This document shows positions 1-64,000 of a stretch of 64,000 nt of DNA, piece by piece. A program made the translations under genes and the position numbers. The notes under the pieces are model-generated. The model did no database searches and was not told where the DNA came from. It was given only the letters and a program-made list of their open reading frames with translations. Origin of the DNA: Streptomyces sp. LaPpAH-108 (lineage in GTDB: Bacteria; Actinomycetota; Actinomycetes; Streptomycetales; Streptomycetaceae); assembly GCF_000373625.1 (NCBI RefSeq), contig NZ_KB891993.1, forward strand, positions 372,001 to 436,000, read 5' to 3'. The number at the start of each line of letters is the position of its first letter. Position 1 is the stretch's first letter.

Positions 1-1207
1 TGCCGCGCACCCAGCCGACCAGATAGGTCCCGGCGAAGGAGCCGAGCGCGCCGAAGGAGTTGACCAGGGCGACGGCGGCGCCCGCGACCCCGGGCGGGGC
101 GAGCGTGGAGACGAGGGCGAAGTAGGGGCCGTAGGGGGCGTAGAGGCACAGGCCCGCGACGACGAGCAGGGTGAGGGCCAGGGGGAAGTTGCCGCCCGCC
201 GCGTAGGAGGCGAGCAGGGCGAGGCCGCCGCCCGCGAGCCAGGGCCAGACGGCGGCGCGGCGGCGTCCGCTGCGGTCGGAGAGCCGGGAGTTGAAGAGCA
301 TCGCGACCGCCGCGCAGGCGTAGGGGATGGCGGTGAGCAGCCCGGTGGCGCCGATGCCCTCGCCGGAGCCCTTCTTGATGATGGCGGGCAGCCAGAAGAC
401 GAAGCCGTACATGCCGAAGGACCAGAAGAAGTACTGGGCGGCCATGAGGAGGACGCGGGGCGAGCGCGCGACGCTCGTGTACTGCTCGCGCAGCGTCCCG
501 GCGACGGGCTGGGCGGTGGCCCGCTGGTCGGCCAAGTCGGCTTCGAGGTAACGGAGTTCAGCCTCGGGGAGCTTCGCCTGCTCGGGGTGGTCCTTGATGA
601 GCCACAGGCAGGCCAGGCCCCACAGGATCGAGGGAATCCCCTCGGCGACGAACATGACCCGCCAGTCGGAGACCGACACCAGCCAGCCGGAGACGGCGGA
701 CAGCCACATCACGGTGACCGGATTGCCCAGGATGAGAACGGTGTTGGCGCGTCCGCGCTCGCCGCGCGTGAACCAGCGGCTGAGCAGCATCACCATCGAC
801 GGCAGCACCGCGCCCTCGACCACCCCGAGCGCGAAACGCACCGCGATCAGCTGCGCCGGGCTGCTCAACAGGCCCTGGATCACGGCGAGTACGCCCCAGG
901 TCACGGTGGACCAGGCGACCAGTCGGCGGGCGCTGCGCTGCTCGGCGTAGATCGTGCCGGGTATCTGGAAGAAGAAGTAGCCGAGGAAGAAGGACGCGGC
1001 GATCAAGGAGTCGGTGCCTGCCGACAGATGCAGCTCGTCCGCCATGCCGCCCGCCGAGGCGATCGCGTAGTTCGACTTGTCGAGGTAGGCGAGCAAGTAC
1101 GTGACGAAGGCGACCGGCATCAGATACCGGGCGCGCGCCGAACGCCAGAACCCGGTGGGCGCCGCCTCGGGCACCGCGGTCTCGGTGGCAGGTGACGTCG
1201 CTGTCAT
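1..1207 (-). CDS. MFS transporter, ACS-type organic-anion/H+ symporter family (3' end outside window)
   Basis: The reverse-strand frame from an ATG at 1207 is open to the window edge (402 codons; about 30 residues of a usual 430-residue protein are missing). The N-terminal part carries the MFS loop region around YLDKSNYAIASA and many hydrophobic segments, with a charged central loop (QAKLPEAELRYLEADL) between two six-helix halves. This pattern fits the anion:cation symporter branch (galactonate, phthalate and hydroxy-acid importers). It is divergent from a 2-hydroxyacid dehydrogenase, suggesting uptake plus oxidation/reduction of a small hydroxy or keto acid. The substrate itself cannot be read from the sequence. 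Confidence 0.82.
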   Translation of the reverse strand, partial: MTATSPATETAVPEAAPTGFWRSARARYLMPVAFVTYLLAYLDKSNYAIASAGGMADELHLSAGTDSLIAASFFLGYFFFQIPGTIYAEQRSARRLVAWSTVTWGVLAVIQGLLSSPAQLIAVRFALGVVEGAVLPSMVMLLSRWFTRGERGRANTVLILGNPVTVMWLSAVSGWLVSVSDWRVMFVAEGIPSILWGLACLWLIKDHPEQAKLPEAELRYLEADLADQRATAQPVAGTLREQYTSVARSPRVLLMAAQYFFWSFGMYGFVFWLPAIIKKGSGEGIGATGLLTAIPYACAAVAMLFNSRLSDRSGRRRAAVWPWLAGGGLALLASYAAGGNFPLALTLLVVAGLCLYAPYGPYFALVSTLAPPGVAGAAVALVNSFGALGSFAGTYLVGWVRG

Positions 1208-1220
1208 TCCTGACCCCCTG

Positions 1221-1247
1221 TTTTCCGTGAGGTGGAAAATGTTTCAC
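1221..1247. promoter_or_regulatory. Inverted repeats in divergent promoter, probable operator
   Basis: TTTTCC and GGAAAA (1221-1226 and 1234-1239) form a palindrome with a 7-nt spacer, and a second overlapping imperfect palindrome GTGGAAAATGTTTCAC lies at 1232-1247. They sit between the divergent MFS importer and dehydrogenase. The arrangement is typical of a local repressor (IclR or GntR type), but no regulator gene is visible next to it in this window; that part is inference. Confidence 0.5.
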
Positions 1248-1281
1248 TGGACGGGAAGAACCGTACGAGAAGGAGATCCCG

Positions 1282-2232
1282 TTGACCAGAGCTGTGCACG
1301 ACTCCGCCCCCGACGTGCTTCTCCCCTGGCCCGGCCTGGACCGCGCTCACGGCGCCTGGCCCGAGGGCGTGCGGGTGCACGTCTGGGACGGGGTGACGCC
1401 GGACAGCGAGCCGGACGCCGACACGCTCGCTCGCGTCGGTCTGTGGGTCATGCCGTACGCGGTTCCCGACGCCGTACGGCTGCTGCCCCGGCTGACCGGG
1501 CTCAAGGCGGTGCAATCGCTGAGCGCGGGCGTCGAGAAGCTGCTCCCGCTGCTGCCGCCCGGTGTCGAGCTGCACAACGGGCGCGGGCTGCACGACGCCT
1601 CCACCGCCGAGCACGCGCTCGGGCTGATCCTCGCCGCGCAGCGCGACCTGCCGCAGTGGGTCGCCGACCAGGCGGCCGGACGCTGGGAGCCGCACTTCAC
1701 CCGCTCCCTGGCGGACGCGCGGGTCACGATCGTCGGCTACGGCTCGATCGGCGCCGCTCTGGAGCAGCGGCTGCTGGCCTGCGAGGCCCAGGTCACCCGG
1801 GTCGCGCGGCGGGCGCGCCCGGAGCAGGACGTGCACCCGGTCCCGGAGCTGCCCGAACTGCTCCGCAGCACCGACATCGTCGTCCTGGTGCTGCCCGAAA
1901 CCCCGGAGACGGAGGGGCTGTTGGGCGCGAAGGAGCTGGCCGCGCTGCCCGACGGGGCGCTGGTCGTCAACGTGGGGCGCGGACGCACGCTGGACACCGA
2001 GGCGCTGCTCGCGGAGACCGCCGGGGGCAGGCTGCGCGCGGCGCTGGACGTGACCGACCCGGAGCCGCTGCCCGCCGCCCACCCGCTGCGCCACGACCCG
2101 GGTGTGCTGATCACCCCGCATGTCGGGGGCGGTTCCGCCGCGTTCCGGCCGCGCGCCGAGCGGCTGATCGTGGAGCAGGTGCGCCGCTTCGCGGAGGGCC
2201 TGCCGCTGCTCAACCCCTTCGCGCGCGGCTGA
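1282..2232 (+). CDS. D-isomer-specific 2-hydroxyacid dehydrogenase
   Basis: A 316-residue protein with the NAD(P)-binding glycine motif VGYGSIGAAL near residue 150, the VNVGRGRTLDTEAL segment and the catalytic-type histidine in ITPHVGG near the C-terminus, all hallmarks of the D-2-hydroxyacid dehydrogenase family (reversible reduction of 2-keto acids). The start is TTG at 1282, preceded by AAGGAG with about 7 nt spacing; no better start lies close by. It is divergent from the MFS importer and followed by a strong terminator, so it is probably monocistronic. The substrate (phosphoglycerate, glyoxylate or an aromatic keto acid) is not determinable here. Confidence 0.88.
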   Translation: MTRAVHDSAPDVLLPWPGLDRAHGAWPEGVRVHVWDGVTPDSEPDADTLARVGLWVMPYAVPDAVRLLPRLTGLKAVQSLSAGVEKLLPLLPPGVELHNGRGLHDASTAEHALGLILAAQRDLPQWVADQAAGRWEPHFTRSLADARVTIVGYGSIGAALEQRLLACEAQVTRVARRARPEQDVHPVPELPELLRSTDIVVLVLPETPETEGLLGAKELAALPDGALVVNVGRGRTLDTEALLAETAGGRLRAALDVTDPEPLPAAHPLRHDPGVLITPHVGGGSAAFRPRAERLIVEQVRRFAEGLPLLNPFARG

Positions 2233-2260
2233 CGCGCCGTGCCGCGCGGCTGACGCCCGG

Positions 2261-2295
2261 CGTGCCGTGGCCCGTGCGACACGGGCCACGGCGTG
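2261..2295 (+). terminator. Hairpin terminator after the dehydrogenase
   Basis: Perfect 13-bp arms at 2264-2276 and 2280-2292 (GCCGTGGCCCGTG and its complement) around a 3-nt loop, extended by three more pairs including a G-U. There is no U-run, which is usual for Streptomyces terminators. Confidence 0.75.
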
Positions 2296-2474
2296 CGCGC
2301 TCCCGGAATCGGGCGCGGGCGTGTGTGGGCGCCGGTCAGCTGGAAACCCGTAGGGGACGGCGGGAGCGGGCGCCGTGTGCGCACCGCTCACCGGCTTGAC
2401 GGCATACGCGATCCTGTCGACGGGTGCGGCCCACCCCTGTGGCTCCCCGCCGACGGCGCGTGAACGGACTGAAC

Positions 2475-2522
2475 GGACGCTTCACGACGCGGACGCTTCA
2501 CGACGCGGACGCTTCACGACGC
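2475..2522. repeat. Three perfect tandem 16-bp repeats upstream of catalase
   Basis: The unit GGACGCTTCACGACGC is repeated three times without change at 2475-2490, 2491-2506 and 2507-2522, ending 23 nt before the catalase ATG and just before its ribosome-binding site. It could be a multi-site operator or simple slippage expansion in the 5' leader; the sequence alone does not decide. Confidence 0.85.
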
Positions 2523-2545
2523 GGACGACGATCTGGGAGGCCGCG

Positions 2546-4783
2546 ATGCAGGACCGGAACGACCAGCGGAACGACGGGCAGGAGAGCGGCGCTTCGAAGA
2601 CGCCGCGGGAGCGGTCCCCCGAGTCCGTCGCCGATGTGCTGAGCGGACCGGGGGTGGACCGTCCCTCGTTCGCCGAGCCCACCGAGCCCACCGGACCGCC
2701 CCCTGCCCAGCCCGACCAGTCCGCTCCCGCCACGGTCGGTCCCACCGGCCGCCCGAGCGGCGCCGAGCGGGACCTCAGGGAGCAGGACGGCGCGTGGCTG
2801 ACCACGGCCCAGGGCAATCGGCTGTACGACACCGATCACTCGCTGAAGGCGGGCGCGCGCGGCCCGGTGCTGCTCCAGGACCACCATCTGCGGGAGAAGA
2901 TCACCCACTTCGACCATGAGCGGATCCCGGAACGTGTGGTGCACGCACGGGGTGCCGCAGCCCATGGTGTGTTCCAGGCCTATGGAAACGCCTCCGGGGT
3001 GACCCGGGCCGCCTTCCTCCAGGAGGGCGCCGAGACACCGGTGTTCGTGCGCTTCTCGACCGTGCTCGGCTCGCGCGGCTCGGCCGACACGGTGCGCGAC
3101 ACCCGCGGGTTCGCCACGAAGTTCTACACCAGCGAGGGCACGTTCGACCTGGTGGGCAACGACATCCCGGTGTTCTTCATCCAGGACGCGATCAAGTTCC
3201 CGGACGTGATCCACGCGGGCAAGCCGCAGCCGGACCGGGAGATCCCGCAGGCGCAGAGCGCCCACGACACCTTCTGGGACTTCGTCACCCTGCACACCGA
3301 GGCCACCCACCACACGATCTGGAACATGTCCGACCGGGGGCTGCCCAGGTCGCTGCGGACGATGGAGGGCTTCGGCATCCACACCTTCCGGCTGGTGAAC
3401 GCCGACGGCGAGAGCACGCTCGTCAAGTTCCACTGGAAGCCCAAGCTCGGCGTGCACTCCCTGGTGTGGGAGGAGGCGCAGCTCATCTGCGGCATGGACC
3501 CGGACTTCCACCGGCGCGATCTGGCCGACGCCATCGAGGCGGGCGCGTATCCGCAGTGGGAGCTGGGCATCCAGACCTTCCCGGACACGCCCGACCAGAC
3601 CTTCGACGGCATCGACCTGCTGGATCCGACGAACCTGGTGCCCGAGGAGCTGGCGCCCGTGCAGCCGATCGGGCTGCTCACCCTGAACGCCAACCCGGTC
3701 AACTACTTCGCCGAGACGGAGCAGGTCGCCTTCCACCCCGGGCATCTGGTGCCGGGCATCGACGTGACCGACGATCCGCTGCTGGCCGGGCGGCTGTTCT
3801 CCTATCTGGACACCCAGATCAGCCGCCTGGGCGGCCCCAACTTCGCGCAGATCCCGGTCAACCGGACCGAGGCGCCGGTCAACGACATGCTGCGCGACGG
3901 GATGCACCAGACCGCCGTGCACACGGGCGTGGCCGCCTACCGGCCCAACTCCCTGGACGGCGGCTGCCCGTTCCTGGCCGGACAGGCGCAGCACGCCTAT
4001 GGGGAGACCCCGGTGACCGTGCCGGAGGGGCAGAAGGTGCGCGAGGCGCCGGAGACGTTCGCGGACCACTTCAGCCAGGCCCGCCGGTTCTGGCTGAGCA
4101 TGAGCCCGGTCGAGAAGGAGCACATCGTCGCGGCGTACACCTTCGAGCTGGGCAAGTGCTACGAGAAGACCATCAAGGAGCGCGGCCTCCAGGTCCTCGC
4201 CAACATCGACCCGGAGCTGTGCGCGGGCGTCGCGGAGGGTCTGGGGCTGCCCGCCCCGGAGCCGACGGTGCCGCTGGCCGACGTGGCGCCCTCGCCCGCG
4301 CTGTCGCAGGTGGGGCGGGTCTGGCCGGTGGCGGGGCGGGTCATCGGGATCGTCGCCGGTGCCGGATCCGACCTGGACGCGGTGCGCGCGGTGCAGAAGG
4401 CGGCCCTGGCGGTGGACGTCGTCCCGCTGGTCGTCGCCCCGACCGGCGGCGAGCTGCCCGCCGACGGCGATCCGCTGACCGTGCAGCGCTCGTACGCCAC
4501 GACGCGCTCGACCGAGTTCGACGCCGTGCTGCTGGCCGGGCCCGCGCCGGGCGGCGACGGCGGCGGCACCGACCCGCGTGTGGCCGTCCTGCTGGACGAG
4601 GCGTTCCGGCACGGCAAGGCGCTGGGCGGCTGGAACGGCGCCGAGGAGACCCTGCGCGCGGCGGGCGTTCCGCTGGACGCGCCCGGCGTGGTGACCGGCG
4701 AGAACGCGGTCGACGTACTGGAACAGGTGCTGACGCTGCTGGGCGGTCACCGGGTCTGGGAGCGGTTCACGCCCCGGGCGTGA
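2546..4783 (+). CDS. katE: Large-subunit catalase (clade 2, HPII/KatE type)
   Basis: A 745-residue monofunctional heme catalase (2 H2O2 to 2 H2O + O2). Visible marks are the distal His133 in VVHARGAAAHG, Asn205 in DLVGNDIPVFF, and the proximal heme-ligand tyrosine in RLFSYLDTQISRLG. After the catalase core, about 150 extra residues (from about 590) form the GATase1/flavodoxin-like C-terminal domain diagnostic of large-subunit catalases. The start is ATG 2546 with GGGAGG six nt upstream. An upstream in-frame start at 2375 is rejected because it would translate the tandem repeats. The first 80 residues are low-complexity and polar. A terminator follows. Confidence 0.93.
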   Translation: MQDRNDQRNDGQESGASKTPRERSPESVADVLSGPGVDRPSFAEPTEPTGPPPAQPDQSAPATVGPTGRPSGAERDLREQDGAWLTTAQGNRLYDTDHSLKAGARGPVLLQDHHLREKITHFDHERIPERVVHARGAAAHGVFQAYGNASGVTRAAFLQEGAETPVFVRFSTVLGSRGSADTVRDTRGFATKFYTSEGTFDLVGNDIPVFFIQDAIKFPDVIHAGKPQPDREIPQAQSAHDTFWDFVTLHTEATHHTIWNMSDRGLPRSLRTMEGFGIHTFRLVNADGESTLVKFHWKPKLGVHSLVWEEAQLICGMDPDFHRRDLADAIEAGAYPQWELGIQTFPDTPDQTFDGIDLLDPTNLVPEELAPVQPIGLLTLNANPVNYFAETEQVAFHPGHLVPGIDVTDDPLLAGRLFSYLDTQISRLGGPNFAQIPVNRTEAPVNDMLRDGMHQTAVHTGVAAYRPNSLDGGCPFLAGQAQHAYGETPVTVPEGQKVREAPETFADHFSQARRFWLSMSPVEKEHIVAAYTFELGKCYEKTIKERGLQVLANIDPELCAGVAEGLGLPAPEPTVPLADVAPSPALSQVGRVWPVAGRVIGIVAGAGSDLDAVRAVQKAALAVDVVPLVVAPTGGELPADGDPLTVQRSYATTRSTEFDAVLLAGPAPGGDGGGTDPRVAVLLDEAFRHGKALGGWNGAEETLRAAGVPLDAPGVVTGENAVDVLEQVLTLLGGHRVWERFTPRA

Positions 4784-4811
4784 GAGCGTCCCCCGCCGGA
4801 GCGGACCGAGG

Positions 4812-4852
4812 CGGAGCGGGCCGGGCCGATCCGGCCCGCTCCGGCCTGTTTT
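4812..4852 (+). terminator. Rho-independent terminator after catalase
   Basis: CGGAGCGGGCCGG (4812-4824) and its complement (4831-4843) make a perfect 13-bp stem with a 6-nt loop, followed by a short T-run (TGTTTT) ending at 4852. It lies in the 99-nt gap before the next gene. Confidence 0.85.
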
Positions 4853-4882
4853 CCCGGAGCGAGGGCGGGGACTCGGGGACCT

Positions 4883-5854
4883 ATGGTGCGAATCGGATAC
4901 ACGATGATGACCGAACAGGCCGGACCCCGGGAGCTGGTGGACCATGTGGTCCGCGCCGAGGAGGCGGGGTTCGACTTCTCCGTCACCTCCGACCACTACT
5001 TCCCCTGGCTGCGCGCGCAGGGCCACTCCCCCTACGCGTGGACGGTGCTCGGCGCGGCGGCCCAGGCGACCTCGCGGATCCCGCTGATGACGTACGTGAC
5101 CTGTCCGACGGTCCGCTACCACCCGGTGGTCGTGGCGCAGAAGGCGGCCACGCTGCAACTCCTTGCCGAAGGCCGGTTCCGGCTGGGGCTCGGCGCGGGT
5201 GAGAACCTCAACGAGCATGTGACCGGCGGTGGTTGGCCCGCCGTGGACGTGCGGCACGAGATGCTGGAAGAGGCGGTGGACGTCATCCACGCGCTCTTCG
5301 AGGGCGGCCATGTCACCTACCACGGCACCTACTTCGACGTGGAGTCGGCGCGGCTGTGGGACCTGCCGGAGGTGACGCCGCCCATCGGCATCGCCGTCTC
5401 CGGCGAGCAGTCCTGCACGCTGGCCGGGCACCTCGGTGACCTCGTCATCGCCACGGAGCCGAAGAAGGAACTGCTGGACGCCTTCGACCGGCACGGCGGC
5501 GCGGGCAAGCCCCGCGTCGGGCAGCTCCCGGTGAGCTACGGCCCCGACCGCGAGGCGGCGATCGACCGGGCGCACGACCAGTTCCGCTGGTTCGGGCTCG
5601 GCTGGAAGGTCAACTCCGAGCTGCCGCACCCGGACTCCTTCGCCTCGGCGACCCGGTTCGTGACCCGGGAGGACGTCGCCGCGTCGATTCCGTGCGGCGA
5701 CGACCCGGAGGCGTTCGTCGAGGCGGTACGACCGTACGTGGAAGCCGGGTTCACGGAGGTCGCCCTGGTGCAGATCGGCGGCGAGACCCAGCCGGACTTC
5801 ATCGACTGGTCGCGCAAGACGCTGCTGTCCGCGCTGCGCGAGGCCTTCGGCTGA
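4883..5854 (+). CDS. F420-dependent LLM-class oxidoreductase (TIGR03557-like)
   Basis: A 323-residue luciferase-like TIM-barrel protein beginning MVRIGYTMMTEQAGP. Conserved segments of the F420 glucose-6-phosphate-dehydrogenase-like branch are visible: VTSDHYFPWL, YVTCPTVRYHP, GRFRLGLGAGENLNEH and IAVSGEQSCTLAG. It should use reduced or oxidised coenzyme F420, a cofactor characteristic of actinobacteria; the substrate is unknown and glucose 6-phosphate is not assured. It stands alone between a terminator and a repeat-containing gap. Sequence length matches the family. Confidence 0.88.
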   Translation: MVRIGYTMMTEQAGPRELVDHVVRAEEAGFDFSVTSDHYFPWLRAQGHSPYAWTVLGAAAQATSRIPLMTYVTCPTVRYHPVVVAQKAATLQLLAEGRFRLGLGAGENLNEHVTGGGWPAVDVRHEMLEEAVDVIHALFEGGHVTYHGTYFDVESARLWDLPEVTPPIGIAVSGEQSCTLAGHLGDLVIATEPKKELLDAFDRHGGAGKPRVGQLPVSYGPDREAAIDRAHDQFRWFGLGWKVNSELPHPDSFASATRFVTREDVAASIPCGDDPEAFVEAVRPYVEAGFTEVALVQIGGETQPDFIDWSRKTLLSALREAFG

Positions 5855-5867
5855 ACCGTACGGCCCC

Positions 5868-5950
5868 GGGGCCCACGGTGTATGAGCCGGCGGCATGTGG
5901 GCCGTACCCATGGTGTGAGCCCGCGGTGTGTGAGCCGTACCCATGGGGTT
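5868..5950. repeat. Degenerate GTGTGAG...GTACCCATGG repeats
   Basis: The gap before the SRPBCC gene holds two copies of GCCGTACCCATGG (5911-5923 and 5934-5946) embedded in related GTGTGAGCC words. A similar CATG-rich repeat tract occurs at 38906-39022. No coding role is evident. Confidence 0.6.
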
Positions 5951-5994
5951 ACTCGGGTGGCCGGGAAAGCAGCGCCGTCCGCGAGGAGAAGACC

Positions 5995-6495
5995 GTGGCG
6001 ATCCGGTACCAGCTCATCGAACGCGCGCCGGCCGATGTGTGGAGCGTGCTGGCGAACCCCTACCGCTACGCGGACTGGGTCGTCGGCACCGCCGAGACCG
6101 CTCCCCGCGAGGGCGACTGGCCCGAACTCGGCTCGTCCCTCTCGTACACGATCCCGCTCGGCCCCAGGACGGCCCGTGGGTACACGGTGGTGCGCCGCTA
6201 CGATCCGCCGGAGCATCTGGAGCTGGAGGCGCGCAGCACGCTCGGCAGTGCGCGGATCGCCTTCGAGATCCGGCCCTGGGGCGAGAACACGCTCGTCATC
6301 GTGGACGAGCATCCGCTGAGCGGTCTGGGCGACCGGCTGCACAACACCCTTCTCGACGCGATGATCCAGCTGCGCCACCGGGGCATGCTCGCGCGGCTGG
6401 CCCGGGTGGTGGAGGAGACGCATCCGAGGACGCCGCCCGGGCGGACCGCGCCGTCCGCGCGGACCTCGGCGAGCGGGGAGACCGGTCATGACTGA
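5995..6495 (+). CDS. SRPBCC (START-like/polyketide cyclase) superfamily protein
   Basis: A 166-residue protein opening VAIRYQLIERAPADVWSVL, with YADWVVGT and later VVRRYDPPEHLELEAR and FEIRPWGENTLV, the usual beta-strand/helix-grip pattern of SRPBCC proteins, which bind hydrophobic ligands. The GTG start at 5995 is backed by GAGGAG seven nt upstream; the open frame extends further 5' without a plausible start. It overlaps the following FAD oxidoreductase by 8 nt (the ATG of that gene lies in its last codons), so the two are translationally coupled and likely act on one hydrophobic substrate. Confidence 0.8.
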   Translation: MAIRYQLIERAPADVWSVLANPYRYADWVVGTAETAPREGDWPELGSSLSYTIPLGPRTARGYTVVRRYDPPEHLELEARSTLGSARIAFEIRPWGENTLVIVDEHPLSGLGDRLHNTLLDAMIQLRHRGMLARLARVVEETHPRTPPGRTAPSARTSASGETGHD

Positions 6496-8095
6496 CGCGG
6501 TGGTGATCGGGTCGGGGCCCAACGGCCTGGTGGCGGCGAACATCCTCGCCGACCACGGCTGGAGCGTGACCGTGCTGGAGGCGGCGGACACGCCCGGCGG
6601 CGCGGTGCGCAGCGACCACGGGGTCCACCCCGACTTCGTCAACGACCTCTTCAGCTCCTTCTACCCGCTGGCCGCCGCCTCCCCGGTCGTCCAGGGGCTG
6701 CGGCTGGAGGAGGAGGGGCTGCGCTGGTCCCACGCGCCCGCCGTGCTGGCCCATCCGCTGCCCGACGGACGCTGCGCGGTCCTGGACCGCGACCGGCAGG
6801 CCACCGCCGCCAACCTGGACAGCTTCGCGGACGGCGACGGCCGGTCCTGGCAGGAGTTGTGCGCAACCTGGGACCGGGCGGGCAAGGACCTGCTCGGCGC
6901 CATCTTCGCGACCATGCCCCCGGTGAAACCGCTGGTCGCGCTGGGGCTGCGGATGCGGGCCCACGGCACCCTGCAGCTCGCGCGGAACATGCTGCTGCCC
7001 GTGCGCCGCTTCGGCGAGGAGGAGTTCGACAGCGAGGCCGCGCGCCTGCTGGTCGCGGGGACCGCCCTGCACGCCGACCTCGGCCCGGAGTCGGCGGGCG
7101 GCGGGGGCTTCGGCTGGATCATGACCATGCTCGGGCAGACGTACGGCTTCCCGGTGCCGGTCGGCGGCGCGGGCGCCCTGACCCGTGCGCTCCAGAGCAG
7201 GCTGGAGCGCCGGGGCGGCACCGTCCGCTGCGGCACCCGGGTGACCCGGGTGGTCGTCGACGGCGGCCGGGCCCTCGGGGTGCGGACGGCCGACGGCGAC
7301 GCGCTCCCGGCCCGCCGGGCCGTCCTCGCCGACGTGTCGGCCCCCGAGCTGTACGGCGCTCTCGTGGCGCCTGAGCACCTGCCGGAGCGGGTCCGCTCGG
7401 ACATGGAGCGGTTCCAGTGGGACTTCGCCACCTTCAAGGTGGACTGGGCGCTCAGCGGCCCGATCCCGTGGAAGGCCGAGGAGGCGGGCCGGGCGGGGAC
7501 CGTGCACATCGCCGACAGCGTGGACGACCTGACCCGGTTCGCCGCGCAGATCGCCATGCGGCTCGTCCCGGACCGGCCCTTCCTGCTGCTCGGCCAGATG
7601 ACCACCGCCGACCCCACCCGCTCGCCCGCGGGCACCGAGTCCGCCTGGGCGTACACCCATCTGCCCCGGGACATCAAGGGCGACGCGGTGGCGGGCGGCC
7701 CGCTCGACGGGACCTGGGACCGGGCGCAGTGCGAGGTCATGGCGGACCGCATCGAGCAGCGCCTCGAGGAGTACGCGCCGGGCTTCCGGGACCGCGTCCT
7801 GAACCGGCGCATCCTGGCGCCGCCCGCGCTCCAGGCGGCCGACGCCAATCTGAACGAGGGCGCGCTGAACGCCGGGACCACCAATCTGCACCAGCAGGCG
7901 GTCTTCCGCCCGATCCCGGGCGCCGGCCGCCCCGAGACGCCGGTACGGGGCCTGTATCTGGCCTCGGCCTCCGCGCCTCCCGGCGGCGGGGTGCACGGTG
8001 CGCCCGGCGCCAACGCGGCGCAGGCCGCCCTCGGCGCGCGCCGTCCCTTCGTGTGGACCGCGGCCGCGCTGCACCGCGCCCTTCAGGGGCGGTGA
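6488..8095 (+). CDS. FAD-dependent oxidoreductase, phytoene-desaturase-like (CrtI/NAD(P)-binding Rossmann)
   Basis: A 535-residue flavoprotein with the N-terminal dinucleotide-binding motif VVIGSGPNGLVAANILA and the GG doublet in ADTPGGAVRS, plus a C-terminal FAD-contact segment ASAPPGGGVHGAPGANAA. The family includes carotenoid desaturases, but many actinobacterial members with this GPNGL/GGG pattern sit outside carotenoid pathways. No crtB, crtE or cyclase genes are nearby, so a carotenoid role is not supported. It is translationally coupled to the SRPBCC gene through an 8-nt overlap. Confidence 0.82.
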   Translation: MTDAVVIGSGPNGLVAANILADHGWSVTVLEAADTPGGAVRSDHGVHPDFVNDLFSSFYPLAAASPVVQGLRLEEEGLRWSHAPAVLAHPLPDGRCAVLDRDRQATAANLDSFADGDGRSWQELCATWDRAGKDLLGAIFATMPPVKPLVALGLRMRAHGTLQLARNMLLPVRRFGEEEFDSEAARLLVAGTALHADLGPESAGGGGFGWIMTMLGQTYGFPVPVGGAGALTRALQSRLERRGGTVRCGTRVTRVVVDGGRALGVRTADGDALPARRAVLADVSAPELYGALVAPEHLPERVRSDMERFQWDFATFKVDWALSGPIPWKAEEAGRAGTVHIADSVDDLTRFAAQIAMRLVPDRPFLLLGQMTTADPTRSPAGTESAWAYTHLPRDIKGDAVAGGPLDGTWDRAQCEVMADRIEQRLEEYAPGFRDRVLNRRILAPPALQAADANLNEGALNAGTTNLHQQAVFRPIPGAGRPETPVRGLYLASASAPPGGGVHGAPGANAAQAALGARRPFVWTAAALHRALQGR

Positions 8096-8224
8096 CGGCC
8101 GGGAGGTGGCGAAGCGCCCTCGGGTGGCCGATGCTGGTCTGGCCGGACCGCCCCGTCACCAACGGCGTCGGGGTGACCACGAACAGCACCGTGACCGACG
8201 CACGACGCTCACCGGGAGAGGCCC

Positions 8225-9205
8225 ATGGACTCCGCCTCGCAGAACGCGCGATCCGCCGCCGCCAAGCACGCCCTCGACACCGAGCCGCAGTACATCGACG
8301 CACCGCTCACCGCGGCGGCCGCGTTCCTGGTCCTGACGATCAACTCCGGCGAGCAGGCGATGGACAAGGCGCGCTCCGTGGTCGCGAGCACGGACGACCT
8401 CGTCAAGGACATCCGTATCCAGCAGGTCAATTCCTCGGTCTTCACCTGCAATGTCGGCATCTCCCACCACGCCTGGGAACCGCTGACCAAAAAGCCGCTG
8501 CCGAAGGAACTCAAGCCGTTCCAGGAGATCCGGGGCGCGCAGCACACGGCCGTCGCCACCGAAGGCGACTTGCTGTACCACATTCGCTGCGACTCGGTCG
8601 ATCTCATCATCGAATTCGAGAAGATCCTCCTGGAGGCGTTCGGCGATTCGGTGACGGCCGTGGACGACGTCACCGGTTTCCGTTACTACAACGGCCGGGA
8701 CCTTCTCGAATTCGTCGACGGCACGGCCAACCCCGACGGCCTGGACCTGCCGGAGGCCACCCTCGTCGGTGACGAGGACGCGCCCTACGCGGGCGGCAGT
8801 TACGTGGTCATCCAGAAGTATCTGCACAACCTGACCGCCTGGCGGTCGCAGACCACGGAGACCCAGGAAGCCGTCATCGGGCGCACCAAGTTCGACAACA
8901 TCGAGCTGCCGGACGCGACGGAGGGCCAGAAGTCGCACAAGACCCTGTGCACCATCCAGGACGCCGAGGGCGAACACGACATCCTGCGCGACAACATGCC
9001 CTTCGCCAATCCCGGGCGGGGCGAGTACGGCACGTATTTCATCGGATACTCGCGACACCTGTGGGTCACCGAGAAAATGCTGGAGCGCATGTTCATCGGA
9101 GACCCGCCGCCGCTGCACGACCGCATTCTGGACTATTCGCGGGCCGTGACCGGCGTGACGTTCTTCGTCCCGGCCCGTAAATTCCTCAGCGATCTGGACG
9201 GCTGA
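8225..9205 (+). CDS. DyP-type heme peroxidase, class B (YfeX/DypB-like)
   Basis: A 326-residue dye-decolorizing peroxidase. The signature around Asp165 (LEFVDGTANPDG) supplies the distal Asp; a likely proximal heme His is His238 in GQKSHKTL and a distal Arg is Arg255 in HDILRDNMPF, followed by YGTYFIGYSRHLW. The ATG at 8225 follows GGGAGAGG. It has no Tat or Sec signal and lacks the C-terminal encapsulin-targeting extension found in some DypB proteins; no encapsulin gene is adjacent. The 3' end overlaps the convergent EamA gene by 20 nt. Confidence 0.9.
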   Translation: MDSASQNARSAAAKHALDTEPQYIDAPLTAAAAFLVLTINSGEQAMDKARSVVASTDDLVKDIRIQQVNSSVFTCNVGISHHAWEPLTKKPLPKELKPFQEIRGAQHTAVATEGDLLYHIRCDSVDLIIEFEKILLEAFGDSVTAVDDVTGFRYYNGRDLLEFVDGTANPDGLDLPEATLVGDEDAPYAGGSYVVIQKYLHNLTAWRSQTTETQEAVIGRTKFDNIELPDATEGQKSHKTLCTIQDAEGEHDILRDNMPFANPGRGEYGTYFIGYSRHLWVTEKMLERMFIGDPPPLHDRILDYSRAVTGVTFFVPARKFLSDLDG

Positions 9206-10142
9206 GCCGCCGGGGGCGCCGCAGACTCCGTCCGGCGGGGCGGGACTTCGGCGCCCGGAGCAGCGCGGAGACGCGGGACCTGGGCGCCCGGTCCGTCGCA
9301 CGGGAGGGGCGGCCGAGCAGCACTCCGGCCAGGACCAGCGCAAGGCCGCCCCACTGTCGTACGGTCAGCGCCTCGGCGGCGAGCACCGTGCCGAGCAGCA
9401 CCCCCGCGACGGGGTTGAGCAGGCCCACCAGGCCGACCGTGCCCGCGGGCAGGTGCCGCAGTCCGGTGAACCAGGCGACGCAGGCCAGGGCGGTGGCGAT
9501 CAGGGCGACATAGCCGAAGGCGAGCAGCGCCGGGACCGGGAGGGCGGGCGGTGGTCCCTCCACGAGGGCGGCGGCCGGGAGCAGCAGCAGCCCTCCGGCG
9601 GTGAGCTGCCAGGCGGTCGAGGCGAGGACGTCGGCGCCGGTGCCCCACCGCTTGGCCAGGATGTAGCCGAGGGACGACACCAGCAGGGCGGCGACGGAGG
9701 CCGCGACTCCGGGCAGGCTCACGGCCTCGGCGCCGGTGAGCAGCAGGAGGCACACCCCGGCGAGCCCGGTCAGGGCACCGGCCAGATGGGCACCCCGGGG
9801 CCGCTCCCCCACCAGGAGCCAGGCGATCAGCATCATCGTCAGGGGCGACACCGCCATGACGGTGGAAGCGACGCTCGTGGGCAGGAGTTGGGCGGCGACG
9901 TAGACGAGCACGAAGAACACGCTCACGTTGAGCAGGCCGAGGACGGCCGAGCGCCACCACCAGACGCCGTGCGGTCGCTTGCGGGCGAGGGCCAGCAGGA
10001 CAAGACCGGCCGGGAGCGCCCGCAGCGCGGCCCCGTACAGCGGGCGGTCCGGCGGCAGGAACTCGTGCGTGACGAAGTAGTTGGTCCCCCATGCCACCGG
10101 CGCGACCGCCGTCAGTGCCACCCAGCGCCCATTAGCTTCCAT
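9186..10142 (-). CDS. EamA/DMT-family exporter
   Basis: A 318-residue, roughly ten-helix membrane protein made of two EamA repeats (first around VAWGTNYFVTHEFLPPDRP, second around GYILAKRWG). Members export metabolites, amino acids or drugs. The ATG at 10142 lies inside the left palindrome of the shared operator and shows no clear Shine-Dalgarno, so a leaderless or weakly initiated message is likely. It is divergent from the MarR gene, giving the classic repressor/efflux pair. The C-terminal tail is arginine-rich. Confidence 0.87.
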   Translation of the reverse strand: MEANGRWVALTAVAPVAWGTNYFVTHEFLPPDRPLYGAALRALPAGLVLLALARKRPHGVWWWRSAVLGLLNVSVFFVLVYVAAQLLPTSVASTVMAVSPLTMMLIAWLLVGERPRGAHLAGALTGLAGVCLLLLTGAEAVSLPGVAASVAALLVSSLGYILAKRWGTGADVLASTAWQLTAGGLLLLPAAALVEGPPPALPVPALLAFGYVALIATALACVAWFTGLRHLPAGTVGLVGLLNPVAGVLLGTVLAAEALTVRQWGGLALVLAGVLLGRPSRATDRAPRSRVSALLRAPKSRPAGRSLRRPRRLSRPDR

Positions 10143-10171
10143 GGAAGCCAATATAACTTCCCGGGAAGCTA
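10131..10171. promoter_or_regulatory. Double palindromic operator between EamA and MarR genes
   Basis: Two perfect palindromes, GCTTCCATGGAAGC (10135-10148) and CTTCCCGGGAAG (10157-10168), have centres 21 bp apart (two helical turns). The outer half-sites TTAGCTTCC and GGAAGCTAA make the whole 40-bp block symmetric. The EamA start codon is inside the left site and the MarR start is 10 nt after the block, so the encoded MarR protein is the obvious ligand-responsive binder. Confidence 0.85.
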
Positions 10172-10181
10172 AAGTGGAGGC

Positions 10182-10694
10182 ATGGACAATCGGCACCCCG
10201 TGGACCGCGTGGCCCACATCCAGGAGGAGTGGCGCCGCGAGCGCCCCGACCTCGACGTCTCCCCGCAGGGCGTGATCGGCCGACTGCACCGGCTGGCGAA
10301 CCGGCTCACCGAGGAACTGTGTCTGGTGTACCGCCACTACGGCCTCGGCGAGGGCGAGTTCGACGTGCTGTGCGCGCTGCGCCGCGCCGGTGCGCCCTAC
10401 GAGCGGGCGCCCGGCGAGCTGGCCGCGCACACCATGGTGACCACGGGCGCGATGACGAAGCGGATCGACCGCCTGGAGCGGGCCGGACTCGTCACCCGGC
10501 GCCGCTCGGGCGACGACCAGCGCGGCCGGATCGTCGCCCTCACGGAGCCCGGACGCAAGCTGATCGACGAGGCGTTCACCGACCACATGCGCAACGAGCG
10601 CCAGCTGGTGGACCTGTTGAGCCCCGCCGAGGCCGAAGCGCTCGAAACCCTGCTGGGGACGTGGCTGTTGCGGCTGGACGAGCCGCGCGGCTGA
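10182..10694 (+). CDS. MarR-family transcriptional regulator
   Basis: A 170-residue winged-helix regulator. The recognition region reads APGELAAHTMVTTGAMTKRIDRLERAGLVTRR, followed by the wing GDDQRGRIVALTEPGRKL, as in MarR proteins. A GGAGG motif ends only 1 nt before the ATG at 10182, an unusually tight spacing, so initiation may be leaderless. It is divergent from the EamA exporter with two palindromes between them, implying autoregulation and repression of efflux. It ends 2 nt from the convergent DUF916 gene. Confidence 0.92.
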   Translation: MDNRHPVDRVAHIQEEWRRERPDLDVSPQGVIGRLHRLANRLTEELCLVYRHYGLGEGEFDVLCALRRAGAPYERAPGELAAHTMVTTGAMTKRIDRLERAGLVTRRRSGDDQRGRIVALTEPGRKLIDEAFTDHMRNERQLVDLLSPAEAEALETLLGTWLLRLDEPRG

Positions 10695-10696
10695 CC

Positions 10697-11824
10697 TCAG
10701 TCGCGCGAGGGGTCCGGCGCGGGATCGGGCGCGGGGTCCGGCGCGGGGTCCGGTGACGCGCCCTGCGGCGCGGCCTCTCGTGCGGTGTCCAGCGCCTTGG
10801 CCACGGCCGCGGAGACGGCCTGTTCCACCGTGCGCTTGCGGCGCCTGCGCAGGAGCACGTACCCGACCGCGAGGACGACGAGGGCGGCGAGCACGAGGAG
10901 TTGACCCCACGGCCACGCCCATACGGACCGGCTCGCGCTCGCCGGGGCGGCCCGCACCGGACCGCCTTCGCCGTCGGAGGCGACCGGCTCCAGGACCAGC
11001 CCGGCGTCCAGCCGGACGGCGGGCCAGACGCCCTGGACGGTGACGGTACGCGTCAGCGAGTCGCCGGGCAGGATCTCCGGCAGGTCACCGAGGGGCGCGC
11101 GCTGCTTGATCAGCCCGAACAACCCTTGGGACTGGACGATTTGACGGACTTTCAGCCGCACATTGCCCGTGTTGGTGACGGTGTAGGTGAGCCGCAGGCT
11201 GCCACCGCCGAGCGGGTCGAAGGTGCCGTCGTAGTCGGCGTGCAGCCGGCTCACCGCGAGGGCGGGCTTGAGCGGCCCGCTGACATGCAGATAGAGCCGC
11301 GCGCCGAGCCTGCGGTCGAGCCGTACGGTCCCGTCCTCGGACTTGGTGATCAGCGAGGTCACCACCCCGCCGGAGTGGTCGCCCGGGGTCGCGTCGGCGG
11401 GCACCTCGAGCGTGAAGGGCACGGTCGCGGACTGCTGGCTCTTCAGCCTGAGCGTGGTCGACTTCATGGTGATCCAGGAGCCGACGTCACGGGGCTTCTT
11501 GTCCCCGGCCAGCAGGTCGATGCCGCCGCTGGGCGTGGTGAACGCGTCGCTGGCGTAGACGCGGAGCCGGATCGTGCTGTCGCTGCGGTTCACCACGGAG
11601 AGGGCGTCGGTGACGCGGGAGCCGGGGGTGAGGGTGTAGACGAAGCGGCTGCGGCCCTTGCCGACGGGGGTGTCGGCGGGCGCCGCTCCCCAGGAGATCG
11701 AGCCGGGCGAACTCGATGGTGTGGCCCAGGAGTTGGTCGCCGTGCCCAGTAGGGCCGTGAGCGCCGTCAGCACGGCGGCGAGGAGGTGGAGCGGTGAGAG
11801 GGGTGGGGCGGATCTTCGGTTCAT
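10697..11824 (-). CDS. WxL-interacting, DUF916-type peptidoglycan-binding membrane protein
   Basis: A 375-residue protein with a Sec signal peptide (hydrophobic core about residues 10-33), an Ig-like extracellular part typical of DUF916/WxLIP proteins (FVYTLTPGSRVTDALSVVN, then VPADATPGDHSGGVVTSL), one C-terminal membrane helix near residues 300-325 and a basic RRRRKR stop-transfer. The tail is a PDPA repeat encoded by GC-rich direct repeats at 10700-10755. In Firmicutes such proteins tether WxL-domain proteins to the wall. The next gene upstream encodes an HtaA protein with a WxL-like C-terminus, which supports the same role here. Confidence 0.78.
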   Translation of the reverse strand: MNRRSAPPLSPLHLLAAVLTALTALLGTATNSWATPSSSPGSISWGAAPADTPVGKGRSRFVYTLTPGSRVTDALSVVNRSDSTIRLRVYASDAFTTPSGGIDLLAGDKKPRDVGSWITMKSTTLRLKSQQSATVPFTLEVPADATPGDHSGGVVTSLITKSEDGTVRLDRRLGARLYLHVSGPLKPALAVSRLHADYDGTFDPLGGGSLRLTYTVTNTGNVRLKVRQIVQSQGLFGLIKQRAPLGDLPEILPGDSLTRTVTVQGVWPAVRLDAGLVLEPVASDGEGGPVRAAPASASRSVWAWPWGQLLVLAALVVLAVGYVLLRRRRKRTVEQAVSAAVAKALDTAREAAPQGASPDPAPDPAPDPAPDPSRD

Positions 11825-11900
11825 GGTTCTCTCCGTCGTCGAACGGCCGGCCGCGCCGTGGGGGGTGAGCCGGGTCCGGCCGCTCGCGACGTTGGTGCCG

Positions 11901-11945
11901 ACCCGGCACGGGCGCCGTCTCTCAAGTCGGTTGCCCGTGCCGGGT
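11901..11945 (-). terminator. Hairpin between HtaA-WxL and DUF916 genes
   Basis: ACCCGGCACGGGC (11901-11913) and its exact complement (11933-11945) form a 13-bp stem with a 19-nt loop in the 142-nt gap. It probably ends or attenuates the HtaA-WxL transcript, leaving the DUF916 gene to read-through or its own promoter. Confidence 0.65.
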
Positions 11946-11966
11946 GTGGTGCGGGTGTTACGGGTG

Positions 11967-13394
11967 TCAGCTGAGCGCGGTCAGCGTGAGGGTGGTGGTG
12001 TAGGTGCCGGACTCGGTGGTGGTGGGCAGCCGCAGGTCGAGCGCGGCACCGAGGGTCGCGGTGCCCTTGGCGTGCCCGGCGTCGGCGGAGCCGAGGACGG
12101 CGGACCCGGTCAGACCGGCGCCGCTGTCGATGCCCGAGGCCACGGCGGCACCGGCGTGCGCCCCGGCGCCCCCGGTGACCACCGAGGGGGTCCAGCCGAG
12201 GTACTTGCCGGACAGGCCGCCGGTGAAGTCGCCGGTCTGGCCGGAGACCGACCAGGCGGGGGCTCCGGCGCGGGTGTCGGTCACCTTGACCGGCTTCAGG
12301 TCACCGGTGGACTGGAGGTACGCGCCCTTGTTCACCGCGTCGGTCAGGGTCACGGCGTGGTCGCTGCCGTCGATGGTCCAGGTGAACTCACCGGCCTGCT
12401 CCGGCACGGTGGCCGTGATGGTCTGCTCCCCTTCCGAGGCCGCCGGGCCGTCACCGCCGTCGCCGTCGCCCCCGGCGGCAGCGGTGTACGCGACGCTCAG
12501 CGGCGTGGCGGGCTTGGCCGCGTCACGGGCTCCGCCGGAGGTGAACCAGTACGAGGACTGCCCCGTCAACTGCTGGAAGTCCACGAAGCTCTGCGGGAAC
12601 GCACCCCAATACGCCTCGTTGGAGGCCGACTTGGCGGGCTGACCGGTCGTCCCGGAAGGAACCGACACCGACACGCCCAGGTAGTCCGGCGTCACCGTGA
12701 AGCCCGACTCCCCCAGCTCGACATGGCTCAGGTTGGCCAGGGTCACGGTCGTCGCGGGCAGCGGCACCCACTTGCCGGGGTCGTTCATGTCCGCGCCGTA
12801 GCCCGTCGCGGTCGCCGTCAACGTGCCCGTACCGTCGGCCTTCACCGTCAGTGTGGGGTCCGTGGCGGACCAGTAGGTCAGACCACCGTAGAAGACGGAG
12901 GTGAAGGAACCCTCCCAGTGGATCGTCGCCGTACCGGCCGAACGGTCCACCGTGCCGGTCCCGTTGTGGAACACCACCCGGTTCCGGGTCAGCGAGCTGG
13001 TCGAACCGGCGGACACGGCGGCGCCGTTGGGGTCCTGGCACTTCGTCGCCCAGGTCGGCTCCGACCACGCTCCGGCACTGTCCGGCTTCTCCACCGAGAC
13101 GTCACCGTCGTGGGTCGCGTAGAACCCGTCCGACTGCGTCCACAGACGACTCGACCCGGTGTCCCCCGCCTTTCCGGCGGACAGGAAGTTGCACCCTCCG
13201 AAGAACGCGCCACCCCCCTGCTCACCGCTCAGACCCCACGCGAACGACGCGCCCGACACCTGCACGGAGGCGGCGGAGGCCGAGCCGGTGCCCGCGATCA
13301 GGCCGGACACGGCCAGGGCGCCGACGACCACGCCCGTGAGGGTGCGGCGGGTGTTCGCTCTCGCGCCGGTCCGGCGCGCAGTGATTCGATACAT
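11967..13394 (-). CDS. Secreted HtaA-domain heme-binding protein with WxL-like C-terminal domain
   Basis: A 475-residue secreted protein. A Sec signal ends at about residue 41 (GTGSASA). One HtaA domain follows (about 42-265; SFAWGLSGEQGGGAFFGGCNF, then TIHWEGSFTSVFYGGLTYW); HtaA domains bind heme at the actinobacterial surface. The last 180 residues resemble a WxL wall-binding domain (FTWTIDGSDHAVTLTD, AWSVSGQTGDFTGG, LGWTPS, ending TYTTTLTLTALS). There is no transmembrane anchor. The HtaA-coding part is nearly identical at DNA level to that of the neighbouring gene at 13536-15380, a recent duplication. WxL identification is from motifs only. Confidence 0.82.
   Translation of the reverse strand: MYRITARRTGARANTRRTLTGVVVGALAVSGLIAGTGSASAASVQVSGASFAWGLSGEQGGGAFFGGCNFLSAGKAGDTGSSRLWTQSDGFYATHDGDVSVEKPDSAGAWSEPTWATKCQDPNGAAVSAGSTSSLTRNRVVFHNGTGTVDRSAGTATIHWEGSFTSVFYGGLTYWSATDPTLTVKADGTGTLTATATGYGADMNDPGKWVPLPATTVTLANLSHVELGESGFTVTPDYLGVSVSVPSGTTGQPAKSASNEAYWGAFPQSFVDFQQLTGQSSYWFTSGGARDAAKPATPLSVAYTAAAGGDGDGGDGPAASEGEQTITATVPEQAGEFTWTIDGSDHAVTLTDAVNKGAYLQSTGDLKPVKVTDTRAGAPAWSVSGQTGDFTGGLSGKYLGWTPSVVTGGAGAHAGAAVASGIDSGAGLTGSAVLGSADAGHAKGTATLGAALDLRLPTTTESGTYTTTLTLTALS
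12490..13290 (-). repeat. Direct repeat copy 1 (HtaA-domain coding segment)
   Basis: About 800 bp match the segment offset by roughly 2,004 bp (14494-15294), with long runs of exact identity such as around 13152-13215 versus 15156-15219. It spans the signal-peptide junction to the end of the first HtaA domain. Boundaries are approximate. Confidence 0.85.
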
Positions 13395-13423
13395 TTGCTT
13401 CTTCTCTCCCGTAGAGAAATCAG

Positions 13424-13446
13424 GTGGGACACGCGGTGTCCCACCG
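13424..13446 (-). promoter_or_regulatory. Perfect inverted repeat in leader of HtaA-WxL gene
   Basis: GGTGGGACAC (13424-13433) and GTGTCCCACC (13437-13446) form 10-bp arms with a 3-nt loop, 30 nt upstream of the HtaA-WxL start. It may be a leader hairpin or operator; no iron box is visible in this gap. Confidence 0.5.
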
Positions 13447-13498
13447 GTCGAGGGGCCGGGCGGGCAGGCCCGGCCCCTTCGGCTTGTGGTGGGGGGCT

Positions 13499-13525
13499 CG
13501 GCCGGTCGGCCGGTGCGACCGGCCG
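13499..13525 (-). terminator. Hairpin terminator after the two-domain HtaA gene
   Basis: CGGCCGGTCG (13499-13508) and its complement CGACCGGCCG (13516-13525) flank a 7-nt loop 10 nt downstream of the stop codon at 13536 on the reverse strand. Confidence 0.7.
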
Positions 13526-13535
13526 GTGGGGGGTC

Positions 13536-15380
13536 TCAGCGGTGCGCCCCGGCGGGCTGCCTGCGGCGCCGTACGACGACGACCAGCGCAAGCCCTGCGG
13601 CCACACAGGCGGCAGCGGCGGCGGAGGTGCCGAGGACAGGGGTGCCCGTGCCGGTGCTGGCCAGCGTGTCGCCCGGCCGGTACTTGAGGTCGGGCACGAG
13701 CGCGGAGTCGCCACCGGAGCCGCCGGAGTCACCGGCACCCGCGCCGCCCGTGGTCCCGCCGTCGGAGCCGCCGCCCGGCGCGGCCCCGCTGCCGGTGCAG
13801 CCGGACAGGAGCACGGTCGCGTCGTCGAGCTGCTGGCCCTTCTGGTAGAAGCTCGACCCCTGGAAGGTGAACGCCTTGGTGTCCAGGATCGCGGTGTGCA
13901 TCGTGCGGGTGATGCCGGAGGCGCTGGTGCGCGGGACGGTGCCGGTCAGGTCGACGGAGGCCAGGGCGACGTCCTCGCGGGCGTCGGTCGTCGGCGTGCT
14001 CCCCGGGGCGCTGACGGTCAGGCTGACGTCGGCGTACAGCTTGCCGCTCTTGCCGTGCACGGTCAGCCGCGGGTCGGCGATCACGATCTTGAAGTAGTGG
14101 GCCGGGTAGGAGTACGTGACCTTGCCGCCGTACTGCACGGTGAAGTCGTCCGACGAGGTGTACGCGGAGCTGGACTCGAACGGCCACCGGTAGGTGCCGG
14201 TGCTGTCCTTGCCCGTGACGGCCAGGTCCTCGGAGAGGATCTTCAGTCCGTCGGCGGCGGTGATGCTGTTGCCCGCCGGACCGCCGACGTACGAACGGAA
14301 GCTCTTCTTGAATCCCCAGGTCAGACTGCCGCCCTTGACCCCGTCGGTCAGCTCGCAGGTGCCCCGCCCGGTCGCGGTGGCCGAGGGCGAGCCGGTCGGC
14401 TGGTGCGTCGGGGACGCGGTGGTGCTGGGCGTGGGCGAGGTGGTGGCCGGATCGCTCGGCGTGGGGTCGTCGGTGCCCCCGGCCGCGGTGTAGGACACGC
14501 TCAGCGGGGTGGCGGGCTTGGCCGCGTCACGGGCTCCGCCGGAGGTGAACCAGTACGAGGACTGCCCCGTCAGCTGCTGGAAGTCCACGAAGCTCTGCGG
14601 GAACGAGCCCCAATACGCCTCGTTGGAGGCCGACTTGGCGGGCTGCGCGGTCGTCCCGGAAGGGACCGACACCGGGACACCGAGATAGTCCGGGGTCACC
14701 GTGAAGCCCGAGGCCCCCAACTCGACATGGCTCAGGTTGGCCAGAGTCACCGTCGACGCGGGCAGCGGCACCCACTTGCCGGGGTCGTTCATGTCCGCGC
14801 CGTAGCCGGTTGCCGTGGCGGTGAGTGTCGCCGTCCCGTCGGCCTTCACGGTCAGCGTCGGATCGGTGGCGGACCAGTAGGTGAGCCCGCCGTAGAAGAC
14901 GGAGGTGAAGGAACCCTCCCAGTGGATCGTCGCCGTACCGGCCGAACGGTCCACCGTGCCCGTGCCGTTGTGGAACACCACCCGGTTCTGGGTCAACGAG
15001 GTCGTCGAACCGGCCGACACGGCCTTGCCGTTGGGATCCTGGCACTTGGTCGCCCAGGTGGGCTCGGACCAGGCGCCCGCGCTGTCCGGCTTCTCCACCG
15101 AGACGTCACCGTCGTGGGTCGCGTAGAACCCGTCCGACTGGGTCCACAGACGGCTCGACCCGGTGTCCCCCGCCTTTCCGGCGGACAGGAAGTTGCACCC
15201 TCCGAAGAACGCGCCACCTCCCTGCTCACCGCTCAGACCCCACGCGAACGACGCGTCCGAGACCTGTACCGGGGCGGCGGAGGCCGGACCGGCGCCGACG
15301 ACGACGCCGGAGGCCAGCACCGCGCCCACGAGGGCGCAGCGGACCAGGGGACCACGGCGTCTGATGCTCTGGGTACTCAC
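13536..15380 (-). CDS. Cell-wall-anchored HtaA-domain heme receptor with LASTG sorting signal
   Basis: A 614-residue surface protein. A signal peptide (to about residue 35) precedes a first HtaA domain nearly identical to that of the next gene, a Ser/Thr/Pro linker (about 258-300) and a second, divergent HtaA domain (CELTDGVKGGSLTWGFKKSF through QLDDATVLLSGC). The end reads LASTG, a hydrophobic helix and RRRR, a sortase-E-type LAXTG sorting signal used in Streptomyces. The start is GTG 15380, overlapping the stop of the preceding gene as GTGA; the upstream open frame is not used. It is last in the hmuTUV operon and should present heme to HmuT. Confidence 0.87.
   Translation of the reverse strand: MSTQSIRRRGPLVRCALVGAVLASGVVVGAGPASAAPVQVSDASFAWGLSGEQGGGAFFGGCNFLSAGKAGDTGSSRLWTQSDGFYATHDGDVSVEKPDSAGAWSEPTWATKCQDPNGKAVSAGSTTSLTQNRVVFHNGTGTVDRSAGTATIHWEGSFTSVFYGGLTYWSATDPTLTVKADGTATLTATATGYGADMNDPGKWVPLPASTVTLANLSHVELGASGFTVTPDYLGVPVSVPSGTTAQPAKSASNEAYWGSFPQSFVDFQQLTGQSSYWFTSGGARDAAKPATPLSVSYTAAGGTDDPTPSDPATTSPTPSTTASPTHQPTGSPSATATGRGTCELTDGVKGGSLTWGFKKSFRSYVGGPAGNSITAADGLKILSEDLAVTGKDSTGTYRWPFESSSAYTSSDDFTVQYGGKVTYSYPAHYFKIVIADPRLTVHGKSGKLYADVSLTVSAPGSTPTTDAREDVALASVDLTGTVPRTSASGITRTMHTAILDTKAFTFQGSSFYQKGQQLDDATVLLSGCTGSGAAPGGGSDGGTTGGAGAGDSGGSGGDSALVPDLKYRPGDTLASTGTGTPVLGTSAAAAACVAAGLALVVVVRRRRQPAGAHR
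14494..15294 (-). repeat. Direct repeat copy 2 (HtaA-domain coding segment)
   Basis: Partner of the 12490-13290 copy in the same orientation. Differences are mostly synonymous; because the copies are direct repeats, recombination between them would delete about 2 kb and fuse the two HtaA genes. Boundaries are approximate. Confidence 0.85.
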
Positions 15381-16318
15381 TTCTCTCCCGAATTCACGGA
15401 CGTGCCACCGCGCTTGCGTCGGCGCAGCAGCCAGAGGGCGGACAGGATGGCGGCCACCGCCACGACGACGGCGCAGCCGGCCACGAGCAGGCCGGTGCCG
15501 GAGACGGAGGTGGCGCTCACGACCGGGTCCGCCGACACGGCGGGCGTCGGGGACGGGGTCGCGGCCGGGGCGGCCGGGGCGGAGGAGGTCTCCTCCGGGG
15601 GCGCCGAGGACGGGCTCGCGGTGGGCGTCCGCTGTGCCTTCTTCTTCGCGGACTCCGTGTCCTCGGCCTTCGGCGTACCGGGACGTGCCGACTTGGTCGC
15701 GGGCGCCTGACCGGCGCCGGGTGCGGCGAAGTCGATCGGGGTGAAGGTCTCGTTGCGGGGGTTCGCCACGCCGTGCGCGCCGATGGTGATCACTCCGCAC
15801 TGGACCTTGCGGCAGTCGACCTGACGGATCGCGCCGTCGCGGCCCTTGGCCGGGAAGACGGCCCCGGGCACGACCAGGGTCGCGTCCCAGGTGCCGTCCG
15901 CGCGGACGGTTCCCCCGTTGGCGGCGTAGGCGGTGGGGTCGCCGGGGAAGGCGACGAACCGCTGGTAGCCGTGGTTGTCCTTGGTCTCGGAGTCCTGGAC
16001 GTAGACGTAGTCGACGCCGCTGGTGCCGCCCTGGCTGGGCCGCCAGGTGCCGCTGACGGTGCCGAACAGCACGTAGACGCCGCCGAATCCGTTCTTGACG
16101 GACTGGAAACCCGCGCCGTGCAGCCGGAGTTTCGTGGCGTAGTCGGGGTCGGCGGTGGCCGGGCTCGCGCTCACCCGGGCGGCTGCCATGGCGGGCGGTG
16201 CGGGGACGAGGACGGCGGCCAGGGTGAGGAAGGCGGCAGCCGCGAGGGAGGAGAACAGGCGAAGTCCCGTTCTCCGCCGTTCCGGTGGTACCGGTATGTG
16301 TTCGGTGGGCGTGGTCAT
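15377..16318 (-). CDS. Membrane-anchored secreted protein of the heme-uptake operon
   Basis: A 313-residue protein with an N-terminal signal (hydrophobic core about 20-45), an extracellular domain (ARVSASPATADPDYATKLRL, then HGAGF and VLFGTVSGTWRPSQGG), a Pro/Ser/Ala-rich linker and one C-terminal helix with RRRKR. The DP..AT.L...GAGF signature recurs at the C-terminus of the HtaA protein at 20541-22475, so this looks like the same domain carried separately. It is coupled to hmuV upstream (ATGA overlap) and to the HtaA gene downstream (GTGA overlap). Function unknown; a surface heme relay component is inferred from context. Confidence 0.75.
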   Translation of the reverse strand: MTTPTEHIPVPPERRRTGLRLFSSLAAAAFLTLAAVLVPAPPAMAAARVSASPATADPDYATKLRLHGAGFQSVKNGFGGVYVLFGTVSGTWRPSQGGTSGVDYVYVQDSETKDNHGYQRFVAFPGDPTAYAANGGTVRADGTWDATLVVPGAVFPAKGRDGAIRQVDCRKVQCGVITIGAHGVANPRNETFTPIDFAAPGAGQAPATKSARPGTPKAEDTESAKKKAQRTPTASPSSAPPEETSSAPAAPAATPSPTPAVSADPVVSATSVSGTGLLVAGCAVVVAVAAILSALWLLRRRKRGGTSVNSGEK

Positions 16319-17178
16319 GAGGAGGGCGTTCCTTTGCCGTTCCGTCGGGGGCCGACCAGCACCGAGCCGGTGACAGGGTGCCGGAGGACCTCGATGGGGA
16401 GCTGGTAGACCTCTTCGAGGAGAGGTTCGGTGAGTACGGACGCGGGCTCGCCCCGTTCGACCAGGCGGCCTGCGTGCAGGACGGCGATCTCGTCGGCGTA
16501 GGCGGCGGCGAGTTGCAGGTCGTGCAGGACGGCGAGCACGGCGTGTCCGGCGTCGGCACGTTCGCGGGCGGTGCGCATGAGCTGTTCCTGGTGGCGCAGG
16601 TCGAGTGCGGCGGTGGGTTCGTCGAGCAGCAGGACCGGGGTGCTCTGGGCGAGGACGCGGGCGAAGGAGGCGCGGGCCTGTTCGCCGCCGGAGAGCGTGG
16701 GGTAGCGGCGGTGCGCGAAGCCGGTCATGCCGGTGGCGGTCAGGGCCCGCTCGACGGCGGCCTCGTCGTCGTCCTCGGCGTCGGTTCCGGCCCAGGGCGA
16801 GCGGCCCATCGCGACCACGTCCGCCACGGTGAACGGGAAGGACAGCAGGGGGCGTTGGGGCAGGACGGCGCGGCGGCGCGCGAGGTCGGCGGGGTGTGTG
16901 ACGGCGACGGGGAGGCCGTCGACGTGCACGGTCCCGGTGGTGGGCGGCTGGTCCCCGGCGAGCAGGGACAGCAGCGTGGACTTGCCCGCGCCGTTGGGTC
17001 CGACGACCGCGAGCAGGGTACCGGCGGCGAGGTCGAGGTCCACGTCCTTGAGCAGCCAGGTGCCGCTCACCCGCAGACCGAGGCCGCGCGCGGAGAGCAG
17101 CACGGTGCCGGGTTCGGGGGTGCGGGGCGGCCCGGGTCGGCGGCGGGCGAGGCGGGTCAGCGCGGTGCGGGCGTTCAC
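16315..17178 (-). CDS. hmuV: Heme ABC transporter ATP-binding protein
   Basis: A 287-residue ATPase with Walker A GPNGAGKST, signature LSGGEQARASFARVLA, Walker B VLLLDEPTAALD and the switch His in VLHDLQLAAAYAD, the FecE/HmuV pattern. The start is GTG 17178, overlapping the permease stop as GTGA; the frame further 5' is unused. With HmuU and HmuT it forms the heme/hemin importer. A Fe-siderophore function is possible from the family alone, but co-transcription with HtaA proteins argues for heme. Confidence 0.9.
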   Translation of the reverse strand: MNARTALTRLARRRPGPPRTPEPGTVLLSARGLGLRVSGTWLLKDVDLDLAAGTLLAVVGPNGAGKSTLLSLLAGDQPPTTGTVHVDGLPVAVTHPADLARRRAVLPQRPLLSFPFTVADVVAMGRSPWAGTDAEDDDEAAVERALTATGMTGFAHRRYPTLSGGEQARASFARVLAQSTPVLLLDEPTAALDLRHQEQLMRTARERADAGHAVLAVLHDLQLAAAYADEIAVLHAGRLVERGEPASVLTEPLLEEVYQLPIEVLRHPVTGSVLVGPRRNGKGTPSS

Positions 17179-18302
17179 GTCCAGCCTCCCGCCCGTGCGC
17201 GGGTGGTGCGCAGCAGCCAGAAGAAGAAGGGGCCGCCGACGAGGGCGGTGAGCATGCCGATCGGGAGGTCGGCGTAGGCGACGGCGGTCCGCGCGACGAC
17301 GTCGGCGGCGGCGAGGAGCACCGCGCCGCCGATCATGCTGGCGGGGATGAGCACCCGGTGTCCGGGCCCGACGGCCATGCGCACCAGGTGCGGTACGACG
17401 AGCCCGACGAAGCCGATGACCCCGCTGAAGGCGACGGCCGCGGCGACCATGGTGGCGATCAGCACGATCGCGGTGACGCGGAGGCGTTCGACGTCGACCC
17501 CGAGGTGCCGGGCGGCCCGGTCGCCGAGGGCGAGCAGATCGAGGCGGCGGGCCAGCAGCACGGCACCGAGCAGTCCGATCACGGCGAACGGCGCGACGCT
17601 GCCGACGTAGGCCCAGCGGCTGCCGTTGAGGCTGCCCAGCTGCCAGAAGACGATCTGGTCGCGGGCGGTCTGGCTGCCGAAGAACATGCAGAAGGCGAGC
17701 CCGGCCCCGGCGACGGCGTTGATCGCGATCCCGGTGAGCACCAGGGTGACCACCTCGGTCCGCCCGCCCGCGCGGGAGAGCAGATAGACGAGGAGCACGG
17801 CCACGAGTCCGGTGACGAAGGCGGCCACCGGGACGGTGAACTGGCCGAGCACGTCGACCCCGGCGACGATCACGAAGGCGGCGCCGAGCGCGGAGCCGGA
17901 GGACACGCCCACGACCCCGGGTTCCGCGAGCGGGTTGCCGAACACGCCCTGCATCAGCGCGCCCGCGGTGGCCAGGACGGCGCCGACGAGGAGCGACATG
18001 ACGACCCGGGGCATCCGGATCTCCCACAGCGCGGACTCCGCGAAGGAGTCGCCGACGGGGTGGCCGAGGCCGAGCGGCCCGGAGAGGCGGTGCAGTACGG
18101 AGTCGGCCACGTCCGTGAACCCGATGCCGTACTGGCCGACGGCGGCCGAGCCGAGGGAGACCAGGACCAGGGCGATGCCGAGCCCGGCGAACAGGGCGAC
18201 GCGGGCGGTGCGGTGCGCGGGCCGCACCGGGTGCGGATCGGCCGACGGCTTCGGGGGCACGGGGGCGCTGCCGGTCTTCGAGGTGGTGTCCAGTGTGGTC
18301 AC
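17175..18302 (-). CDS. hmuU: Heme ABC transporter permease (FecCD family)
   Basis: A 375-residue permease with a polar N-terminus of about 30 residues and roughly ten helices. FecCD features include EIRMPRVVMSLLVGAVLATAG, MQGVFGNPLAEPGVVGVSSG, and the coupling-helix region FVGLVVPHLVRMAVGPGHR. The start is GTG 18302, overlapping the HmuT stop as GTGA; all genes of this operon are coupled by 4-nt overlaps. It imports heme delivered by HmuT. Confidence 0.9.
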   Translation of the reverse strand: MTTLDTTSKTGSAPVPPKPSADPHPVRPAHRTARVALFAGLGIALVLVSLGSAAVGQYGIGFTDVADSVLHRLSGPLGLGHPVGDSFAESALWEIRMPRVVMSLLVGAVLATAGALMQGVFGNPLAEPGVVGVSSGSALGAAFVIVAGVDVLGQFTVPVAAFVTGLVAVLLVYLLSRAGGRTEVVTLVLTGIAINAVAGAGLAFCMFFGSQTARDQIVFWQLGSLNGSRWAYVGSVAPFAVIGLLGAVLLARRLDLLALGDRAARHLGVDVERLRVTAIVLIATMVAAAVAFSGVIGFVGLVVPHLVRMAVGPGHRVLIPASMIGGAVLLAAADVVARTAVAYADLPIGMLTALVGGPFFFWLLRTTRARAGGWT

Positions 18303-19507
18303 GGCTTCGCTCCGGCGGAGCTTCCGGGGACGGAGTCGGGCGCGTAGACGGCGCGGGCCAGCGCGTCCAGGACCTGGGCAGTGAGCGGTCCGAAGGACAG
18401 CACCTGGTAGTCGCTCATGTCGACGATGCGGTGGTGCCGCCCGGCCGGGGTCTGGGCGACGCCGGGGAGCTTCAGCGCCCCGTCCACGCCGCCGACGGAG
18501 CGCAGTCCCTCGCTCATCATCATGATGACGTCGGGTCTGGCCTTGGCCATGGCCTCGGCGTTGAGCGGGGTGAACCCGTTGATGCCGGAGTCGCTCGCCA
18601 CGTCGACCGCGTGCAGTGCGGAGATGAGGGAGTCGGCGCCGGAGCCCTTGCCGAAGAGGTAGTAGACGCCCGCCTGTCCGCGTGCGTAGAGGAAGATGAC
18701 GCGGGGGCGCCGGGCGGCGTCGGCGGGCACGATGTCGGCGATCTGCCGTTGTTCGGCGGCGAGTTCCTTGTCGAGCCGCGCACGCAGCTTCCGCCCCTCG
18801 GCCTTCACGCCGAGCCCGGCCGCGACCTCGTCCACGAGGGTGCCGACGGTGTCCAGCGAGCGCTTGGCGCCGACGACGACCACGGGCACGCCGGAGTCGC
18901 GCAGTTGGAGCACGGCGTCCCAGGGGCCGAGGGTGGTGTCGGTGATGAGCACGGTCGGGTGCAGGGCGAGGATCGCCTCGGCGTTGAGCTGGTGTCCGCC
19001 CCGGGTGACCAGCGGGAGCTTCTTGGCGGCGGGGAACCCGGTCGACTGGTCGCGGCCGACGAGGCGGTCCCCGAGGCCCAGTCCGTAGACGGTGGCGGCG
19101 AGGCTGCCGTACAGGTCGAGCGCGAGAATCCGGTCGGCGCTGCGGACGGTCACCTTGGTGCCCTGCGCGTCGGTGACGGTGGCCGGGAGGCGCGGGCGGG
19201 CGGCGCGGGTGACGGGGGTGATGCCGGGGTCCGCGACCCGGGCCGTGGTGGGGCCGTCGTAGGAGCGCGGGTCGGCCAGCGGCTTCACCTCGCTCCACGG
19301 GACGGTCCGGCTCGCCCCGGTCGCCTGCGCGCCGTGCGGGCCGCCCTCGCTCGCGCGGCAGCCGCTGAGGAGCAGGGGCACGACCACCAGGAGGGCGATG
19401 AGGGAGCGGGGGAACAGGGGGACGGCCGGGCGGGGCGGTCCCCCGCCGCGGGCGTGGGCCGACGGCGGTGAACTCGGGTGCGGGGCCTGTCTGTTGCTGC
19501 CCGTCAC
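18299..19507 (-). CDS. hmuT: Heme ABC transporter substrate-binding lipoprotein
   Basis: A 402-residue lipoprotein. The lipobox LLSGC puts the acylated Cys at residue 50, after a basic region and hydrophobic core. The mature part is a class III (TroA/BtuF-like) helical-backbone binding protein with RSADRILALDLYGSLAATVYG and ALHPTVLITDTTLGPWDAV. The start is GTG 19507 with GGAGG seven nt upstream. A longer frame to 19639 is rejected because it would run through the iron box at 19587-19605. First gene of hmuTUV-secreted protein-HtaA, repressed by iron. Confidence 0.9.
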   Translation of the reverse strand: MTGSNRQAPHPSSPPSAHARGGGPPRPAVPLFPRSLIALLVVVPLLLSGCRASEGGPHGAQATGASRTVPWSEVKPLADPRSYDGPTTARVADPGITPVTRAARPRLPATVTDAQGTKVTVRSADRILALDLYGSLAATVYGLGLGDRLVGRDQSTGFPAAKKLPLVTRGGHQLNAEAILALHPTVLITDTTLGPWDAVLQLRDSGVPVVVVGAKRSLDTVGTLVDEVAAGLGVKAEGRKLRARLDKELAAEQRQIADIVPADAARRPRVIFLYARGQAGVYYLFGKGSGADSLISALHAVDVASDSGINGFTPLNAEAMAKARPDVIMMMSEGLRSVGGVDGALKLPGVAQTPAGRHHRIVDMSDYQVLSFGPLTAQVLDALARAVYAPDSVPGSSAGAKP

Positions 19508-19586
19508 GGGGCTGCCTCCAGGTAGGACGGCGGGGCGTACGAGGGCACGGGCCGTGACGGCACCGGGTCGATTCCCCAGGTGAGAC

Positions 19587-19605
19587 TTAGGTAAGGCTAA
19601 CCTAA
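19587..19605. promoter_or_regulatory. Iron box (DmdR1/DtxR-type) upstream of hmuT
   Basis: TTAGGTAAGGCTAACCTAA is a near-perfect 19-bp palindrome, two differences from the DmdR1 iron box TTAGGTTAGGCTCACCTAA as I recall it. It lies about 80 nt upstream of the hmuT GTG, so the operon should be on only at low iron. Confidence 0.9.
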
Positions 19606-19692
19606 TCGAACGACTCTCGCGTGTCACCGCCGGGCCCATGAAGACCCCTCAGACCCGCCCGGCCGCCTCAGCCTCCGAGCGGGTACGGCGCC

Positions 19693-20346
19693 TCAGGCTC
19701 CGAGCGGGAACAGCGCGTCGAGGTCCGCGAACACGGCGCTGTTCAGGGCGAAGGCATGGCGGCACTCCTCCACCACGCGCTGCTTCTCCAGCTCGTCCAC
19801 CGGCAGGGCGTCGAGCATCTCCCGGTACTGCCGTTTGAAGGCGGCCGGGTTGTCGATGCCCTCGAAGACGTAGAAGCGCACGCCGTCGCCCTTGTGCTCC
19901 AGACCCCAGGTCCGCTCGGCGATGCTCCGGATGACCTGACCGCCCGACAGATCGCCGAGGTAGCGCGTGTAGTGGTGCGCCACATATCCGGCCGGCCACT
20001 CGGCGGCGACCTCCGCGACCCGCGCCACGTACCGCTCGGTCGCGGGCAGCGGCGCGATCCGCTCACGCCAGCCCTCTCCCAGCAGATGCCGCAGATCGCG
20101 CTCGACCTCCGCGACCCGCATCAGCTCCGGGCGCAGGAACGGCCCGGCGACCGGGTCCGCACGCAGCGATTCGGCGGCGCTCTCCAAGGCCCGGTACACG
20201 AAGAGCAGTTGCTCCGTGTAGCGGATGTAGGCGTCCACACCGAAACGGCCGCTGAGCAGGTTGTGCATGAACGGCGCGCTCTCGGCCTCGGTGTGCCGGT
20301 CCTGACTCGCCGCGCGAATGACCGTCGAGAAAAGGGGCGTTGACAA
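19693..20346 (-). CDS. hmuO: Biliverdin-forming heme oxygenase
   Basis: A 217-residue HmuO/HO-1 family protein that opens heme to biliverdin, CO and Fe2+. The proximal heme ligand is His18 in SQDRHTEAES, and the distal-helix motif YLGDLSGGQVIRSIAE is intact, as is VAHHYTRYLG. The start chosen is TTG 20346 because GGGAGGA lies 4 nt upstream; an in-frame TTG at 20382 lacks this. It is divergent from a secreted HtaA gene, with an iron box between, and completes the route from surface heme capture to iron release. Confidence 0.92.
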   Translation of the reverse strand: MSTPLFSTVIRAASQDRHTEAESAPFMHNLLSGRFGVDAYIRYTEQLLFVYRALESAAESLRADPVAGPFLRPELMRVAEVERDLRHLLGEGWRERIAPLPATERYVARVAEVAAEWPAGYVAHHYTRYLGDLSGGQVIRSIAERTWGLEHKGDGVRFYVFEGIDNPAAFKRQYREMLDALPVDELEKQRVVEECRHAFALNSAVFADLDALFPLGA

Positions 20347-20381
20347 CGATTCCTCCCAGGCAGGCTCGCAGTCATGCTGCA

Positions 20382-20399
20382 ACTAAGGTTCCCCTAAGT
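20382..20399. promoter_or_regulatory. Possible degenerate second iron box near hmuO
   Basis: The stretch around ACTAAGGTTCCCCTAAGT is an imperfect palindrome with iron-box-like half-sites, 36-53 nt upstream of the hmuO TTG. It departs from the consensus much more than the site at 20434-20452, so it may be a weak secondary DmdR1 site or chance. Confidence 0.3.
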
Positions 20400-20433
20400 C
20401 AACACCTTACCGACGCCTTGTCGGCATGAATTT

Positions 20434-20452
20434 TTAGGTTAGGCTCACCTAA
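20434..20452. promoter_or_regulatory. Iron box between hmuO and secreted HtaA gene
   Basis: TTAGGTTAGGCTCACCTAA matches, as far as I recall it, the published Streptomyces DmdR1/des iron-box sequence exactly. It can serve both divergent genes (88 nt from the hmuO TTG, 89 nt from the HtaA GTG). Confidence 0.93.
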
Positions 20453-20540
20453 GTTATCCGCTCGGCGCATGGTCTGGCGAGGGTTGCGACGGGCCATGCG
20501 CGCGCATCGGCCGCCCTCTCCTCGACGAACGGACGTCACC

Positions 20541-22475
20541 GTGTCCTCCAGACCGTTACCCGCACGACGCCTGACCCTCGGCCTCGCCGCAGCGGCGTCG
20601 GTACTCGCCCTGACCATCACCACACCGGCGCGGGCACAGCCCGACACGCGCGCCGCGCAAGGGACTTCCGGCACCGCGCACACCCTCCACCGCGTCCGCC
20701 ACGCGAGCCTGGAGTGGGGCGTCAACGCCATCTACCAGGGCGGCAATCCGGCCAACGCGAACTGCAACTACTTCTCGGCCGGGACGCAGAAGGAGTTCCG
20801 CGCCGCCCGCGGGAACGTGCGCGTCGTCCACCGGATGCCCGACGGCACCGCCCAGGGCGTCTCGGACGCGACCAAGTGCGTACCGGGCGGCCCTGGAACC
20901 CGTCTGAACCAGCGCGTGCTGTTCACGAACGGCACCGGGAAGGCCGACGGCACCACCGGAAGCGCCACGATCCACTGGCGGGGCTCCTTCACCGCGAACG
21001 CGTACGGCGGCCTGGTCACCTGGTACCTCAAGAACCCCACCCTGAAGATCGCCCGCGACGGTTCGGGCACCCTCACCGCGACCGGCGGCGGCATGGGCGC
21101 CGACCGGGACGCCCCGGAGCGGCAGGCCGAGGTCCCGCCCCGCCGCGTCACCGTCGCGACCTTCGACCGGGTACGGCTCGACCGCACGGCGGGACGGGGC
21201 GGCGGCGCCCAGATCTCCCCGCGCTTCTCGGGCGTGGACTACTTCCCGCTGGTCGACGGGGTGCGTTCGACCACCTCCGCGATCCCCGACGCGGTCAAGA
21301 AGGCCGAGCCGGACTGGGGTTCCTGGCCCCGGTCGTTCGTGGACCTCCAGTACGAGACGGGCCTGTCCAGCTACTGGCACACCAGCGGCCTGAGCGCCGA
21401 CCCGGACAAGCCGCCGTACGACCTCTCGGTACGGTTCGACTCCGCGCCCGAGATCCGCGACGTCCCCGTCATCCGCGCGAACCCCTCCACCACGGCCACC
21501 GCCCCGTACATCGAGGGCCGCGACCTCGTGATCAAGGCCGAGGCACAGCACGCCACCGGTTTCCAGTGGGAGCGCGCGGCCTCCGCGAGCGGCCCCTGGT
21601 CCCCCGTCGACGGCGCGAGCGGCGAGAGCCTGACCATCCGGTCCGTCGACTCCTCCTGGAACGGCACGTACGTACGCCTCGCGGCGACCAACGCCGAGGG
21701 CCGGGCCGTCTCGGCCGCGCTGCGCCTGACCACCGCGCCGTACGCGGCACCGACCTTCGCCGAGCAGCCCCGCGATCTGGCCGCCATCCAGGGCACGGAC
21801 GCGACGGTCGCGTTCAAGCTGACCGGGAATCCGGCGATCGACCCCAAGGCCGTCGCACTGGAGCGCAGTTCGGACGGCGGGGCCACCTGGAAGCCCTGGA
21901 CCGAGGCCCGATACGGGGGCGGCGCGGGCCAGTTCACCCTCCCGGCGATCCCGCTGACGGCCGACGGGACCATGGCACGCGTGCGGGCGGCGAACACGGA
22001 AGGCACGACGGTGACGTCGGCCCCCTTCGCCGTCCGCGTCTTCCCGGCGACCGGCAAGCCGCAGCTGGCGGTGATACCGGACCGACCCGTGGACCCGACG
22101 GTCGCGACCCGGCTGACCGTGCTCGGGGCGGGCTTCAACGTGCCGGACTGGGCGAGCCCCACGCTCACCTACTCGCTCGACCTCGGCCTCTTCGACGCCG
22201 AGGTCTGGCAGCCGGGACGGCAGGGCACGCGTGACTGGATCGCCACGTCCCCGCAGTCCAGCGGCGGTCAGCTCTATCACGACGCGCTGCGGGCGAGCGG
22301 GGGCGCGTTCACCGTCTCCCTGACCGTCCCGGCGGGCCGGCTGGTGCCCGGCCACGACTACGGGATCGGGGCGTTCCTGCGGCTCACCGACACCGTGACC
22401 TGGCGGGACACCTTCGAGAACCGGTCCCTGGACGCGTGGACGCCTCTTTCGGCGTCGCGGGAGGTGGTAGGTTAG
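20541..22475 (+). CDS. Secreted HtaA-domain protein with Ig-like and GAGF-type C-terminal domains
   Basis: A 644-residue secreted protein: signal peptide to about residue 32 (TTPARA), one HtaA domain (HASLEWGVNAIYQGG to about 265; contains TIHWRGSFTANAYGGLVTWY), an Ig-like segment (about 285-500, GFQWERAASASGPWSPVDGA) and a C-terminal domain with DPTVATRLTVLGAGF shared with the protein at 15377-16318. No membrane helix or sorting signal is seen, so it may be released as a hemophore. GTG 20541 is preferred; ATG 20496 would add 15 residues to the signal. Iron-regulated by the box at 20434. Its TAG stop lies inside the next iron box. Confidence 0.83.
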   Translation: MSSRPLPARRLTLGLAAAASVLALTITTPARAQPDTRAAQGTSGTAHTLHRVRHASLEWGVNAIYQGGNPANANCNYFSAGTQKEFRAARGNVRVVHRMPDGTAQGVSDATKCVPGGPGTRLNQRVLFTNGTGKADGTTGSATIHWRGSFTANAYGGLVTWYLKNPTLKIARDGSGTLTATGGGMGADRDAPERQAEVPPRRVTVATFDRVRLDRTAGRGGGAQISPRFSGVDYFPLVDGVRSTTSAIPDAVKKAEPDWGSWPRSFVDLQYETGLSSYWHTSGLSADPDKPPYDLSVRFDSAPEIRDVPVIRANPSTTATAPYIEGRDLVIKAEAQHATGFQWERAASASGPWSPVDGASGESLTIRSVDSSWNGTYVRLAATNAEGRAVSAALRLTTAPYAAPTFAEQPRDLAAIQGTDATVAFKLTGNPAIDPKAVALERSSDGGATWKPWTEARYGGGAGQFTLPAIPLTADGTMARVRAANTEGTTVTSAPFAVRVFPATGKPQLAVIPDRPVDPTVATRLTVLGAGFNVPDWASPTLTYSLDLGLFDAEVWQPGRQGTRDWIATSPQSSGGQLYHDALRASGGAFTVSLTVPAGRLVPGHDYGIGAFLRLTDTVTWRDTFENRSLDAWTPLSASREVVG

Positions 22476-22490
22476 GTGAGCCTAACCTAA
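22472..22490. promoter_or_regulatory. Iron box overlapping stop codon of HtaA gene
   Basis: TTAGGTGAGCCTAACCTAA is a good 19-bp iron box. The HtaA TAG stop (22473-22475) is part of it, and the GGAGG of the next gene starts immediately after it at 22491. This puts a metal-regulator site inside the junction of a two-gene operon. Confidence 0.88.
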
Positions 22491-22499
22491 GGAGGGTTG

Positions 22500-23210
22500 A
22501 TGGCTCCCGGCCCCACCAACGCGGAGCGGGTGCGCTCGGTCCTGGCTCGTGCCGACTCCCTGAGTCTCACGACCGACGCCACCCGCTACGAGCTGATCTC
22601 CATGCACACCGTCGACGACGGCGGCACGCTGCGCCTGCGCGTCCCCGCGGCCACCCCGCTCGCCGCCGAGGCGGTGTCCGCGCCGCGTGCCTCGCTGCCG
22701 TGCCGACTGCACTTCACCGACATCGCGCCGACCCCGGTCCGTGACCGGGTGCGCAGCCGTGTCGCCCTCGCCGGACGCCTCACCCCGGCCGAGGTCCAGG
22801 CCGAGCCGGACATCCTGGTCCTGCGCCTGGACCTGTCCCGGGCGGCCCTGCAGCGCGACGACCGGGCCGCCCGCGTCGGCCTCCGCGAACTCGCCGCCGC
22901 CCGCCCGGACCCTCTGGCCATCGAGGAGACCGCGCTCCTCACCCACCTCCACCACGACCATGCCGACATGGTCAGCGCCCTCAGCCACCTCGCCGACCCC
23001 GGCTTCCACCACTCCCTCCGCCGCCTCCACCCCGTCGCCCTCGACCGCCACGGCCTCGTCCTGCGCTTCGAGTACGCCCGCAACCACCGCGACGTACGAC
23101 TGACCTTCCCCTCCCCCGTCCGCGACACGACGGACCTCGGCGCCCGCCTGGACCAGCTCCTGCGACGCCACGGTGCCGGGGCGCGCGGGAGGAGCGGGGA
23201 TCAGTCCTGA
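22500..23210 (+). CDS. DUF2470-domain protein, heme-utilisation associated
   Basis: A 236-residue cytoplasmic protein. The C-terminal part from EETALLTHLHHDHADMVSAL matches the DUF2470 signature found at the C-terminus of HugZ-type heme-degrading proteins; the N-terminal half (APGPTNAERVRSVLARADSL) looks like a diverged split-barrel domain. The ATG at 22500 follows GGAGG by 4 nt. It is 24 nt downstream of the HtaA gene with an iron box between. A role in heme degradation or heme-iron handling is inferred from domain and context; the reaction is unknown. Confidence 0.8.
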   Translation: MAPGPTNAERVRSVLARADSLSLTTDATRYELISMHTVDDGGTLRLRVPAATPLAAEAVSAPRASLPCRLHFTDIAPTPVRDRVRSRVALAGRLTPAEVQAEPDILVLRLDLSRAALQRDDRAARVGLRELAAARPDPLAIEETALLTHLHHDHADMVSALSHLADPGFHHSLRRLHPVALDRHGLVLRFEYARNHRDVRLTFPSPVRDTTDLGARLDQLLRRHGAGARGRSGDQS

Positions 23211-23419
23211 GCCGGGGGCCGGGTGAGGACGGCGCGGCCGTCCCCGCCCCTCACTGCCCGGTGCGCCCCTCCGTCCAGTAGGCGCGCGTCCGGATCTCCC
23301 ACCGTGCGAGCCCTAACTCCCGCAGGACCGAGCGGAGCGCCACCCCGCCCCGGACGGGGTGGCCGAACAGCCTCTCTGCGTCTGTGGCCAGACCGGCGGG
23401 GACGCGGGGTACCGCGAAC
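23211..23419. other. Gap between convergent DUF2470 and MFS genes with hairpin
   Basis: GGACGGC/GCCGTCC (23227-23233 and 23237-23243) within a larger GTGAGG...CCTCAC frame is a likely bidirectional terminator. The rest of the gap has a reverse-strand frame of about 55 codons without a start codon or recognisable domain, which I do not call a gene. Confidence 0.5.
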
Positions 23420-24898
23420 TCACCTTTCCACGGCGGCCGTCGGGGCGGCCGACAGCTCGGGCTGGGGGGCGGGCCGCTTCGGCAGCAGGGTGGCGGCGGC
23501 GAGCGCGGCGACGGCGGTGAGGACGCCGGAGACGAGGAACGCGCGGTCGTAGCCGGCGGTGACCGCGACCGGTCCGGCCGGGTCGGTGTGCTGCCGGGTG
23601 ACGGTGGAGGCCACCGTGACAAGCACCGCCAGACCGATGCTCCCGCCGCACTGGCGGGCCGAGTTGAGCAGCCCGGAGGCGAGCCCGGCCTCCTCACGGG
23701 CCACGCCTGAGGTGCCGAGCGAGGTGTTGGTCACCATGCACAGGCCGAGGCCCACCGAGGCGATCAGGGACGGTCCGAGGATGTCGCCGGTGAAGCTGCC
23801 GTGCGGGCTGACCCGGCCGAACCAGCTCATCCCGACCGCGGCGAGCGCGAGGCCGCCGACCAGCAGCGGCCGGGGTCCGACGCGGGGCACCAGCTTCCCG
23901 GCGACGACGGTGCCCGCGACCACGCCGACGCTGAACGGCACGAAGGCGAGGCCGGTGCGGACCGGGCTGTAGCCGAGGACCCCTTGCAGATACAGGGAGG
24001 CGAAGTAGAACGCGCCGAACTGGCCGCAGGCGATGAGGAAGATGATCAGGCAGGACACGGACAACGACCGGGTCCGGAGAATCCCCAGCCGTACGAGCGG
24101 TGCGGCCGTCCGCCGCTCCACCACGACGAACGCGACGGCGAGCAGCACCGCCAGGGCGAGTCCGCCGAGCGTGTGGGCCGAGCCCCAGGCGTAGGTGTCG
24201 GTGCGCACCACGGCGTAGACGAGGGTCGTCATCGCCGCCGTCGCCAGCACGGCGCCGGTCACGTCCAGTCGGGGACGCCGGTCCGCGCGACGGCCGCTGA
24301 TGCACAGCGCGGCCAGCGGGATCGCCACGGCGGCGATGGGGACGTTGACGAAGAGCACCCAGCGCCAGTCGAGGTATTCGGTGAGCACACCGCCGAGCAG
24401 CACGCCGACCGCTCCCCCGGCCCCGGCGACCGCACCCCAGACGGCCAACGCCCGGTGCCGCGCGGGCCCTTCGGCGAAGGTCGTGGTGATCACGGTCAGG
24501 CTGACCGGCAGCAGCACCGCTCCGGAGACCCCCTGGACGGCACGGGCGGCGATCAACTCCCCGGGATTCTGCGCGAGTCCGCCCAGCAGCGAGGTCAGCC
24601 CGAACAGGGCCAGCCCGGCCACGGCGGCGCGGCGCTGCCCGACGAGGTCGGCCAGCCGTCCGCCGAGCAGCAGCAGGCCGCCGAAGGTGAGCGTGTAGGC
24701 GTTGACGACCCATTGCAGCGCGTTGGTGCCGAAGCCCATCTCGGAGCCGATCGAGGGAAGGGCGACGTTCACGACCGAGACGTCCAGCACCACCATCAGC
24801 TGACACAGACACACCACGGTGAGCACCAGCCCGGCACGCGGTGGCCGCCTCCCCTCCTCCCCCGCCGCGTCCGCAGTGTTCTGTCCCGCTGGTGTCAT
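23420..24898 (-). CDS. MFS exporter, 14-helix EmrB/QacA (DHA2) type
   Basis: A 492-residue multidrug-type transporter. DHA2 motifs include VLDVSVVNVALPSIGSEMGF (helix 1), GGRLADLVGQRR (motif A) and the helix-5 region AAGAGGAVGVLLGG with WRWVLFVNVPIA. The start is ATG 24898, with GGAGG five nt upstream. It is divergent from a two-gene ABC system across a TetR-type palindrome and an iron box, so it is plausibly an iron-regulated siderophore or drug exporter. The substrate is not readable from sequence. Confidence 0.87.
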   Translation of the reverse strand: MTPAGQNTADAAGEEGRRPPRAGLVLTVVCLCQLMVVLDVSVVNVALPSIGSEMGFGTNALQWVVNAYTLTFGGLLLLGGRLADLVGQRRAAVAGLALFGLTSLLGGLAQNPGELIAARAVQGVSGAVLLPVSLTVITTTFAEGPARHRALAVWGAVAGAGGAVGVLLGGVLTEYLDWRWVLFVNVPIAAVAIPLAALCISGRRADRRPRLDVTGAVLATAAMTTLVYAVVRTDTYAWGSAHTLGGLALAVLLAVAFVVVERRTAAPLVRLGILRTRSLSVSCLIIFLIACGQFGAFYFASLYLQGVLGYSPVRTGLAFVPFSVGVVAGTVVAGKLVPRVGPRPLLVGGLALAAVGMSWFGRVSPHGSFTGDILGPSLIASVGLGLCMVTNTSLGTSGVAREEAGLASGLLNSARQCGGSIGLAVLVTVASTVTRQHTDPAGPVAVTAGYDRAFLVSGVLTAVAALAAATLLPKRPAPQPELSAAPTAAVER

Positions 24899-24953
24899 GA
24901 CGGCCTCCGGCCCGGTCGCGCGGCAGGTCAGGGGCGTTCGGCCCGAAACCCTG

Positions 24954-24968
24954 TTGGACAACGTCCAA
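24954..24968. promoter_or_regulatory. TetR-type operator TTGGACAACGTCCAA
   Basis: A perfect 15-bp palindrome (TTGGAC, 3-nt spacer, GTCCAA) that directly abuts the iron box at 24969. This half-site type is common for TetR-family repressors of efflux genes. The TetR gene at 28809-29531 downstream of the ABC pair is a candidate binder. Confidence 0.7.
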
Positions 24969-24987
24969 TTAGGTTAGCCTTACCTTC
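24969..24987. promoter_or_regulatory. Iron box between MFS exporter and ABC pair
   Basis: TTAGGTTAGCCTTACCTTC keeps the left half-site intact and a recognisable right half. It is the weakest of the four iron boxes in the window but is well placed, 70 nt from the ABC start and 71 nt from the MFS start. Confidence 0.78.
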
Positions 24988-25056
24988 ATTCCACGAACAA
25001 GTACCGCCGCCCGCACGTCGGCTGACGAAGCCGCAGGGGCAGCCGAGGAGACCGTC

Positions 25057-26883
25057 ATGGCCCCATCCGCCCCACCGGACACCGCTTCCCCGCCGGACAC
25101 CGCTCCTCCGCCCGCCCCGGTCGAGAACACCGGAGCGACCGGACAGCGCGACGCCCTGGGCAGGCTGATCGCCCCGGTCCGGGGACGGCTCGTCGCCGGA
25201 GCCGCCTGCCAGGCCGCGGGCGCCGTGGCGGCGGTGGTGCCGTACGTCTGCATCGGCGAGCTGGCGCGGACACTGCTGAGCACCCCGCCGGACCACGACC
25301 GGGTGTGGACGGTGGTCCTGGTGGCGGCAGCCGCGTTCGTGGCGCGGTTCGCGCTGGTCGGCGCCGCCGGTGCGATCAGCCACCACGCGGACACCGACCT
25401 CGGCCTCGACATCCGCACCCGGCTGGCCCGACGGCTCGGCCGGGTGCCGCTCGGCTGGTTCGGACGGCACTCCGGCGGTCAGATCAAGACCGCCGTACAG
25501 GACGAGGTGTCCGCGCTGCACACCCTGGTGGCGCACGCCGCCAACGACTTCGCTGCCGCCGCGATCACCCCCCTGGCCGTGCTGGGCTGTCTGTTCTGGG
25601 CGGACTGGCGACTGGCGCTGATCTCGCTCACGCCGGTGCTGTTCTTCGTCGTCGCCTACGCGCGCATCACCCGTGGCTACGGCGAGCAGATGAGCGCCTA
25701 TGTCGCCGCACTCGGGCGGATCAACGCGGCGGCGGTGGAGTTCGTGCGGGGCATCGCCGTGGTCAAGGCGTTCGGGCAGGCCCGGCGGGCGCACGCCCGG
25801 TTCCTGCGGGAGACGGACGCGTTCGCGGCGGCGTTCCTCGCGTGGACCGCGCCCATGCTGCGGCCGTTCGCGATCGCCACGGCGGCCGTGTCGGGCCCCA
25901 CCATGCTGCTGGTGATCCTGGGCGCCGGGCTCGGCTTCGTCGCGGCGGGCTGGTGCTCGGCCGTCGATCTGATCCCCTTCGTGGTGCTCGGCATCGGGCT
26001 GGCCGGTCCCCTGCTGAACCTGGAGCACTCGGCCTCGGCCCTCCAGCTGGCGCGCGGCGCCGCCGGGAACATCACCGCGCTGCTCGACACGGCGACCCTC
26101 CCCGAGCCCGGCGAGCCGAAGGAACCGGCCGGTTCACGCGTGGAACTGCGGGACGTGTCGTTCGCCTACGACCACCGCGCCCCCGTCCTCGACCATGTCG
26201 ACCTGGTCCTCGAACCCGGCACGGTGACCGCGCTCGTCGGACCGTCCGGCGCGGGCAAGTCGACGCTCGCCGGACTGCTCCCCCGCTTCGCCGACCCCGG
26301 CTCCGGGTCCGTCCTGCTCGGCGGGACCGATCTGCGCGACATTCCCGCCGAGGTGCTCTACCAGCACATCGGGTTCGTCCTCCAGGACGTCGGACTGCTG
26401 CGCGCGAGCCTGCACGAGAACATCGCCCTGGCCCGCCCCGGCGCCACCCGCGAGCAGGTCGTCGCGGCGGCCCGCGCGGCACGGGTCCACGAGGTGATCA
26501 CCGCCCTGCCACGCGGCTACGACACGGTGGTGGGCGAGGACGGGCACCTGTCCGGCGGCGAGGCGCAGCGGGTCACCATCGCGCGCGCCCTGCTGGCCGA
26601 CGCTCCGGTGCTGGTGCTGGACGAGGCGACCTCCTGGGCCGACCCGGAGTCGGAGGCCGCGATCCAGGACGCGCTCTCCCGCCTGGCGCGGGGCCGCACG
26701 GTCCTGGTGATCGCGCACCGGCTGTCCACCGTGACCGGCGCCGACCAGATCCTCGTACTGGACGCGGGACGCGTGGTCGAACGCGGGCGCCACGACGAAC
26801 TCCTGGCCCTCGACGGCCGTTACGCGCGGTTGTGGGCCGCGCAGTCCGCATCCGGGACCGACGCCGGGGAGGCGACCTCGTGA
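25057..26883 (+). CDS. ABC transporter, fused permease/ATPase subunit 1 (IrtA-like half)
   Basis: A 608-residue type IV (exporter-fold) half-transporter: six helices (about residues 45-310) then an ATPase with Walker A GPSGAGKST, signature LSGGEAQRVTIARALL, Walker B VLVLDEATSWAD and H-loop VLVIAHRLSTVTGAD. The Walker B glutamate is present. It overlaps the next gene by 4 nt, so the two form a heterodimer. Pairs of this kind under iron control in actinobacteria include the siderophore importer IrtAB; the FAD/SIP domain of IrtA is absent here. Confidence 0.87.
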   Translation: MAPSAPPDTASPPDTAPPPAPVENTGATGQRDALGRLIAPVRGRLVAGAACQAAGAVAAVVPYVCIGELARTLLSTPPDHDRVWTVVLVAAAAFVARFALVGAAGAISHHADTDLGLDIRTRLARRLGRVPLGWFGRHSGGQIKTAVQDEVSALHTLVAHAANDFAAAAITPLAVLGCLFWADWRLALISLTPVLFFVVAYARITRGYGEQMSAYVAALGRINAAAVEFVRGIAVVKAFGQARRAHARFLRETDAFAAAFLAWTAPMLRPFAIATAAVSGPTMLLVILGAGLGFVAAGWCSAVDLIPFVVLGIGLAGPLLNLEHSASALQLARGAAGNITALLDTATLPEPGEPKEPAGSRVELRDVSFAYDHRAPVLDHVDLVLEPGTVTALVGPSGAGKSTLAGLLPRFADPGSGSVLLGGTDLRDIPAEVLYQHIGFVLQDVGLLRASLHENIALARPGATREQVVAAARAARVHEVITALPRGYDTVVGEDGHLSGGEAQRVTIARALLADAPVLVLDEATSWADPESEAAIQDALSRLARGRTVLVIAHRLSTVTGADQILVLDAGRVVERGRHDELLALDGRYARLWAAQSASGTDAGEATS

Positions 26884-28766
26884 TCCGTCGACTGGGACTC
26901 CTGCTCGGCGCCGAGGGCCGGGGCGCGTACCGCCGCTATCTGGCCGCGCTGTTCGGCTACAACATCCTCCAGGGCGCCGCCTACGTCCTGCTGGTGCCGG
27001 TGCTGCGCGACCTGCTGCGCGCTGAAACGGCCGACGCGGCACGGTGGTTCGCCCTGCTCGCCGTGGTCGTGGTCGCCGGCTGGCTGGTGTCGTACACCGC
27101 GCAGCAACTCGGCTTCCGGCTCGGCCATCTGCTCGCGCGCACCCTGCACCACCGGCTCGGCGACCATCTCGCGGAGCTGCCCATCGGCTGGTTCACCGGC
27201 GACCGGGTCGGCGGTGTCGGGCAGCTGACCAGCAAGGGCGTCATCGACATCATGGGGCTGCCCGCGCACATGCTCCAGCCACTGGTGTCGGCCGCCGTCA
27301 CCCCGCTCACCGTGGTCGTGGGGACACTGCTCTTCGACTGGCGGCTCGGACTGTGCGCCCTGGTCACGGTGCCGGGCGTGTTCGCGGTCTTCGCGTGGGC
27401 CGCGCGGCGCGCCGCGGAGGTGGACGACGAGCTGCACCGCAACGGCGCCGAGGCGGCCGACCGGATCGTGGAGTACGCCCGGCTGCAGCCGGTGCTGCGC
27501 TCGACCGGCCGGACCCGTGCGGGCCACCGGCAGCTCATCGAGGCGCTGGCGGCCCAACATGCCGCACAGCGAAAGCAGTTGCTGCGCAGCCTGCCCGCGC
27601 TGGGCGCCAACGCCCTGACCGTGCAACTGGTGTTCACGGCACTCATCGTGGTCGGCGCCACCCTCGCGCTGCGCGATCCCGGCCGCACGCCCGAAGTGGT
27701 CGCCCTGCTCGCGCTGCTGGCCCGCTTCGCCGAACCCCTGGCCGCCTCCGCCGAGTACGGCGCCCTGCTGCGGGTCGCCCGCAACAGCCTCACCCGCATC
27801 AACGAGGTCCTGGACACCCCGCCCCTGCCCCACCCCGACACCCCCTCGGCCCTGTCCGGCCACCACATCGAGGCGGAGCACCTCACCTTCGCCCACTCCC
27901 CCGAGCGGCCCGTGCTCCGTGAGGTCGGCTTCACGGTGCCCGAGGGCACGACCACCGCCGTCGTCGGCCCCTCGGGCGCCGGGAAGACCACCTTGCTGTG
28001 GCTGCTCGCCCGGTTCCTCGACCTCGCTCCCGGCGACGGCACGATCCGCATCGGCGGCGTCGACCTGCGCGACCTCACCGCCGAACAGCGGGCCGCGCTG
28101 ATCACCCCCGTCTTCCAGGACGTCTACCTCTTCGAGGGCAGCATCGCGGACAACATCCGCCTCGCCCGCCCCGACGCCACGGACGACCAGCTCGCCGAGG
28201 CCGCCCGGCTGGCCCGCGTGGACGAGATCGTCGCCCGGCTCCCCGACGGCTGGGACACCCAGGTCGGCGAGGGCGGCACCGCCCTGTCCGGCGGCGAGCG
28301 CCAGCGGGTCTCCGTCGCACGTGCCCTGCTCAAGCAGGCCCCGATCGTGCTCCTGGACGAGGCGACCGCCGCCGTCGACCCGGAGAACGAGGCCGCCATC
28401 ACCGCCGCCCTCGCCGCGCTCACCACGACCCGCACCGTCCTCGTCGTCGCCCACCGGCTCACGACGGTCACCCGGGCCGACCAGATCCTGTTCCTGCACG
28501 AGGGCCGCATCGCGGAACGGGGCACGCACGCCGAACTGCTCGCGCTGGACGGCCGTTACGCGGCGTTCTGGCACCGGCGCCGACGGGCACGGGGCTGGCG
28601 TCTGGAGACCGGGGACGGAAGGGGTGGCGGCGACGCGGCCGGGAACGGGGCGGATGCCGGGGCCGGGGACGGGACGGATACCGGGGAGGCCACCGGGGAC
28701 GGCGACACGGCCGGGGGCACGACCGGGGGCGGTGACAGCGCGGCTCCCGCAGGGGTCGGCCGGTAG
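26880..28766 (+). CDS. ABC transporter, fused permease/ATPase subunit 2 (IrtB-like half)
   Basis: A 628-residue partner half-transporter starting at GTG 26880, inside the stop of the first (GTGA). Six helices precede an ATPase with Walker A GPSGAGKTT, signature LSGGERQRVSVARALL and Walker B IVLLDEATAAVD. The last 55 residues are a Gly/Asp/Thr low-complexity tail (GDGTDTGEATGDGD) encoded by imperfect GC repeats around 28620-28750 and not found in typical family members. The partner, iron box and divergent MFS suggest import of an iron chelate; export cannot be excluded. Confidence 0.87.
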   Translation: MIRRLGLLLGAEGRGAYRRYLAALFGYNILQGAAYVLLVPVLRDLLRAETADAARWFALLAVVVVAGWLVSYTAQQLGFRLGHLLARTLHHRLGDHLAELPIGWFTGDRVGGVGQLTSKGVIDIMGLPAHMLQPLVSAAVTPLTVVVGTLLFDWRLGLCALVTVPGVFAVFAWAARRAAEVDDELHRNGAEAADRIVEYARLQPVLRSTGRTRAGHRQLIEALAAQHAAQRKQLLRSLPALGANALTVQLVFTALIVVGATLALRDPGRTPEVVALLALLARFAEPLAASAEYGALLRVARNSLTRINEVLDTPPLPHPDTPSALSGHHIEAEHLTFAHSPERPVLREVGFTVPEGTTTAVVGPSGAGKTTLLWLLARFLDLAPGDGTIRIGGVDLRDLTAEQRAALITPVFQDVYLFEGSIADNIRLARPDATDDQLAEAARLARVDEIVARLPDGWDTQVGEGGTALSGGERQRVSVARALLKQAPIVLLDEATAAVDPENEAAITAALAALTTTRTVLVVAHRLTTVTRADQILFLHEGRIAERGTHAELLALDGRYAAFWHRRRRARGWRLETGDGRGGGDAAGNGADAGAGDGTDTGEATGDGDTAGGTTGGGDSAAPAGVGR

Positions 28767-28808
28767 CCGGAATCCGGCGCACCCGCAGGCTGTGAGACGG
28801 TAACGGGC

Positions 28809-29531
28809 ATGGCAGCGACACCCGGCCGGCCTTCGCCCGCCCCCGCCTTCCGGCCCCGCAGGAACCCCAAGCCGAGACTGACACCGGACCGGGTGGTCGA
28901 CACCGCGCTGCGACTCACCCGGGAACACGGGCTGGAGGGCTGGACCATCCGCCAGCTGGCCGCCGCCCTCGACACCTGGCCCAACACCATCGCGCACCAC
29001 GTCGGCGACCGCGAGGCGCTGCGCCACGCGGTCGTGCAGCGCGTGGTCGAGATGATGCCCAACCCGCCCGCCGAGCTGGGCTGGCAGGACTGGTTCCGCG
29101 CGCTGCTCCACCCGGCCCGCGACATCATCGGCGCTCACCCCGGGGTCGCCCGCCGCCTCGCCCGCGACGGCGCCACCGTCCCCGCCGCGCTGCCCATCAT
29201 GGACCGGGGCATCGGCCTGCTCACCACGGCGGGCTTCGGCGACCGTGCCCCGCTCGCCTACGCCGTCCTCCTCAACAACGCCGTCCTGCTCGTCGCCCTG
29301 GACGACGACCGCGCCCTCGCCGACCGCGACCGCGGCCAGGCCGCCGCCACCCTCATGGCGATGCCCCCGCCCGCGGACGCCGGCACCGGCTGGGCCTCCC
29401 TGCAGCCCTGGCTCCGGCAATGGGCCACCGACCCCGACACCAGCCGCCAGACCCTCTACCGCTACACGATCGAAGCCCTCCTCACCGGCCTCGCGGCCGA
29501 CCTCGCCCACCGTCACGAGGGGCACGAGTGA
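28809..29531 (+). CDS. TetR/AcrR-family regulator
   Basis: A 240-residue regulator with a proline/arginine-rich extension of about 27 residues before the helix-turn-helix (GLEGWTIRQLAAALDTWPNT, recognition-helix end IAHHVGDREAL). The C-terminal ligand domain begins near residue 95 (WQDWFRALLHPARDIIGAHPG). It lies 42 nt after the ABC pair and probably belongs to that operon; the palindrome at 24954 is the natural target. Its stop overlaps the possible start of the next gene as GTGA. Confidence 0.85.
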   Translation: MAATPGRPSPAPAFRPRRNPKPRLTPDRVVDTALRLTREHGLEGWTIRQLAAALDTWPNTIAHHVGDREALRHAVVQRVVEMMPNPPAELGWQDWFRALLHPARDIIGAHPGVARRLARDGATVPAALPIMDRGIGLLTTAGFGDRAPLAYAVLLNNAVLLVALDDDRALADRDRGQAAATLMAMPPPADAGTGWASLQPWLRQWATDPDTSRQTLYRYTIEALLTGLAADLAHRHEGHE

Positions 29532-31258
29532 GGGAGCCGGGCCGACTTCCGGTACCCCTGCACCGGGACCGACAGCGCTGGAGCACGGTGCGTGCGCGAC
29601 GCAGCGTCCTCGGCGTCGTCCACAACATCACCTCCGCGACACGCCTGCTGGACCTGCTGTCCGTCTTCGACGGGGACACCCGGGTGCAGGTTCTTTTCAC
29701 GCGCACGGGGTCTTCGGCGCTGGACGAGGGCACGGACGCCTTTCTCGCGGCACGGGGAATGCTGCAACTCCCCTGGGACGAGGCGATTTCCCAGCCTTTC
29801 GATCTGGCGATCGCGACAAATCGGGGCGGAAATCTTCACGACATACCGTTTCCGCTCGTTGGCGCACCGCACGGGGCGGGGTACAACAAACGCCTGTCTC
29901 GCCAGAAAATGAATGAGCATTCAGAGTCGGGAGCTTTTGGGCTCACGGATGAATGGCTCATGCATGACGGCCAGGTGATTCCCTCCGTCATCATCCTCTC
30001 TCACGCCGAACAGCTGAGTCGGCTCGCTGAAGGATGCCCACAAGCTCTCCCCCTGGCCCAGGTAGCAGGCGATCCGTGCCTGGACCAACTGAACGCCGGA
30101 CTGCCCTTCCGCGAAAGCTACAGACAAGCCTTGGGCCTGCTCCCCGGGCAACGTCTGGTGGTCGTCTCCTCGACCTGGGGACCGGGCTCGATCCTGGACT
30201 CCCCGCATGCCGAGGTGCTGCGCCGCGCCCTCGCGGAACTCCCCGCCGAAGAATTCCGTGTTCTGGCCGCCGTACACCCCAATTCCTGGTTCGGACACGG
30301 CGCCTGGCAAATAAACATGTGGCTTGCCCCGCTTCTGGAAAGAGGCCTCCTCCTCCCTTCTCCAGAATCCGAAACCTGGAAGGCCGCCCTCTGTGCGGCC
30401 GATTTCCTCATCGGCGACACCGGATCGCTGACACTGTACGGAATGGAACTCGGCATTCCCTGCGTACTGGGCGCATTTCAGGAATCAGTCGTGGCCTCGG
30501 GATCTCCCATGGAGAGGCTGGGCAAAATCATCCCCCGGCTGCATCCCACACTCCCTCTGCTCGATCAGCTCACACGGGCCGCCCGTGTCCAGCAGAGCGA
30601 CCCAGAACTCGCCGCGCTGCGCGGCAGCGTCACGTCGGAACCAGGGAGATCCGCCGCCCTCCTGCGCCGACTTCTCTACTCCCGGCTGCACATCCCCGAG
30701 CCCGCTCACCCTGCGACGACCCGCGCCATCCCCCTACCGTCGCAGCCCTCGGCCCACCCGCACCGATCACCCCACCTGCGGGCCATGCAGGTGACCACCC
30801 AGGTGAGTGCCACTGGCACCACACCGGCGGTATCCCTCCGGCGCTTCCCCAGTGGCCTTCGCGACATCCCGAGCACCCACCTGTCCGCCGATCCCGACGA
30901 CCCGGATCGGCAGTGGCCCGCAGCGGCCGATGTGCTGGTGCTCTCACGCGAGAGATGCCCGCTTCCCGGGGAGTTGAAGTACTCGGACTTCAGCGGTCGG
31001 TTCCCGAGGTGTGGGGTGGTCGCTCTGGAGAAGGCCGACCGGGGCTGCGTGATCCTCTTCCCCGATGACACCCGCATGGGGGTGCGCTGGCTCGACCGTC
31101 CCGATTGGGCAGACTTCACCATCGCCGCATCAGCGATCTACGCATGGGCGCAGCACTCGCCCGAAGGGCATCGGCCGCTCGCTCCGGGGGTCCGGATCAG
31201 CATCAGGGCGGGCGAGGACCTGGCGCCGGCCCTATGCGAACTCACTGCCGGGCCCTGA
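29528..31258 (+). CDS. Uncharacterised two-part protein with GT-B-like N-terminal region
   Basis: A 576-residue protein I cannot name with confidence. Residues about 20-400 look like a GT-B-fold or glycerophosphotransferase-like protein: VLGVVHNITSATRLLDLLSV, then VQVLFTRTG, VGAPHGAGYNK, LVVVSSTWGPGSIL, VLAAVHPNSWFG and DFLIGDTGSLTLYGMELGIP. A short linker leads to a separate C-terminal domain (about 440-576). GTG 29528 couples it to the TetR stop; GTG 29588 with GGAG is an alternative. Codons are visibly richer in A/T than flanking genes, suggesting transfer. It is convergent with, and overlaps by 27 nt, a STAND-like NTPase gene. Confidence 0.6.
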   Translation: MREPGRLPVPLHRDRQRWSTVRARRSVLGVVHNITSATRLLDLLSVFDGDTRVQVLFTRTGSSALDEGTDAFLAARGMLQLPWDEAISQPFDLAIATNRGGNLHDIPFPLVGAPHGAGYNKRLSRQKMNEHSESGAFGLTDEWLMHDGQVIPSVIILSHAEQLSRLAEGCPQALPLAQVAGDPCLDQLNAGLPFRESYRQALGLLPGQRLVVVSSTWGPGSILDSPHAEVLRRALAELPAEEFRVLAAVHPNSWFGHGAWQINMWLAPLLERGLLLPSPESETWKAALCAADFLIGDTGSLTLYGMELGIPCVLGAFQESVVASGSPMERLGKIIPRLHPTLPLLDQLTRAARVQQSDPELAALRGSVTSEPGRSAALLRRLLYSRLHIPEPAHPATTRAIPLPSQPSAHPHRSPHLRAMQVTTQVSATGTTPAVSLRRFPSGLRDIPSTHLSADPDDPDRQWPAAADVLVLSRERCPLPGELKYSDFSGRFPRCGVVALEKADRGCVILFPDDTRMGVRWLDRPDWADFTIAASAIYAWAQHSPEGHRPLAPGVRISIRAGEDLAPALCELTAGP

Positions 31259-33442
31259 GCCCTCCAGCCTGTCCCGCGCCTCGTCCGCGCGTCGGCTACG
31301 GGCCTCGATGAACAGGTCCCGCGCGCTCTCCCAGTCCACCGTCGCCCGAAGCACGTCGCCGAGTGCGCGGTAGAGATCGCCGCGCAGGAGATGAGCCGCG
31401 GCGAGGTTGTACTCGGACTCCGCCTTCGGCAGTTCCTCAAGGGCGGAATCGGCGGCCACAACCGCTTCCTCCAGCCGTCCGCAGACGCGCCGGTCCTCCG
31501 CGTACCTCAGCCAGCACTTGCCGATGTTGAGTGCGATGTCCTTGCCCTCACCGAGATGCTCGAAGTACCCCAGCGCCAACCGCAGGGCTTCTTCGGCGTC
31601 GTCGTGACGGCGCAGAGCGGTATAGGCGGCAGCACGGTGGTAGGCGAGCAGAGCGATGCCACGGGGATGGCTGATGCCGTCCAGGCTCTGGACCGCCTGG
31701 TCGAGGAGCGCAAGAGCAACCTGCGGGCGCTTCAATTTCAACTCCAGCAGACCGAGGCCCTCCAGCGCGCTCGACTGCGTGCGCCGCTCTCCCTCGCTCA
31801 TGTCCGGCGCGCTGCGGCGCACCAGGCGCAGAGCCTCTTCGAAGTGCTCACGTGCCCGACCGACATCTGCCTCTTCGACGTTCCAGCGGTCCAGATACGC
31901 AAAGCCCAGTTGGTAGTGCATCCGGGCTTCGGCCATCAGGTCGCCGCAGCGCCGGGCTGCCGCGAGACCGATCTCATGTGACCGGATCCACTCGGCGTGG
32001 CTGGCCGTACGCAGATAGAAGCTCCACAAGCCCTGGCACAACCGCCATGCTTCGTCGTCCATGCCGATCTGGAAGGCAAGGAGCACGGCGGAGAGCAGTC
32101 CCGCGCGACAGCGAGAGAGATGATGTTCGACGGATGTCTCCCGCAGCGTGGCGAACTGCGTGTACCAGGCGTAGACGTTCATCGGGTCGTGCCGCCAGCG
32201 CGAGGAAAGTGCCGCCTCTCCGGACTCGGCCACGCTCAGCCAGTGGCGGACGATCCAGCCTGCCACCTCCTGCCACTGCGTACCGGCTATGTCTCCCGTC
32301 GCGATGGTCGCAACGTGGTCCCGGACCCGACGGTGCATCCGAAAGGTGGCGTCGCTCTCCCGCTTCACCAACTGTGCCGCTATCAGGCCGTCCACCGCGT
32401 CGCGGGCAGCGGCCGGTACTTCGTCCGGCATGAGCGCGAGCACGGTGTCCATCCTGAAGTCGACGTATGGCATGGCGTCGAGGCGCCGGTAGAGCCGGGC
32501 CGCACCCGGCGCGAGGCAGTGGTAGCCCAGATCAAGCACGTGAGGCGATCCCCTTGAGCCTGCGGCCAGTGCTGCTGCGAGCATCCCTGGAGTACCGGGC
32601 ACCGCTGTCGTCAAGCAGCCTCTGATGACCCCGGCGTCCAAGGGCAGACGGGGCAACTTCCGGATGGCAAGGCGCAATTCCCTCGATCGCTGAGCGCTTG
32701 GAATTCCCTTGAAGGTCAGTTCGACGGTTTCCCCGTACGTCAGGGGCTCCACATCGATGGGCTGGAAGTCCAGTAGCGATTCCAGCCCCCGTGGCACTGT
32801 CTCTCCGGTCATCAGCAGAACGCAACTCGAGGAGTCAGGGAGCAACGGGCGCACTTGATCCAGCCCGGACACGTTCTCCAAGATGACCACCATCGGCCGA
32901 CCTTGCACAAGTCGCCGTACCTCGGCGGCTTTCCGGTCGAGACCGGCGGGATGGTCGTCTCGCGGAGCGCCCAGTTCGTTGAGCCAGCGCTCAAGAATGG
33001 CATCGGGGTCGGCTGCTGACGCCCAGGCGTCCGGCGACAGGTCGGCGCGCAGAACGCCTTCCGGAAGCACATCCTGCCGGGACCGGACCCACCAGTGCAG
33101 CGCTGTGGACTTGCCTACACCTGATGGGCCGCGCAGAAACATCGCAGCCATCCGCTGCGCGGTGGTACACCGCGCCCAGTAGTCGTTCATCGAATCGAGC
33201 ACGGTGGCGTTTCCGACAAGGTCGACACCATCCGGGGAGCTGACCAGGGGGCGGCCCAGCGAGTCGCGTCGCGCTCGTCGTGGATTCTCCGGCTCCACTC
33301 TGGCCAATGTGCGCCCTGCACCCACACCTCGACCGCGAAGCGCCACGAAGCGCCGTTTGCCCCACTGCCACACATCCTGGACGGCCAGTCCCACGAGGTA
33401 GTTCGCGCACACGAGCGCCAACGCCATTAATGCGGCTTCCAC
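31232..33442 (-). CDS. Membrane-anchored STAND-like NTPase with TPR-like repeats
   Basis: A 736-residue protein. An N-terminal hydrophobic helix (about residues 4-22) and basic patch precede a P-loop NTPase: Walker A GPSGVGKST at 105-113, Walker-B-like VVILENVSGL near 185, then a winged-helix-like segment (RMHRRVRDHVATIA). From about residue 530 the sequence is helical with TPR spacing (ALEGLGLLELKLKRPQVALA; AYTALRRHDDAEEALRLALG). This is the STAND layout (sensor repeats plus switch ATPase). The start GTG 33442 has GGGGGAA just upstream; an ATG six codons in is possible. A promoter matching -35/-10 lies under the RAE element. No nuclease or other effector domain is visible. Confidence 0.75.
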   Translation of the reverse strand: MEAALMALALVCANYLVGLAVQDVWQWGKRRFVALRGRGVGAGRTLARVEPENPRRARRDSLGRPLVSSPDGVDLVGNATVLDSMNDYWARCTTAQRMAAMFLRGPSGVGKSTALHWWVRSRQDVLPEGVLRADLSPDAWASAADPDAILERWLNELGAPRDDHPAGLDRKAAEVRRLVQGRPMVVILENVSGLDQVRPLLPDSSSCVLLMTGETVPRGLESLLDFQPIDVEPLTYGETVELTFKGIPSAQRSRELRLAIRKLPRLPLDAGVIRGCLTTAVPGTPGMLAAALAAGSRGSPHVLDLGYHCLAPGAARLYRRLDAMPYVDFRMDTVLALMPDEVPAAARDAVDGLIAAQLVKRESDATFRMHRRVRDHVATIATGDIAGTQWQEVAGWIVRHWLSVAESGEAALSSRWRHDPMNVYAWYTQFATLRETSVEHHLSRCRAGLLSAVLLAFQIGMDDEAWRLCQGLWSFYLRTASHAEWIRSHEIGLAAARRCGDLMAEARMHYQLGFAYLDRWNVEEADVGRAREHFEEALRLVRRSAPDMSEGERRTQSSALEGLGLLELKLKRPQVALALLDQAVQSLDGISHPRGIALLAYHRAAAYTALRRHDDAEEALRLALGYFEHLGEGKDIALNIGKCWLRYAEDRRVCGRLEEAVVAADSALEELPKAESEYNLAAAHLLRGDLYRALGDVLRATVDWESARDLFIEARSRRADEARDRLEGSGPGSEFA

Positions 33443-33518
33443 CGAATTCCCCCGTTCCGGACGTTCCGGTGGTCCGCGTCCGTCGAGAATGCGCGAGGGA
33501 AACCCCCTCCACCTTAAA

Positions 33519-33547
33519 GATATAGCGCAAGGGGGCCCTTGCGGCAA
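33519..33547 (-). promoter_or_regulatory. Putative promoter of the STAND NTPase gene
   Basis: On the reverse strand TTGCCG (33547-33542) and TATATC (33524-33519) are spaced by exactly 17 nt, close to a housekeeping-sigma promoter, and point toward the GTG at 33442 (leader about 70 nt). The -35 and most of the spacer lie within the RAE palindrome. Confidence 0.55.
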
Positions 33548-33556
33548 GGCCCCCTT
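33529..33556. promoter_or_regulatory. Rifamycin-associated element (RAE) upstream of rox
   Basis: The palindrome has the core CTTGCGGCAAG (33538-33548) flanked by AAGGGGGC and GCCCCCTT, with one extra C in the left arm. This matches the RAE inverted repeat described upstream of rifamycin-inactivating genes in actinomycetes (consensus recalled from memory as GGGGC-TTGCGGCAAG-CCC). It lies 150 nt before the rox ATG. Confidence 0.85.
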
Positions 33557-33603
33557 CGTGGCTCAGAATGGGCGGCCGACGCCCGGAGTCGGGGCAAATC
33601 TGA

Positions 33604-35136
<1,533 letters not shown>

Positions 35137-35260
35137 GCCGTGGCGGGGCGGCGTTCGGTGCCGATACGCCGACCGGCATCGACCGACGACGGCCCAGAGC
35201 CGCCCCGCGTCGCCACCCCGCCCGCACACTCCAGGACTGAACCGTCCGCCCGAGGGCAAG

Positions 35261-35300
35261 CGGGAGCCACCGGGCCGCAGCCACGGCCCGGTGGCTCCCG
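35261..35300 (+). terminator. Strong hairpin terminator after rox
   Basis: A perfect 17-bp stem (35261-35277 and 35284-35300, CGGGAGCCACCGGGCCG and complement) with loop CAGCCA. The remaining 280-nt gap before the next gene contains no other feature I can support. Confidence 0.85.
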
Positions 35301-35418
35301 TACGGCCGGTCGGTCGTACGACGTGGCGTCGCCCGGGCTCCACGGCCCCCGTCGCCGTCGCTCGTGCGAGAGTCGCCGCAGGGATGCCGGACCCGAACCG
35401 GTCGAGGGAGGACGAGGC

Positions 35419-36531
35419 GTGCGGAGCGTGGGAGTGGAGGAGGAGCTTCTCCTGGTCGACGCGGAGACGGGTGAGCCCCGGTCCGTGTCGGCGGCGGTGC
35501 TGGCCTCGGCGGGCCGCGCGGCGGGGGCCGGGGAGGACCAGGTTTTCGAGCCCGAACTCCAGCGTCAGCAGCTGGAGTTCGCCACCCATCCGCAGACCCG
35601 CAGGGACGCGCTCGCGGCCGAGATCCGCCGTTTCCGTGCGGAGGCGGCGGACCACGCCGAACGCACCGGGGCCGCCGTGGCCGCGCTGGCCACCTCCCCG
35701 CTGCCGGTCAGCCCCACGCTGACCCCCGACCGGCGCTACCGCTGGATGGCGGAGCGCTTCGGGCTGACCGTCCAGGAACAGCTCACCTGCGGCTGCCATG
35801 TGCACGTCTCGGTGGACTCCGACGCGGAGGGCGTCGCCGTGCTCGACCGCATCCGCCCCTGGCTGCCCGTCCTGTTGGCGCTGAGCGCCAACTCCCCTTT
35901 CTGGCAAGGCCAGGACAGCGGATACGCCAGCTTCCGCAGCCAGGTGTGGGGGCGGTGGCCCTCCGCCGGACCGGCCGAGATCTTCGAGTCCGCCGAGCGG
36001 TATCACGCGCAGGTGCGGGACATGGTCGGCACCGGGGTCCTGCGGGACGACGGGATGATCTACTTCGACGCCCGTCTCTCCCGCCGGTACCCCACGGTCG
36101 AGATCAGGGTCGCGGACGTGTGCCTGGACGCGGACTCGACGGTCCTGCTGGCCGTGGTGACGCGCGCGCTGGTCGAGACGGCCGCCCGTGCCTGGCGGGC
36201 CGGGGAGCCTCCGGCCGGGCACGGCGTGGCACTGCTGCGGCTGGCCGCCTGGCAGGCCGCCCGCTACGGCCTCGAAGGCCCGCTGCTCCATCCCGGGACC
36301 ATGCGTCCGGTCCCCGCCGAGACGGTGGTGCGGGCGCTGTACGACCATGTCCGCGACGCCCTGGACGACCACGGGGACGCCAAGGTCGCCGGGGACATCC
36401 TGTCGGGGCTGCTCCGGCACGGAAACGGCGCGATGACGCAGCGCGGCGTCCTGGAGCGGACCGGCAGTCTGCGGGACGTGGTGACCGAGTGCGCTCGGCT
36501 CACGCAGGCGGAGCGGGGTACGCGGCCGTGA
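35419..36531 (+). CDS. Carboxylate-amine ligase, glutamate-cysteine ligase family 2 (YbdK-like)
   Basis: A 370-residue GCS2 protein starting VRSVGVEEELLLVDAETGEP, with the metal-binding GVEEE motif, FEPELQRQQLEF, and CGCHVHVSVDSDAEGVAVLDR, followed by LSANSPFWQGQDSGYASFRS. Members join glutamate to cysteine or other amines using ATP. Streptomyces use mycothiol rather than glutathione, so the physiological substrate is uncertain. The GTG at 35419 has AGGGAGGA about 6 nt upstream; the frame is open further 5'. Single gene, with the next gene convergent. Confidence 0.88.
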   Translation: MRSVGVEEELLLVDAETGEPRSVSAAVLASAGRAAGAGEDQVFEPELQRQQLEFATHPQTRRDALAAEIRRFRAEAADHAERTGAAVAALATSPLPVSPTLTPDRRYRWMAERFGLTVQEQLTCGCHVHVSVDSDAEGVAVLDRIRPWLPVLLALSANSPFWQGQDSGYASFRSQVWGRWPSAGPAEIFESAERYHAQVRDMVGTGVLRDDGMIYFDARLSRRYPTVEIRVADVCLDADSTVLLAVVTRALVETAARAWRAGEPPAGHGVALLRLAAWQAARYGLEGPLLHPGTMRPVPAETVVRALYDHVRDALDDHGDAKVAGDILSGLLRHGNGAMTQRGVLERTGSLRDVVTECARLTQAERGTRP

Positions 36532-36589
36532 CCTCGTGACGGCACACGCGGCCCGGTGACAGCGCTGGGTACTCCGGCCGGGCCCCCGC

Positions 36590-37033
36590 TCAGGATGTCC
36601 CGGCGCGCACGATCACCACCGGGCAGGTCGCGTGGTGCGACAGATGCTGGCTGACCGAGCCGAGCAGCGCGCGGGCGAACCCGCCCCGCCCCCGGCTGCC
36701 CACCACCAGCGCCTCGGCCCCCTCGGCCGCCCGCAGCAGCACGTCGGGGGCGTTGCCGTGCACCAGGTGCATCTCCACCGCGCCGTAGCCCTCGCCGCCG
36801 AGCACTTCGGTCAGCTCGCGCCGCATCCGGTCGCGGGCCTCCTCGGCGTCGACGTCCATGTCCACGGCGGGCGCCGACCAGCCGTACAGCCCCGGCAGCT
36901 CCCACACGGCGATCGCCTCCACGGTGCCGCCGAGCAGACCGGCGTAGCGCATGGCCCAGCGCAGGGCGGCGTACGAGGACGGCGACCCGTCGATGCCGAC
37001 GACGACCCTCGGCCTGGAGACACCCTCGTCCAT
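36590..37033 (-). CDS. Universal stress protein (UspA family)
   Basis: A 147-residue single-domain Usp: VVVGIDGSPSSYAALRWA at the N-terminus and the ATP-binding motif VVGSRGRGGFARALLGSVSQ (G-2X-G-9X-G-S pattern) near residues 110-130, ending CPVVIVRAG. The ATP-binding form is thus intact. Monocistronic; convergent with the carboxylate-amine ligase gene. Confidence 0.92.
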   Translation of the reverse strand: MDEGVSRPRVVVGIDGSPSSYAALRWAMRYAGLLGGTVEAIAVWELPGLYGWSAPAVDMDVDAEEARDRMRRELTEVLGGEGYGAVEMHLVHGNAPDVLLRAAEGAEALVVGSRGRGGFARALLGSVSQHLSHHATCPVVIVRAGTS

Positions 37034-37477
37034 CTGTCACACCTCTCGCCCGACCGGTCGCGCTCTCCTCTCCACGCTGCGTGAGGCGTCGCCGCACCGC
37101 CAGAGATGGACCTCCGAGCGCATGACGGACACGCCCGTTCGGCGGAGCGCGGCGTCGGCCGGGCGCCGGCCTTCGTGTACGGCACACTCATCCGGGACTC
37201 GTCATCACCCATTCCGTCTCACGCTCCTTACGCGAACGGCACCTCCGTCAAGTCGGCGCCGTGCGGGGCCACAACGACTCTCACCTGCGTCAACGGCCTT
37301 GTGCGGCGAGCCCGTTGAGGTCACTGCTTGGCCATCGCTTTCCCATACGTTGACCACATGTTCACCACCCACCCCTGATGCATCACGCCGTCCCGGGCGG
37401 AGAGTGATCGGCGGCCCGCGGTTCCACCCGGGCCGCCGTCGTTCCGGAGTGCTTCTCTCGCTCAAGAAGGGGCAAAA
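37034..37477. other. 444-nt gap with one inverted repeat
   Basis: Between the divergent Usp and phospholipase genes. GGCGGCCCG (37410-37418) and CGGGCCGCC (37429-37437) form a 9-bp stem 40 nt before the phospholipase start, possibly a leader hairpin. A forward frame at 37106-37318 has no recognisable domain or ribosome-binding site. I see nothing else. Confidence 0.5.
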
Positions 37478-38905
37478 ATGGCCGAGTTGACTCGTCGTAG
37501 AGTCCTGGGTTCGGCCGCGGGCGCGCTGGGCGCCGCCGCGGCGATCTCCCTCCTCCCGCCGAGCGTCCAGAAGGCCGTGGCCGCCGAGCCGCCCAGGCGC
37601 GGTTCGCTGCGCGACATCGAGCACGTCGTCCTGCTGATGCAGGAGAACCGGTCTTTCGACCACTACTTCGGCACGCTCTCGGGGGTCCGGGGCTTCGCCG
37701 ACCGGCACGCCCTCACGCTGGACGACGGCAGATCCGTCTTCTACCAGCCGGACACCGAGAACCCGAAGGGGTACTTACTCCCCTTCCATCTCGACACCCA
37801 CACGTCGAGCGCCCAGGCCATCCCGTCCACCAGTCACGCCTGGTCCGTGCAGCACCAGGCGTGGAACAACGGCAAGATGGACCAGTGGCTGCCCGCCCAC
37901 CGCAAGGCCGACGGCGTCAACGGCCCCTATGTGATGGGGTATTACACGCGCGAGGACATCCCGTTCCAGTTCGCGCTCGCCGAGACCTTCACGGTCTGCG
38001 ACAACTACTTCTGCTCGGTGATGGGGCCGACCTGGCCCAACCGGCTGATGTGGATGACCGGTTCGATCGACCCGTCCGGCCAGAACGGCGGCCCGGTCAT
38101 CAGCAACAAGGCGCCGTCGCCCTATCGCTGGACGACGTACGCCGAACGGCTCCAGGCCGCCGGGGTCAGCTGGAAGGTGTACCAGCAGGACGACGACTAC
38201 GGCTGCAACCTGCTGGAGCAGTTCGCCGCCTTCCGTGACGCGCAGCCCGGTTCGGAGCTGTACGAGCGGGGGATGCGTCCGCAGCCCGAGGGCACCTTCG
38301 AGGACGACGCCCGCAACGACCGGCTCCCGGCGGTGAGCTGGATCATCCCGACGAGCACCCAGTCCGAGCACCCGGACTATCTCCCCGCGGCCGGGGCCGA
38401 CTTCGTCGCCTCGAAGATCGAGGCCATCGCGTCCAACCCGAAGGTGTGGCGCAAGACCGCCTTCATCCTCAACTACGACGAGAACGACGGCCTGTTCGAC
38501 CATGTGGCCCCGCCGACCCCGCCTGCGGGCACGCCGGACGAGTTCGTCCAGGGGCTGCCGATCGGGGGCGGCTTCCGGGTGCCGGCCATCGTCATATCGC
38601 CCTGGACCGTCGGCGGCTGGGTCGCGTCCGAGGCGTTCGACCACACCTCGGCGCTGCAGTTCCTGGAGCGGTTCACCGGGGTCGAGGAGCCGAACATCAG
38701 CGCCTGGCGCCGGGAGACCTTCGGCGACCTGACGACCGCCTTCCGCTTCCGTGACAGCCATCGCCGCCCGCCCCGGCTGCCCGACGACACGGCGGAGCAG
38801 CTGGAGAAGGCGAAGGAAGAGGTGGCGACGCTGCCCGAGCCCACGCTTCCCGGCGAGGAGCAGACGTTCCCGCGCCAGGAGCGGGGGCGCCGCCCGCATG
38901 TGTGA
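37478..38905 (+). CDS. Tat-exported phospholipase C / phosphoesterase family protein
   Basis: A 475-residue secreted phosphoesterase. The Tat signal has TRRRVLGSAAGALGAAAA and ends near residue 35. The mature part has the nucleophile-region motif HVVLLMQENRSFDHYFGTL, SHAWSVQHQAWNNGKMDQW, MGPTWPNRLMWMTGSID and the metal-binding FILNYDENDGLFDHV. It is shorter than the canonical 650-700-residue phosphocholine-specific enzymes because the C-terminal DUF756 domains are missing; many actinobacterial members have this short form. Likely releases phosphate from phospholipids; PhoP control was not visible. Confidence 0.88.
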   Translation: MAELTRRRVLGSAAGALGAAAAISLLPPSVQKAVAAEPPRRGSLRDIEHVVLLMQENRSFDHYFGTLSGVRGFADRHALTLDDGRSVFYQPDTENPKGYLLPFHLDTHTSSAQAIPSTSHAWSVQHQAWNNGKMDQWLPAHRKADGVNGPYVMGYYTREDIPFQFALAETFTVCDNYFCSVMGPTWPNRLMWMTGSIDPSGQNGGPVISNKAPSPYRWTTYAERLQAAGVSWKVYQQDDDYGCNLLEQFAAFRDAQPGSELYERGMRPQPEGTFEDDARNDRLPAVSWIIPTSTQSEHPDYLPAAGADFVASKIEAIASNPKVWRKTAFILNYDENDGLFDHVAPPTPPAGTPDEFVQGLPIGGGFRVPAIVISPWTVGGWVASEAFDHTSALQFLERFTGVEEPNISAWRRETFGDLTTAFRFRDSHRRPPRLPDDTAEQLEKAKEEVATLPEPTLPGEEQTFPRQERGRRPHV

Positions 38906-39022
38906 CCGCTCCATGCTCGACCGCCCCATGCGTGACGCCCACATGTGCGGCCCGCACGCGTGCGACGCCCCCATACAGGCCGCCCACATGTGTCACGACT
39001 ACATGTGTCACACCCATACGTG
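38906..39022. repeat. Degenerate CATG-rich repeat tract
   Basis: Words such as CCCCATGCGTGACG, CCCACATGTG, CACATGTGTCACGA and CACACCCATACGTGACGA recur in imperfect tandem just after the phospholipase stop. On the opposite strand the tract resembles the repeats at 5868-5950. No coding or terminator function is evident. Confidence 0.6.
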
Positions 39023-39110
39023 ACGACCACGACGCGTTCCGGGCGGCTCCCGCCGTCCGGAACGCGTCCCCACGTCCGCACATCCACGCGCCCGCACACC
39101 GACCACCCCG

Positions 39111-39707
39111 TCACCCAGCCGACCGCAGCCCCGGCAGCGTCAGCTGCCACCAGTCCCCCACCCGGTCGTTCACGGTCGCCGCACCCTCCAGCGCCTCGGT
39201 CAGCGAGCACAGCCCGAAGAACGCGCGGACCAGCGCGCGGGCGGCCTGGGCGGGCCGCACATGGGTGGCCAGATCACCCGAGACCCGTGCCTGGGCGAGC
39301 AGCCGCGTGACGGCGGCGGTCCACAGCGCGAAGGGGTCGGGGAGCGTGGCGTTGATGGTGTCGCGCTCGGCCCACAGCCGGGCGCCCGCGCGGGTCACGG
39401 GGTCCTCGGCCAGGGCCCGGGCGATCTCGTAGCTGAGGCCGACGAGCCGGTCCATCGGCGGAACCGCCTCGTCGGCGTAGCGCGGGGCCAGCTCCGGCCA
39501 GCTGGCGAACCGGTCCTGGACGACGGCGAGGGCGATGCCCTCCTTGCTGGCGTAGTGGAAGTAGATGGAGCCGCTCGTACGGCCCGATCTGGCACTTATG
39601 TCGTTCACGCTGGTGCCCGCGTAGCCGCGTTCGGCGAAGAGTCCGGCTGCCGCTTCCAGGAGTGCTCTGCGGGTAACCCTGGCCCGTTCCTGCAACGTCC
39701 CGTCCAC
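39111..39707 (-). CDS. TetR-family regulator with gamma-butyrolactone-receptor-like architecture
   Basis: A 198-residue regulator: HTH region GYAGTSVNDISARSGRTSGSIYFHY, then SKEGIALAVVQDRF. Features shared with ArpA/ScbR-type autoregulator receptors are the YFHYASKEGIA segment, the ARAL..FFGL..L motif and the WW..LLPG ending. Receptor or pseudo-receptor function is an inference; no butyrolactone synthase (AfsA/ScbA) gene is present here. The start GTG 39707 fits family length. Divergent from the HAD gene across a 520-nt gap. Confidence 0.75.
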   Translation of the reverse strand: MDGTLQERARVTRRALLEAAAGLFAERGYAGTSVNDISARSGRTSGSIYFHYASKEGIALAVVQDRFASWPELAPRYADEAVPPMDRLVGLSYEIARALAEDPVTRAGARLWAERDTINATLPDPFALWTAAVTRLLAQARVSGDLATHVRPAQAARALVRAFFGLCSLTEALEGAATVNDRVGDWWQLTLPGLRSAG

Positions 39708-40229
39708 CCTCGCTCAGCCTGCGTGACTGCGGAGAATGTAGTGCGCCCGCGTGCGCCCGGAGCACCCGACGGCCATACTCGCGCGGTTATTGCGTATTTC
39801 TTTCGAGGATGAACGCCGACGAGTGGCAATGGGCCCGATCCGCCGCCCTTTCGGCACCCGGCCCCCGCCCGACGGCTCCGGCGCGACAGCCGGACACCAC
39901 GAGCTGAACATGCCTCAACTCTCCTCGAAACAGGTCACTTTGAGGGCCGACACCCCCACCGCTCCGCACACCGCTCCCCCACGCCCCATACACCTCACCA
40001 CCCGCCCCCGTCGATAACTCCTTGTAGTCATTGTGTGACTCTCGGGCGCGAAAATAACGTAACGGCTGCGATGTTTCCGTTTGGTCATGGAAGACCAGGA
40101 ATGCCGCATTCGCCGCGCTCAGGCTTCGCCGAGCAGGCACACATTCCCGGCACGACCGGCACGCGGGACACCGCCAGACCGACACCGCGGCCATGCCGCG
40201 CGCGACTGCTCGCTCCCCAGGAGACCACT
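39708..40229. other. 522-nt intergenic region, divergent promoters
   Basis: Noticeably AT-richer than the surroundings in two spots (around 39786-39812 and 40018-40080), consistent with promoters for the TetR and HAD genes. A forward frame at 39751-40017 shows no domain or ribosome-binding site. I found no convincing operator palindrome. Confidence 0.4.
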
Positions 40230-40952
40230 GTGACCACCACGGCCCATCCCCTCTTCAACTGGTCCCCCGATGCCGTCGTCTTCGACTGCGACGGCACCCT
40301 GATGGACAGCGAACGTCACTGGCAGGACGCCCGTGGCCAGGCGTTCCGGGACTTCGGACTCCGCGCCCCCTCGGGGTTCGCGGAGCAGGCCAAGGGCGTG
40401 CACTACGCCGACTGCGGGCGACTCATGGCCGAGTCGGTGCACAAGCCCGAGCTGACCGCCGACCTCACGGCCGCCCTCCTCCGCCACTTCCTGGCCCTCG
40501 TCGCCGACGACCCGGTGACGATGCCGGGCGCGGTCGAGCTGGTGCGCTCGCTCTCCGGCCGGCTGCCGCTCGCGGTGGCCAGCAACTGCCCGGTGGAGGT
40601 GGTGGAGGGCAGCCTCGAACGGGCGGGGCTGCGGGCGCACTTCCAGCACATCGTCGTACCGTCCGCAGGACCGGAGAGCGGCACGGTACGCCCCAAGCCC
40701 TGGCCGGACGTGTACGCCACCGCTGTCCGCCTCTGCGGTGTCGACCCCGCCCGCGCGCTGGCCGTCGAGGACTCCCTGACCGGCATGGAGTCGGCACGCC
40801 GGGCCGGACTGCGGGTCGTCGGGCTCGGCCCCCGCCCGCACGGTGAGCAGGCGGAACACGCCGACCTGTGGGTTCCGGCCCTGCACAGCCCCGACCTGCT
40901 GGGCTGGGCCGACTCCTGGTCGGTCCGGGCATCGGGCGGCGACATCGAATAG
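40230..40952 (+). CDS. HAD-superfamily phosphatase (beta-phosphoglucomutase-like)
   Basis: A 240-residue HAD hydrolase with motif I VVFDCDGTLMDSE, motif II AVASNCP, motif III lysine in RPKPWPDVY and motif IV VEDSLTGMESARRAG, all intact. The helical cap (about residues 30-95) is of subclass I as in phosphoglycolate phosphatases and beta-phosphoglucomutases. The GTG at 40230 has AGGAG six nt upstream; an open frame to 40035 is not supported by a start signal. Substrate unknown. Confidence 0.9.
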   Translation: MTTTAHPLFNWSPDAVVFDCDGTLMDSERHWQDARGQAFRDFGLRAPSGFAEQAKGVHYADCGRLMAESVHKPELTADLTAALLRHFLALVADDPVTMPGAVELVRSLSGRLPLAVASNCPVEVVEGSLERAGLRAHFQHIVVPSAGPESGTVRPKPWPDVYATAVRLCGVDPARALAVEDSLTGMESARRAGLRVVGLGPRPHGEQAEHADLWVPALHSPDLLGWADSWSVRASGGDIE

Positions 40953-40994
40953 CCCGCGCGGCCCGCTGGACAGCCGGCCGAACAGGCCGCCCGG

Positions 40995-42824
40995 CTAGGA
41001 GATGTCGACGCCGTGGGCGCGGGCGAGTCCTTCGAGTCCTTCGGCCCAGCCCTGGCCGAGGGCGCGCAGCTTCCACACCGACCGGCCGGCCGCCGTGTGC
41101 CGGTACACCTCGGCGACGGCCATCGCCCGGATGCCGGGATCGGCGGGCGGCCGGAAACTCCACGTCCGACCGGCACCGCCGTCCAGGCTCAGGGCGGCAT
41201 GAGTGAGGGAACCGCAGGTCAGGCCCGTGTCGACGGCCATGTTCAGGGCGACGGTGACGCGGTGGACGTGCGGGGGCAGCGCGGCGGGGCGCAGGGACGC
41301 GCGCTCGACCGCGTACGGCCCCTCGGTCTGCTTGCCCAGCAGCCGGGCCGCGCCCGAGGCGCCGACGGGCTGGTTGTAGAAGACGAAGTCCTCGTCACCG
41401 GCGACCCGGCCGTCCGCGTCGGTCAGGAAGAGCGTCAAGTCGGCGTCGGCGCCCGCGAATTCGAAGGCGATCCGCAACTCCTGCCAGGCTGCGTCGGGGA
41501 GGACGACACTCTGTCCCTGGGCGAGTGGGGTCGCGGCGGTACGGCCCTGGGGTGCGGCCTGCTGCTTCCACTCGGCGAAGGGGCGGATGCGATAGGGGTC
41601 CGGCAGGGCGGCGGCGTGCGCGTCGGGGACGTTCGCGCTCAGGTCGCCGTCCAGCCCGGCCAGGGTCGCGTCGCCGGACACGGAGTCGTCCGCGGGGTCG
41701 TCCGCGTCGTCCTGGGCGCCTTCGAGCAGGCTCCGCAGTCCGGGCAGCTTGCCGACGTCCAGCGGCTTGAGGGTGCTGGACAGGTTCCCGGCGACGGTGG
41801 TGGTGACCGAGCAGACGACTCCCTGGCCGATGTCGAGGAAGCGCAGCGCGTCCTCGGTCCGCTGCCAGGGCCCGGCCTCGATCGCCCGGCGCGTCCAGCG
41901 GCCGTAGGCCACGAAGCCGAGGCGCTGATTGCCGGGCAGCCGGGTGAGGACGGCGAGGTCGATCGCGGTGATGCCCGGCGCGGTGGCGAACGCCTCCTTG
42001 AGCGTGGCGACGATGTTGGAGCCCATGGCGGTGAGCCACCACAGGGTGCGGTCGCGTTTGGTGAGCTTCTTGAGGGTGGGGCGGCCGGTGGGCGTGACCC
42101 CGGGCGTCTGGTCGGGCAGCGCGTCGATGTCCGGCTGCCGCATCACCACGGAGAGGACCGAGCCGTCGACGCCCACCGCGCAGCCCGAGGCGGGATTGTC
42201 GGCGAAGGCGTGGTTGACCGCGGCGCACACGGTCTCCTCGTCGTTGCCGATCAGGGCCCGCCACCACTGGTCGGCCTCGGCGAGGAGCCCGGTGTGCGCC
42301 GCGCGCAGCCGGGCCTCCTCCACGGCGAGGTACCCGGGGGCGTCCTCCTCGGCCTGCCGCTTGGCCGCACTGCGCGCACCGCGGGCGAACAGCCCGAGCC
42401 CGGCGAGGTGGTGGGCCTGCGCCTCCGCCAACGCCCAGGCCAGGTGCAGTCGTTGCGGTTCGGGGACCACGGGCGGGGTCAGCGTCGGGAAGGACTCCAG
42501 GTGGACGCTGGTCATGCGGTGCCGCAGCTCACGCAACTCGGCGATGGCCGCGTCCCGTTGGGCCTCCTGCTGGGCTCGTTCGGCCTGGCGGCGGGCCCGC
42601 TGGAGCTGGGCCGCCGAGGGGGCCACGGTCCGGCGCCTGGCCTGCGGACGACGGCCGCCGCGCAGCGCGCCGGACGTCTGGAACGGCCCGACGCCGGAGG
42701 AGATCCGGGTGCCTCCGCTGCCCGTGCTGACGCGTGCGATCCGGGGTCCGACGGAGGCGCGTACGCCCCGCGTCGAGACCCGCACGCTCATTCCGGGTAC
42801 GCCCACACGAAAGCCGAAGCCCAC
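40995..42824 (-). CDS. DUF4236-TerD domain fusion protein
   Basis: A 609-residue cytoplasmic protein. The first 50 residues (MGFGFRVGVPGMSVRVSTRG, then ASVGPRIARVSTGSGG) match DUF4236. A long Ala/Arg/Gln helical linker (about 60-110) and a central region of unknown fold (about 140-400) follow. The last 190 residues are a TerD domain: ELRIAFEFAGADADLTLFLTD, DEDFVFYNQP and a C-terminal AVAEVYRHTAAGRSVWKLRA. TerD proteins belong to the tellurite/stress ter systems and bind calcium. No other ter genes are nearby. Confidence 0.82.
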   Translation of the reverse strand: MGFGFRVGVPGMSVRVSTRGVRASVGPRIARVSTGSGGTRISSGVGPFQTSGALRGGRRPQARRRTVAPSAAQLQRARRQAERAQQEAQRDAAIAELRELRHRMTSVHLESFPTLTPPVVPEPQRLHLAWALAEAQAHHLAGLGLFARGARSAAKRQAEEDAPGYLAVEEARLRAAHTGLLAEADQWWRALIGNDEETVCAAVNHAFADNPASGCAVGVDGSVLSVVMRQPDIDALPDQTPGVTPTGRPTLKKLTKRDRTLWWLTAMGSNIVATLKEAFATAPGITAIDLAVLTRLPGNQRLGFVAYGRWTRRAIEAGPWQRTEDALRFLDIGQGVVCSVTTTVAGNLSSTLKPLDVGKLPGLRSLLEGAQDDADDPADDSVSGDATLAGLDGDLSANVPDAHAAALPDPYRIRPFAEWKQQAAPQGRTAATPLAQGQSVVLPDAAWQELRIAFEFAGADADLTLFLTDADGRVAGDEDFVFYNQPVGASGAARLLGKQTEGPYAVERASLRPAALPPHVHRVTVALNMAVDTGLTCGSLTHAALSLDGGAGRTWSFRPPADPGIRAMAVAEVYRHTAAGRSVWKLRALGQGWAEGLEGLARAHGVDIS

Positions 42825-42872
42825 GGTTCTCCTCTGGTCCTTGACGGGGTCGGGCCGCTGACGGAGCCGGTT

Positions 42873-43427
42873 CTACCGGTAGAAGACGGCGACACCGCCG
42901 TGGTGCGAGCAGGCGCCCTGGTGATGGGCGGCGTAGCTGTACGTGCCGTCGTTGCACTGGGCGGTGGCACCGGCGGGGTGGGACGTACCGCCCCCGGAGG
43001 CGGAGGAGCCGCCCGAGGTGGAACCGCCGGACGAGGAACCCCCGGTGGTGGAGGAACCGCCCGACGAGGAGCCGCCGGAGGTCGAGCTGCCGCCCGAAGT
43101 GGTGGACTTGGCGGCCGAGTTGCCAGTGGCGGGCTGCGCCGTTTTGGTCACCGTGACCGTCGGGCGGGGCTTGGGCTTCGCGGTGACCGTGATGGTCGGC
43201 GCGGGTGCGGGCGTCTTCGTCGCGGTCGCCGTGACCGTGACCTTCGGAGCCGGTGCTCCGGCGCTGGCCGAACTCGATCCCCCGCCGCCCACGGCGGCCC
43301 CGGCGACGAGCAGCGCGATGCCGCCCGCCCATACGCGCTTGCGCTTGTGCAGCGGCCGGATGTCGGGCATACGGACGGGCTCGGGCGGCTGGACACCCCA
43401 CGGCTGCCCCGGCTGGTACTGACTCAC
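42873..43427 (-). CDS. DUF3761-domain membrane protein
   Basis: A 184-residue protein: cytoplasmic Pro/Gln-rich N-terminus, one membrane helix (about residues 35-55, VWAGGIALLVAGAAVGGGG), a Thr/Val/Pro region (TVTATATKTPAPAPTITVTA), a long Gly/Ser/Thr linker (GGSSTSGGSSSGG) and a compact C-terminal DUF3761 module with Cys and His residues (AQCNDGTYSYAAHHQGACSH). The external module probably binds a wall or metal ligand; function unknown. The GTG at 43427 is chosen over an upstream start at 43535 because the latter lacks a ribosome-binding site. Encoded 48 nt upstream of the DUF4236-TerD gene on the same strand. Confidence 0.75.
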   Translation of the reverse strand: MSQYQPGQPWGVQPPEPVRMPDIRPLHKRKRVWAGGIALLVAGAAVGGGGSSSASAGAPAPKVTVTATATKTPAPAPTITVTAKPKPRPTVTVTKTAQPATGNSAAKSTTSGGSSTSGGSSSGGSSTTGGSSSGGSTSGGSSASGGGTSHPAGATAQCNDGTYSYAAHHQGACSHHGGVAVFYR

Positions 43428-43671
43428 GCGAAGACCCCCCACGACGAACACCGGACACCTGCGGCCCGGACAGTTGAGGACTTTACAAAATCTCCTCATG
43501 GAGTGCGCACCCTCGTTACACAACCGGGACAACACGCGGCACCGAAGCGGTCACACCGCGCAAGCGTCCCGGCGGCGCCGGAGCGGGCATTCCTGGCGAA
43601 AGAGGCCGCGTCTCTGGTCCGTCGGCCGAAAATCGCTGCCGTGACGGCCGGTGAGGGCGGAGACTCGTGTC

Positions 43672-44286
43672 ATGGCTGACATGGGGGCGTTCCGGGAAGC
43701 GGCGATCGCATGGGCGGCCGGTGGACCCGGTGACCGGGCGCGGGAGCTGGCCGGACGGCTGCCCGTCCGCGCGGTCGTCCTGCTCGAAGGGCCGAGCGAC
43801 GCGGCGGCGGTCGACGCGCTGGCCGCGCGCCGGGGCCGGGATCTGGCGGCGGAGGGGATCTGCGTGCTGCCGATGGGCGGCGCGACGAACGTCGGGCGCT
43901 TCGCCCGGCTGCTGGGCCCGGCCGGTCTGGGCCTGCGGCTCACGGGGCTGTGCGACGAGGCGGAGCGCCGCTACTACGCCCGCGTCCTGGAACGGGCCGA
44001 CGCCGCGCAGGGGTTCTTCGTCTGCGCGGCGGATCTGGAGGACGAGCTGATCCGCGCCCTGGGCGTGCCCCGGGTCACGGAGCTGATCCGGATCGAGGGC
44101 GATCTGCGCCCGCTGCAGACCTTCCTGCGCCAGCCGGAGCAGCGGGAGCGCACTCCGCAGCAGCAGTTGCGCCGCTTCCTCGGCACGAAGAAGGGCCGCA
44201 AGATCCACTACGGCCGCGTCCTCACCGAGGCCCTGGACCCGGACGGCGCTCCCGCCCCGCTCGCGGAACTGATGGCCAGCCTCTGA
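43672..44286 (+). CDS. Stand-alone TOPRIM domain protein (OLD-nuclease-like)
   Basis: A 204-residue protein whose core reads VVLLEGPSDAAAVDALAARR, CVLPMGGATNVGRFARLLGP and LRLTGLCDEAERRYYARVL, then DLEDELIRALG, the order of conserved acidic residues in OLD-family TOPRIM domains. The N-terminal ABC ATPase of OLD proteins is absent. ATG 43672 is chosen with GGAG about 10 nt upstream. It may be a stand-alone nuclease or nucleotidyl-transferase-like domain; activity cannot be inferred further. Convergent with the SDR gene, 18 nt apart. Confidence 0.75.
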   Translation: MADMGAFREAAIAWAAGGPGDRARELAGRLPVRAVVLLEGPSDAAAVDALAARRGRDLAAEGICVLPMGGATNVGRFARLLGPAGLGLRLTGLCDEAERRYYARVLERADAAQGFFVCAADLEDELIRALGVPRVTELIRIEGDLRPLQTFLRQPEQRERTPQQQLRRFLGTKKGRKIHYGRVLTEALDPDGAPAPLAELMASL

Positions 44287-44304
44287 CGGGCAGTCACTCT
44301 CCCG

Positions 44305-45060
44305 CTACACCGCCGCATACCCCCCGTCCACGGTGAGCGTGGCCCCATGGATGTGCGACGCCTCGTCGCTCGCCAAGAAGGCGACGGCGGCGGCCACTTC
44401 GGCCGGGGTGCCGCCGCGCCGGGCAGGCATCCGCGTGATGATCGGGGCGAGGTGTTCCTCCATCGCCGCCACCTTCTCGGTCAAAGTCGGCCCGGGAGCA
44501 ACCGTGTTGACGCGCACGCCGTACGGACCGTACTCGTCCGCCCACGACATGGTGAGGGAGTGCACAGCCGCCTTGGTCATGCTGTAGAGCGCCGAACGCG
44601 CCGCGCCTCGCAGTCCGTTGATGGAGCCGAGGTTGACCACGGTGCCCTGTCCGCGCTCGGCCATGGGCGGGGCCAGCAGACCGGTGAGGAGGAACACCGA
44701 GCGCACGCTGACGGCGAGTGCCTGGTCGACGGTCTCCTGGGTGACCTCGGCGGTGGGGGTGGGCGCGAGCAGGAGCGCCGCGTTGTTCACGAGGATGTCG
44801 ATCCGGCCGCCCGCCGCGTCGAGCGCGTCGGCGGCGAAGCGGCGGAGCACGTCGGCGCCACCGGAGAGGTCGGCGCCGACGAAGGCCGCCGCGCCGCCGT
44901 CCTTCTCGATGCGGGCCACGACCTCCGCGCCGCGCCGCTCGTCGCGTCCGCCGACGACGACGAACGCGCCCTCGGCGGCGAGCCTCGCCGCGATGGCGGC
45001 GCCGAGGCCCGTGGTGGAACCGGTGACCAGGGCCGTGCGCCCGGTGAACCGCTCAGTCAT
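44305..45060 (-). CDS. Short-chain dehydrogenase/reductase
   Basis: A 251-residue classical SDR: cofactor motif TALVTGSTTGLGAAIA, NNAALLL (NNAG variant), catalytic Ser in VVNLGSINGL, the YSMTK Tyr/Lys pair and a C-terminal GATLTVDGGY. NAD(P)-dependent oxidation or reduction of an unknown substrate. Divergent from a TetR gene, with a palindrome between them, so probably repressed by it. Confidence 0.92.
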   Translation of the reverse strand: MTERFTGRTALVTGSTTGLGAAIAARLAAEGAFVVVGGRDERRGAEVVARIEKDGGAAAFVGADLSGGADVLRRFAADALDAAGGRIDILVNNAALLLAPTPTAEVTQETVDQALAVSVRSVFLLTGLLAPPMAERGQGTVVNLGSINGLRGAARSALYSMTKAAVHSLTMSWADEYGPYGVRVNTVAPGPTLTEKVAAMEEHLAPIITRMPARRGGTPAEVAAAVAFLASDEASHIHGATLTVDGGYAAV

Positions 45061-45135
45061 GATGCCGTGCCTTCCGTGCGGGACCGGTTCCGCGGGCGGA
45101 CCGGCCGGGGGCTGCCCAAGCTGCCACCCGAAAAA

Positions 45136-45151
45136 TGGACCCGCAAGTCCA
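45136..45151. promoter_or_regulatory. TetR-type operator between SDR and TetR genes
   Basis: TGGAC (45136-45140) and GTCCA (45147-45151) make a 16-bp palindrome TGGACCCGCAAGTCCA, 21 nt before the TetR start and 76 nt before the SDR start. Half-sites of this kind are typical for TetR repressors of divergent SDR genes. Confidence 0.7.
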
Positions 45152-45171
45152 GAAAATGGCAGGATGGCGCC

Positions 45172-45783
45172 ATGGCACGACGACTCACCGCCAAGGGCAC
45201 GGCCACCCGGCAGCGCATCGTCGAGGGAGCCGCCGAGGAGATCCGCGAGCGCGGCGCGACCGAGACGACCCTGGACGACATCCGCGCCCGCACGGCCACC
45301 AGCAAGAGCCAGCTCTTCCACTACTTCCCGGGCGGCAAGGAGGAGCTGCTGCTCGCCGTCGCCCGGCACGAGGCCGGCCGGGTACTGTCCGACCAGCAGC
45401 CCCACCTCGGCGCGCTCACCTCCTGGCATGCTTGGTGGGACTGGCGGGACGCGGTGGTCGACCGCTACCGCGCGCAGGGGCAGCGCTGCCCGCTGGGCAC
45501 GCTCACCTCGCAGCTGACCCGCGCCACGCCCGGCGCGCAGGCCGTCACCACGGAGCTGCTGGCTTCATGGGAGGCGCAGATCGCGGCGGGGGTACGGGCC
45601 ATGCGCGCGCAGGGGAAGGTCCCGGCCGGTGTCGACCCCGGCCGGACGGCGGCGGCCCTGCTCGCCGCGATCCAGGGCGGTGTGTCGATCCTGATGTCGA
45701 CCGGCTCGCTCACGCACCTGGAGGCGGCGCTTGACCTGGGCATCGAGCGGCTTCTCGGCGCGCCCGCGCGCTCGGCCGACTGA
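45172..45783 (+). CDS. TetR/AcrR-family regulator (controls divergent SDR)
   Basis: A 203-residue repressor: HTH GATETTLDDIRARTATSKSQLFHYFPGGKEELL and a C-terminal ligand pocket with WWDWRDAVVDRYRAQGQRCPLGTL, the TetR_C_6/C_16-like pattern with a conserved Cys-Pro-Leu-Gly. ATG 45172 is favoured over longer frames since these would run through the operator at 45136-45151. It ends 36 nt from the convergent sbnA gene. Confidence 0.88.
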   Translation: MARRLTAKGTATRQRIVEGAAEEIRERGATETTLDDIRARTATSKSQLFHYFPGGKEELLLAVARHEAGRVLSDQQPHLGALTSWHAWWDWRDAVVDRYRAQGQRCPLGTLTSQLTRATPGAQAVTTELLASWEAQIAAGVRAMRAQGKVPAGVDPGRTAAALLAAIQGGVSILMSTGSLTHLEAALDLGIERLLGAPARSAD

Positions 45784-45819
45784 CCCGGCGGTCCGGCGCG
45801 GGTGCCGCACCGGACGGCG

Positions 45820-46839
45820 TCACGGCCAGCGGTCGGGCTCGCGCGGGGCCGGGTCGTCCGGCTCCAGGGCGGTGGCGATGTCGTCGCCGTCCAGGATCTG
45901 GTCGCCGTAGAGGTCCTGGAGCCAGTTGGTCTGGTAGATGGTGTCGAGGTAGCGCTCGCCGAGGTCGGGGGCGATGGCGACGGCGGTGATGTCGGGGGTG
46001 CCGTGGCGCGACAGCCATTCCGTCGCGCCGCTGACCACCGTGCCCGTGGAGCCGCCGAACAGGAAGCCGCGCCGGGCCATGAGGTGGCAGGCGCGTATGG
46101 TGTCGGCCTCCTCGACCCGGATCACCTCGTTGACGTACGACTCGTCCAGGAGCGGGGGTCTCATGCTCATGCCGAGTCCGGGGATCATACGGCGGCCGGG
46201 TTCGCCGCCGAAGGCCACCGAGCCCACGCTGTCCACGGCGACGATGCGTACGGGGCGGTGCCACTGCCGGAAGTAGCGGGCGCAGCCCATCAGGGTTCCG
46301 GCGGTGCCCGTGCCGACGAACAGCACGTCGAGGCGCGGGAAGTGGCGGGCGATCTGCGGTGCCGTGGTGCGGTAGTGGGCCTGCCAGTTGCCGGGGTTGG
46401 TGTACTGGCTGAGCCACACGTACCGGTCGTCGGAGGCGCACAGCGAGCGGACGTATTCGAGCCGGGTGCCCAGGAAGCCGCCGTTCTCGTCCAGGTCGGC
46501 CACGATGTGCACCCGGCTGCCGAGGGCTTCCATGAGCAGCCGGGTGGACAGGTTGCACCGGGAGTCGGTCACGCACAGGAAGCGGTAGCCCTTGCTCGCG
46601 GCGATCATGCTGAGGGCCACGCCCAGGTTGCCGGAGGAGGATTCGACGATGACGGAGTCCGGCTTCAGGATGCCGTCCCGTTCGGCGCTCTCCACCATCT
46701 CGTTCGCGGCCTTCAGCTTGATGGAGCCCGCGAAGTTGAATCCCTCGCACTTCAGATAGAGGGGGTGGTCGACGACCGGCTTGAGGTCGACGAAGAGGTG
46801 GCCTTCGTTGAAGTCATGGGGAGCGGATATGACGGGCAC
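45820..46839 (-). CDS. sbnA: 2,3-Diaminopropionate biosynthesis protein SbnA (PLP-dependent)
   Basis: A 339-residue cysteine-synthase-like PLP enzyme. The Schiff-base lysine is in GFNFAGSIKLKAA, followed by VIVESSSGNLGVALS and the phosphate-binding loop GTGTAGTL. SbnA enzymes condense O-phospho-L-serine with L-glutamate to N-(1-amino-1-carboxyl-2-ethyl)-glutamate. The GTG at 46839 has GGAGG six nt upstream. It is last in an operon with sbnB, a dioxygenase, an NRPS and a Pls-like protein, and with SbnB makes L-2,3-diaminopropionate. Confidence 0.92.
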   Translation of the reverse strand: MPVISAPHDFNEGHLFVDLKPVVDHPLYLKCEGFNFAGSIKLKAANEMVESAERDGILKPDSVIVESSSGNLGVALSMIAASKGYRFLCVTDSRCNLSTRLLMEALGSRVHIVADLDENGGFLGTRLEYVRSLCASDDRYVWLSQYTNPGNWQAHYRTTAPQIARHFPRLDVLFVGTGTAGTLMGCARYFRQWHRPVRIVAVDSVGSVAFGGEPGRRMIPGLGMSMRPPLLDESYVNEVIRVEEADTIRACHLMARRGFLFGGSTGTVVSGATEWLSRHGTPDITAVAIAPDLGERYLDTIYQTNWLQDLYGDQILDGDDIATALEPDDPAPREPDRWP

Positions 46840-46878
46840 GGTGGGCCTCCTGGTACCGGGGACGGGTGGCGGACCGAC

Positions 46879-47949
46879 TCAGCCGTACCGGCGCAGGTCG
46901 TGGAAGAAGTGGTCGATGACGCGGAGGTCTCCGGCTCTCGCGGCCTGGTCGTAGACGTACTTGCCGACGGCGAGGTCGAGGACGCCGAGGCCGAACGGTG
47001 AGAAGATCACCGGCCGGTCGGCGGGCGGGGCGGCCCGGCCGAGCATCACGTCGTTGAGCGTGCCGTTGAGGAAGTCCCGGTCGCCGGTGTGCTGTTCGAC
47101 CAGGTGCGGGGAGGTGTCGGCCTTGAGGCAGTGCTCGACGTCGTCCACGAAGTTGGCCGAGGCCAGCAGGACTTCGGGGGCGAGGTCGCGCAACGAGATG
47201 TGCAGGACCACGGGGTTGTGCTTGAACAGGGCCGGGTCGGTGACGTGCGGCTCGCCCGCGATCGTGGCGAAGACGACCAGGTCGCTCTCGCGGATCAGGT
47301 CCTCGGGCCGCTCGTGGACGGTGATCTGGGCGGTGGTCCCGCTCTGCTCCAGATAGCCGCGGAATCCGGCGGCGCTCTCGGCGGCCACGTCGTGCACACC
47401 GATGGTGTCGAACATCCAGCCGGTGCCCGCGAGGAAGGTGTGGATGTAGCGGGCGATGAGGCCCGTGCCGAAGAATCCGACGCGGGTCGGGCGCTGCCGG
47501 GTGCGGCTGAGCCAGTCCGCGGCCAGTGCGGCGGAGGCCGCGGTCCGGGTGGCGCTGATGATGGAGCTTTCCAGGCAGGCGAACGGGTAGCCGGTCACCG
47601 GGTCGTTGAGGATGAGGACCGCCGAGGCGCGGGGCAGCCCCGAGCGCACGTTCTCCGGGAAGCTGGAGATCCACTTGATGCCGTCGACGGCCGCCGAGCC
47701 GCCGAGGGAGGCGGGCAGCGCGATGATGCGCGAGCTGGGGCGGTCGGGGAAGCGCAGGAAGTACGAGGGCGGGTTGACCGAGTCACCGGCGCCGTGCAGC
47801 CGGTAGGTGGCCTCGACCAGTTCGGTGAGCTGCTTCTCGCGTCCTTCGAGCGCCTGGCGCACCTGGTCGCCGGAGATCACGGCGAAGGAGGGCACCGAGG
47901 GCGGCTCGGGCGCCACCGGCTGTGCGGGGGTGGTCAGCTGGCTGGTCAT
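46879..47949 (-). CDS. sbnB: 2,3-Diaminopropionate biosynthesis protein SbnB (ornithine-cyclodeaminase-like)
   Basis: A 356-residue ornithine cyclodeaminase/mu-crystallin family dehydrogenase. It has KWISSFPENV, the NAD-binding VGFFGTGLIARYIHTFLAG and VVFATIAGEPHV. SbnB oxidatively cleaves the SbnA product to L-2,3-diaminopropionate and 2-oxoglutarate with NAD+. Its ATG at 47949 overlaps the dioxygenase stop (ATGA). The released 2-oxoglutarate is also the cosubstrate of the adjacent dioxygenase, a tidy metabolic pairing. Confidence 0.92.
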   Translation of the reverse strand: MTSQLTTPAQPVAPEPPSVPSFAVISGDQVRQALEGREKQLTELVEATYRLHGAGDSVNPPSYFLRFPDRPSSRIIALPASLGGSAAVDGIKWISSFPENVRSGLPRASAVLILNDPVTGYPFACLESSIISATRTAASAALAADWLSRTRQRPTRVGFFGTGLIARYIHTFLAGTGWMFDTIGVHDVAAESAAGFRGYLEQSGTTAQITVHERPEDLIRESDLVVFATIAGEPHVTDPALFKHNPVVLHISLRDLAPEVLLASANFVDDVEHCLKADTSPHLVEQHTGDRDFLNGTLNDVMLGRAAPPADRPVIFSPFGLGVLDLAVGKYVYDQAARAGDLRVIDHFFHDLRRYG

Positions 47950-48950
47950 CGCGTGCCCTCCTGCGGAGTGGTGGCGCCGTCGGCCAGGCGGCGGGGCTCG
48001 GCCATGCCGACGAGCACCTGCCGGTCGCCGGTGAAGGGCTCTCTGCTGTGCGCGGTACGGATGTTGTCGACGAGCAGCAGGTCACCGGCCTGCCAGGGCT
48101 CGCGCCCGGTGTGCTTCTCGTAGGTGTCGTTGAGCACCTGGACGACGTCCTCGCCGATCGGGGCGCCGTCGCCGAAGCGGGTGTTGAACGGCAGGCCGTC
48201 CTCGCCGTACTCGTCCACCAGGTATTCGCGGACCTCGGGGGCGAGCGTCCACTCGTTGAGGAAGGCGATCTGGTTGAACCAGCAGCGCTCGCCGGTGACC
48301 GGGTGGCGGACGACGGCCGGGCGGCGCTGCGCGGTGCGCAGGGAGCCGTCGGGCTGCCAGGTGAAGTCGATGTCCTGGGCCCGGCAGTAGCGCTCGATCT
48401 CGGCGCGGTCGGCGGTGCCGAAGGACTCCTCCAGGGTGGCGCCGATCTCGTCGTTGTAGGAGCGGGTCAGCAGCCAGCCCTCGCGCTCGAAGCGTTCGGT
48501 CAGCGCGGCGGGCAGCGCCCGCAGGATCTCGGTGGCGTCGGCCACGGCCGTGGCGCCGCCCTGTTCGGGCGCGGTCAGGCAGGCGAAGAGCATCAGGCCG
48601 GGCGGTTCGAGCGTGTAGCTCAGCTCGTGGTGCATGCACATCGGCTGGTTGGCCGGCCAGGCCGTGGAGGAGTAGAGCCCCGGGCCGAACTCCTGGCGGG
48701 GCGCGAAGGATTCCCGCTCCGTCAGCAGACCGCCGGTCAGCCGGGAGAAGACGGCGCCGACCTGCTCCGTGTCGCGCAGCCCCAGACCACGGATCAGCAG
48801 CGCTCCGTGCTCGGTGACCTGAGTGCGCAGCACCTCGCGGTACTGGGCCGCCCAACTCGCCACGTCGGCGGGGGTGTCGACGTGGGCGACCGCCGGTCGG
48901 TCCGGCCGCGACTCGACAGCGAGCGGTGCGGCCAGGGATGAGGTGGACAT
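47946..48950 (-). CDS. TauD/SyrP-like Fe(II)/2-oxoglutarate dioxygenase
   Basis: A 334-residue clavaminate-synthase-like protein. The metal-binding HxE motif is His107-His108-Glu109 in MCMHHELSYTLEPP; the distal His lies in VDNIRTAHSREPF, with the following Arg for 2-oxoglutarate. Related enzymes hydroxylate beta-carbons of NRPS-bound or free amino acids, so beta-hydroxylation of a cluster substrate is plausible but unproven. It sits 68 nt after the NRPS and overlaps sbnB. Confidence 0.87.
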   Translation of the reverse strand: MSTSSLAAPLAVESRPDRPAVAHVDTPADVASWAAQYREVLRTQVTEHGALLIRGLGLRDTEQVGAVFSRLTGGLLTERESFAPRQEFGPGLYSSTAWPANQPMCMHHELSYTLEPPGLMLFACLTAPEQGGATAVADATEILRALPAALTERFEREGWLLTRSYNDEIGATLEESFGTADRAEIERYCRAQDIDFTWQPDGSLRTAQRRPAVVRHPVTGERCWFNQIAFLNEWTLAPEVREYLVDEYGEDGLPFNTRFGDGAPIGEDVVQVLNDTYEKHTGREPWQAGDLLLVDNIRTAHSREPFTGDRQVLVGMAEPRRLADGATTPQEGTR

Positions 48951-49018
48951 CTCGGTTTCTTCCTTTCGGTTGCCGGTCCGCGGTACAGCGGGGGTCGGGG
49001 AGAGGAAAGGCAGGAGGT

Positions 49019-52000
49019 TCAGGAAGGGGCCAGCGGGGCTGTGGCGGCGAGGACCGCCTTGGCCGCCTCGTCCGGGCGCAGCCGGGTGAAGTAGTGGCCC
49101 CCGTCGGGGAGTTCGTGCAGGTCCACGTGGTCGGCCAGGAGCAGCCAGTCCCGGTGGGCGTCGGTGTGTCCGGCCGTGTACGGGTCGTCGGCGGCCACGA
49201 CGACCGTCACCGGGGCCGCGAGTCTCGCCCGGGGCGGGTTCTCCAGGGCGTCGCTGAAGTAGCGGTGCGCGGCCAGGCAGTCGTGCCGGTAGGCGGCGCC
49301 GACACGTCCCGCGTGCGGCGCGGCGAGTTCGGCCAGCTCGGTGTAACCACCCTCCGAGGCAAGCCGGGCGGCGATGGCGGTGTCGTCCCGGCCGTCCAAC
49401 TCGGTGATGGCGGCGCGGCGTTCAGCCACGGTGCCGGGCAGCTGTGCGGCCAGGAACAGCCGGGTCACCTCGATGCCGCGTTCCTGGAGCCTGCGGGCGG
49501 TCTCGACGGCCGGGGCGGTGCCCGAGGAGTGGCCCCACAGCATGACCCGGGTCAGCCCGCGTGCGGTGATCTCGTCGGCCACCCGCCGCGCCACCTCGGG
49601 GATCGGGGCGAACGGCTCCTGGTGGGCGGCGAGATCGTGTCCGGGCAGCTCCACCGCGAGCACCTGGGTATCGGAGGCCGCCAGCGCACCGGCCATCGGC
49701 TGGTAGTTGACGGCGTTGCCGCCCGCGTAGGGGAAGCACACCAGCGTGCTCTCCGGTGTCCCGGCCGTCTCCGCGAGCGGCTGGAGCAGTTCGGTGCGCG
49801 CACCGCTCGCGCCGTCGAGAAGGGCGGCCAGGTCGGCGAGGACCGGGTGGCGGGTGATGTCCTTGAGGGACACCGCGCGGTCGAGCGCGATGGTGAGCTT
49901 CACGGCCGTCAGCGAGGTGCCGCCCGCGTCGAAGAAGTGGTCGGTGCGTCCGATCCGCTGCTCGGGCAGACCCAGCAACTCCGCCCAGATGGCGGCGAGT
50001 CGGCGCTCGGCCGGGGTGCGCGGGGCGTCACCTGCCTCCTCGCGCTCGGGCGCGCTCTGTTCGGCCAGCGCGGTGAGCGCCTTGCGGTCGGTCTTGCCGT
50101 TGGCGGTCAGCGGCAGGGCGGACTGCCAGTGGAAGGCGGACGGGACCATGTAGGCGGGCAGGTCGGCGGCGAGCGTGTCGCGCAGCTCGTCCACGGGGAG
50201 CTGCCGCCCGGAGTAGAAGGCGATCAGGTGCTTGCCCTGGCCGGGCCGCTCGGCGACGACCACCGCGCCGTCGCGTACACCGGGCACCCGCAGCAGGGTG
50301 TTCTCGATCTCCCCGATCTCGATGCGGAAGCCGCGGATCTTGACCTGGTTGTCCCGGCGCCCGAGGAACTCCAGCTTGCCGCCGGGGTGCCAGCGGCCCC
50401 AGTCGCCGCCCAGGTAGAGCCGTTCGCCGGGGCGGTACGGGTCCTCCCGGTACGCCTCGCGGGTGCGCTCGGGGTCGTTGACGTAGCCCCGGCCGACGCA
50501 GACGCCGGAGAAGGCGATGAGGCCGGGGGCGCCGAGCGGGACCAGGTCCAGGTGCTCGTCCACGACGTACACGCGCACGTTGTTGACCGCGCGGCCCAGC
50601 AGGACGCGTTCGCACGGGCCGTCGATGATCTCGTGGTTGGTGTCGTCCGACGTCTCGGTCAGGCCGTAGGCGTTGACCAGCTCGATGCCGGGCTGGACGG
50701 CGAACCAGCGCTGGGTGAGTTCCGGCTTCAGCGCCTCACCGGTCACCGACACGCAGCGCAGATCGGGGAGTTCGCGGGGGTGCTGCTCCAAGTAGGAGAC
50801 CAGGACCTCCAGATAGGAGGGCACGAGCTGGGTGACGCCGACCCGGACTTCGGTCAGGGTGTCGACGAAGCGCTCCACGTCGACCAGCACGTCCTGTCCG
50901 ACCAGCAGGGTCCGGCCGCCCACGAGCAGTCCGGACACCAGCTGCCACAGGGAGATGTCGAAGCACTGCGGTGCGGTCTGGGCCACCGTGTCGCCCTCGC
51001 CGATGCCCAGGTCGTCGATCTTGGCGAAGAGGTGGTTGACCATGCCCGCGTGCTCGCACATCGCGCCCTTCGGCTCGCCCGTGGAGCCGGAGGTGAAGTA
51101 GATGTAGGCGAGCTGGCCGGGGTCGACCGTGATGCCCGGGTCGTCGTCGGCGTGCGGCTCGGCGTACGCGTCCTCGACGAGCAGCCTCTCGGCGTCGGGG
51201 ACGGTGGCGAGCGCCTGGTCGAGAGTGCCGGTGCTGCCCCGCTCGGTCAGCACCAGGCGGCACCCGGCCCGGGACAGCGTGGCCGCGATCCGGCCGGGCG
51301 GGAAGTGCGGCTCGATCGGCAGATAGGCGCCGCCCGCCTTGAGGACCGCGAGGGTCGCGGCCAGCCAGTCGAGATTCCGTTCGGTGACGACCGCGACCAC
51401 GTCCTCGCGGTCAAGGCCCCGGGCGAGCAGCGCGCGGGCCAACCGGTTGGCGCGGGCGTTGAGTTCGCCGTACGTCCACTGCCGGTCGCCCTGCACGGCG
51501 GCCACCGCGTCCGGGTGGGTCCGCACGCGCCGCTCGAAGAGTTCGTGCGCCCGCGCGTCGGGGAGCGCCCGCTCGGGCCCGGCCAGCCCCTCCAGCAGCT
51601 CGTGCCTCTCCCGCGCCGACAGCAGGCTCTGCCGGGTGTGTTCGGCGTCCGGATCGGCGGTCATCAGGTTCAGCGCGGTGAGGTGGTATCCGGCGATGCG
51701 GGCCGCGCTCCCGGTGTACAGGACGTCCGTCCGGTAGCGCAGCCGCAGCATGGGCGCTCCGTCGTCCCCGCTCCAGCCCACGTGCAGCACGACGTCGTCG
51801 GGGAGGGTGCCGTCGCCCGCTCCGCAGGTGACCTCGTACGGCGGTTCGGTCAGGGCCAGTTCGCGCCGGAGCGCGGCCACCGGGAAGTCACGGTGCGCGA
51901 GCACGTCGGCCCGCGCGCGGTGGGCCGCCGTGACCAGGTCGCGCCAGGTGCCGGGGGCGGCGGTCAGGCGCAGCGGCAGGGGTTCGCCGGTGGCATCGGC

Positions 52001-52261
52001 GAAGTGGCCCGTGACCACGTCCTGTTCGCCGGAGAGAGCGGCCAGCGCCTTGGCGTGGACCGCCAGCAGGAGGGCGTCGAAGGGCACGTGAAGCTCGTGT
52101 GCCAGCGCGTGCACGGCGTCCGCCAGGGCTTCGGGCACGGGCACCTCGTACTCGGCCACGCCGGCCGCCGGCTGCCCGGTCCACCTCGGGACCTGGGTGA
52201 AGCCTCCGGCGGTGAGTGTCCGGCACCAGAAGTCCCGGTCCGCCTCCACGTGCGCTTCCAT
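49019..52261 (-). CDS. Non-ribosomal peptide synthetase, partial C - A - T - TE
   Basis: A 1,080-residue NRPS. Residues 1-215 resemble the C-terminal lobe of a condensation domain without the HHxxxDG site. The A domain (about 235-735) has YFTSGSTGEPKG, FDISLWQL, an unusual NAYGLTETSDDTNHE, and NGKTDRKAL. The carrier has DHFFDAGGTSLTAV with Ser783. The thioesterase (about 838-1075) has WGHSSGTAP with Ser912. By analogy with GrsA numbering, pocket positions 235/236/239 read D/I/W and 330/331 D/D; acidic residues there would suit an amine side chain such as diaminopropionate. ATG 52261 has GGAG upstream. Confidence 0.9.
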   Translation of the reverse strand: MEAHVEADRDFWCRTLTAGGFTQVPRWTGQPAAGVAEYEVPVPEALADAVHALAHELHVPFDALLLAVHAKALAALSGEQDVVTGHFADATGEPLPLRLTAAPGTWRDLVTAAHRARADVLAHRDFPVAALRRELALTEPPYEVTCGAGDGTLPDDVVLHVGWSGDDGAPMLRLRYRTDVLYTGSAARIAGYHLTALNLMTADPDAEHTRQSLLSARERHELLEGLAGPERALPDARAHELFERRVRTHPDAVAAVQGDRQWTYGELNARANRLARALLARGLDREDVVAVVTERNLDWLAATLAVLKAGGAYLPIEPHFPPGRIAATLSRAGCRLVLTERGSTGTLDQALATVPDAERLLVEDAYAEPHADDDPGITVDPGQLAYIYFTSGSTGEPKGAMCEHAGMVNHLFAKIDDLGIGEGDTVAQTAPQCFDISLWQLVSGLLVGGRTLLVGQDVLVDVERFVDTLTEVRVGVTQLVPSYLEVLVSYLEQHPRELPDLRCVSVTGEALKPELTQRWFAVQPGIELVNAYGLTETSDDTNHEIIDGPCERVLLGRAVNNVRVYVVDEHLDLVPLGAPGLIAFSGVCVGRGYVNDPERTREAYREDPYRPGERLYLGGDWGRWHPGGKLEFLGRRDNQVKIRGFRIEIGEIENTLLRVPGVRDGAVVVAERPGQGKHLIAFYSGRQLPVDELRDTLAADLPAYMVPSAFHWQSALPLTANGKTDRKALTALAEQSAPEREEAGDAPRTPAERRLAAIWAELLGLPEQRIGRTDHFFDAGGTSLTAVKLTIALDRAVSLKDITRHPVLADLAALLDGASGARTELLQPLAETAGTPESTLVCFPYAGGNAVNYQPMAGALAASDTQVLAVELPGHDLAAHQEPFAPIPEVARRVADEITARGLTRVMLWGHSSGTAPAVETARRLQERGIEVTRLFLAAQLPGTVAERRAAITELDGRDDTAIAARLASEGGYTELAELAAPHAGRVGAAYRHDCLAAHRYFSDALENPPRARLAAPVTVVVAADDPYTAGHTDAHRDWLLLADHVDLHELPDGGHYFTRLRPDEAAKAVLAATAPLAPS

Positions 52262-52272
52262 CGATTGCTCCC

Positions 52273-54879
52273 TCAACTCACGGTCGTTGCGGCGGCGTTG
52301 TCCAGAAACGGGGGTGTTCTGCGATCCGGTCCCACGGGGGGCGGCGCGGTCTCGGGCAGGTCGGCGGCGGGGTTGCCGCCCCAGTGCGCGTGCGGCGGGA
52401 CCTCCTCGCCCTTCATCAGGAAGGAGTCGGGCGCGAGCACGGCGCCCTCGCCCACCTTCACGCCGTAGTGCACGTGCGCGGCGACGCCCAGCGTGCAGTC
52501 GGCGCCGATCCTGGTGACGGCGGACTTGAAGGTGCCGTCCTCCTGCGAGTGGCACTGGATCTTGCATCCGGCGTTGAGCGTGGCTCCGTCACCGATGGCG
52601 GTGAGCGTGCGCTCGGTGATGAAGCTGCCGTCGTCGAAGACCATGCGGCCGATACGGACGCCCATCAGCCGCCAGATCAGGGGCTTGTAGGGGGTGCCGT
52701 TGAAGATGTTCAGGTGCTGGTCCGGGATCTTCCACAGCCGCTCCTGCTTCCAGAACGAGCGGTCGTAGATGGAGCACAGCTGGGGGCGCAGCCTGCGGAA
52801 GGACAGCAGGCAGCGTTCCACCACGATGTAGTAGCCGGTGGACAGCAGCAGCGTCAGCGCCATGTACCCGGCGATCACGAAGTGCCCCACCACGCCGTAC
52901 AGGTTCACGGTGGCCAGCGCCAGGAGGGTGAGCGCGAGGACGTGCAGCCAGCGTACGAACAGCATCAGGGCCATCGAGCGCAGGTTGTAGCGGTTCTTCG
53001 CGGCGAGCCCCTGGCGCAGCGCCTCGCCGCCCCTGAGGTGGTCGAACCGCGCGTCGCGCTCCACCGTGCGGGGGATCTCGAAGCACGGCGAGCCGAGCAG
53101 TCCGACACCTTCACGGACCTCGCCGTCCAGCGGCACCATCACCTTGGTGGCCAGCAGGCAGTTCTCGCCGGTCCGGCCGCCGGTGGGGTAGGCGATGTTG
53201 TTGCCGAGGAAGTTGTGCGCGCCGATGGTCGTCCGCGAGAGGCGGAACGAGGTGGCGGAGTAGTCCGCGTTGATGACGGAGAGCCCGTCGGCCACCATCG
53301 TGCCGCTGCCCACGGTGACCAGGAGCGGGCTCTCGTGCTGCACCTCGGTGCCGAAGTTGGAGCCCGTCTGCTCGACGTGCGAGAGGTCGTACCCGATGCC
53401 GCGCAGGTAGCTCACGATGTACGAGCTGTCGCCGAAGAGCCACGCGAAGAACTTGACGTTGGTCATGCGCGCGGTCGCCCGGTGCACCGCGTACTGGAAG
53501 CCGTAGAGCGGGTACACCCGGTCCGGTCTCACGACCAGGCTCAGCAGGCGCGGGAGCGTGCAGAGGGCGGCCAGGCCCAGGACGACGAAGCCGAGGAAGA
53601 GGGCCAGCGAGAGGAGCACCGAGTCCCATGCCAGCTCGGACAGCGTGAGCGCGGCGGCGGGCTCCAGGCGCTTGCGGATCGCCGGCACCTCGGTGAACAG
53701 CATGTACATCCCGCCCACCCCCAGCGGGATGTACAGCAGGAGCAGCTGGAGCAGGGAGGCGCAGCCGAACCAGGTACGGCGCAGGGCGCCGCACGGGGCC
53801 GGGGCGACCCGCACATAGTCGACCTCGGTGGGCTGGGCGGGCGATCCGTGCCGGTGCTCGCCGTCCGGGACCGCCTGGCCCCGGTGCAGGGACGAGGAGT
53901 GGCCGAGCTGCGCGCCGTCGCCCATCGACGTGTCGATGTCCAGGATGGTCTTCTCGCCGATGTACACGTCGCGGCCGAGGGTGATCCGGCCGGTCTGGAT
54001 GCGTCCCGCGTACGCCCGGTAGCCGAGCAGGAACGTGTCCTTGCGGACGACGGTGCCGGAGCCGATGGTCACCAGGTCGGTGCAGACCGGCATGGAGTGG
54101 GAGAGGATCGTGACGCCCTTGCCGATCCGCGCGCCGAGCGCCCGCAGATAGAGCACGTACAGCGGATTTCCGACGAAGAGAAGCATCGGATTGGCGTGGA
54201 GCAGCGACTTCACGATCCAGAAACGCAGGTACGCGGCGCTCCAGACGGGGAATTCGACGGGTTTCCAGCGGCCGATCAGCACCCATTTGGCGACGACCGG
54301 TATGGCGCACAGGACCAGGAATCCGGCGCCGCCGAACAGCAGGGAACGCAGATAGATCTCCCACAGCCCCGATCCCGAGGCGACCCATTCGTAACCGGCG
54401 GCGGTGCCGAATCCGGCGACCAGTGAATACCCCAGGAAGCACAGCGTCTGCAGAGTTCCGCACAGGACGTGGGAGGCCCGGCTCGCCCGCCGCACCGGTT
54501 CCGGCGGCACGGTCCGCACCAGCGGCGCGAGGGACGCCGGGGCGTCCACCTGGGGCGGGGCGGCCTGTTCCAGAGCCGCCGCCAGACCGCGGAGCGTGGG
54601 GTGCTGGTAGATGTCCTTCATGGACGGGGAGGGCAGGTCTCCGCGTTTGCGGACCCGCGCGCAGAATTGCGCCATGACCAGGGAATTGGCACCGAGGTCG
54701 TCGAAGAAATTGCCGTCGGGGGGAATGGTCTCGATCCCCACGACACCGGCCAGCACTTCCGCGAGGCGCGTTTCGGTGTCCGCTCTCACCGGACCGGGGC
54801 TGTCGCGCCGGGTGACGGCGCCGCCTTCCGGTCCGCGTATATCTGTCTCCGAGTGGACCTCCGAGGACTGCTCCACCAT
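52273..54879 (-). CDS. Split Pls/PosA-type protein: carrier domain + membrane hexapeptide-repeat NRPS terminal domain (TIGR02353-like)
   Basis: An 868-residue membrane protein. A carrier domain (about 35-105) has FFDDLGANSLVMAQF with phosphopantetheine Ser66. Three left-handed-beta-helix (hexapeptide) segments follow (about 250-330, 520-600 and 755-850; e.g. VTIGSGTVVRKDTFLLGYRA), alternating with pairs of membrane helices (about 135-200, 370-450, 635-700). This is the layout after the A domain in epsilon-poly-lysine synthetase Pls and relatives; here the A domain is missing. ATG 54879 has GAGGAG five nt upstream. First gene of the biosynthetic operon; probably forms peptide bonds at the membrane using residues loaded in trans. 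Confidence 0.87.
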   Translation of the reverse strand: MVEQSSEVHSETDIRGPEGGAVTRRDSPGPVRADTETRLAEVLAGVVGIETIPPDGNFFDDLGANSLVMAQFCARVRKRGDLPSPSMKDIYQHPTLRGLAAALEQAAPPQVDAPASLAPLVRTVPPEPVRRASRASHVLCGTLQTLCFLGYSLVAGFGTAAGYEWVASGSGLWEIYLRSLLFGGAGFLVLCAIPVVAKWVLIGRWKPVEFPVWSAAYLRFWIVKSLLHANPMLLFVGNPLYVLYLRALGARIGKGVTILSHSMPVCTDLVTIGSGTVVRKDTFLLGYRAYAGRIQTGRITLGRDVYIGEKTILDIDTSMGDGAQLGHSSSLHRGQAVPDGEHRHGSPAQPTEVDYVRVAPAPCGALRRTWFGCASLLQLLLLYIPLGVGGMYMLFTEVPAIRKRLEPAAALTLSELAWDSVLLSLALFLGFVVLGLAALCTLPRLLSLVVRPDRVYPLYGFQYAVHRATARMTNVKFFAWLFGDSSYIVSYLRGIGYDLSHVEQTGSNFGTEVQHESPLLVTVGSGTMVADGLSVINADYSATSFRLSRTTIGAHNFLGNNIAYPTGGRTGENCLLATKVMVPLDGEVREGVGLLGSPCFEIPRTVERDARFDHLRGGEALRQGLAAKNRYNLRSMALMLFVRWLHVLALTLLALATVNLYGVVGHFVIAGYMALTLLLSTGYYIVVERCLLSFRRLRPQLCSIYDRSFWKQERLWKIPDQHLNIFNGTPYKPLIWRLMGVRIGRMVFDDGSFITERTLTAIGDGATLNAGCKIQCHSQEDGTFKSAVTRIGADCTLGVAAHVHYGVKVGEGAVLAPDSFLMKGEEVPPHAHWGGNPAADLPETAPPPVGPDRRTPPFLDNAAATTVS

Positions 54880-54991
54880 TTGATCTCCTCGAAGAGGTCT
54901 GGATCGCTGGCCGCTTCAGTTTCGGCCCGCGACCGCGAGGCTGCCACTCCGAGTCGATCACCCCGGGAACGGGAATACGCCTGGCAAGCCC

Positions 54992-55035
54992 GTGATCCCT
55001 GGGTGCACGCGGATGAGCGGCACTCCAGGGATCAC
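54992..55035. terminator. Long inverted repeat between isochorismatase-like gene and Pls-like operon
   Basis: GTGATCCCTGG (54992-55002) and CCAGGGATCAC (55025-55035) are perfect 11-bp arms; inner GTGC/GCAC pairs extend the stem past a one-base bulge. It lies in the 197-nt gap between genes on the same strand, so it could end the MarR-MFS-hydrolase transcript or act as a regulatory site for the NRPS operon. Confidence 0.7.
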
Positions 55036-55076
55036 CTGAACGGCGGAGCCCGGGACGGGGCGGACAGGCGGTGTGC

Positions 55077-55640
55077 TCAGCCGGTCACGCCGAGCAACCG
55101 CCCCCATTCCTCAACGGTGGCGGTGCCGATGTCCGGCCGGCGGATCAGCACCTCGCCGATGACCGTGTCGTGCAGGGCGGGGTCGCTGTCGGCACAGGCG
55201 TCCGACAGGACGGTGACGCCGTAGTCGAGGTCGGCGGCCTGGAAAGCGGCGGCCAGGACGACCCCGGCGGTGGAGACACCGGCCAGGGCGACGTGCTCGA
55301 TACCCCGGGTGTCGAGGAGCTGCCGCAGGTCGTTGCCCGCGAAGGCGCTGACCCGGTTCTTGTGGACGACGATCTCGCCGTCGACGGGGGCCGCCTCGGG
55401 AACGAGCGCGGCGCCGGGGTCACCGGCGGTGTAGCGGCCCGGAGGGAGGGCGCCGAAGATCTTGTTGCGGGGGTGCGCGTCGACGTGGTCCGCGCGCAGC
55501 TGGAGCGCCACATGGATGACCGGCACACCCGCGGCACGCGCCGTATGGAGGGCGCGCACAGCGCGGGGCAGGTAGCCGTCGGGCATGTGGGCCGCGTGGG
55601 CGACCTGGAGGTCCATGAGGAGCAGGGCGGTGCGGGGCAT
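55077..55640 (-). CDS. Isochorismatase-like (cysteine hydrolase superfamily) protein lacking the catalytic Cys
   Basis: A 187-residue protein with the superfamily Asp in TALLLMDLQVAH and Lys in EIVVHKNRVSAF. The usual catalytic Cys position in the GVxTxxCV loop reads AGVSTAGVVLAAAF, so the nucleophile is absent, as in several actinobacterial homologues. A true isochorismatase, hence a catecholate pathway, is not supported. It follows the MFS gene by 18 nt and probably belongs to the MarR-MFS operon. Function unknown. Confidence 0.82.
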   Translation of the reverse strand: MPRTALLLMDLQVAHAAHMPDGYLPRAVRALHTARAAGVPVIHVALQLRADHVDAHPRNKIFGALPPGRYTAGDPGAALVPEAAPVDGEIVVHKNRVSAFAGNDLRQLLDTRGIEHVALAGVSTAGVVLAAAFQAADLDYGVTVLSDACADSDPALHDTVIGEVLIRRPDIGTATVEEWGRLLGVTG

Positions 55641-55658
55641 GGGTGTGCCTTTCGTACG

Positions 55659-57071
55659 TCACTTCGCCGTCTGCGCGTCGGCCGCAGTCGCGCGGCCCAG
55701 CGTGCGGTCGAACACGGTCAGCAGCAGATAGAGCGCACCGGCGCCGAGCATGACCCAGGCGAGGTGGTGGATCCCGGCGGTGTCGGCGTGGCGGCCGAAG
55801 GACGCGGCGGTCGCGGAGGAGGCGACCATCGAGCCGATGTAGGCGAAGGTGCGCAGCAGTCCGGCCGAGGACGCGATGCGGTCGGGGTCGGCCTGGAAGT
55901 AGACGGAGTTCTGGAGGGCCAGGTTGTTCAGCCCCTGCGGGACGCCGAAGAGCAGGGCGACCAGCGGCAGCATCCAGAACGGGCTCTTCCCGGAGAGGGT
56001 GAGGATCAGCAGGCAGGCGACGATCTGCCCGGCCGCGCCGAGCAGCAGCTTGCCGCGCACGCCCTTGCGGCGCCCGGAGACGATCGAGACCCCGATGGCC
56101 ATGAGGAACATGGGGATCTGCGCCAGTCCGGCGTGGAAGGGACTGAGCCCGTAGCCCTCCTCGGTCCACTGGCTGAAGCCGTAGAGGAAGGCGTAAGAGA
56201 CGACATAGGCGACGAGCGCGCGGCCGTACGTCGCGATCAGCGGGGTGTTGCCGCCGAGGACGCGCAGGTCGATGAAGGGGGCGGCGGCGCGCAGCTCCCG
56301 CAGCGCGAAGGCGGTTCCCGCGGCGACGGCGATCAGCAGCAGGTACCCGTCGCGCAGATGCAGGTTCATCAGGAAGAGCAGCAGCGAGGTGAGCGTCGCG
56401 GCGAACAGGGCCATGCCGGGCAGGTCGAGCCGCGCGGCGGCGGGCCCGGACTCGTCCGTCCCGGGGGCGGACCTGGGCAGCCGCCACAGGCCGAGCAGGA
56501 CGGCGAGCACGGCCAGCGGGACGTTCAGTGCGAAGGTGGCCCGCCAGCCGCCGACCGCGATGAGCAGCCCGCCGAGCAGCGGGCCGACGACGGCGATGGT
56601 CTGGTTGGTGACGGCGAGCGCGGTCAGCACCCCGCCGGGGCTGTCATGACCGGTGCGCCGGGCCTCGCTGCGCAGCAGGGCCATCGCGGCCGGGTAGCCC
56701 GCGCAGGTGCCGAACCCGAGCAGGACCCGCGCGACGATCAGCACCCCGAGGTTCGGCGCGAGGGCGCCGACGACACCGGCGACGCCGACGAGGCTCGTGC
56801 TGATCAGGAACAGTCTGCGCGGTCCGAACAGGTCGATGAGCCGCCCCACGACGGGCTGTCCGAGCGAGGTGGCCAGATAGAGCGCCGAGACGAGCCAGGC
56901 GGTCTGGGAGGCGGGGGCGCCCAGGGCCGTACCGATGGGGACGAGCGCGACGGAGATGATCGTCGAGTTGATCGGGTTGAGGACGGAGCCCAGCATCATG
57001 GGCGGCAGCAGCCGCCGGTCGAAGCCGGGCTTCTCCGTCTCGGATATGGCGTCCGCCTTCGCCTCAGTCAC
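55659..57071 (-). CDS. MFS drug-type exporter
   Basis: A 470-residue transporter with about 14 predicted helices: LNPINSTIISVALVPIG (helix 1), GRLIDLFGPRRLFL (motif A) and VVGPLLGGLLIAVGGWRATFALN. The start GTG 57071 overlaps the MarR stop by 8 nt. Being in an operon with a MarR repressor, immediately upstream of the diaminopropionate NRPS operon, it is a good candidate for product export or self-resistance. Confidence 0.88.
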   Translation of the reverse strand: MTEAKADAISETEKPGFDRRLLPPMMLGSVLNPINSTIISVALVPIGTALGAPASQTAWLVSALYLATSLGQPVVGRLIDLFGPRRLFLISTSLVGVAGVVGALAPNLGVLIVARVLLGFGTCAGYPAAMALLRSEARRTGHDSPGGVLTALAVTNQTIAVVGPLLGGLLIAVGGWRATFALNVPLAVLAVLLGLWRLPRSAPGTDESGPAAARLDLPGMALFAATLTSLLLFLMNLHLRDGYLLLIAVAAGTAFALRELRAAAPFIDLRVLGGNTPLIATYGRALVAYVVSYAFLYGFSQWTEEGYGLSPFHAGLAQIPMFLMAIGVSIVSGRRKGVRGKLLLGAAGQIVACLLILTLSGKSPFWMLPLVALLFGVPQGLNNLALQNSVYFQADPDRIASSAGLLRTFAYIGSMVASSATAASFGRHADTAGIHHLAWVMLGAGALYLLLTVFDRTLGRATAADAQTAK

Positions 57072-57510
57072 GGGTCAGCCGCTCCAGTACGGCCATGGCG
57101 GTGATCACGGTCTGCCGCTCCTCCTCGGTGCACCGGTCCAGCAGCCGCTCCGCGAGCCATTCGGTACGGGCCTGGCGGCCCTCCGCCACGCGGCGCCTGC
57201 CCTCGTCCGTCAGCACGATGAGCAGGCGGCGCCCGTCGTCCGGGTCGGGGTGGCGCTCCAGCAGGCCCATCGCGGCGAGCGAGGCGACGGTCGCGGTCAT
57301 CGACTGGTGCCGTACGCCCTCGTCGGCGGCCAGTTCGCTCGCCGTGACACCGCCCTTGTCGGACAGACGGGCCAGGACGGACGCCTGGCTCAGGGTGAGG
57401 TCGTCGACCTCGGACGCCTTCAGGATGCGGCGGCGCAGTCGGCTGATGACGGTGCGGACGTCGCGCGATGCCTGGATCGCGGAGGGCGGCAGGCCGGGGT
57501 TCTCACTCAT
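57064..57510 (-). CDS. MarR-family transcriptional regulator of the exporter operon
   Basis: A 148-residue winged-helix protein: LTLSQASVLARLSDKGGVTA, SELAADEGVRHQSMTATVASLAAMGLLERH and wing DPDDGRRLLIVLTDEG, all canonical. ATG 57510 is used because the frame to 57630 would read through the palindrome at 57529-57544. Overlap with the MFS gene couples their translation. Likely an autorepressor. Confidence 0.9.
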   Translation of the reverse strand: MSENPGLPPSAIQASRDVRTVISRLRRRILKASEVDDLTLSQASVLARLSDKGGVTASELAADEGVRHQSMTATVASLAAMGLLERHPDPDDGRRLLIVLTDEGRRRVAEGRQARTEWLAERLLDRCTEEERQTVITAMAVLERLTRD

Positions 57511-57528
57511 GCGGCCCACCGTAATCTT

Positions 57529-57544
57529 TACAGTTCCAACTGTA
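57529..57544. promoter_or_regulatory. MarR operator TACAGTTCCAACTGTA
   Basis: A perfect 16-bp palindrome (7-bp arms, CC spacer) 19 nt upstream of the MarR start, in an AT-rich promoter-like stretch (TAATCTTTACAG). It fits autoregulation of marR-MFS-hydrolase. Confidence 0.85.
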
Positions 57545-57674
57545 CAGCTTTCCCTGTGGAATGAGATCACGAGGACCCCACAAGAGTTACCATCCGTGAC
57601 ATAACGCTTCTGATCAGTCACGGGCGGCATGGCTCTCCGGCTGGGTAGGCGCAGGGGCCGGAGTGGAGGTGCGC

Positions 57675-58406
57675 ATGAGCCAACTGGCCGTCCCGATGTG
57701 GGACGTGAGCAACGGGCAGGGACTGCGGCAGCTGGCGGAGCTGGGGCTGGCGCTGGTGCTGTCGAGTGTCATCGGCTGGGAGCGGGCGGCCCAGCAGAAG
57801 AGCGCGGGGCTGCGCACGCACACCCTGGTCGGCATCGCCAGCGCCCTGATGATGGAGGTGTCCCAGTACGGCTTCACCGATGTGCTGGGTCTGGAGCACG
57901 TCTCGTTCGACCCCTCGCGGGTGGCGGCGCAGATCGTCTCCGGGATCGGCTTCATCGGCGGCGGCATCATCTTCGTGCGCCGGGACGCGGTGCGCGGTCT
58001 GACCACCGCGGCCACGGTCTGGCTCACCTGCGCGGTCGGCATGGCCTGCGGCGGCGGGCTGCCGATCCTCGCCATCGCGGTCACCGTCCTGCACTTCCTC
58101 GTCGTGCGCGGCTACCCCCGCTTCGCCGCCGGGATGATGCCCAGCTCGACGCCCTCCGCCTACGAGCTGCACATGACCTACCGCACCGGGACCGCGCTGC
58201 TGCCCCGGCTGATGGAGACCTGCACCCGGCGCGGGTTCCGCATCACCCAGGTCAAGGTCGAGCGGCTGCCCGGGCAGACCGATCCGGCCGCCCACGTCCT
58301 GTTCGAACTGGAGGGGACGGGCGACACCGGCGAGCTGACCTCGGAGCTGTTCCAGGACCCGGGCGTGATCGACGTGGCGCTGAACGTGTCCACGGACGAC
58401 GACTGA
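57675..58406 (+). CDS. MgtC/SapB-family membrane protein
   Basis: A 243-residue protein. The N-terminal five-helix MgtC domain shows LGLALVLSSVIGWERAAQQK, GLRTHTLVGIASALMM, ARVAAQIVSGIGFIGGG-like text (VAAQIVSGIGFIGGGIIFV) and GLTTAATVWLTCAVGM. The C-terminal 90 residues form a soluble ACT-like domain (YRTGTALLPRLMETCTRRGF). MgtC proteins affect growth at low Mg2+ and ATP synthase activity in pathogens; the role in Streptomyces is unknown. ATG 57675 follows GGAGG by 5 nt. Confidence 0.9.
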   Translation: MSQLAVPMWDVSNGQGLRQLAELGLALVLSSVIGWERAAQQKSAGLRTHTLVGIASALMMEVSQYGFTDVLGLEHVSFDPSRVAAQIVSGIGFIGGGIIFVRRDAVRGLTTAATVWLTCAVGMACGGGLPILAIAVTVLHFLVVRGYPRFAAGMMPSSTPSAYELHMTYRTGTALLPRLMETCTRRGFRITQVKVERLPGQTDPAAHVLFELEGTGDTGELTSELFQDPGVIDVALNVSTDDD

Positions 58407-58478
58407 CACTCCCCGGACCGGGCGGCCGACCCTCCCGGACCGGCGTCCGGCCGCCTCCCGGCGGACAATGGGAGGACC

Positions 58479-58901
58479 ATGGCACGGATGTCGGTCGACG
58501 GTGACGAGCTGGTCGTACGCCTGTCGCTGCGGGAGCGGGCGGCGGCCCGGCACGCCGATGTGCGCGTACCGCTGGCGGCCGTCCGCCGGGTGACCGCCGA
58601 GCCCGACTGGTGGCGTGCGCTGCGGGGAGTCCCCCGGCACGGCACCCGGCGGATCGGGACGCGCGCCCATCAGGCCGGGACGGACTTCACCGTCGTACGG
58701 CCCGGTGAGCCCGTCGTGTGCGTCGAACTCCGGCCGCCCGCGCCCTACCGCCTCCTCGCCGTGTCCGTGCCGACCCCGGCGAAAGCCCGGAGCACGGCCC
58801 GGTCGCTGGCCCGGAGTGTGCCGGGGCTCGACACCTCCACGCGGTACCGGCAGCCGCTCCCCGTCCCCGGGGAGGAGCCGCCCCGAGCCGCCCTGACCTG
58901 A
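58479..58901 (+). CDS. Conserved small protein, PH-like, unknown function
   Basis: A 140-residue soluble protein, rich in Arg and Ala, with ADVRVPLAAVRRVTAEPDWW and GTDFTVVRPGEPVVCVELRP, which looks like a short all-beta (bacterial PH-like) fold. GGGAGG ends 4 nt before the ATG at 58479. It lies 72 nt after mgtC and 74 nt before dnaK, separated from the latter by an inverted repeat. I do not recognise a named family. Confidence 0.65.
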   Translation: MARMSVDGDELVVRLSLRERAAARHADVRVPLAAVRRVTAEPDWWRALRGVPRHGTRRIGTRAHQAGTDFTVVRPGEPVVCVELRPPAPYRLLAVSVPTPAKARSTARSLARSVPGLDTSTRYRQPLPVPGEEPPRAALT

Positions 58902-58913
58902 GGGACCGCACGT

Positions 58914-58946
58914 TTCGTCCCGGGTTTCCCGGCAACCCGGGACGAA
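58914..58946. promoter_or_regulatory. Perfect 13-bp-arm inverted repeat upstream of dnaK
   Basis: TTCGTCCCGGGTT (58914-58926) and AACCCGGGACGAA (58934-58946) are separated by 7 nt; the right arm ends 29 nt before the dnaK ATG. It resembles neither the CIRCE (TTAGCACTC) nor the HAIR (CTTGAGT) heat-shock operator. It may terminate the upstream transcript or regulate dnaK. Confidence 0.65.
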
Positions 58947-58975
58947 CGGGGCACAGGCGAGGAGGGTGAGCCCAG

Positions 58976-60859
58976 ATGGCGCGTTCGGTCGGCATCGACC
59001 TCGGTACGACGAACTCGGTGGTCTCGGTCCTCGAGGGCGGCGAGCCCACCGTCATCACCAACACGGAAGGGACGCGGACCACCCCGTCGGTCGTGGCCTT
59101 CGCCAAGAGCGGCGAGGTCCTGGTCGGCGAGGTCGCCAAGCGGCAGGCCGTCACGAACGTCGAGCGCACCGCGCGCTCCGTCAAGCGGCATGTCGGCGAC
59201 CACGGCTGGCGCTTCCCCGACCAGGGGGACATCGACGGCAAGCGGTACACCGCGCAGGAGATCTCCGCGCGGGTGCTGCAGAAGCTCAAGCGGGACGCGG
59301 AGTCGTACCTCGGCGAGGACGTCACCGACGCCGTGGTGACCGTACCGGCCTACTTCGACGACGCGCAGCGGCAGGCGACCAAGGAGGCCGGGGAGATCGC
59401 GGGCCTGAACGTCCTGCGGATCGTGAACGAGCCGACGGCGGCTGCGCTGGCGTACGGCCTGGACAAGGAGGACGACCAGACGGTCCTCGTCTTCGACCTC
59501 GGCGGCGGCACCTTCGACGTGTCCCTCCTGGAGATCGGCGAGGGCGTCATCGAGGTCAAGGCCACCAACGGCGACACGCATCTGGGCGGTGACGACTGGG
59601 ACCAGCGGGTCGTCGACCACCTGGTCACGACCTTCAAGAACCATCACGGCATCGATCTCGCCAAGGACAAGATGGCGGTGCAGCGGCTGCGCGAGGCCGC
59701 CGAGAAGGCGAAGATCGAGCTGTCCAGCGCGACCGAGACGAACATCGCCCTGCCCTACATCAGCGCCTCCGCTGACGGTCCGATGCACTTGGAGGAGAAG
59801 CTGACCCGCGCGCAGTTCCAGCAGCTGACGGAGGATCTGCTGGAGCGCTGCAAGGGACCGTTCCACAGCGCGGTCAAGGACGCCGGGATCGAACTGGCCG
59901 ACATCGACCATGTGATCCTGGTCGGCGGTTCGACCCGGATGCCGGCGGTGACGGAGCTGGTGCGCGAGCTGACCGGCAAGGACCCGCACAAGGGCGTCAA
60001 CCCAGACGAGGTCGTGGCCGTCGGCGCCAGTCTCCAGGCCGGTGTCCTCAAGGGCGAGGTCAAGGACATCCTGCTGCTCGACGTGACCCCGCTGTCCCTG
60101 GGCATCGAGACCAAGGGCGGCATCATGACCAAGCTGATCGAGCGCAACACCACGATCCCGACGCGCCGTTCGGAGATCTTCACCACCGCCGAGGACAACC
60201 AGCCCTCGGTGAGCGTGCAGGTCTTCCAGGGCGAGCGGGAGATCGCGGCGTACAACAAGAAGCTCGGCATGTTCGAGCTGACCGGGCTGCCGCCCGCCCC
60301 GCGTTCGGTGCCGCAGATCGAGGTGGCCTTCGACATCGACGCCAACGGGATCATGCACGTCTCCGCCAAGGACCTCGGCACCGGCAGGGAACAGAAGATG
60401 ACCGTCACCGGGGGCTCGGCGCTGGCCAAGGGCGACATCGACCGCATGGTGCGCGAGGCCGAGCAGTACGCGGAGGAGGACCACCGGCGCCGCGAGGCCG
60501 CCGAGACCCGCAACCAGGCCGAACAGCTCGTCTACTCCACCGAGAAACTGATCAGGGACAACCCCGAGAAGATCCCGGCGGACGCGCGCCACGAGACGGA
60601 GACCGCGATCGCGGAGCTGAAGGAACAGCTCAAGGGCGAGGACACGACGGCGATCCGGTCGGCCCTGGAGCGGGCGAGCGAGTCGGCGCAGAAGCTGGGT
60701 GCCGCGCTGTACGACACCTCGCGGGCGCAAAGCGCGGGAAGCGCGGCGAGCGGGGAGAGCCAGGCGCCGTCGTCCGACGCGGGGTCCGCCGGGGGCTCGG
60801 CGGACGACGAGGTGGTGGACGCCGAGATCGTCGACGACGACAAGCGGGAGGCGGGCTGA
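58976..60859 (+). CDS. dnaK: Hsp70 chaperone DnaK (second-type, no grpE/dnaJ partner)
   Basis: A 627-residue Hsp70. ATPase-domain signatures are intact: [34 protein letters not shown] and [17 protein letters not shown]; the interdomain linker is [13 protein letters not shown]. Substrate domain and an acidic, Ser/Gly-rich tail end [18 protein letters not shown]. The main Streptomyces operon is dnaK-grpE-dnaJ-hspR; here no partner genes occur, so this is probably a paralogue. GGAGGG lies about 9 nt before the ATG. A tiny reverse gene follows convergently. Confidence 0.93.
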
Positions 60860-60870
60860 CGCGTTCCGTC

Positions 60871-61083
60871 TCAGCGGGCGCAGCCCACGTCCAGCACCTC
60901 GATCACGTCACCGTGGACGGTGTAGACGAGCCAGCACCACTCGCCGAACGCGGCGGCCAGGGCCGGGGGCTCGGTCTCCGCGTCCTTGGTGACCGCGTCG
61001 ATGAGCATGATGATCTCCGCGTGCATCTCGTCGGGCACGCCGAAGAGCACGTTCGCGGCCTGGGGGATCAGTTCGACTCGCAT
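60871..61083 (-). CDS. Small uncharacterised protein, RelE/ParE-sized
   Basis: A 70-residue protein beginning MRVELIPQAANVLFGVPDEM with a helix-rich first half and a beta-hairpin-like end (WLVYTVHGDVIEVLDVGC). The shape recalls RelE/ParE toxins, but conserved catalytic residues cannot be assigned and no antitoxin gene is adjacent. ATG at 61083; the reverse frame extends much further but only as antisense to polX. Divergent from polX, convergent with dnaK (11 nt apart). Confidence 0.6.
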   Translation of the reverse strand: MRVELIPQAANVLFGVPDEMHAEIIMLIDAVTKDAETEPPALAAAFGEWCWLVYTVHGDVIEVLDVGCAR

Positions 61084-61194
61084 GGGCGCCTCGCGACCGT
61101 TCGGAGTCCCGTACGACCACCATAAGTCGACTTTCCGTGCCGCTGTCGGCCCGGGGACAGGAATGAATGCCGCGTTCCTGCCTACTCGGAGACC

Positions 61195-62958
61195 ATGGCC
61201 CGGCCCAATGACGAAGTGGCGGCCCTGTTCCAGGAGTACGCCGACCTGATCTCGATCACCGGCGGGGAGGCGTACAAGGCGCGCGTCTACGAGAAGGCCG
61301 CCCGTGCCGTCGGCGGCTATCACGCGGACGTGTCCACGCTGGACGCCAAGGGGCTGCGGGAGATCCCCGGGGTCGGCAGGTCGATCGCGGAAAAGATCGA
61401 GGAATACTTCCGCACCGGCGGTGTGGCGGCGGTCGACGAGCTGCGCGCCAGGATCCCGGCCGGGGTCCGGCGCCTGACGGCCATTCCCACGCTCGGTCCG
61501 AAGAAGGCGATGGCGCTCTACGACGAGCTGGGCATCTCCTCGGTCGAGGAACTGGTCGACGCGATCCACGCCGAGAAGCCGCGCGAGCTGAAGGGCTTCG
61601 GGCCGAAGACGGAGGAGAAGATCCTCCACGGCGTCGAACTCCTCCGGTCCTCGGGCGACCGCGTCCTGATCGACGTCGCCATGGACCTCGCGGACGAGAT
61701 CGTCGCGGCGCTGTCCGAGGTGCCCGGCTGCCGCCGCTGCACCTGCGCGGGGTCGCTGCGCCGGATGCGGGAGACGATCGGCGACATCGACATCCTCGTC
61801 GCGGCCGAGAAGTCCGCGCCGCTGATGAAGGCGTTCACCGAACTCCCTTACGTCACCGAGGTGATCGCGCACGGCCCGGCGAAGACCTCGGTGCGCACCG
61901 ACCGGGGGCTGGCCGTCGATCTGCGGGTCGTACCGCCGGACTCCTGGGGCGCGGCGCTGCAGTACTTCACCGGGTCGAAGGCGCACAACATCCGCACCCG
62001 GGAGCTGGCCGTGCACCAGGGGCTGAAGCTGTCCGAGTACGGCCTGTTCGACGCCGAGAGCGGGGAGAAGATCGTCTCCGAGACCGAGGAGGAGGTGTAC
62101 GCCCGGCTCGGGCTGCCCTGGATTCCGCCACCGCTGCGCGAGGACCGGGGCGAGATCGAGGCCGGACTGCGCGGCGAACTGCCCGTCCTGGTCCAGGAGT
62201 CGGACCTCCGGGGCGATCTGCACACCCACACCGATCTGACCGACGGACTCGCGCCGCTGGAGGAGATGGCGGAGGCGGCAGCGGCACGCGGTTACGCGTA
62301 CCTCGCGATCACCGATCACGGGCCCGACCTGTCCATGCAGCGGATGACCGAGGAGCGGATGCTGGCCCAGCGCGAGCAGGTGAAGAAGCTCGACGGCACG
62401 TACGGCAAGCGGGGCAGGCGGCGTGGGATGCGGCTGCTGCACGGGGTCGAGCTGAACATCGGCCCGGAGGGCGAGGTGGACTGGCCCGAGGAGTTCCTGG
62501 CGGGCTTCGACCTGTGCGTGGCCTCGGTGCACTCGCACTTCGACCAGAGCCGTGAGGCGCTGACCCGGCGGATCGTCCGGGCCTGCGAGAACCCGTACGT
62601 CAACGTCATCGGCCACCCCACCACCCGCCTCATCGGCAAGCGGTCCCCGCTGGACGCCGACCTGGACGAGATCTTCGCCGCCTGCGCCCGCACCGGCACC
62701 GCCCTGGAGATCAACTCCCACCCCGACCGCCTGGACCTGCGCGACGAGGACATCCTGCGCGCCCGCCGCCACGGTGTGAAGTTCGCCGTCGACAGCGACG
62801 CGCACTCCGTGCTCCATCTGGCCAACACCCGGTACGGGGTGGGGACGGCGCAGCGGGGGTGGCTGACGAAGGACGATGTGATCAACACCTGGCCGGAGAC
62901 GCGGTTGCGGCGTTTCCTGCGCAAGGGGCGGCGGTCCGGCGCCCGGAACGCCTCGTGA
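61195..62958 (+). CDS. polX: PolX-type DNA polymerase/3'-5' exonuclease (PHP)
   Basis: A 587-residue family X polymerase. Helix-hairpin-helix elements are at about 55-70 (LREIPGVGRSIAEKIEEYF) and 130-145 (LKGFGPKTEEKILHG), the palm at about 165-240 with CAGSLRRMRETIGDIDILVA (catalytic Asp pair), and a C-terminal PHP nuclease domain (about 340-580) with GDLHTHTDLTDG, AITDHGP and VDSDAHS. It fills gaps during base-excision repair. ATG 61195 follows CGGAG. Ends 1 nt before the convergent hydrolase gene. Confidence 0.93.
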   Translation: MARPNDEVAALFQEYADLISITGGEAYKARVYEKAARAVGGYHADVSTLDAKGLREIPGVGRSIAEKIEEYFRTGGVAAVDELRARIPAGVRRLTAIPTLGPKKAMALYDELGISSVEELVDAIHAEKPRELKGFGPKTEEKILHGVELLRSSGDRVLIDVAMDLADEIVAALSEVPGCRRCTCAGSLRRMRETIGDIDILVAAEKSAPLMKAFTELPYVTEVIAHGPAKTSVRTDRGLAVDLRVVPPDSWGAALQYFTGSKAHNIRTRELAVHQGLKLSEYGLFDAESGEKIVSETEEEVYARLGLPWIPPPLREDRGEIEAGLRGELPVLVQESDLRGDLHTHTDLTDGLAPLEEMAEAAAARGYAYLAITDHGPDLSMQRMTEERMLAQREQVKKLDGTYGKRGRRRGMRLLHGVELNIGPEGEVDWPEEFLAGFDLCVASVHSHFDQSREALTRRIVRACENPYVNVIGHPTTRLIGKRSPLDADLDEIFAACARTGTALEINSHPDRLDLRDEDILRARRHGVKFAVDSDAHSVLHLANTRYGVGTAQRGWLTKDDVINTWPETRLRRFLRKGRRSGARNAS

Positions 62959-62959
62959 G

Positions 62960-63610
62960 TCACCGGTCGCGCAACCGCTCCGCGCACCACTCCCCCGCCA
63001 GCCGCGCGACCTCCTCCAGGGTGCCGGGCTCCTCGAAGAGGTGGGTCGCGCCGGGTACGACGCGCAGCTCGTGCGGGGCGCGCAGCCGTGCCGCGGCCTC
63101 CTCGTTGAGCCGCAGGACTTCGGGGTCGTCGCCGCCGACCAGCAGGAGGACCGGGGCGCTCACCTGCTCCAGCGCGTCCCCGGCCAGGTCGGGGCGTCCG
63201 CCCCGGGAGATCACGGCGTAGACCCGCACCGATCGCTCGGCCGCGGCCACCAGTGCGGCGGCGGCCCCGGTGCTCGCCCCGAACAGCGCGACCGGCAGCT
63301 CCCTCGTGCTTTCCGGCTCCGCCAGCCAGTCGATCGCGGCGACGACCCGCCGCCCGAGCAACGGGATGTCGAAGCGGTGCTCGCCCGTGACGACGTCCTC
63401 CAGTTCCTCGCGTTCACTGAGCAGATCCATCAGCAGCGTCCCGAACCCGGCGTTCCTCAGCTCCCCTGCGACCATCCGATTGCGCGGGCTGTGCCGGGAA
63501 CTCCCGCTGCCATGCGCGAACAACACCACCGCCCGCGCCCCGTCGGGCAACCCCAGATCGCCCTCCAACGCGGCCCCCTCGGCGGGAATCAGCACCATCT
63601 CGGAGATCAC
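62960..63610 (-). CDS. Alpha/beta hydrolase, dienelactone-hydrolase-like
   Basis: A 216-residue hydrolase with VVLFAHGSGSSRHSPRNR (oxyanion region), nucleophile Ser in ALFGASTGAAAALVAAA, acid Asp in LLLVGGDDPEVL and His in VVPGATHLFEEPGTLEE: a complete triad. Members are often linked to phosphoribosyltransferase genes and have unknown substrates. The start is uncertain: AAGGAG directly abuts ATG 63619, so GTG 63610 (9-nt spacing) is preferred. Confidence 0.85.
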   Translation of the reverse strand: MISEMVLIPAEGAALEGDLGLPDGARAVVLFAHGSGSSRHSPRNRMVAGELRNAGFGTLLMDLLSEREELEDVVTGEHRFDIPLLGRRVVAAIDWLAEPESTRELPVALFGASTGAAAALVAAAERSVRVYAVISRGGRPDLAGDALEQVSAPVLLLVGGDDPEVLRLNEEAAARLRAPHELRVVPGATHLFEEPGTLEEVARLAGEWCAERLRDR

Positions 63611-63718
63611 CGCCACCATCTCCTTCCGGGACCGGTCGGACGGCCCCTTCGCGCGGCGCCTCCCGCGTACCCGCCCAGCGGGCGTCTGCACACCGCACGA
63701 GGGGCCGCTCGCCCCGGA

Positions 63719-63958
63719 TCAGCCCGCGCGCCCCACGGCCTCGGCGCCCGCCGCCTCGTTCCGCAGCCAGATCGTGCGCTGCGGGAACGGGATGTCGATG
63801 CCCGCGGTGTCGAGGTGGGCGTCCTCGCCCACCGTCTCGCCGAGGTCGACGGTGTCCCCACGCCGTACTGGTCCTCGAACATGATGAGGAGCCCGGAGAG
63901 ATGGTCGGCGACCAGGCTCTGCGTGCCGAAGCCGACCGCCGATTCCCCCTCCTGTCAA
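63719..63958 (-). pseudogene. Remnant of MscS-family mechanosensitive channel
   Basis: The reverse strand encodes two MscS pieces in different frames: SLVADHLSGLLIMFEDQYGV in one, then DTVDLGE in another, requiring a one-base frameshift near 63860. The MscS beta domain of about 90 residues that should follow VDLGE is missing; the text jumps straight to the C-terminal FPQRTIWLRNEA. So a frameshift plus an internal deletion have destroyed the gene. Only the C-terminal end is visible before the upstream sequence becomes unrelated. Confidence 0.7.
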
Positions 63959-63970
63959 CGCCTGTTGACA
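63953..63970. promoter_or_regulatory. Perfect palindrome TGTCAACGCCTGTTGACA
   Basis: 7-bp arms (63953-63959 and 63964-63970) with a 4-nt spacer, exactly at the 5' edge of the MscS remnant. It resembles GntR- or TetR-type operators, or a recombination junction. The gene it might serve lies outside the window. Confidence 0.55.
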
Positions 63971-64000
63971 TGTCGTCCGCCGTACCGGGACGCCTCGGCC

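Follow-up and report, generated by a model that had tools for sequence, protein, structure and literature searches.

Gene content and organization of the operon

The window analysed here, a stretch of 64,000 nt from Streptomyces sp. LaPpAH-108, carries on its minus strand, from position 54879 to position 45820, five tightly packed genes that encode, in this order, a PlsC protein without an adenylation (A) domain, a non-ribosomal peptide synthetase (NRPS), an Fe/2OG oxygenase, SbnB and SbnA (Table 1). Intergenic spacing, in operon order, is 11, 68, −4 and 39 nt. A sequence-only reading of the window had proposed a five-gene reverse-strand operon in just this order, together with genes for the supply of L-2,3-diaminopropionate (L-Dap). 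Coordinates and strand agree with the first proposal, and the second is borne out by SbnA and SbnB both scoring above the curated equivalog cut-offs of their families. The MarR, MFS and isochorismatase-like genes that lie upstream in the window were considered as parts of the system and dismissed, as they are not conserved elsewhere: none was found at 40 homologous loci, and a further 80 loci yielded MarR and MFS at L162 alone and the isochorismatase-like gene nowhere. Among the 40 loci fetched no conserved transporter or additional partner was found near the operon, and no neighbour other than the operon genes is common to more than seven of them.

Table 1. Features of the five-gene operon, with positions in the window.
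Feature	Position	Strand	Basis
A-less T-PlsC, 868 aa, carrier domain and Pls/PosA terminal ligase region with membrane segments	52273..54879	-	TIGR02353, PP-binding
NRPS, 1080 aa, condensation C-lobe remnant-A-T-TE	49019..52261	-	Pfam; code DIWQSTADDK
Condensation-domain C-terminal lobe, NRPS residues ~1-215, without N-terminal lobe	51617..52261	-	Fold match
Fe(II)/2-oxoglutarate oxygenase, TauD family, HxE...H	47946..48950	-	PF02668, 156 bits
SbnB-type enzyme of L-2,3-diaminopropionate synthesis	46879..47949	-	TIGR03944, 416.8 bits (cut-off 326.9)
SbnA-type enzyme of L-2,3-diaminopropionate synthesis	45820..46839	-	TIGR03945, 385.7 bits (cut-off 349.95)

A membrane ligase without an activating domain

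The first protein had been read as a carrier domain fused to the membrane region typical of Pls/PosA, and a search against TIGR02353 places it in that family, with a full-length match (residues 139-838 to profile positions 1-695) far above the cut-off (791 bits against 423). A PP-binding domain at residues 38-103 precedes the ligase region, hydropathic stretches lie around residues 175-197, 371-394, 421-439 and 637-686, and Pfam finds no AMP-binding (A) domain in the protein. The carrier serine, Ser66, is kept in all 89 aligned sequences, which comprise the window's protein and those of 88 of the 90 homologous loci described below (L037 and L097 were left out by length). The structure model was too poor for use (mean pLDDT 43.9) and was set aside.

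In a tree of 66 hand-chosen PlsC sequences, 44 local (the window's included) and 22 others, the A-less ligases branch inside the A-containing Pls-like synthetases, and the window's protein clusters with synthetases bearing the A-domain code DFECLSVVTK. A fused A domain is present in only two of the 90 related loci, and no TauD match was found at any of 13 loci whose fused A domain is intact. A plasmid search with PlsC returned 70 records, nine of which were inspected; of the first seven, five carry the A domain on the same chain, in one case decayed, and two lack it. Pseudonocardia plasmids retain a decayed A domain adjoining TauD. It follows from the A-less architecture that proteins annotated as "Pls/PosA family non-ribosomal peptide synthetase" may be without an activating domain.

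The NRPS protein

The likely start of the NRPS is the ATG at 52261, and Pfam recognizes in it AMP-binding, AMP-binding_C, PP-binding and Thioesterase domains, together with a sub-threshold Condensation match. At the GrsA code positions, the A domain reads DIWQSTADDK, a non-hydrophobic code with two acidic positions near its end, which speaks against a domain for a hydrophobic residue, the outcome that would have told against the sequence-only reading. Among the best 80 of 590 relatives, 76 loci have exactly this code and the remaining four differ from it at one position, and the carrier serine of the NRPS is conserved in 73 of 74 proteins, with one gap. PMC10522769 gives Asp as the first and Glu as the third code residue of the Pls-family A-domain pocket; the third residue of DIWQSTADDK is Trp, and the Pls-type Glu is missing. 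No paper with this code string was found in the open-licence literature searched, and the proposed specificity for Dap therefore rests on gene neighbourhood, which points to L-Dap as the putative substrate.

The same code, or DIWQATCDDK, also occurs in two PlsC-less clusters (L160 and L161), whose neighbouring genes encode an SbnA-like PLP enzyme, an enzyme of the argininosuccinate-lyase type and, by annotation, a kinase. One or the other is found as well in L226, next to genes for a PLP enzyme, for a lyase and for an ATP-grasp ligase. The SbnA-like enzymes stay below the SbnA cut-off of 350 bits, with 209 in L160 and 238 in L161, and the L160 lyase exceeds the ordinary argH cut-off, so that a link of these two clusters to Dap is itself something that we infer. 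The code is not tied to the window-type oxygenase: L218 carries it, and nothing that matches TauD, Sbn or PlsC lies within 10 kb, and the TauD of L160 is only 34% identical to the window type and falls outside its clade in a tree built from 37 chosen rows.

The first ~215 residues are predicted to adopt the fold of the C-terminal lobe of a condensation domain only. The model, mostly at pLDDT 70-93, superimposes on residues 267-522 of 2jgp with a Z of 23.0 and an rmsd of 3.0 Å over 211 residues, and the Pfam Condensation match starts at profile position 182 of 456. In catalytic condensation domains the HHxxxDG motif sits on the N-terminal lobe; that lobe was not encountered here, both the Pfam and the 2jgp matches beginning beyond it. 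The C-terminal lobe was detected in 69 of the 73 loci that have all five genes, and a TE-domain search gave no match in 35 of these 73, the TE of L059, which lies in a shifted frame, being counted as present. The thioesterase is therefore not a defining part of the system, contrary to the weight that the sequence-only reading had given it; the description of the NRPS in that reading, as partial C, A, T and TE, stands for the window. Among TE structures, the TE model is nearest to that of sulfazecin SulM (8w2c_B; Z 26.5, rmsd 2.7 Å, 243 residues), an enzyme that presumably makes a monobactam. The Foldseek list for the whole NRPS model is headed by complete NRPS modules and gives little functional information.

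The oxygenase

The ligands H107, E109 and H301 of the oxygenase, as well as R310, are present in all 74 aligned sequences, the window's included. In the wider survey of the best 80 of 590 relatives (identity of at least 40%, or 35% for PlsC, and more than 90 bits, within the fetched flank), 68 loci have PlsC, and TauD accompanies it in 66; at the other two the contigs stop 670 and 52 bp past the NRPS match. Loci without the oxygenase are confined to contig ends and to places from which the NRPS is absent as well. DdaC of the dapdiamide pathway (we ourselves assigned the letters DdaA-DdaE to the Pantoea genes, ddaG excepted) is 34% identical to the window's TauD. By analogy with carrier-dependent relatives, the oxygenase would act on an aminoacyl group while this is bound to a carrier, with C-beta as the likeliest site, and desaturation or another oxidation is possible in place of hydroxylation. 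We note that free C-beta-hydroxy-Dap would be an unstable hemiaminal, and that acylation of the beta-nitrogen would help.

Distribution and conservation

Among 394 genomes of the window's family there are 90 homologous loci, defined as all places with at least 50% identity, with the window's own excluded and the pieces in G337 and G332 each counted once. The five genes stand together, in the same order and on the same strand, in 73 of the 90, and three more have SbnA just upstream on the divergent strand; these co-occurrence counts are not independent of phylogeny. Counted by genome, the operon is present in 72 plus the window's own of the 394 sampled, or nearly one in five. An internal stop codon is flagged in the match for L037 and some other loci. 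The sequence-only reading had regarded it as unusual that A domain and ligase region are separate; the recurrence of this arrangement, as an A-less form across loci and as a conserved five-gene order, indicates that the split is real and evolutionarily kept. An assembly or annotation artefact is excluded, the A-less form having been seen again in scores of loci.

The operon recurs in Pseudonocardia, Amycolatopsis, Geodermatophilus, Kutzneria, Arthrobacter and some MAGs, sometimes with a changed gene order, and a class-level search of 394 genomes, which partly coincide with the family set, found PlsC at E <= 1e-150 in 17, four of them outside the genus. L107 has no NRPS nearby. Nine solitary PlsC genes have no partner at all, seven of them in genomes that also bear a five-gene locus, and no neighbour is common to more than four of 11 loci in the surroundings of solitary genes. 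In L199 a distant SbnA/SbnB pair also exceeds both curated cut-offs. No description of the five-gene unit was found in the open-licence literature searched, nor was any homologous cluster with a known product.

A proposed pathway and its alternatives

We suggest that these genes may form a split polymerase of the Pls type that receives carrier-bound and probably oxidised L-Dap in trans, a reading to which, on gene content and conservation, we give an even chance. SbnA and SbnB, whose family assignment is clear, would make L-Dap, which the A domain of the NRPS would activate and load onto its own carrier. There TauD would oxidise the aminoacyl group, and the condensation lobe, lacking its catalytic half, could, speculatively, serve as a docking platform for the oxygenase. 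The group would then pass to the carrier of the A-less PlsC, by way of the TE as an acyl shuttle where one is present and directly where it is not, and three membrane-associated ligase domains, as in Pls, would join the units into a cationic isopeptide oligomer, presumably of Dap. Splitting activation from ligation would offer the oxygenase a carrier before polymerisation, which one-chain Pls does not. The more specific proposal, that such an edited-monomer synthetase passes carrier-oxidised L-Dap to the A-less ligase and so yields an as yet unseen oxidised poly-Dap in a large share of actinomycetes, we hold somewhat more tentatively, leaning slightly against it; the product may be an N-acyl hemiaminal, a dehydro-Dap or similar.

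Other interpretations deserve consideration. The stand-alone A domain might charge the PlsC carrier directly in trans, giving unmodified beta-poly-L-Dap, with the oxygenase acting on the finished polymer or elsewhere. Such a product has a precedent in PDAP, already known as a Pls-type product of S. albulus PD-1 with SbnA/SbnB-like supply, and the clustering of the window's PlsC with DFECLSVVTK-code synthetases fits it as well. We nevertheless consider it unlikely, as the known PDAP synthetase is one chain without Dap genes nearby, and direct charging needs neither the near-invariant carrier serine of the NRPS nor a TauD, which at the PlsC-NRPS loci among the best 80 of 590 is missing only at contig ends. 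More doubtful still is a small-molecule route, in which the A-T(-TE), oxygenase and Dap module would release a short oxidised or cyclic Dap product that PlsC attaches or exports; a beta-lactam freed by the TE would be an example. The same A-T(-TE) and TauD are also met at loci that have no PlsC but NRPS proteins or an ATP-grasp ligase as neighbours, which is in keeping with it, as is the likeness of the TE model to the SulM TE, whereas the many operons without a TE match and the invariant carrier serine of PlsC, as expected for a synthetase, are not. We regard as improbable that the five genes make the comb polymer of Takehara 2021: it is cited as a Streptomyces product, and the operon would suit it with its pair of carriers, its single code of diamino-acid type and its supply of Dap, yet it would leave the conserved oxygenase without a role, and a passing remark in PMC10522769 ascribes it, too, to an enzyme in which adenylation and carrier domains accompany the terminal membrane domains.

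In the literature consulted, the Pls-type polymers described are put down to enzymes that consist of one chain and take amino acids in unmodified form (background also from PMC4668381, PMC9606270, PMC11479980, PMC12298158, PMC12451424 and PMC13364919). If the split, carrier-fed polymerase is real, it would show a route by which Pls-type synthetases can take edited monomers, and the interface between A domain and ligase would become open to exchange. In nearly a fifth of the family genomes sampled it would also point to an uncharacterised product, probably a cationic one.

Comparison with known systems

Staphyloferrin B clusters are marked by IucA/IucC-type siderophore synthetases, and a siderophore of this type was ruled out, as no IucA/IucC-type Pfam match was found among the ten proteins scanned. 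In Saccharopolyspora, sbnA/sbnB clusters have been read as staphyloferrin B clusters (PMC11162802). Similar in content is the dapdiamide pathway of Pantoea, which likewise combines SbnA/SbnB-type genes with those for an A-T protein, for an alpha/beta hydrolase and for an Fe/2OG oxygenase, DdaC. This oxygenase oxidises a Dap derivative tethered to DdaD. The DdaD code, however, is DSEDIGVINK, and the dapdiamide cluster has ATP-grasp and DdaG ligases, with no Pls-type gene in the stretch fetched, whereas none of the ten proteins scanned at the operon and in its surroundings matches an ATP-grasp (DdaF-type) ligase.

Two further systems share parts of the proposed logic. In streptothricin biosynthesis (ORF5/ORF18/ORF19), adenylation is set apart from the carrier on which a diamino-acid oligomer grows, but the monomer is beta-lysine, elongation is carried out by a stand-alone A domain and the pathway is not known to include a TIGR02353 membrane ligase. 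SyrB1/SyrB2/SyrC combine an A-T protein, a non-haem iron enzyme acting on the carrier-bound amino acid and a TE-like shuttle to a second carrier; in contrast, the acceptor in the operon is a polymerase-type membrane protein, and the shuttle role of its TE is only proposed.

The operon also resembles Pls (the epsilon-poly-L-lysine synthetase, whose product serves as a food preservative), PosA and the poly-L-Dap synthetase of S. albulus PD-1, with which it shares a carrier and a TIGR02353-type ligase region and, in the case of PD-1, the L-Dap monomer, putative in the operon, and its SbnA/SbnB-like supply. PDAP is a Pls-type product whose L-Dap comes from two SbnA/SbnB-like proteins, and its synthetase is one chain with Dap genes that are not close by. 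The operon differs from all three in that its A domain is of another type and resides on a separate protein that has a carrier of its own, and in that it adds an oxygenase and includes the Dap genes.

A conserved operon around an A-less Pls/PosA protein

The sequence-only reading had described a minus-strand run of five genes in the window, in the order PlsC (an 868-aa membrane protein with a carrier domain), NRPS, TauD-family oxygenase, SbnB and SbnA, and all five are indeed where it placed them. The intergenic distances of 11, 68, -4 and 39 nt are as in an operon. Its assignment of the 868-aa protein to the Pls/PosA terminal-domain family is borne out by a TIGR02353 score of 791 bits (cut-off 423); this is the one match above cut-off in the LaPpAH-108 genome, and a Pfam domain scan of the protein gave no AMP-binding match. 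MarR, DHA2-type MFS and isochorismatase-like genes lie immediately 5' of the operon on the same strand (window 55077-57630), the first two being found again, among 80 loci examined, only in the near relative L162.

Operon genes in the window and related genes on Pseudonocardia plasmids
Feature	Replicon	Position	Strand	Remarks
PlsC, 868 aa	window	54879-52273	minus	carrier 38-103 (PP-binding); TIGR02353 full length
NRPS, 1080 aa	window	52261-49019	minus	start most likely ATG 52261
TauD-family oxygenase	window	48950-47946	minus	PF02668
SbnB	window	47949-46879	minus	over equivalog cut-off
SbnA	window	46839-45820	minus	over equivalog cut-off
Pls/PosA with decayed fused A domain	plasmid L076	4622-10143		followed by TauD
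Pls/PosA with decayed fused A domain	plasmid L106	8201-13464		followed by TauD
A-less Pls/PosA with short separate AMP-binding gene	plasmid L105	10742-15719		AMP-binding gene with altered core motifs stands before Pls; followed by TauD

Homologues of the 868-aa protein (E <= 1e-30) occur in 97 of 394 genomes of the window's family, which we infer from named relatives to be Streptomycetaceae. We classified 90 loci at 50% identity or more, the window itself excluded. In 73 of these, from 72 genomes, the other four genes stand 3' of PlsC in the same order and orientation, with zero violations; three more have NRPS, TauD and SbnB on the 3' side, with SbnA directly upstream on the opposite strand, one lacks the NRPS only, one has a partial NRPS at a contig end, one has a broken PlsC gene adjoining an SbnA fragment, two have a fused A domain and nine have PlsC alone. 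In the surroundings of 40 loci and the window, no further neighbour is shared by more than 7 loci. The conserved co-occurrence proposed at the outset as a check is thus found, and the five genes are a conserved unit. Of the nine solitary A-less copies (L055, L135, L136, L137, L140, L141, L142, L144, L148), seven share their genome with a five-gene locus, and the same loading protein may serve them in trans.

A scan of genome_contigs with an alignment of the NRPS found at least 590 relatives, the best 80 of which were analysed. Among these 80, PlsC is present in 68, TauD in 66 of the 68, and SbnA and SbnB as well in 62 of those; in the two PlsC loci without TauD the sequence stops 670 and 52 bp past the NRPS match. 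PlsC-bearing organisms include Pseudonocardia, Actinomycetospora, Amycolatopsis, Geodermatophilus, Blastococcus, Kutzneria and Arthrobacter, as well as MAGs labelled Nakamurella, Gammaproteobacteria, Filomicrobium, Acidobacteria and others, labels that may be wrong. Gene order varies in these best 80 of at least 590, with SbnA upstream in several wider loci. The MAG loci L199 and L208 read SbnA-SbnB-PlsC-NRPS-TauD; their SbnA and SbnB are just 41-44% identical to the window's, and those of the one locus of the pair that was scanned exceed the family cut-offs. That the content stays the same while gene order and supply genes change weighs more than the count by itself.

The loading protein

Residues 1-215 of the NRPS model (mostly pLDDT 70-93) match the C-terminal lobe only of condensation domains (2jgp 267-522, Z 23.0, rmsd 3.0 Å, 211 residues; surfactin 8f7g 191-441, Z 20.7, rmsd 3.1 Å, 208 residues). 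The catalytic histidine motif of such domains sits in the N-terminal lobe, absent here; the lobe match recurs in 69 of the 73 five-gene loci, so the fragment has been retained despite lacking the catalytic half. The TE has the motif GHSSG, and its nearest match among TE structures is the SulM TE (Z 26.5, rmsd 2.7 Å, 243 residues), followed by the type II TEs BorB (Z 23.3, rmsd 2.8, 237 residues) and RifR (Z 22.6, rmsd 2.7, 233 residues). A TE-domain search left 35 of the 73 loci unmatched; judged by these matches the TE cannot be essential, and its standing as a defining element of the system is not supported.

With the ten pocket positions placed by alignment on the GrsA positions, the A-domain code of the window is DIWQSTADDK. 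A first set of 39 homologues has it 37 times, the exceptions being one DIWQCTADDK and L059, whose frame stops before the last position. Among the best 80 of at least 590 relatives, 76 codes are identical and four differ at one position. In intact one-chain synthetases, from plasmids and two local genomes, the code is DFECLSVVTK or a different one whose third position is Glu, and PMC10522769 gives Asp at position 1 and Glu at position 3 for the Pls family. With DIWQSTADDK instead of these Glu-at-3 codes, the NRPS A domain does not look like a Pls A domain shifted to another gene.

Its substrate would be indicated by the gene sets neighbouring such codes. L160 and L161, clusters that lack PlsC and have a different gene set, combine DIWQSTADDK or DIWQATCDDK with an SbnA-like PLP enzyme, which at 209 and 238 bits stays under the cut-off of 350, with an argininosuccinate-lyase-type enzyme (exceeding the argH cut-off in L160) and with a gene annotated as a kinase; L226 has one or other code beside a PLP enzyme, a lyase and an ATP-grasp ligase, also without PlsC. 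In clusters of this type 2,3-diaminobutyrate, not L-2,3-diaminopropionate (Dap), is a possible substrate. At L218 the code is present, with TauD, Sbn and PlsC unmatched within 10 kb on each side.

Several related clusters were seen alongside. L226, L229, L231, L225 and L222 have an A-T-TE protein of the same code and TauD, PlsC, SbnA and SbnB being unmatched at the thresholds used; the ATP-grasp protein of L226, which adjoins the PLP and argininosuccinate-lyase-type enzymes, is of the L-amino-acid-ligase type. These orphan clusters are reminiscent of dapdiamide. L085 and L087 have the four-gene set NRPS-TauD-SbnB-SbnA without PlsC, adjoining an A-KR-T protein in L085 and a C-A-methyltransferase-T NRPS with stand-alone C and A proteins in L087; it looks as if the set can be moved from one assembly line to another. 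The Streptomyces plasmids L244 and L245 have sbnA and sbnB near a tryptophan halogenase, L244 also with anthranilate genes, and may represent another, uncharacterised type of Dap-related cluster. Streptomyces clavuligerus pSCL4 (L243) encodes a homologue of SbnB (68% identical) in a stretch for which the feature table used lists nothing.

Carriers, oxygenase and a proposed pathway

The carrier serine is retained in 89 of 89 aligned PlsC sequences and in 73 of 74 NRPS sequences (one gap), and the iron and 2OG residues of TauD (H107, E109, H301, R310) in 74 of 74, the window included each time. That both carriers are conserved and the oxygenase is constant speaks for chemistry that takes place on a carrier. 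Oxygenase relatives 49% identical to the window's occur in L103 and L104, clusters with A domains whose codes we read as Gln-like, and that of L245 (40%) adjoins an A domain of Asp-like code. A tree of 37 chosen sequences, in which the inner branching has little resolution, unites the oxygenases found with PlsC, with SbnA/B and in most PLP/lyase settings in a single clade (96/98) that excludes the Gln-type ones; that of L160 (34%) is remote from it and groups with DdaC, inside the outgroup set named beforehand. DdaC, 34% identical to the window's TauD, epoxidises Nbeta-fumaramoyl-Dap tethered to DdaD, according to PMC12451424.

Building on the gene content, conservation, domain make-up and conserved catalytic residues established here, we propose that the A domain would activate Dap, that carrier-bound Dap would be oxidised by TauD, and that the aminoacyl group would then pass to PlsC, which would polymerise the units. 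C-beta as the site of oxidation is a guess based on relatives; a hemiaminal there would gain stability after acylation of its nitrogen. The simpler alternative is plain poly-L-Dap (PDAP). We prefer carrier oxidation, mainly because the NRPS keeps a carrier of its own and because the oxygenase is constant with PlsC-NRPS, being present in every such locus with enough sequence among the best 80 of at least 590 relatives, and is unmatched in 13 loci with intact fused A domains (13.7-26.5 kb fetched each), a contrast that is not a clean test since the two groups differ in ancestry.

Origin of the split

We built a quick tree of 66 chosen T-PlsC sequences, without bootstrap and with 11 of 63 forks open, on an outgroup of five named Pls-type proteins, which a sixth joined. 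These six, 26-31% identical to the window's protein, stand apart; the next branches are those of intact one-chain synthetases, and a single clade (99 SH-aLRT) takes in every A-less protein of the set together with two Pseudonocardia fused-A proteins. The fused A domain of the latter is decayed, with the A3 motif, A8 region and A10 lysine altered or gone, and has a second carrier in its place; a TauD gene then follows. The Pseudonocardia plasmid forms look like an intermediate of A-domain loss, and the nesting of the A-less clade together with these decayed domains is consistent with a trans loading protein having taken the place of a cis A domain. On other actinobacterial plasmids (L073, L074, L075), Pls/PosA-family genes lie at most about 12 kb from copper or other metal-transport genes.

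Comparison with known systems

The operon is a real, widespread variant of Pls/PosA synthetases, and apparently an undescribed one: the suspicion that an A domain separated from its ligase might be new is upheld insofar as searches of open-licence literature turned up no account of a split Pls combined with an oxygenase. Possibly related elements appear elsewhere. PMC10522769 and PMC9606270 cite a comb-like Dap polymer; in Streptomyces scabies, an SbnB close to a homologue of sbnA and to an NRPS gene is discussed with the proteins affected by potato tubers (PMC11479980); and sbnA/sbnB clusters of Saccharopolyspora are linked to staphyloferrin B (PMC11162802). A comparison can be drawn with Streptomyces albulus PD-1, where poly-L-Dap comes from a one-chain synthetase and the two L-Dap genes are not near it (PMC4668381), whereas in the window the synthetase is split and SbnA and SbnB are encoded inside the operon.
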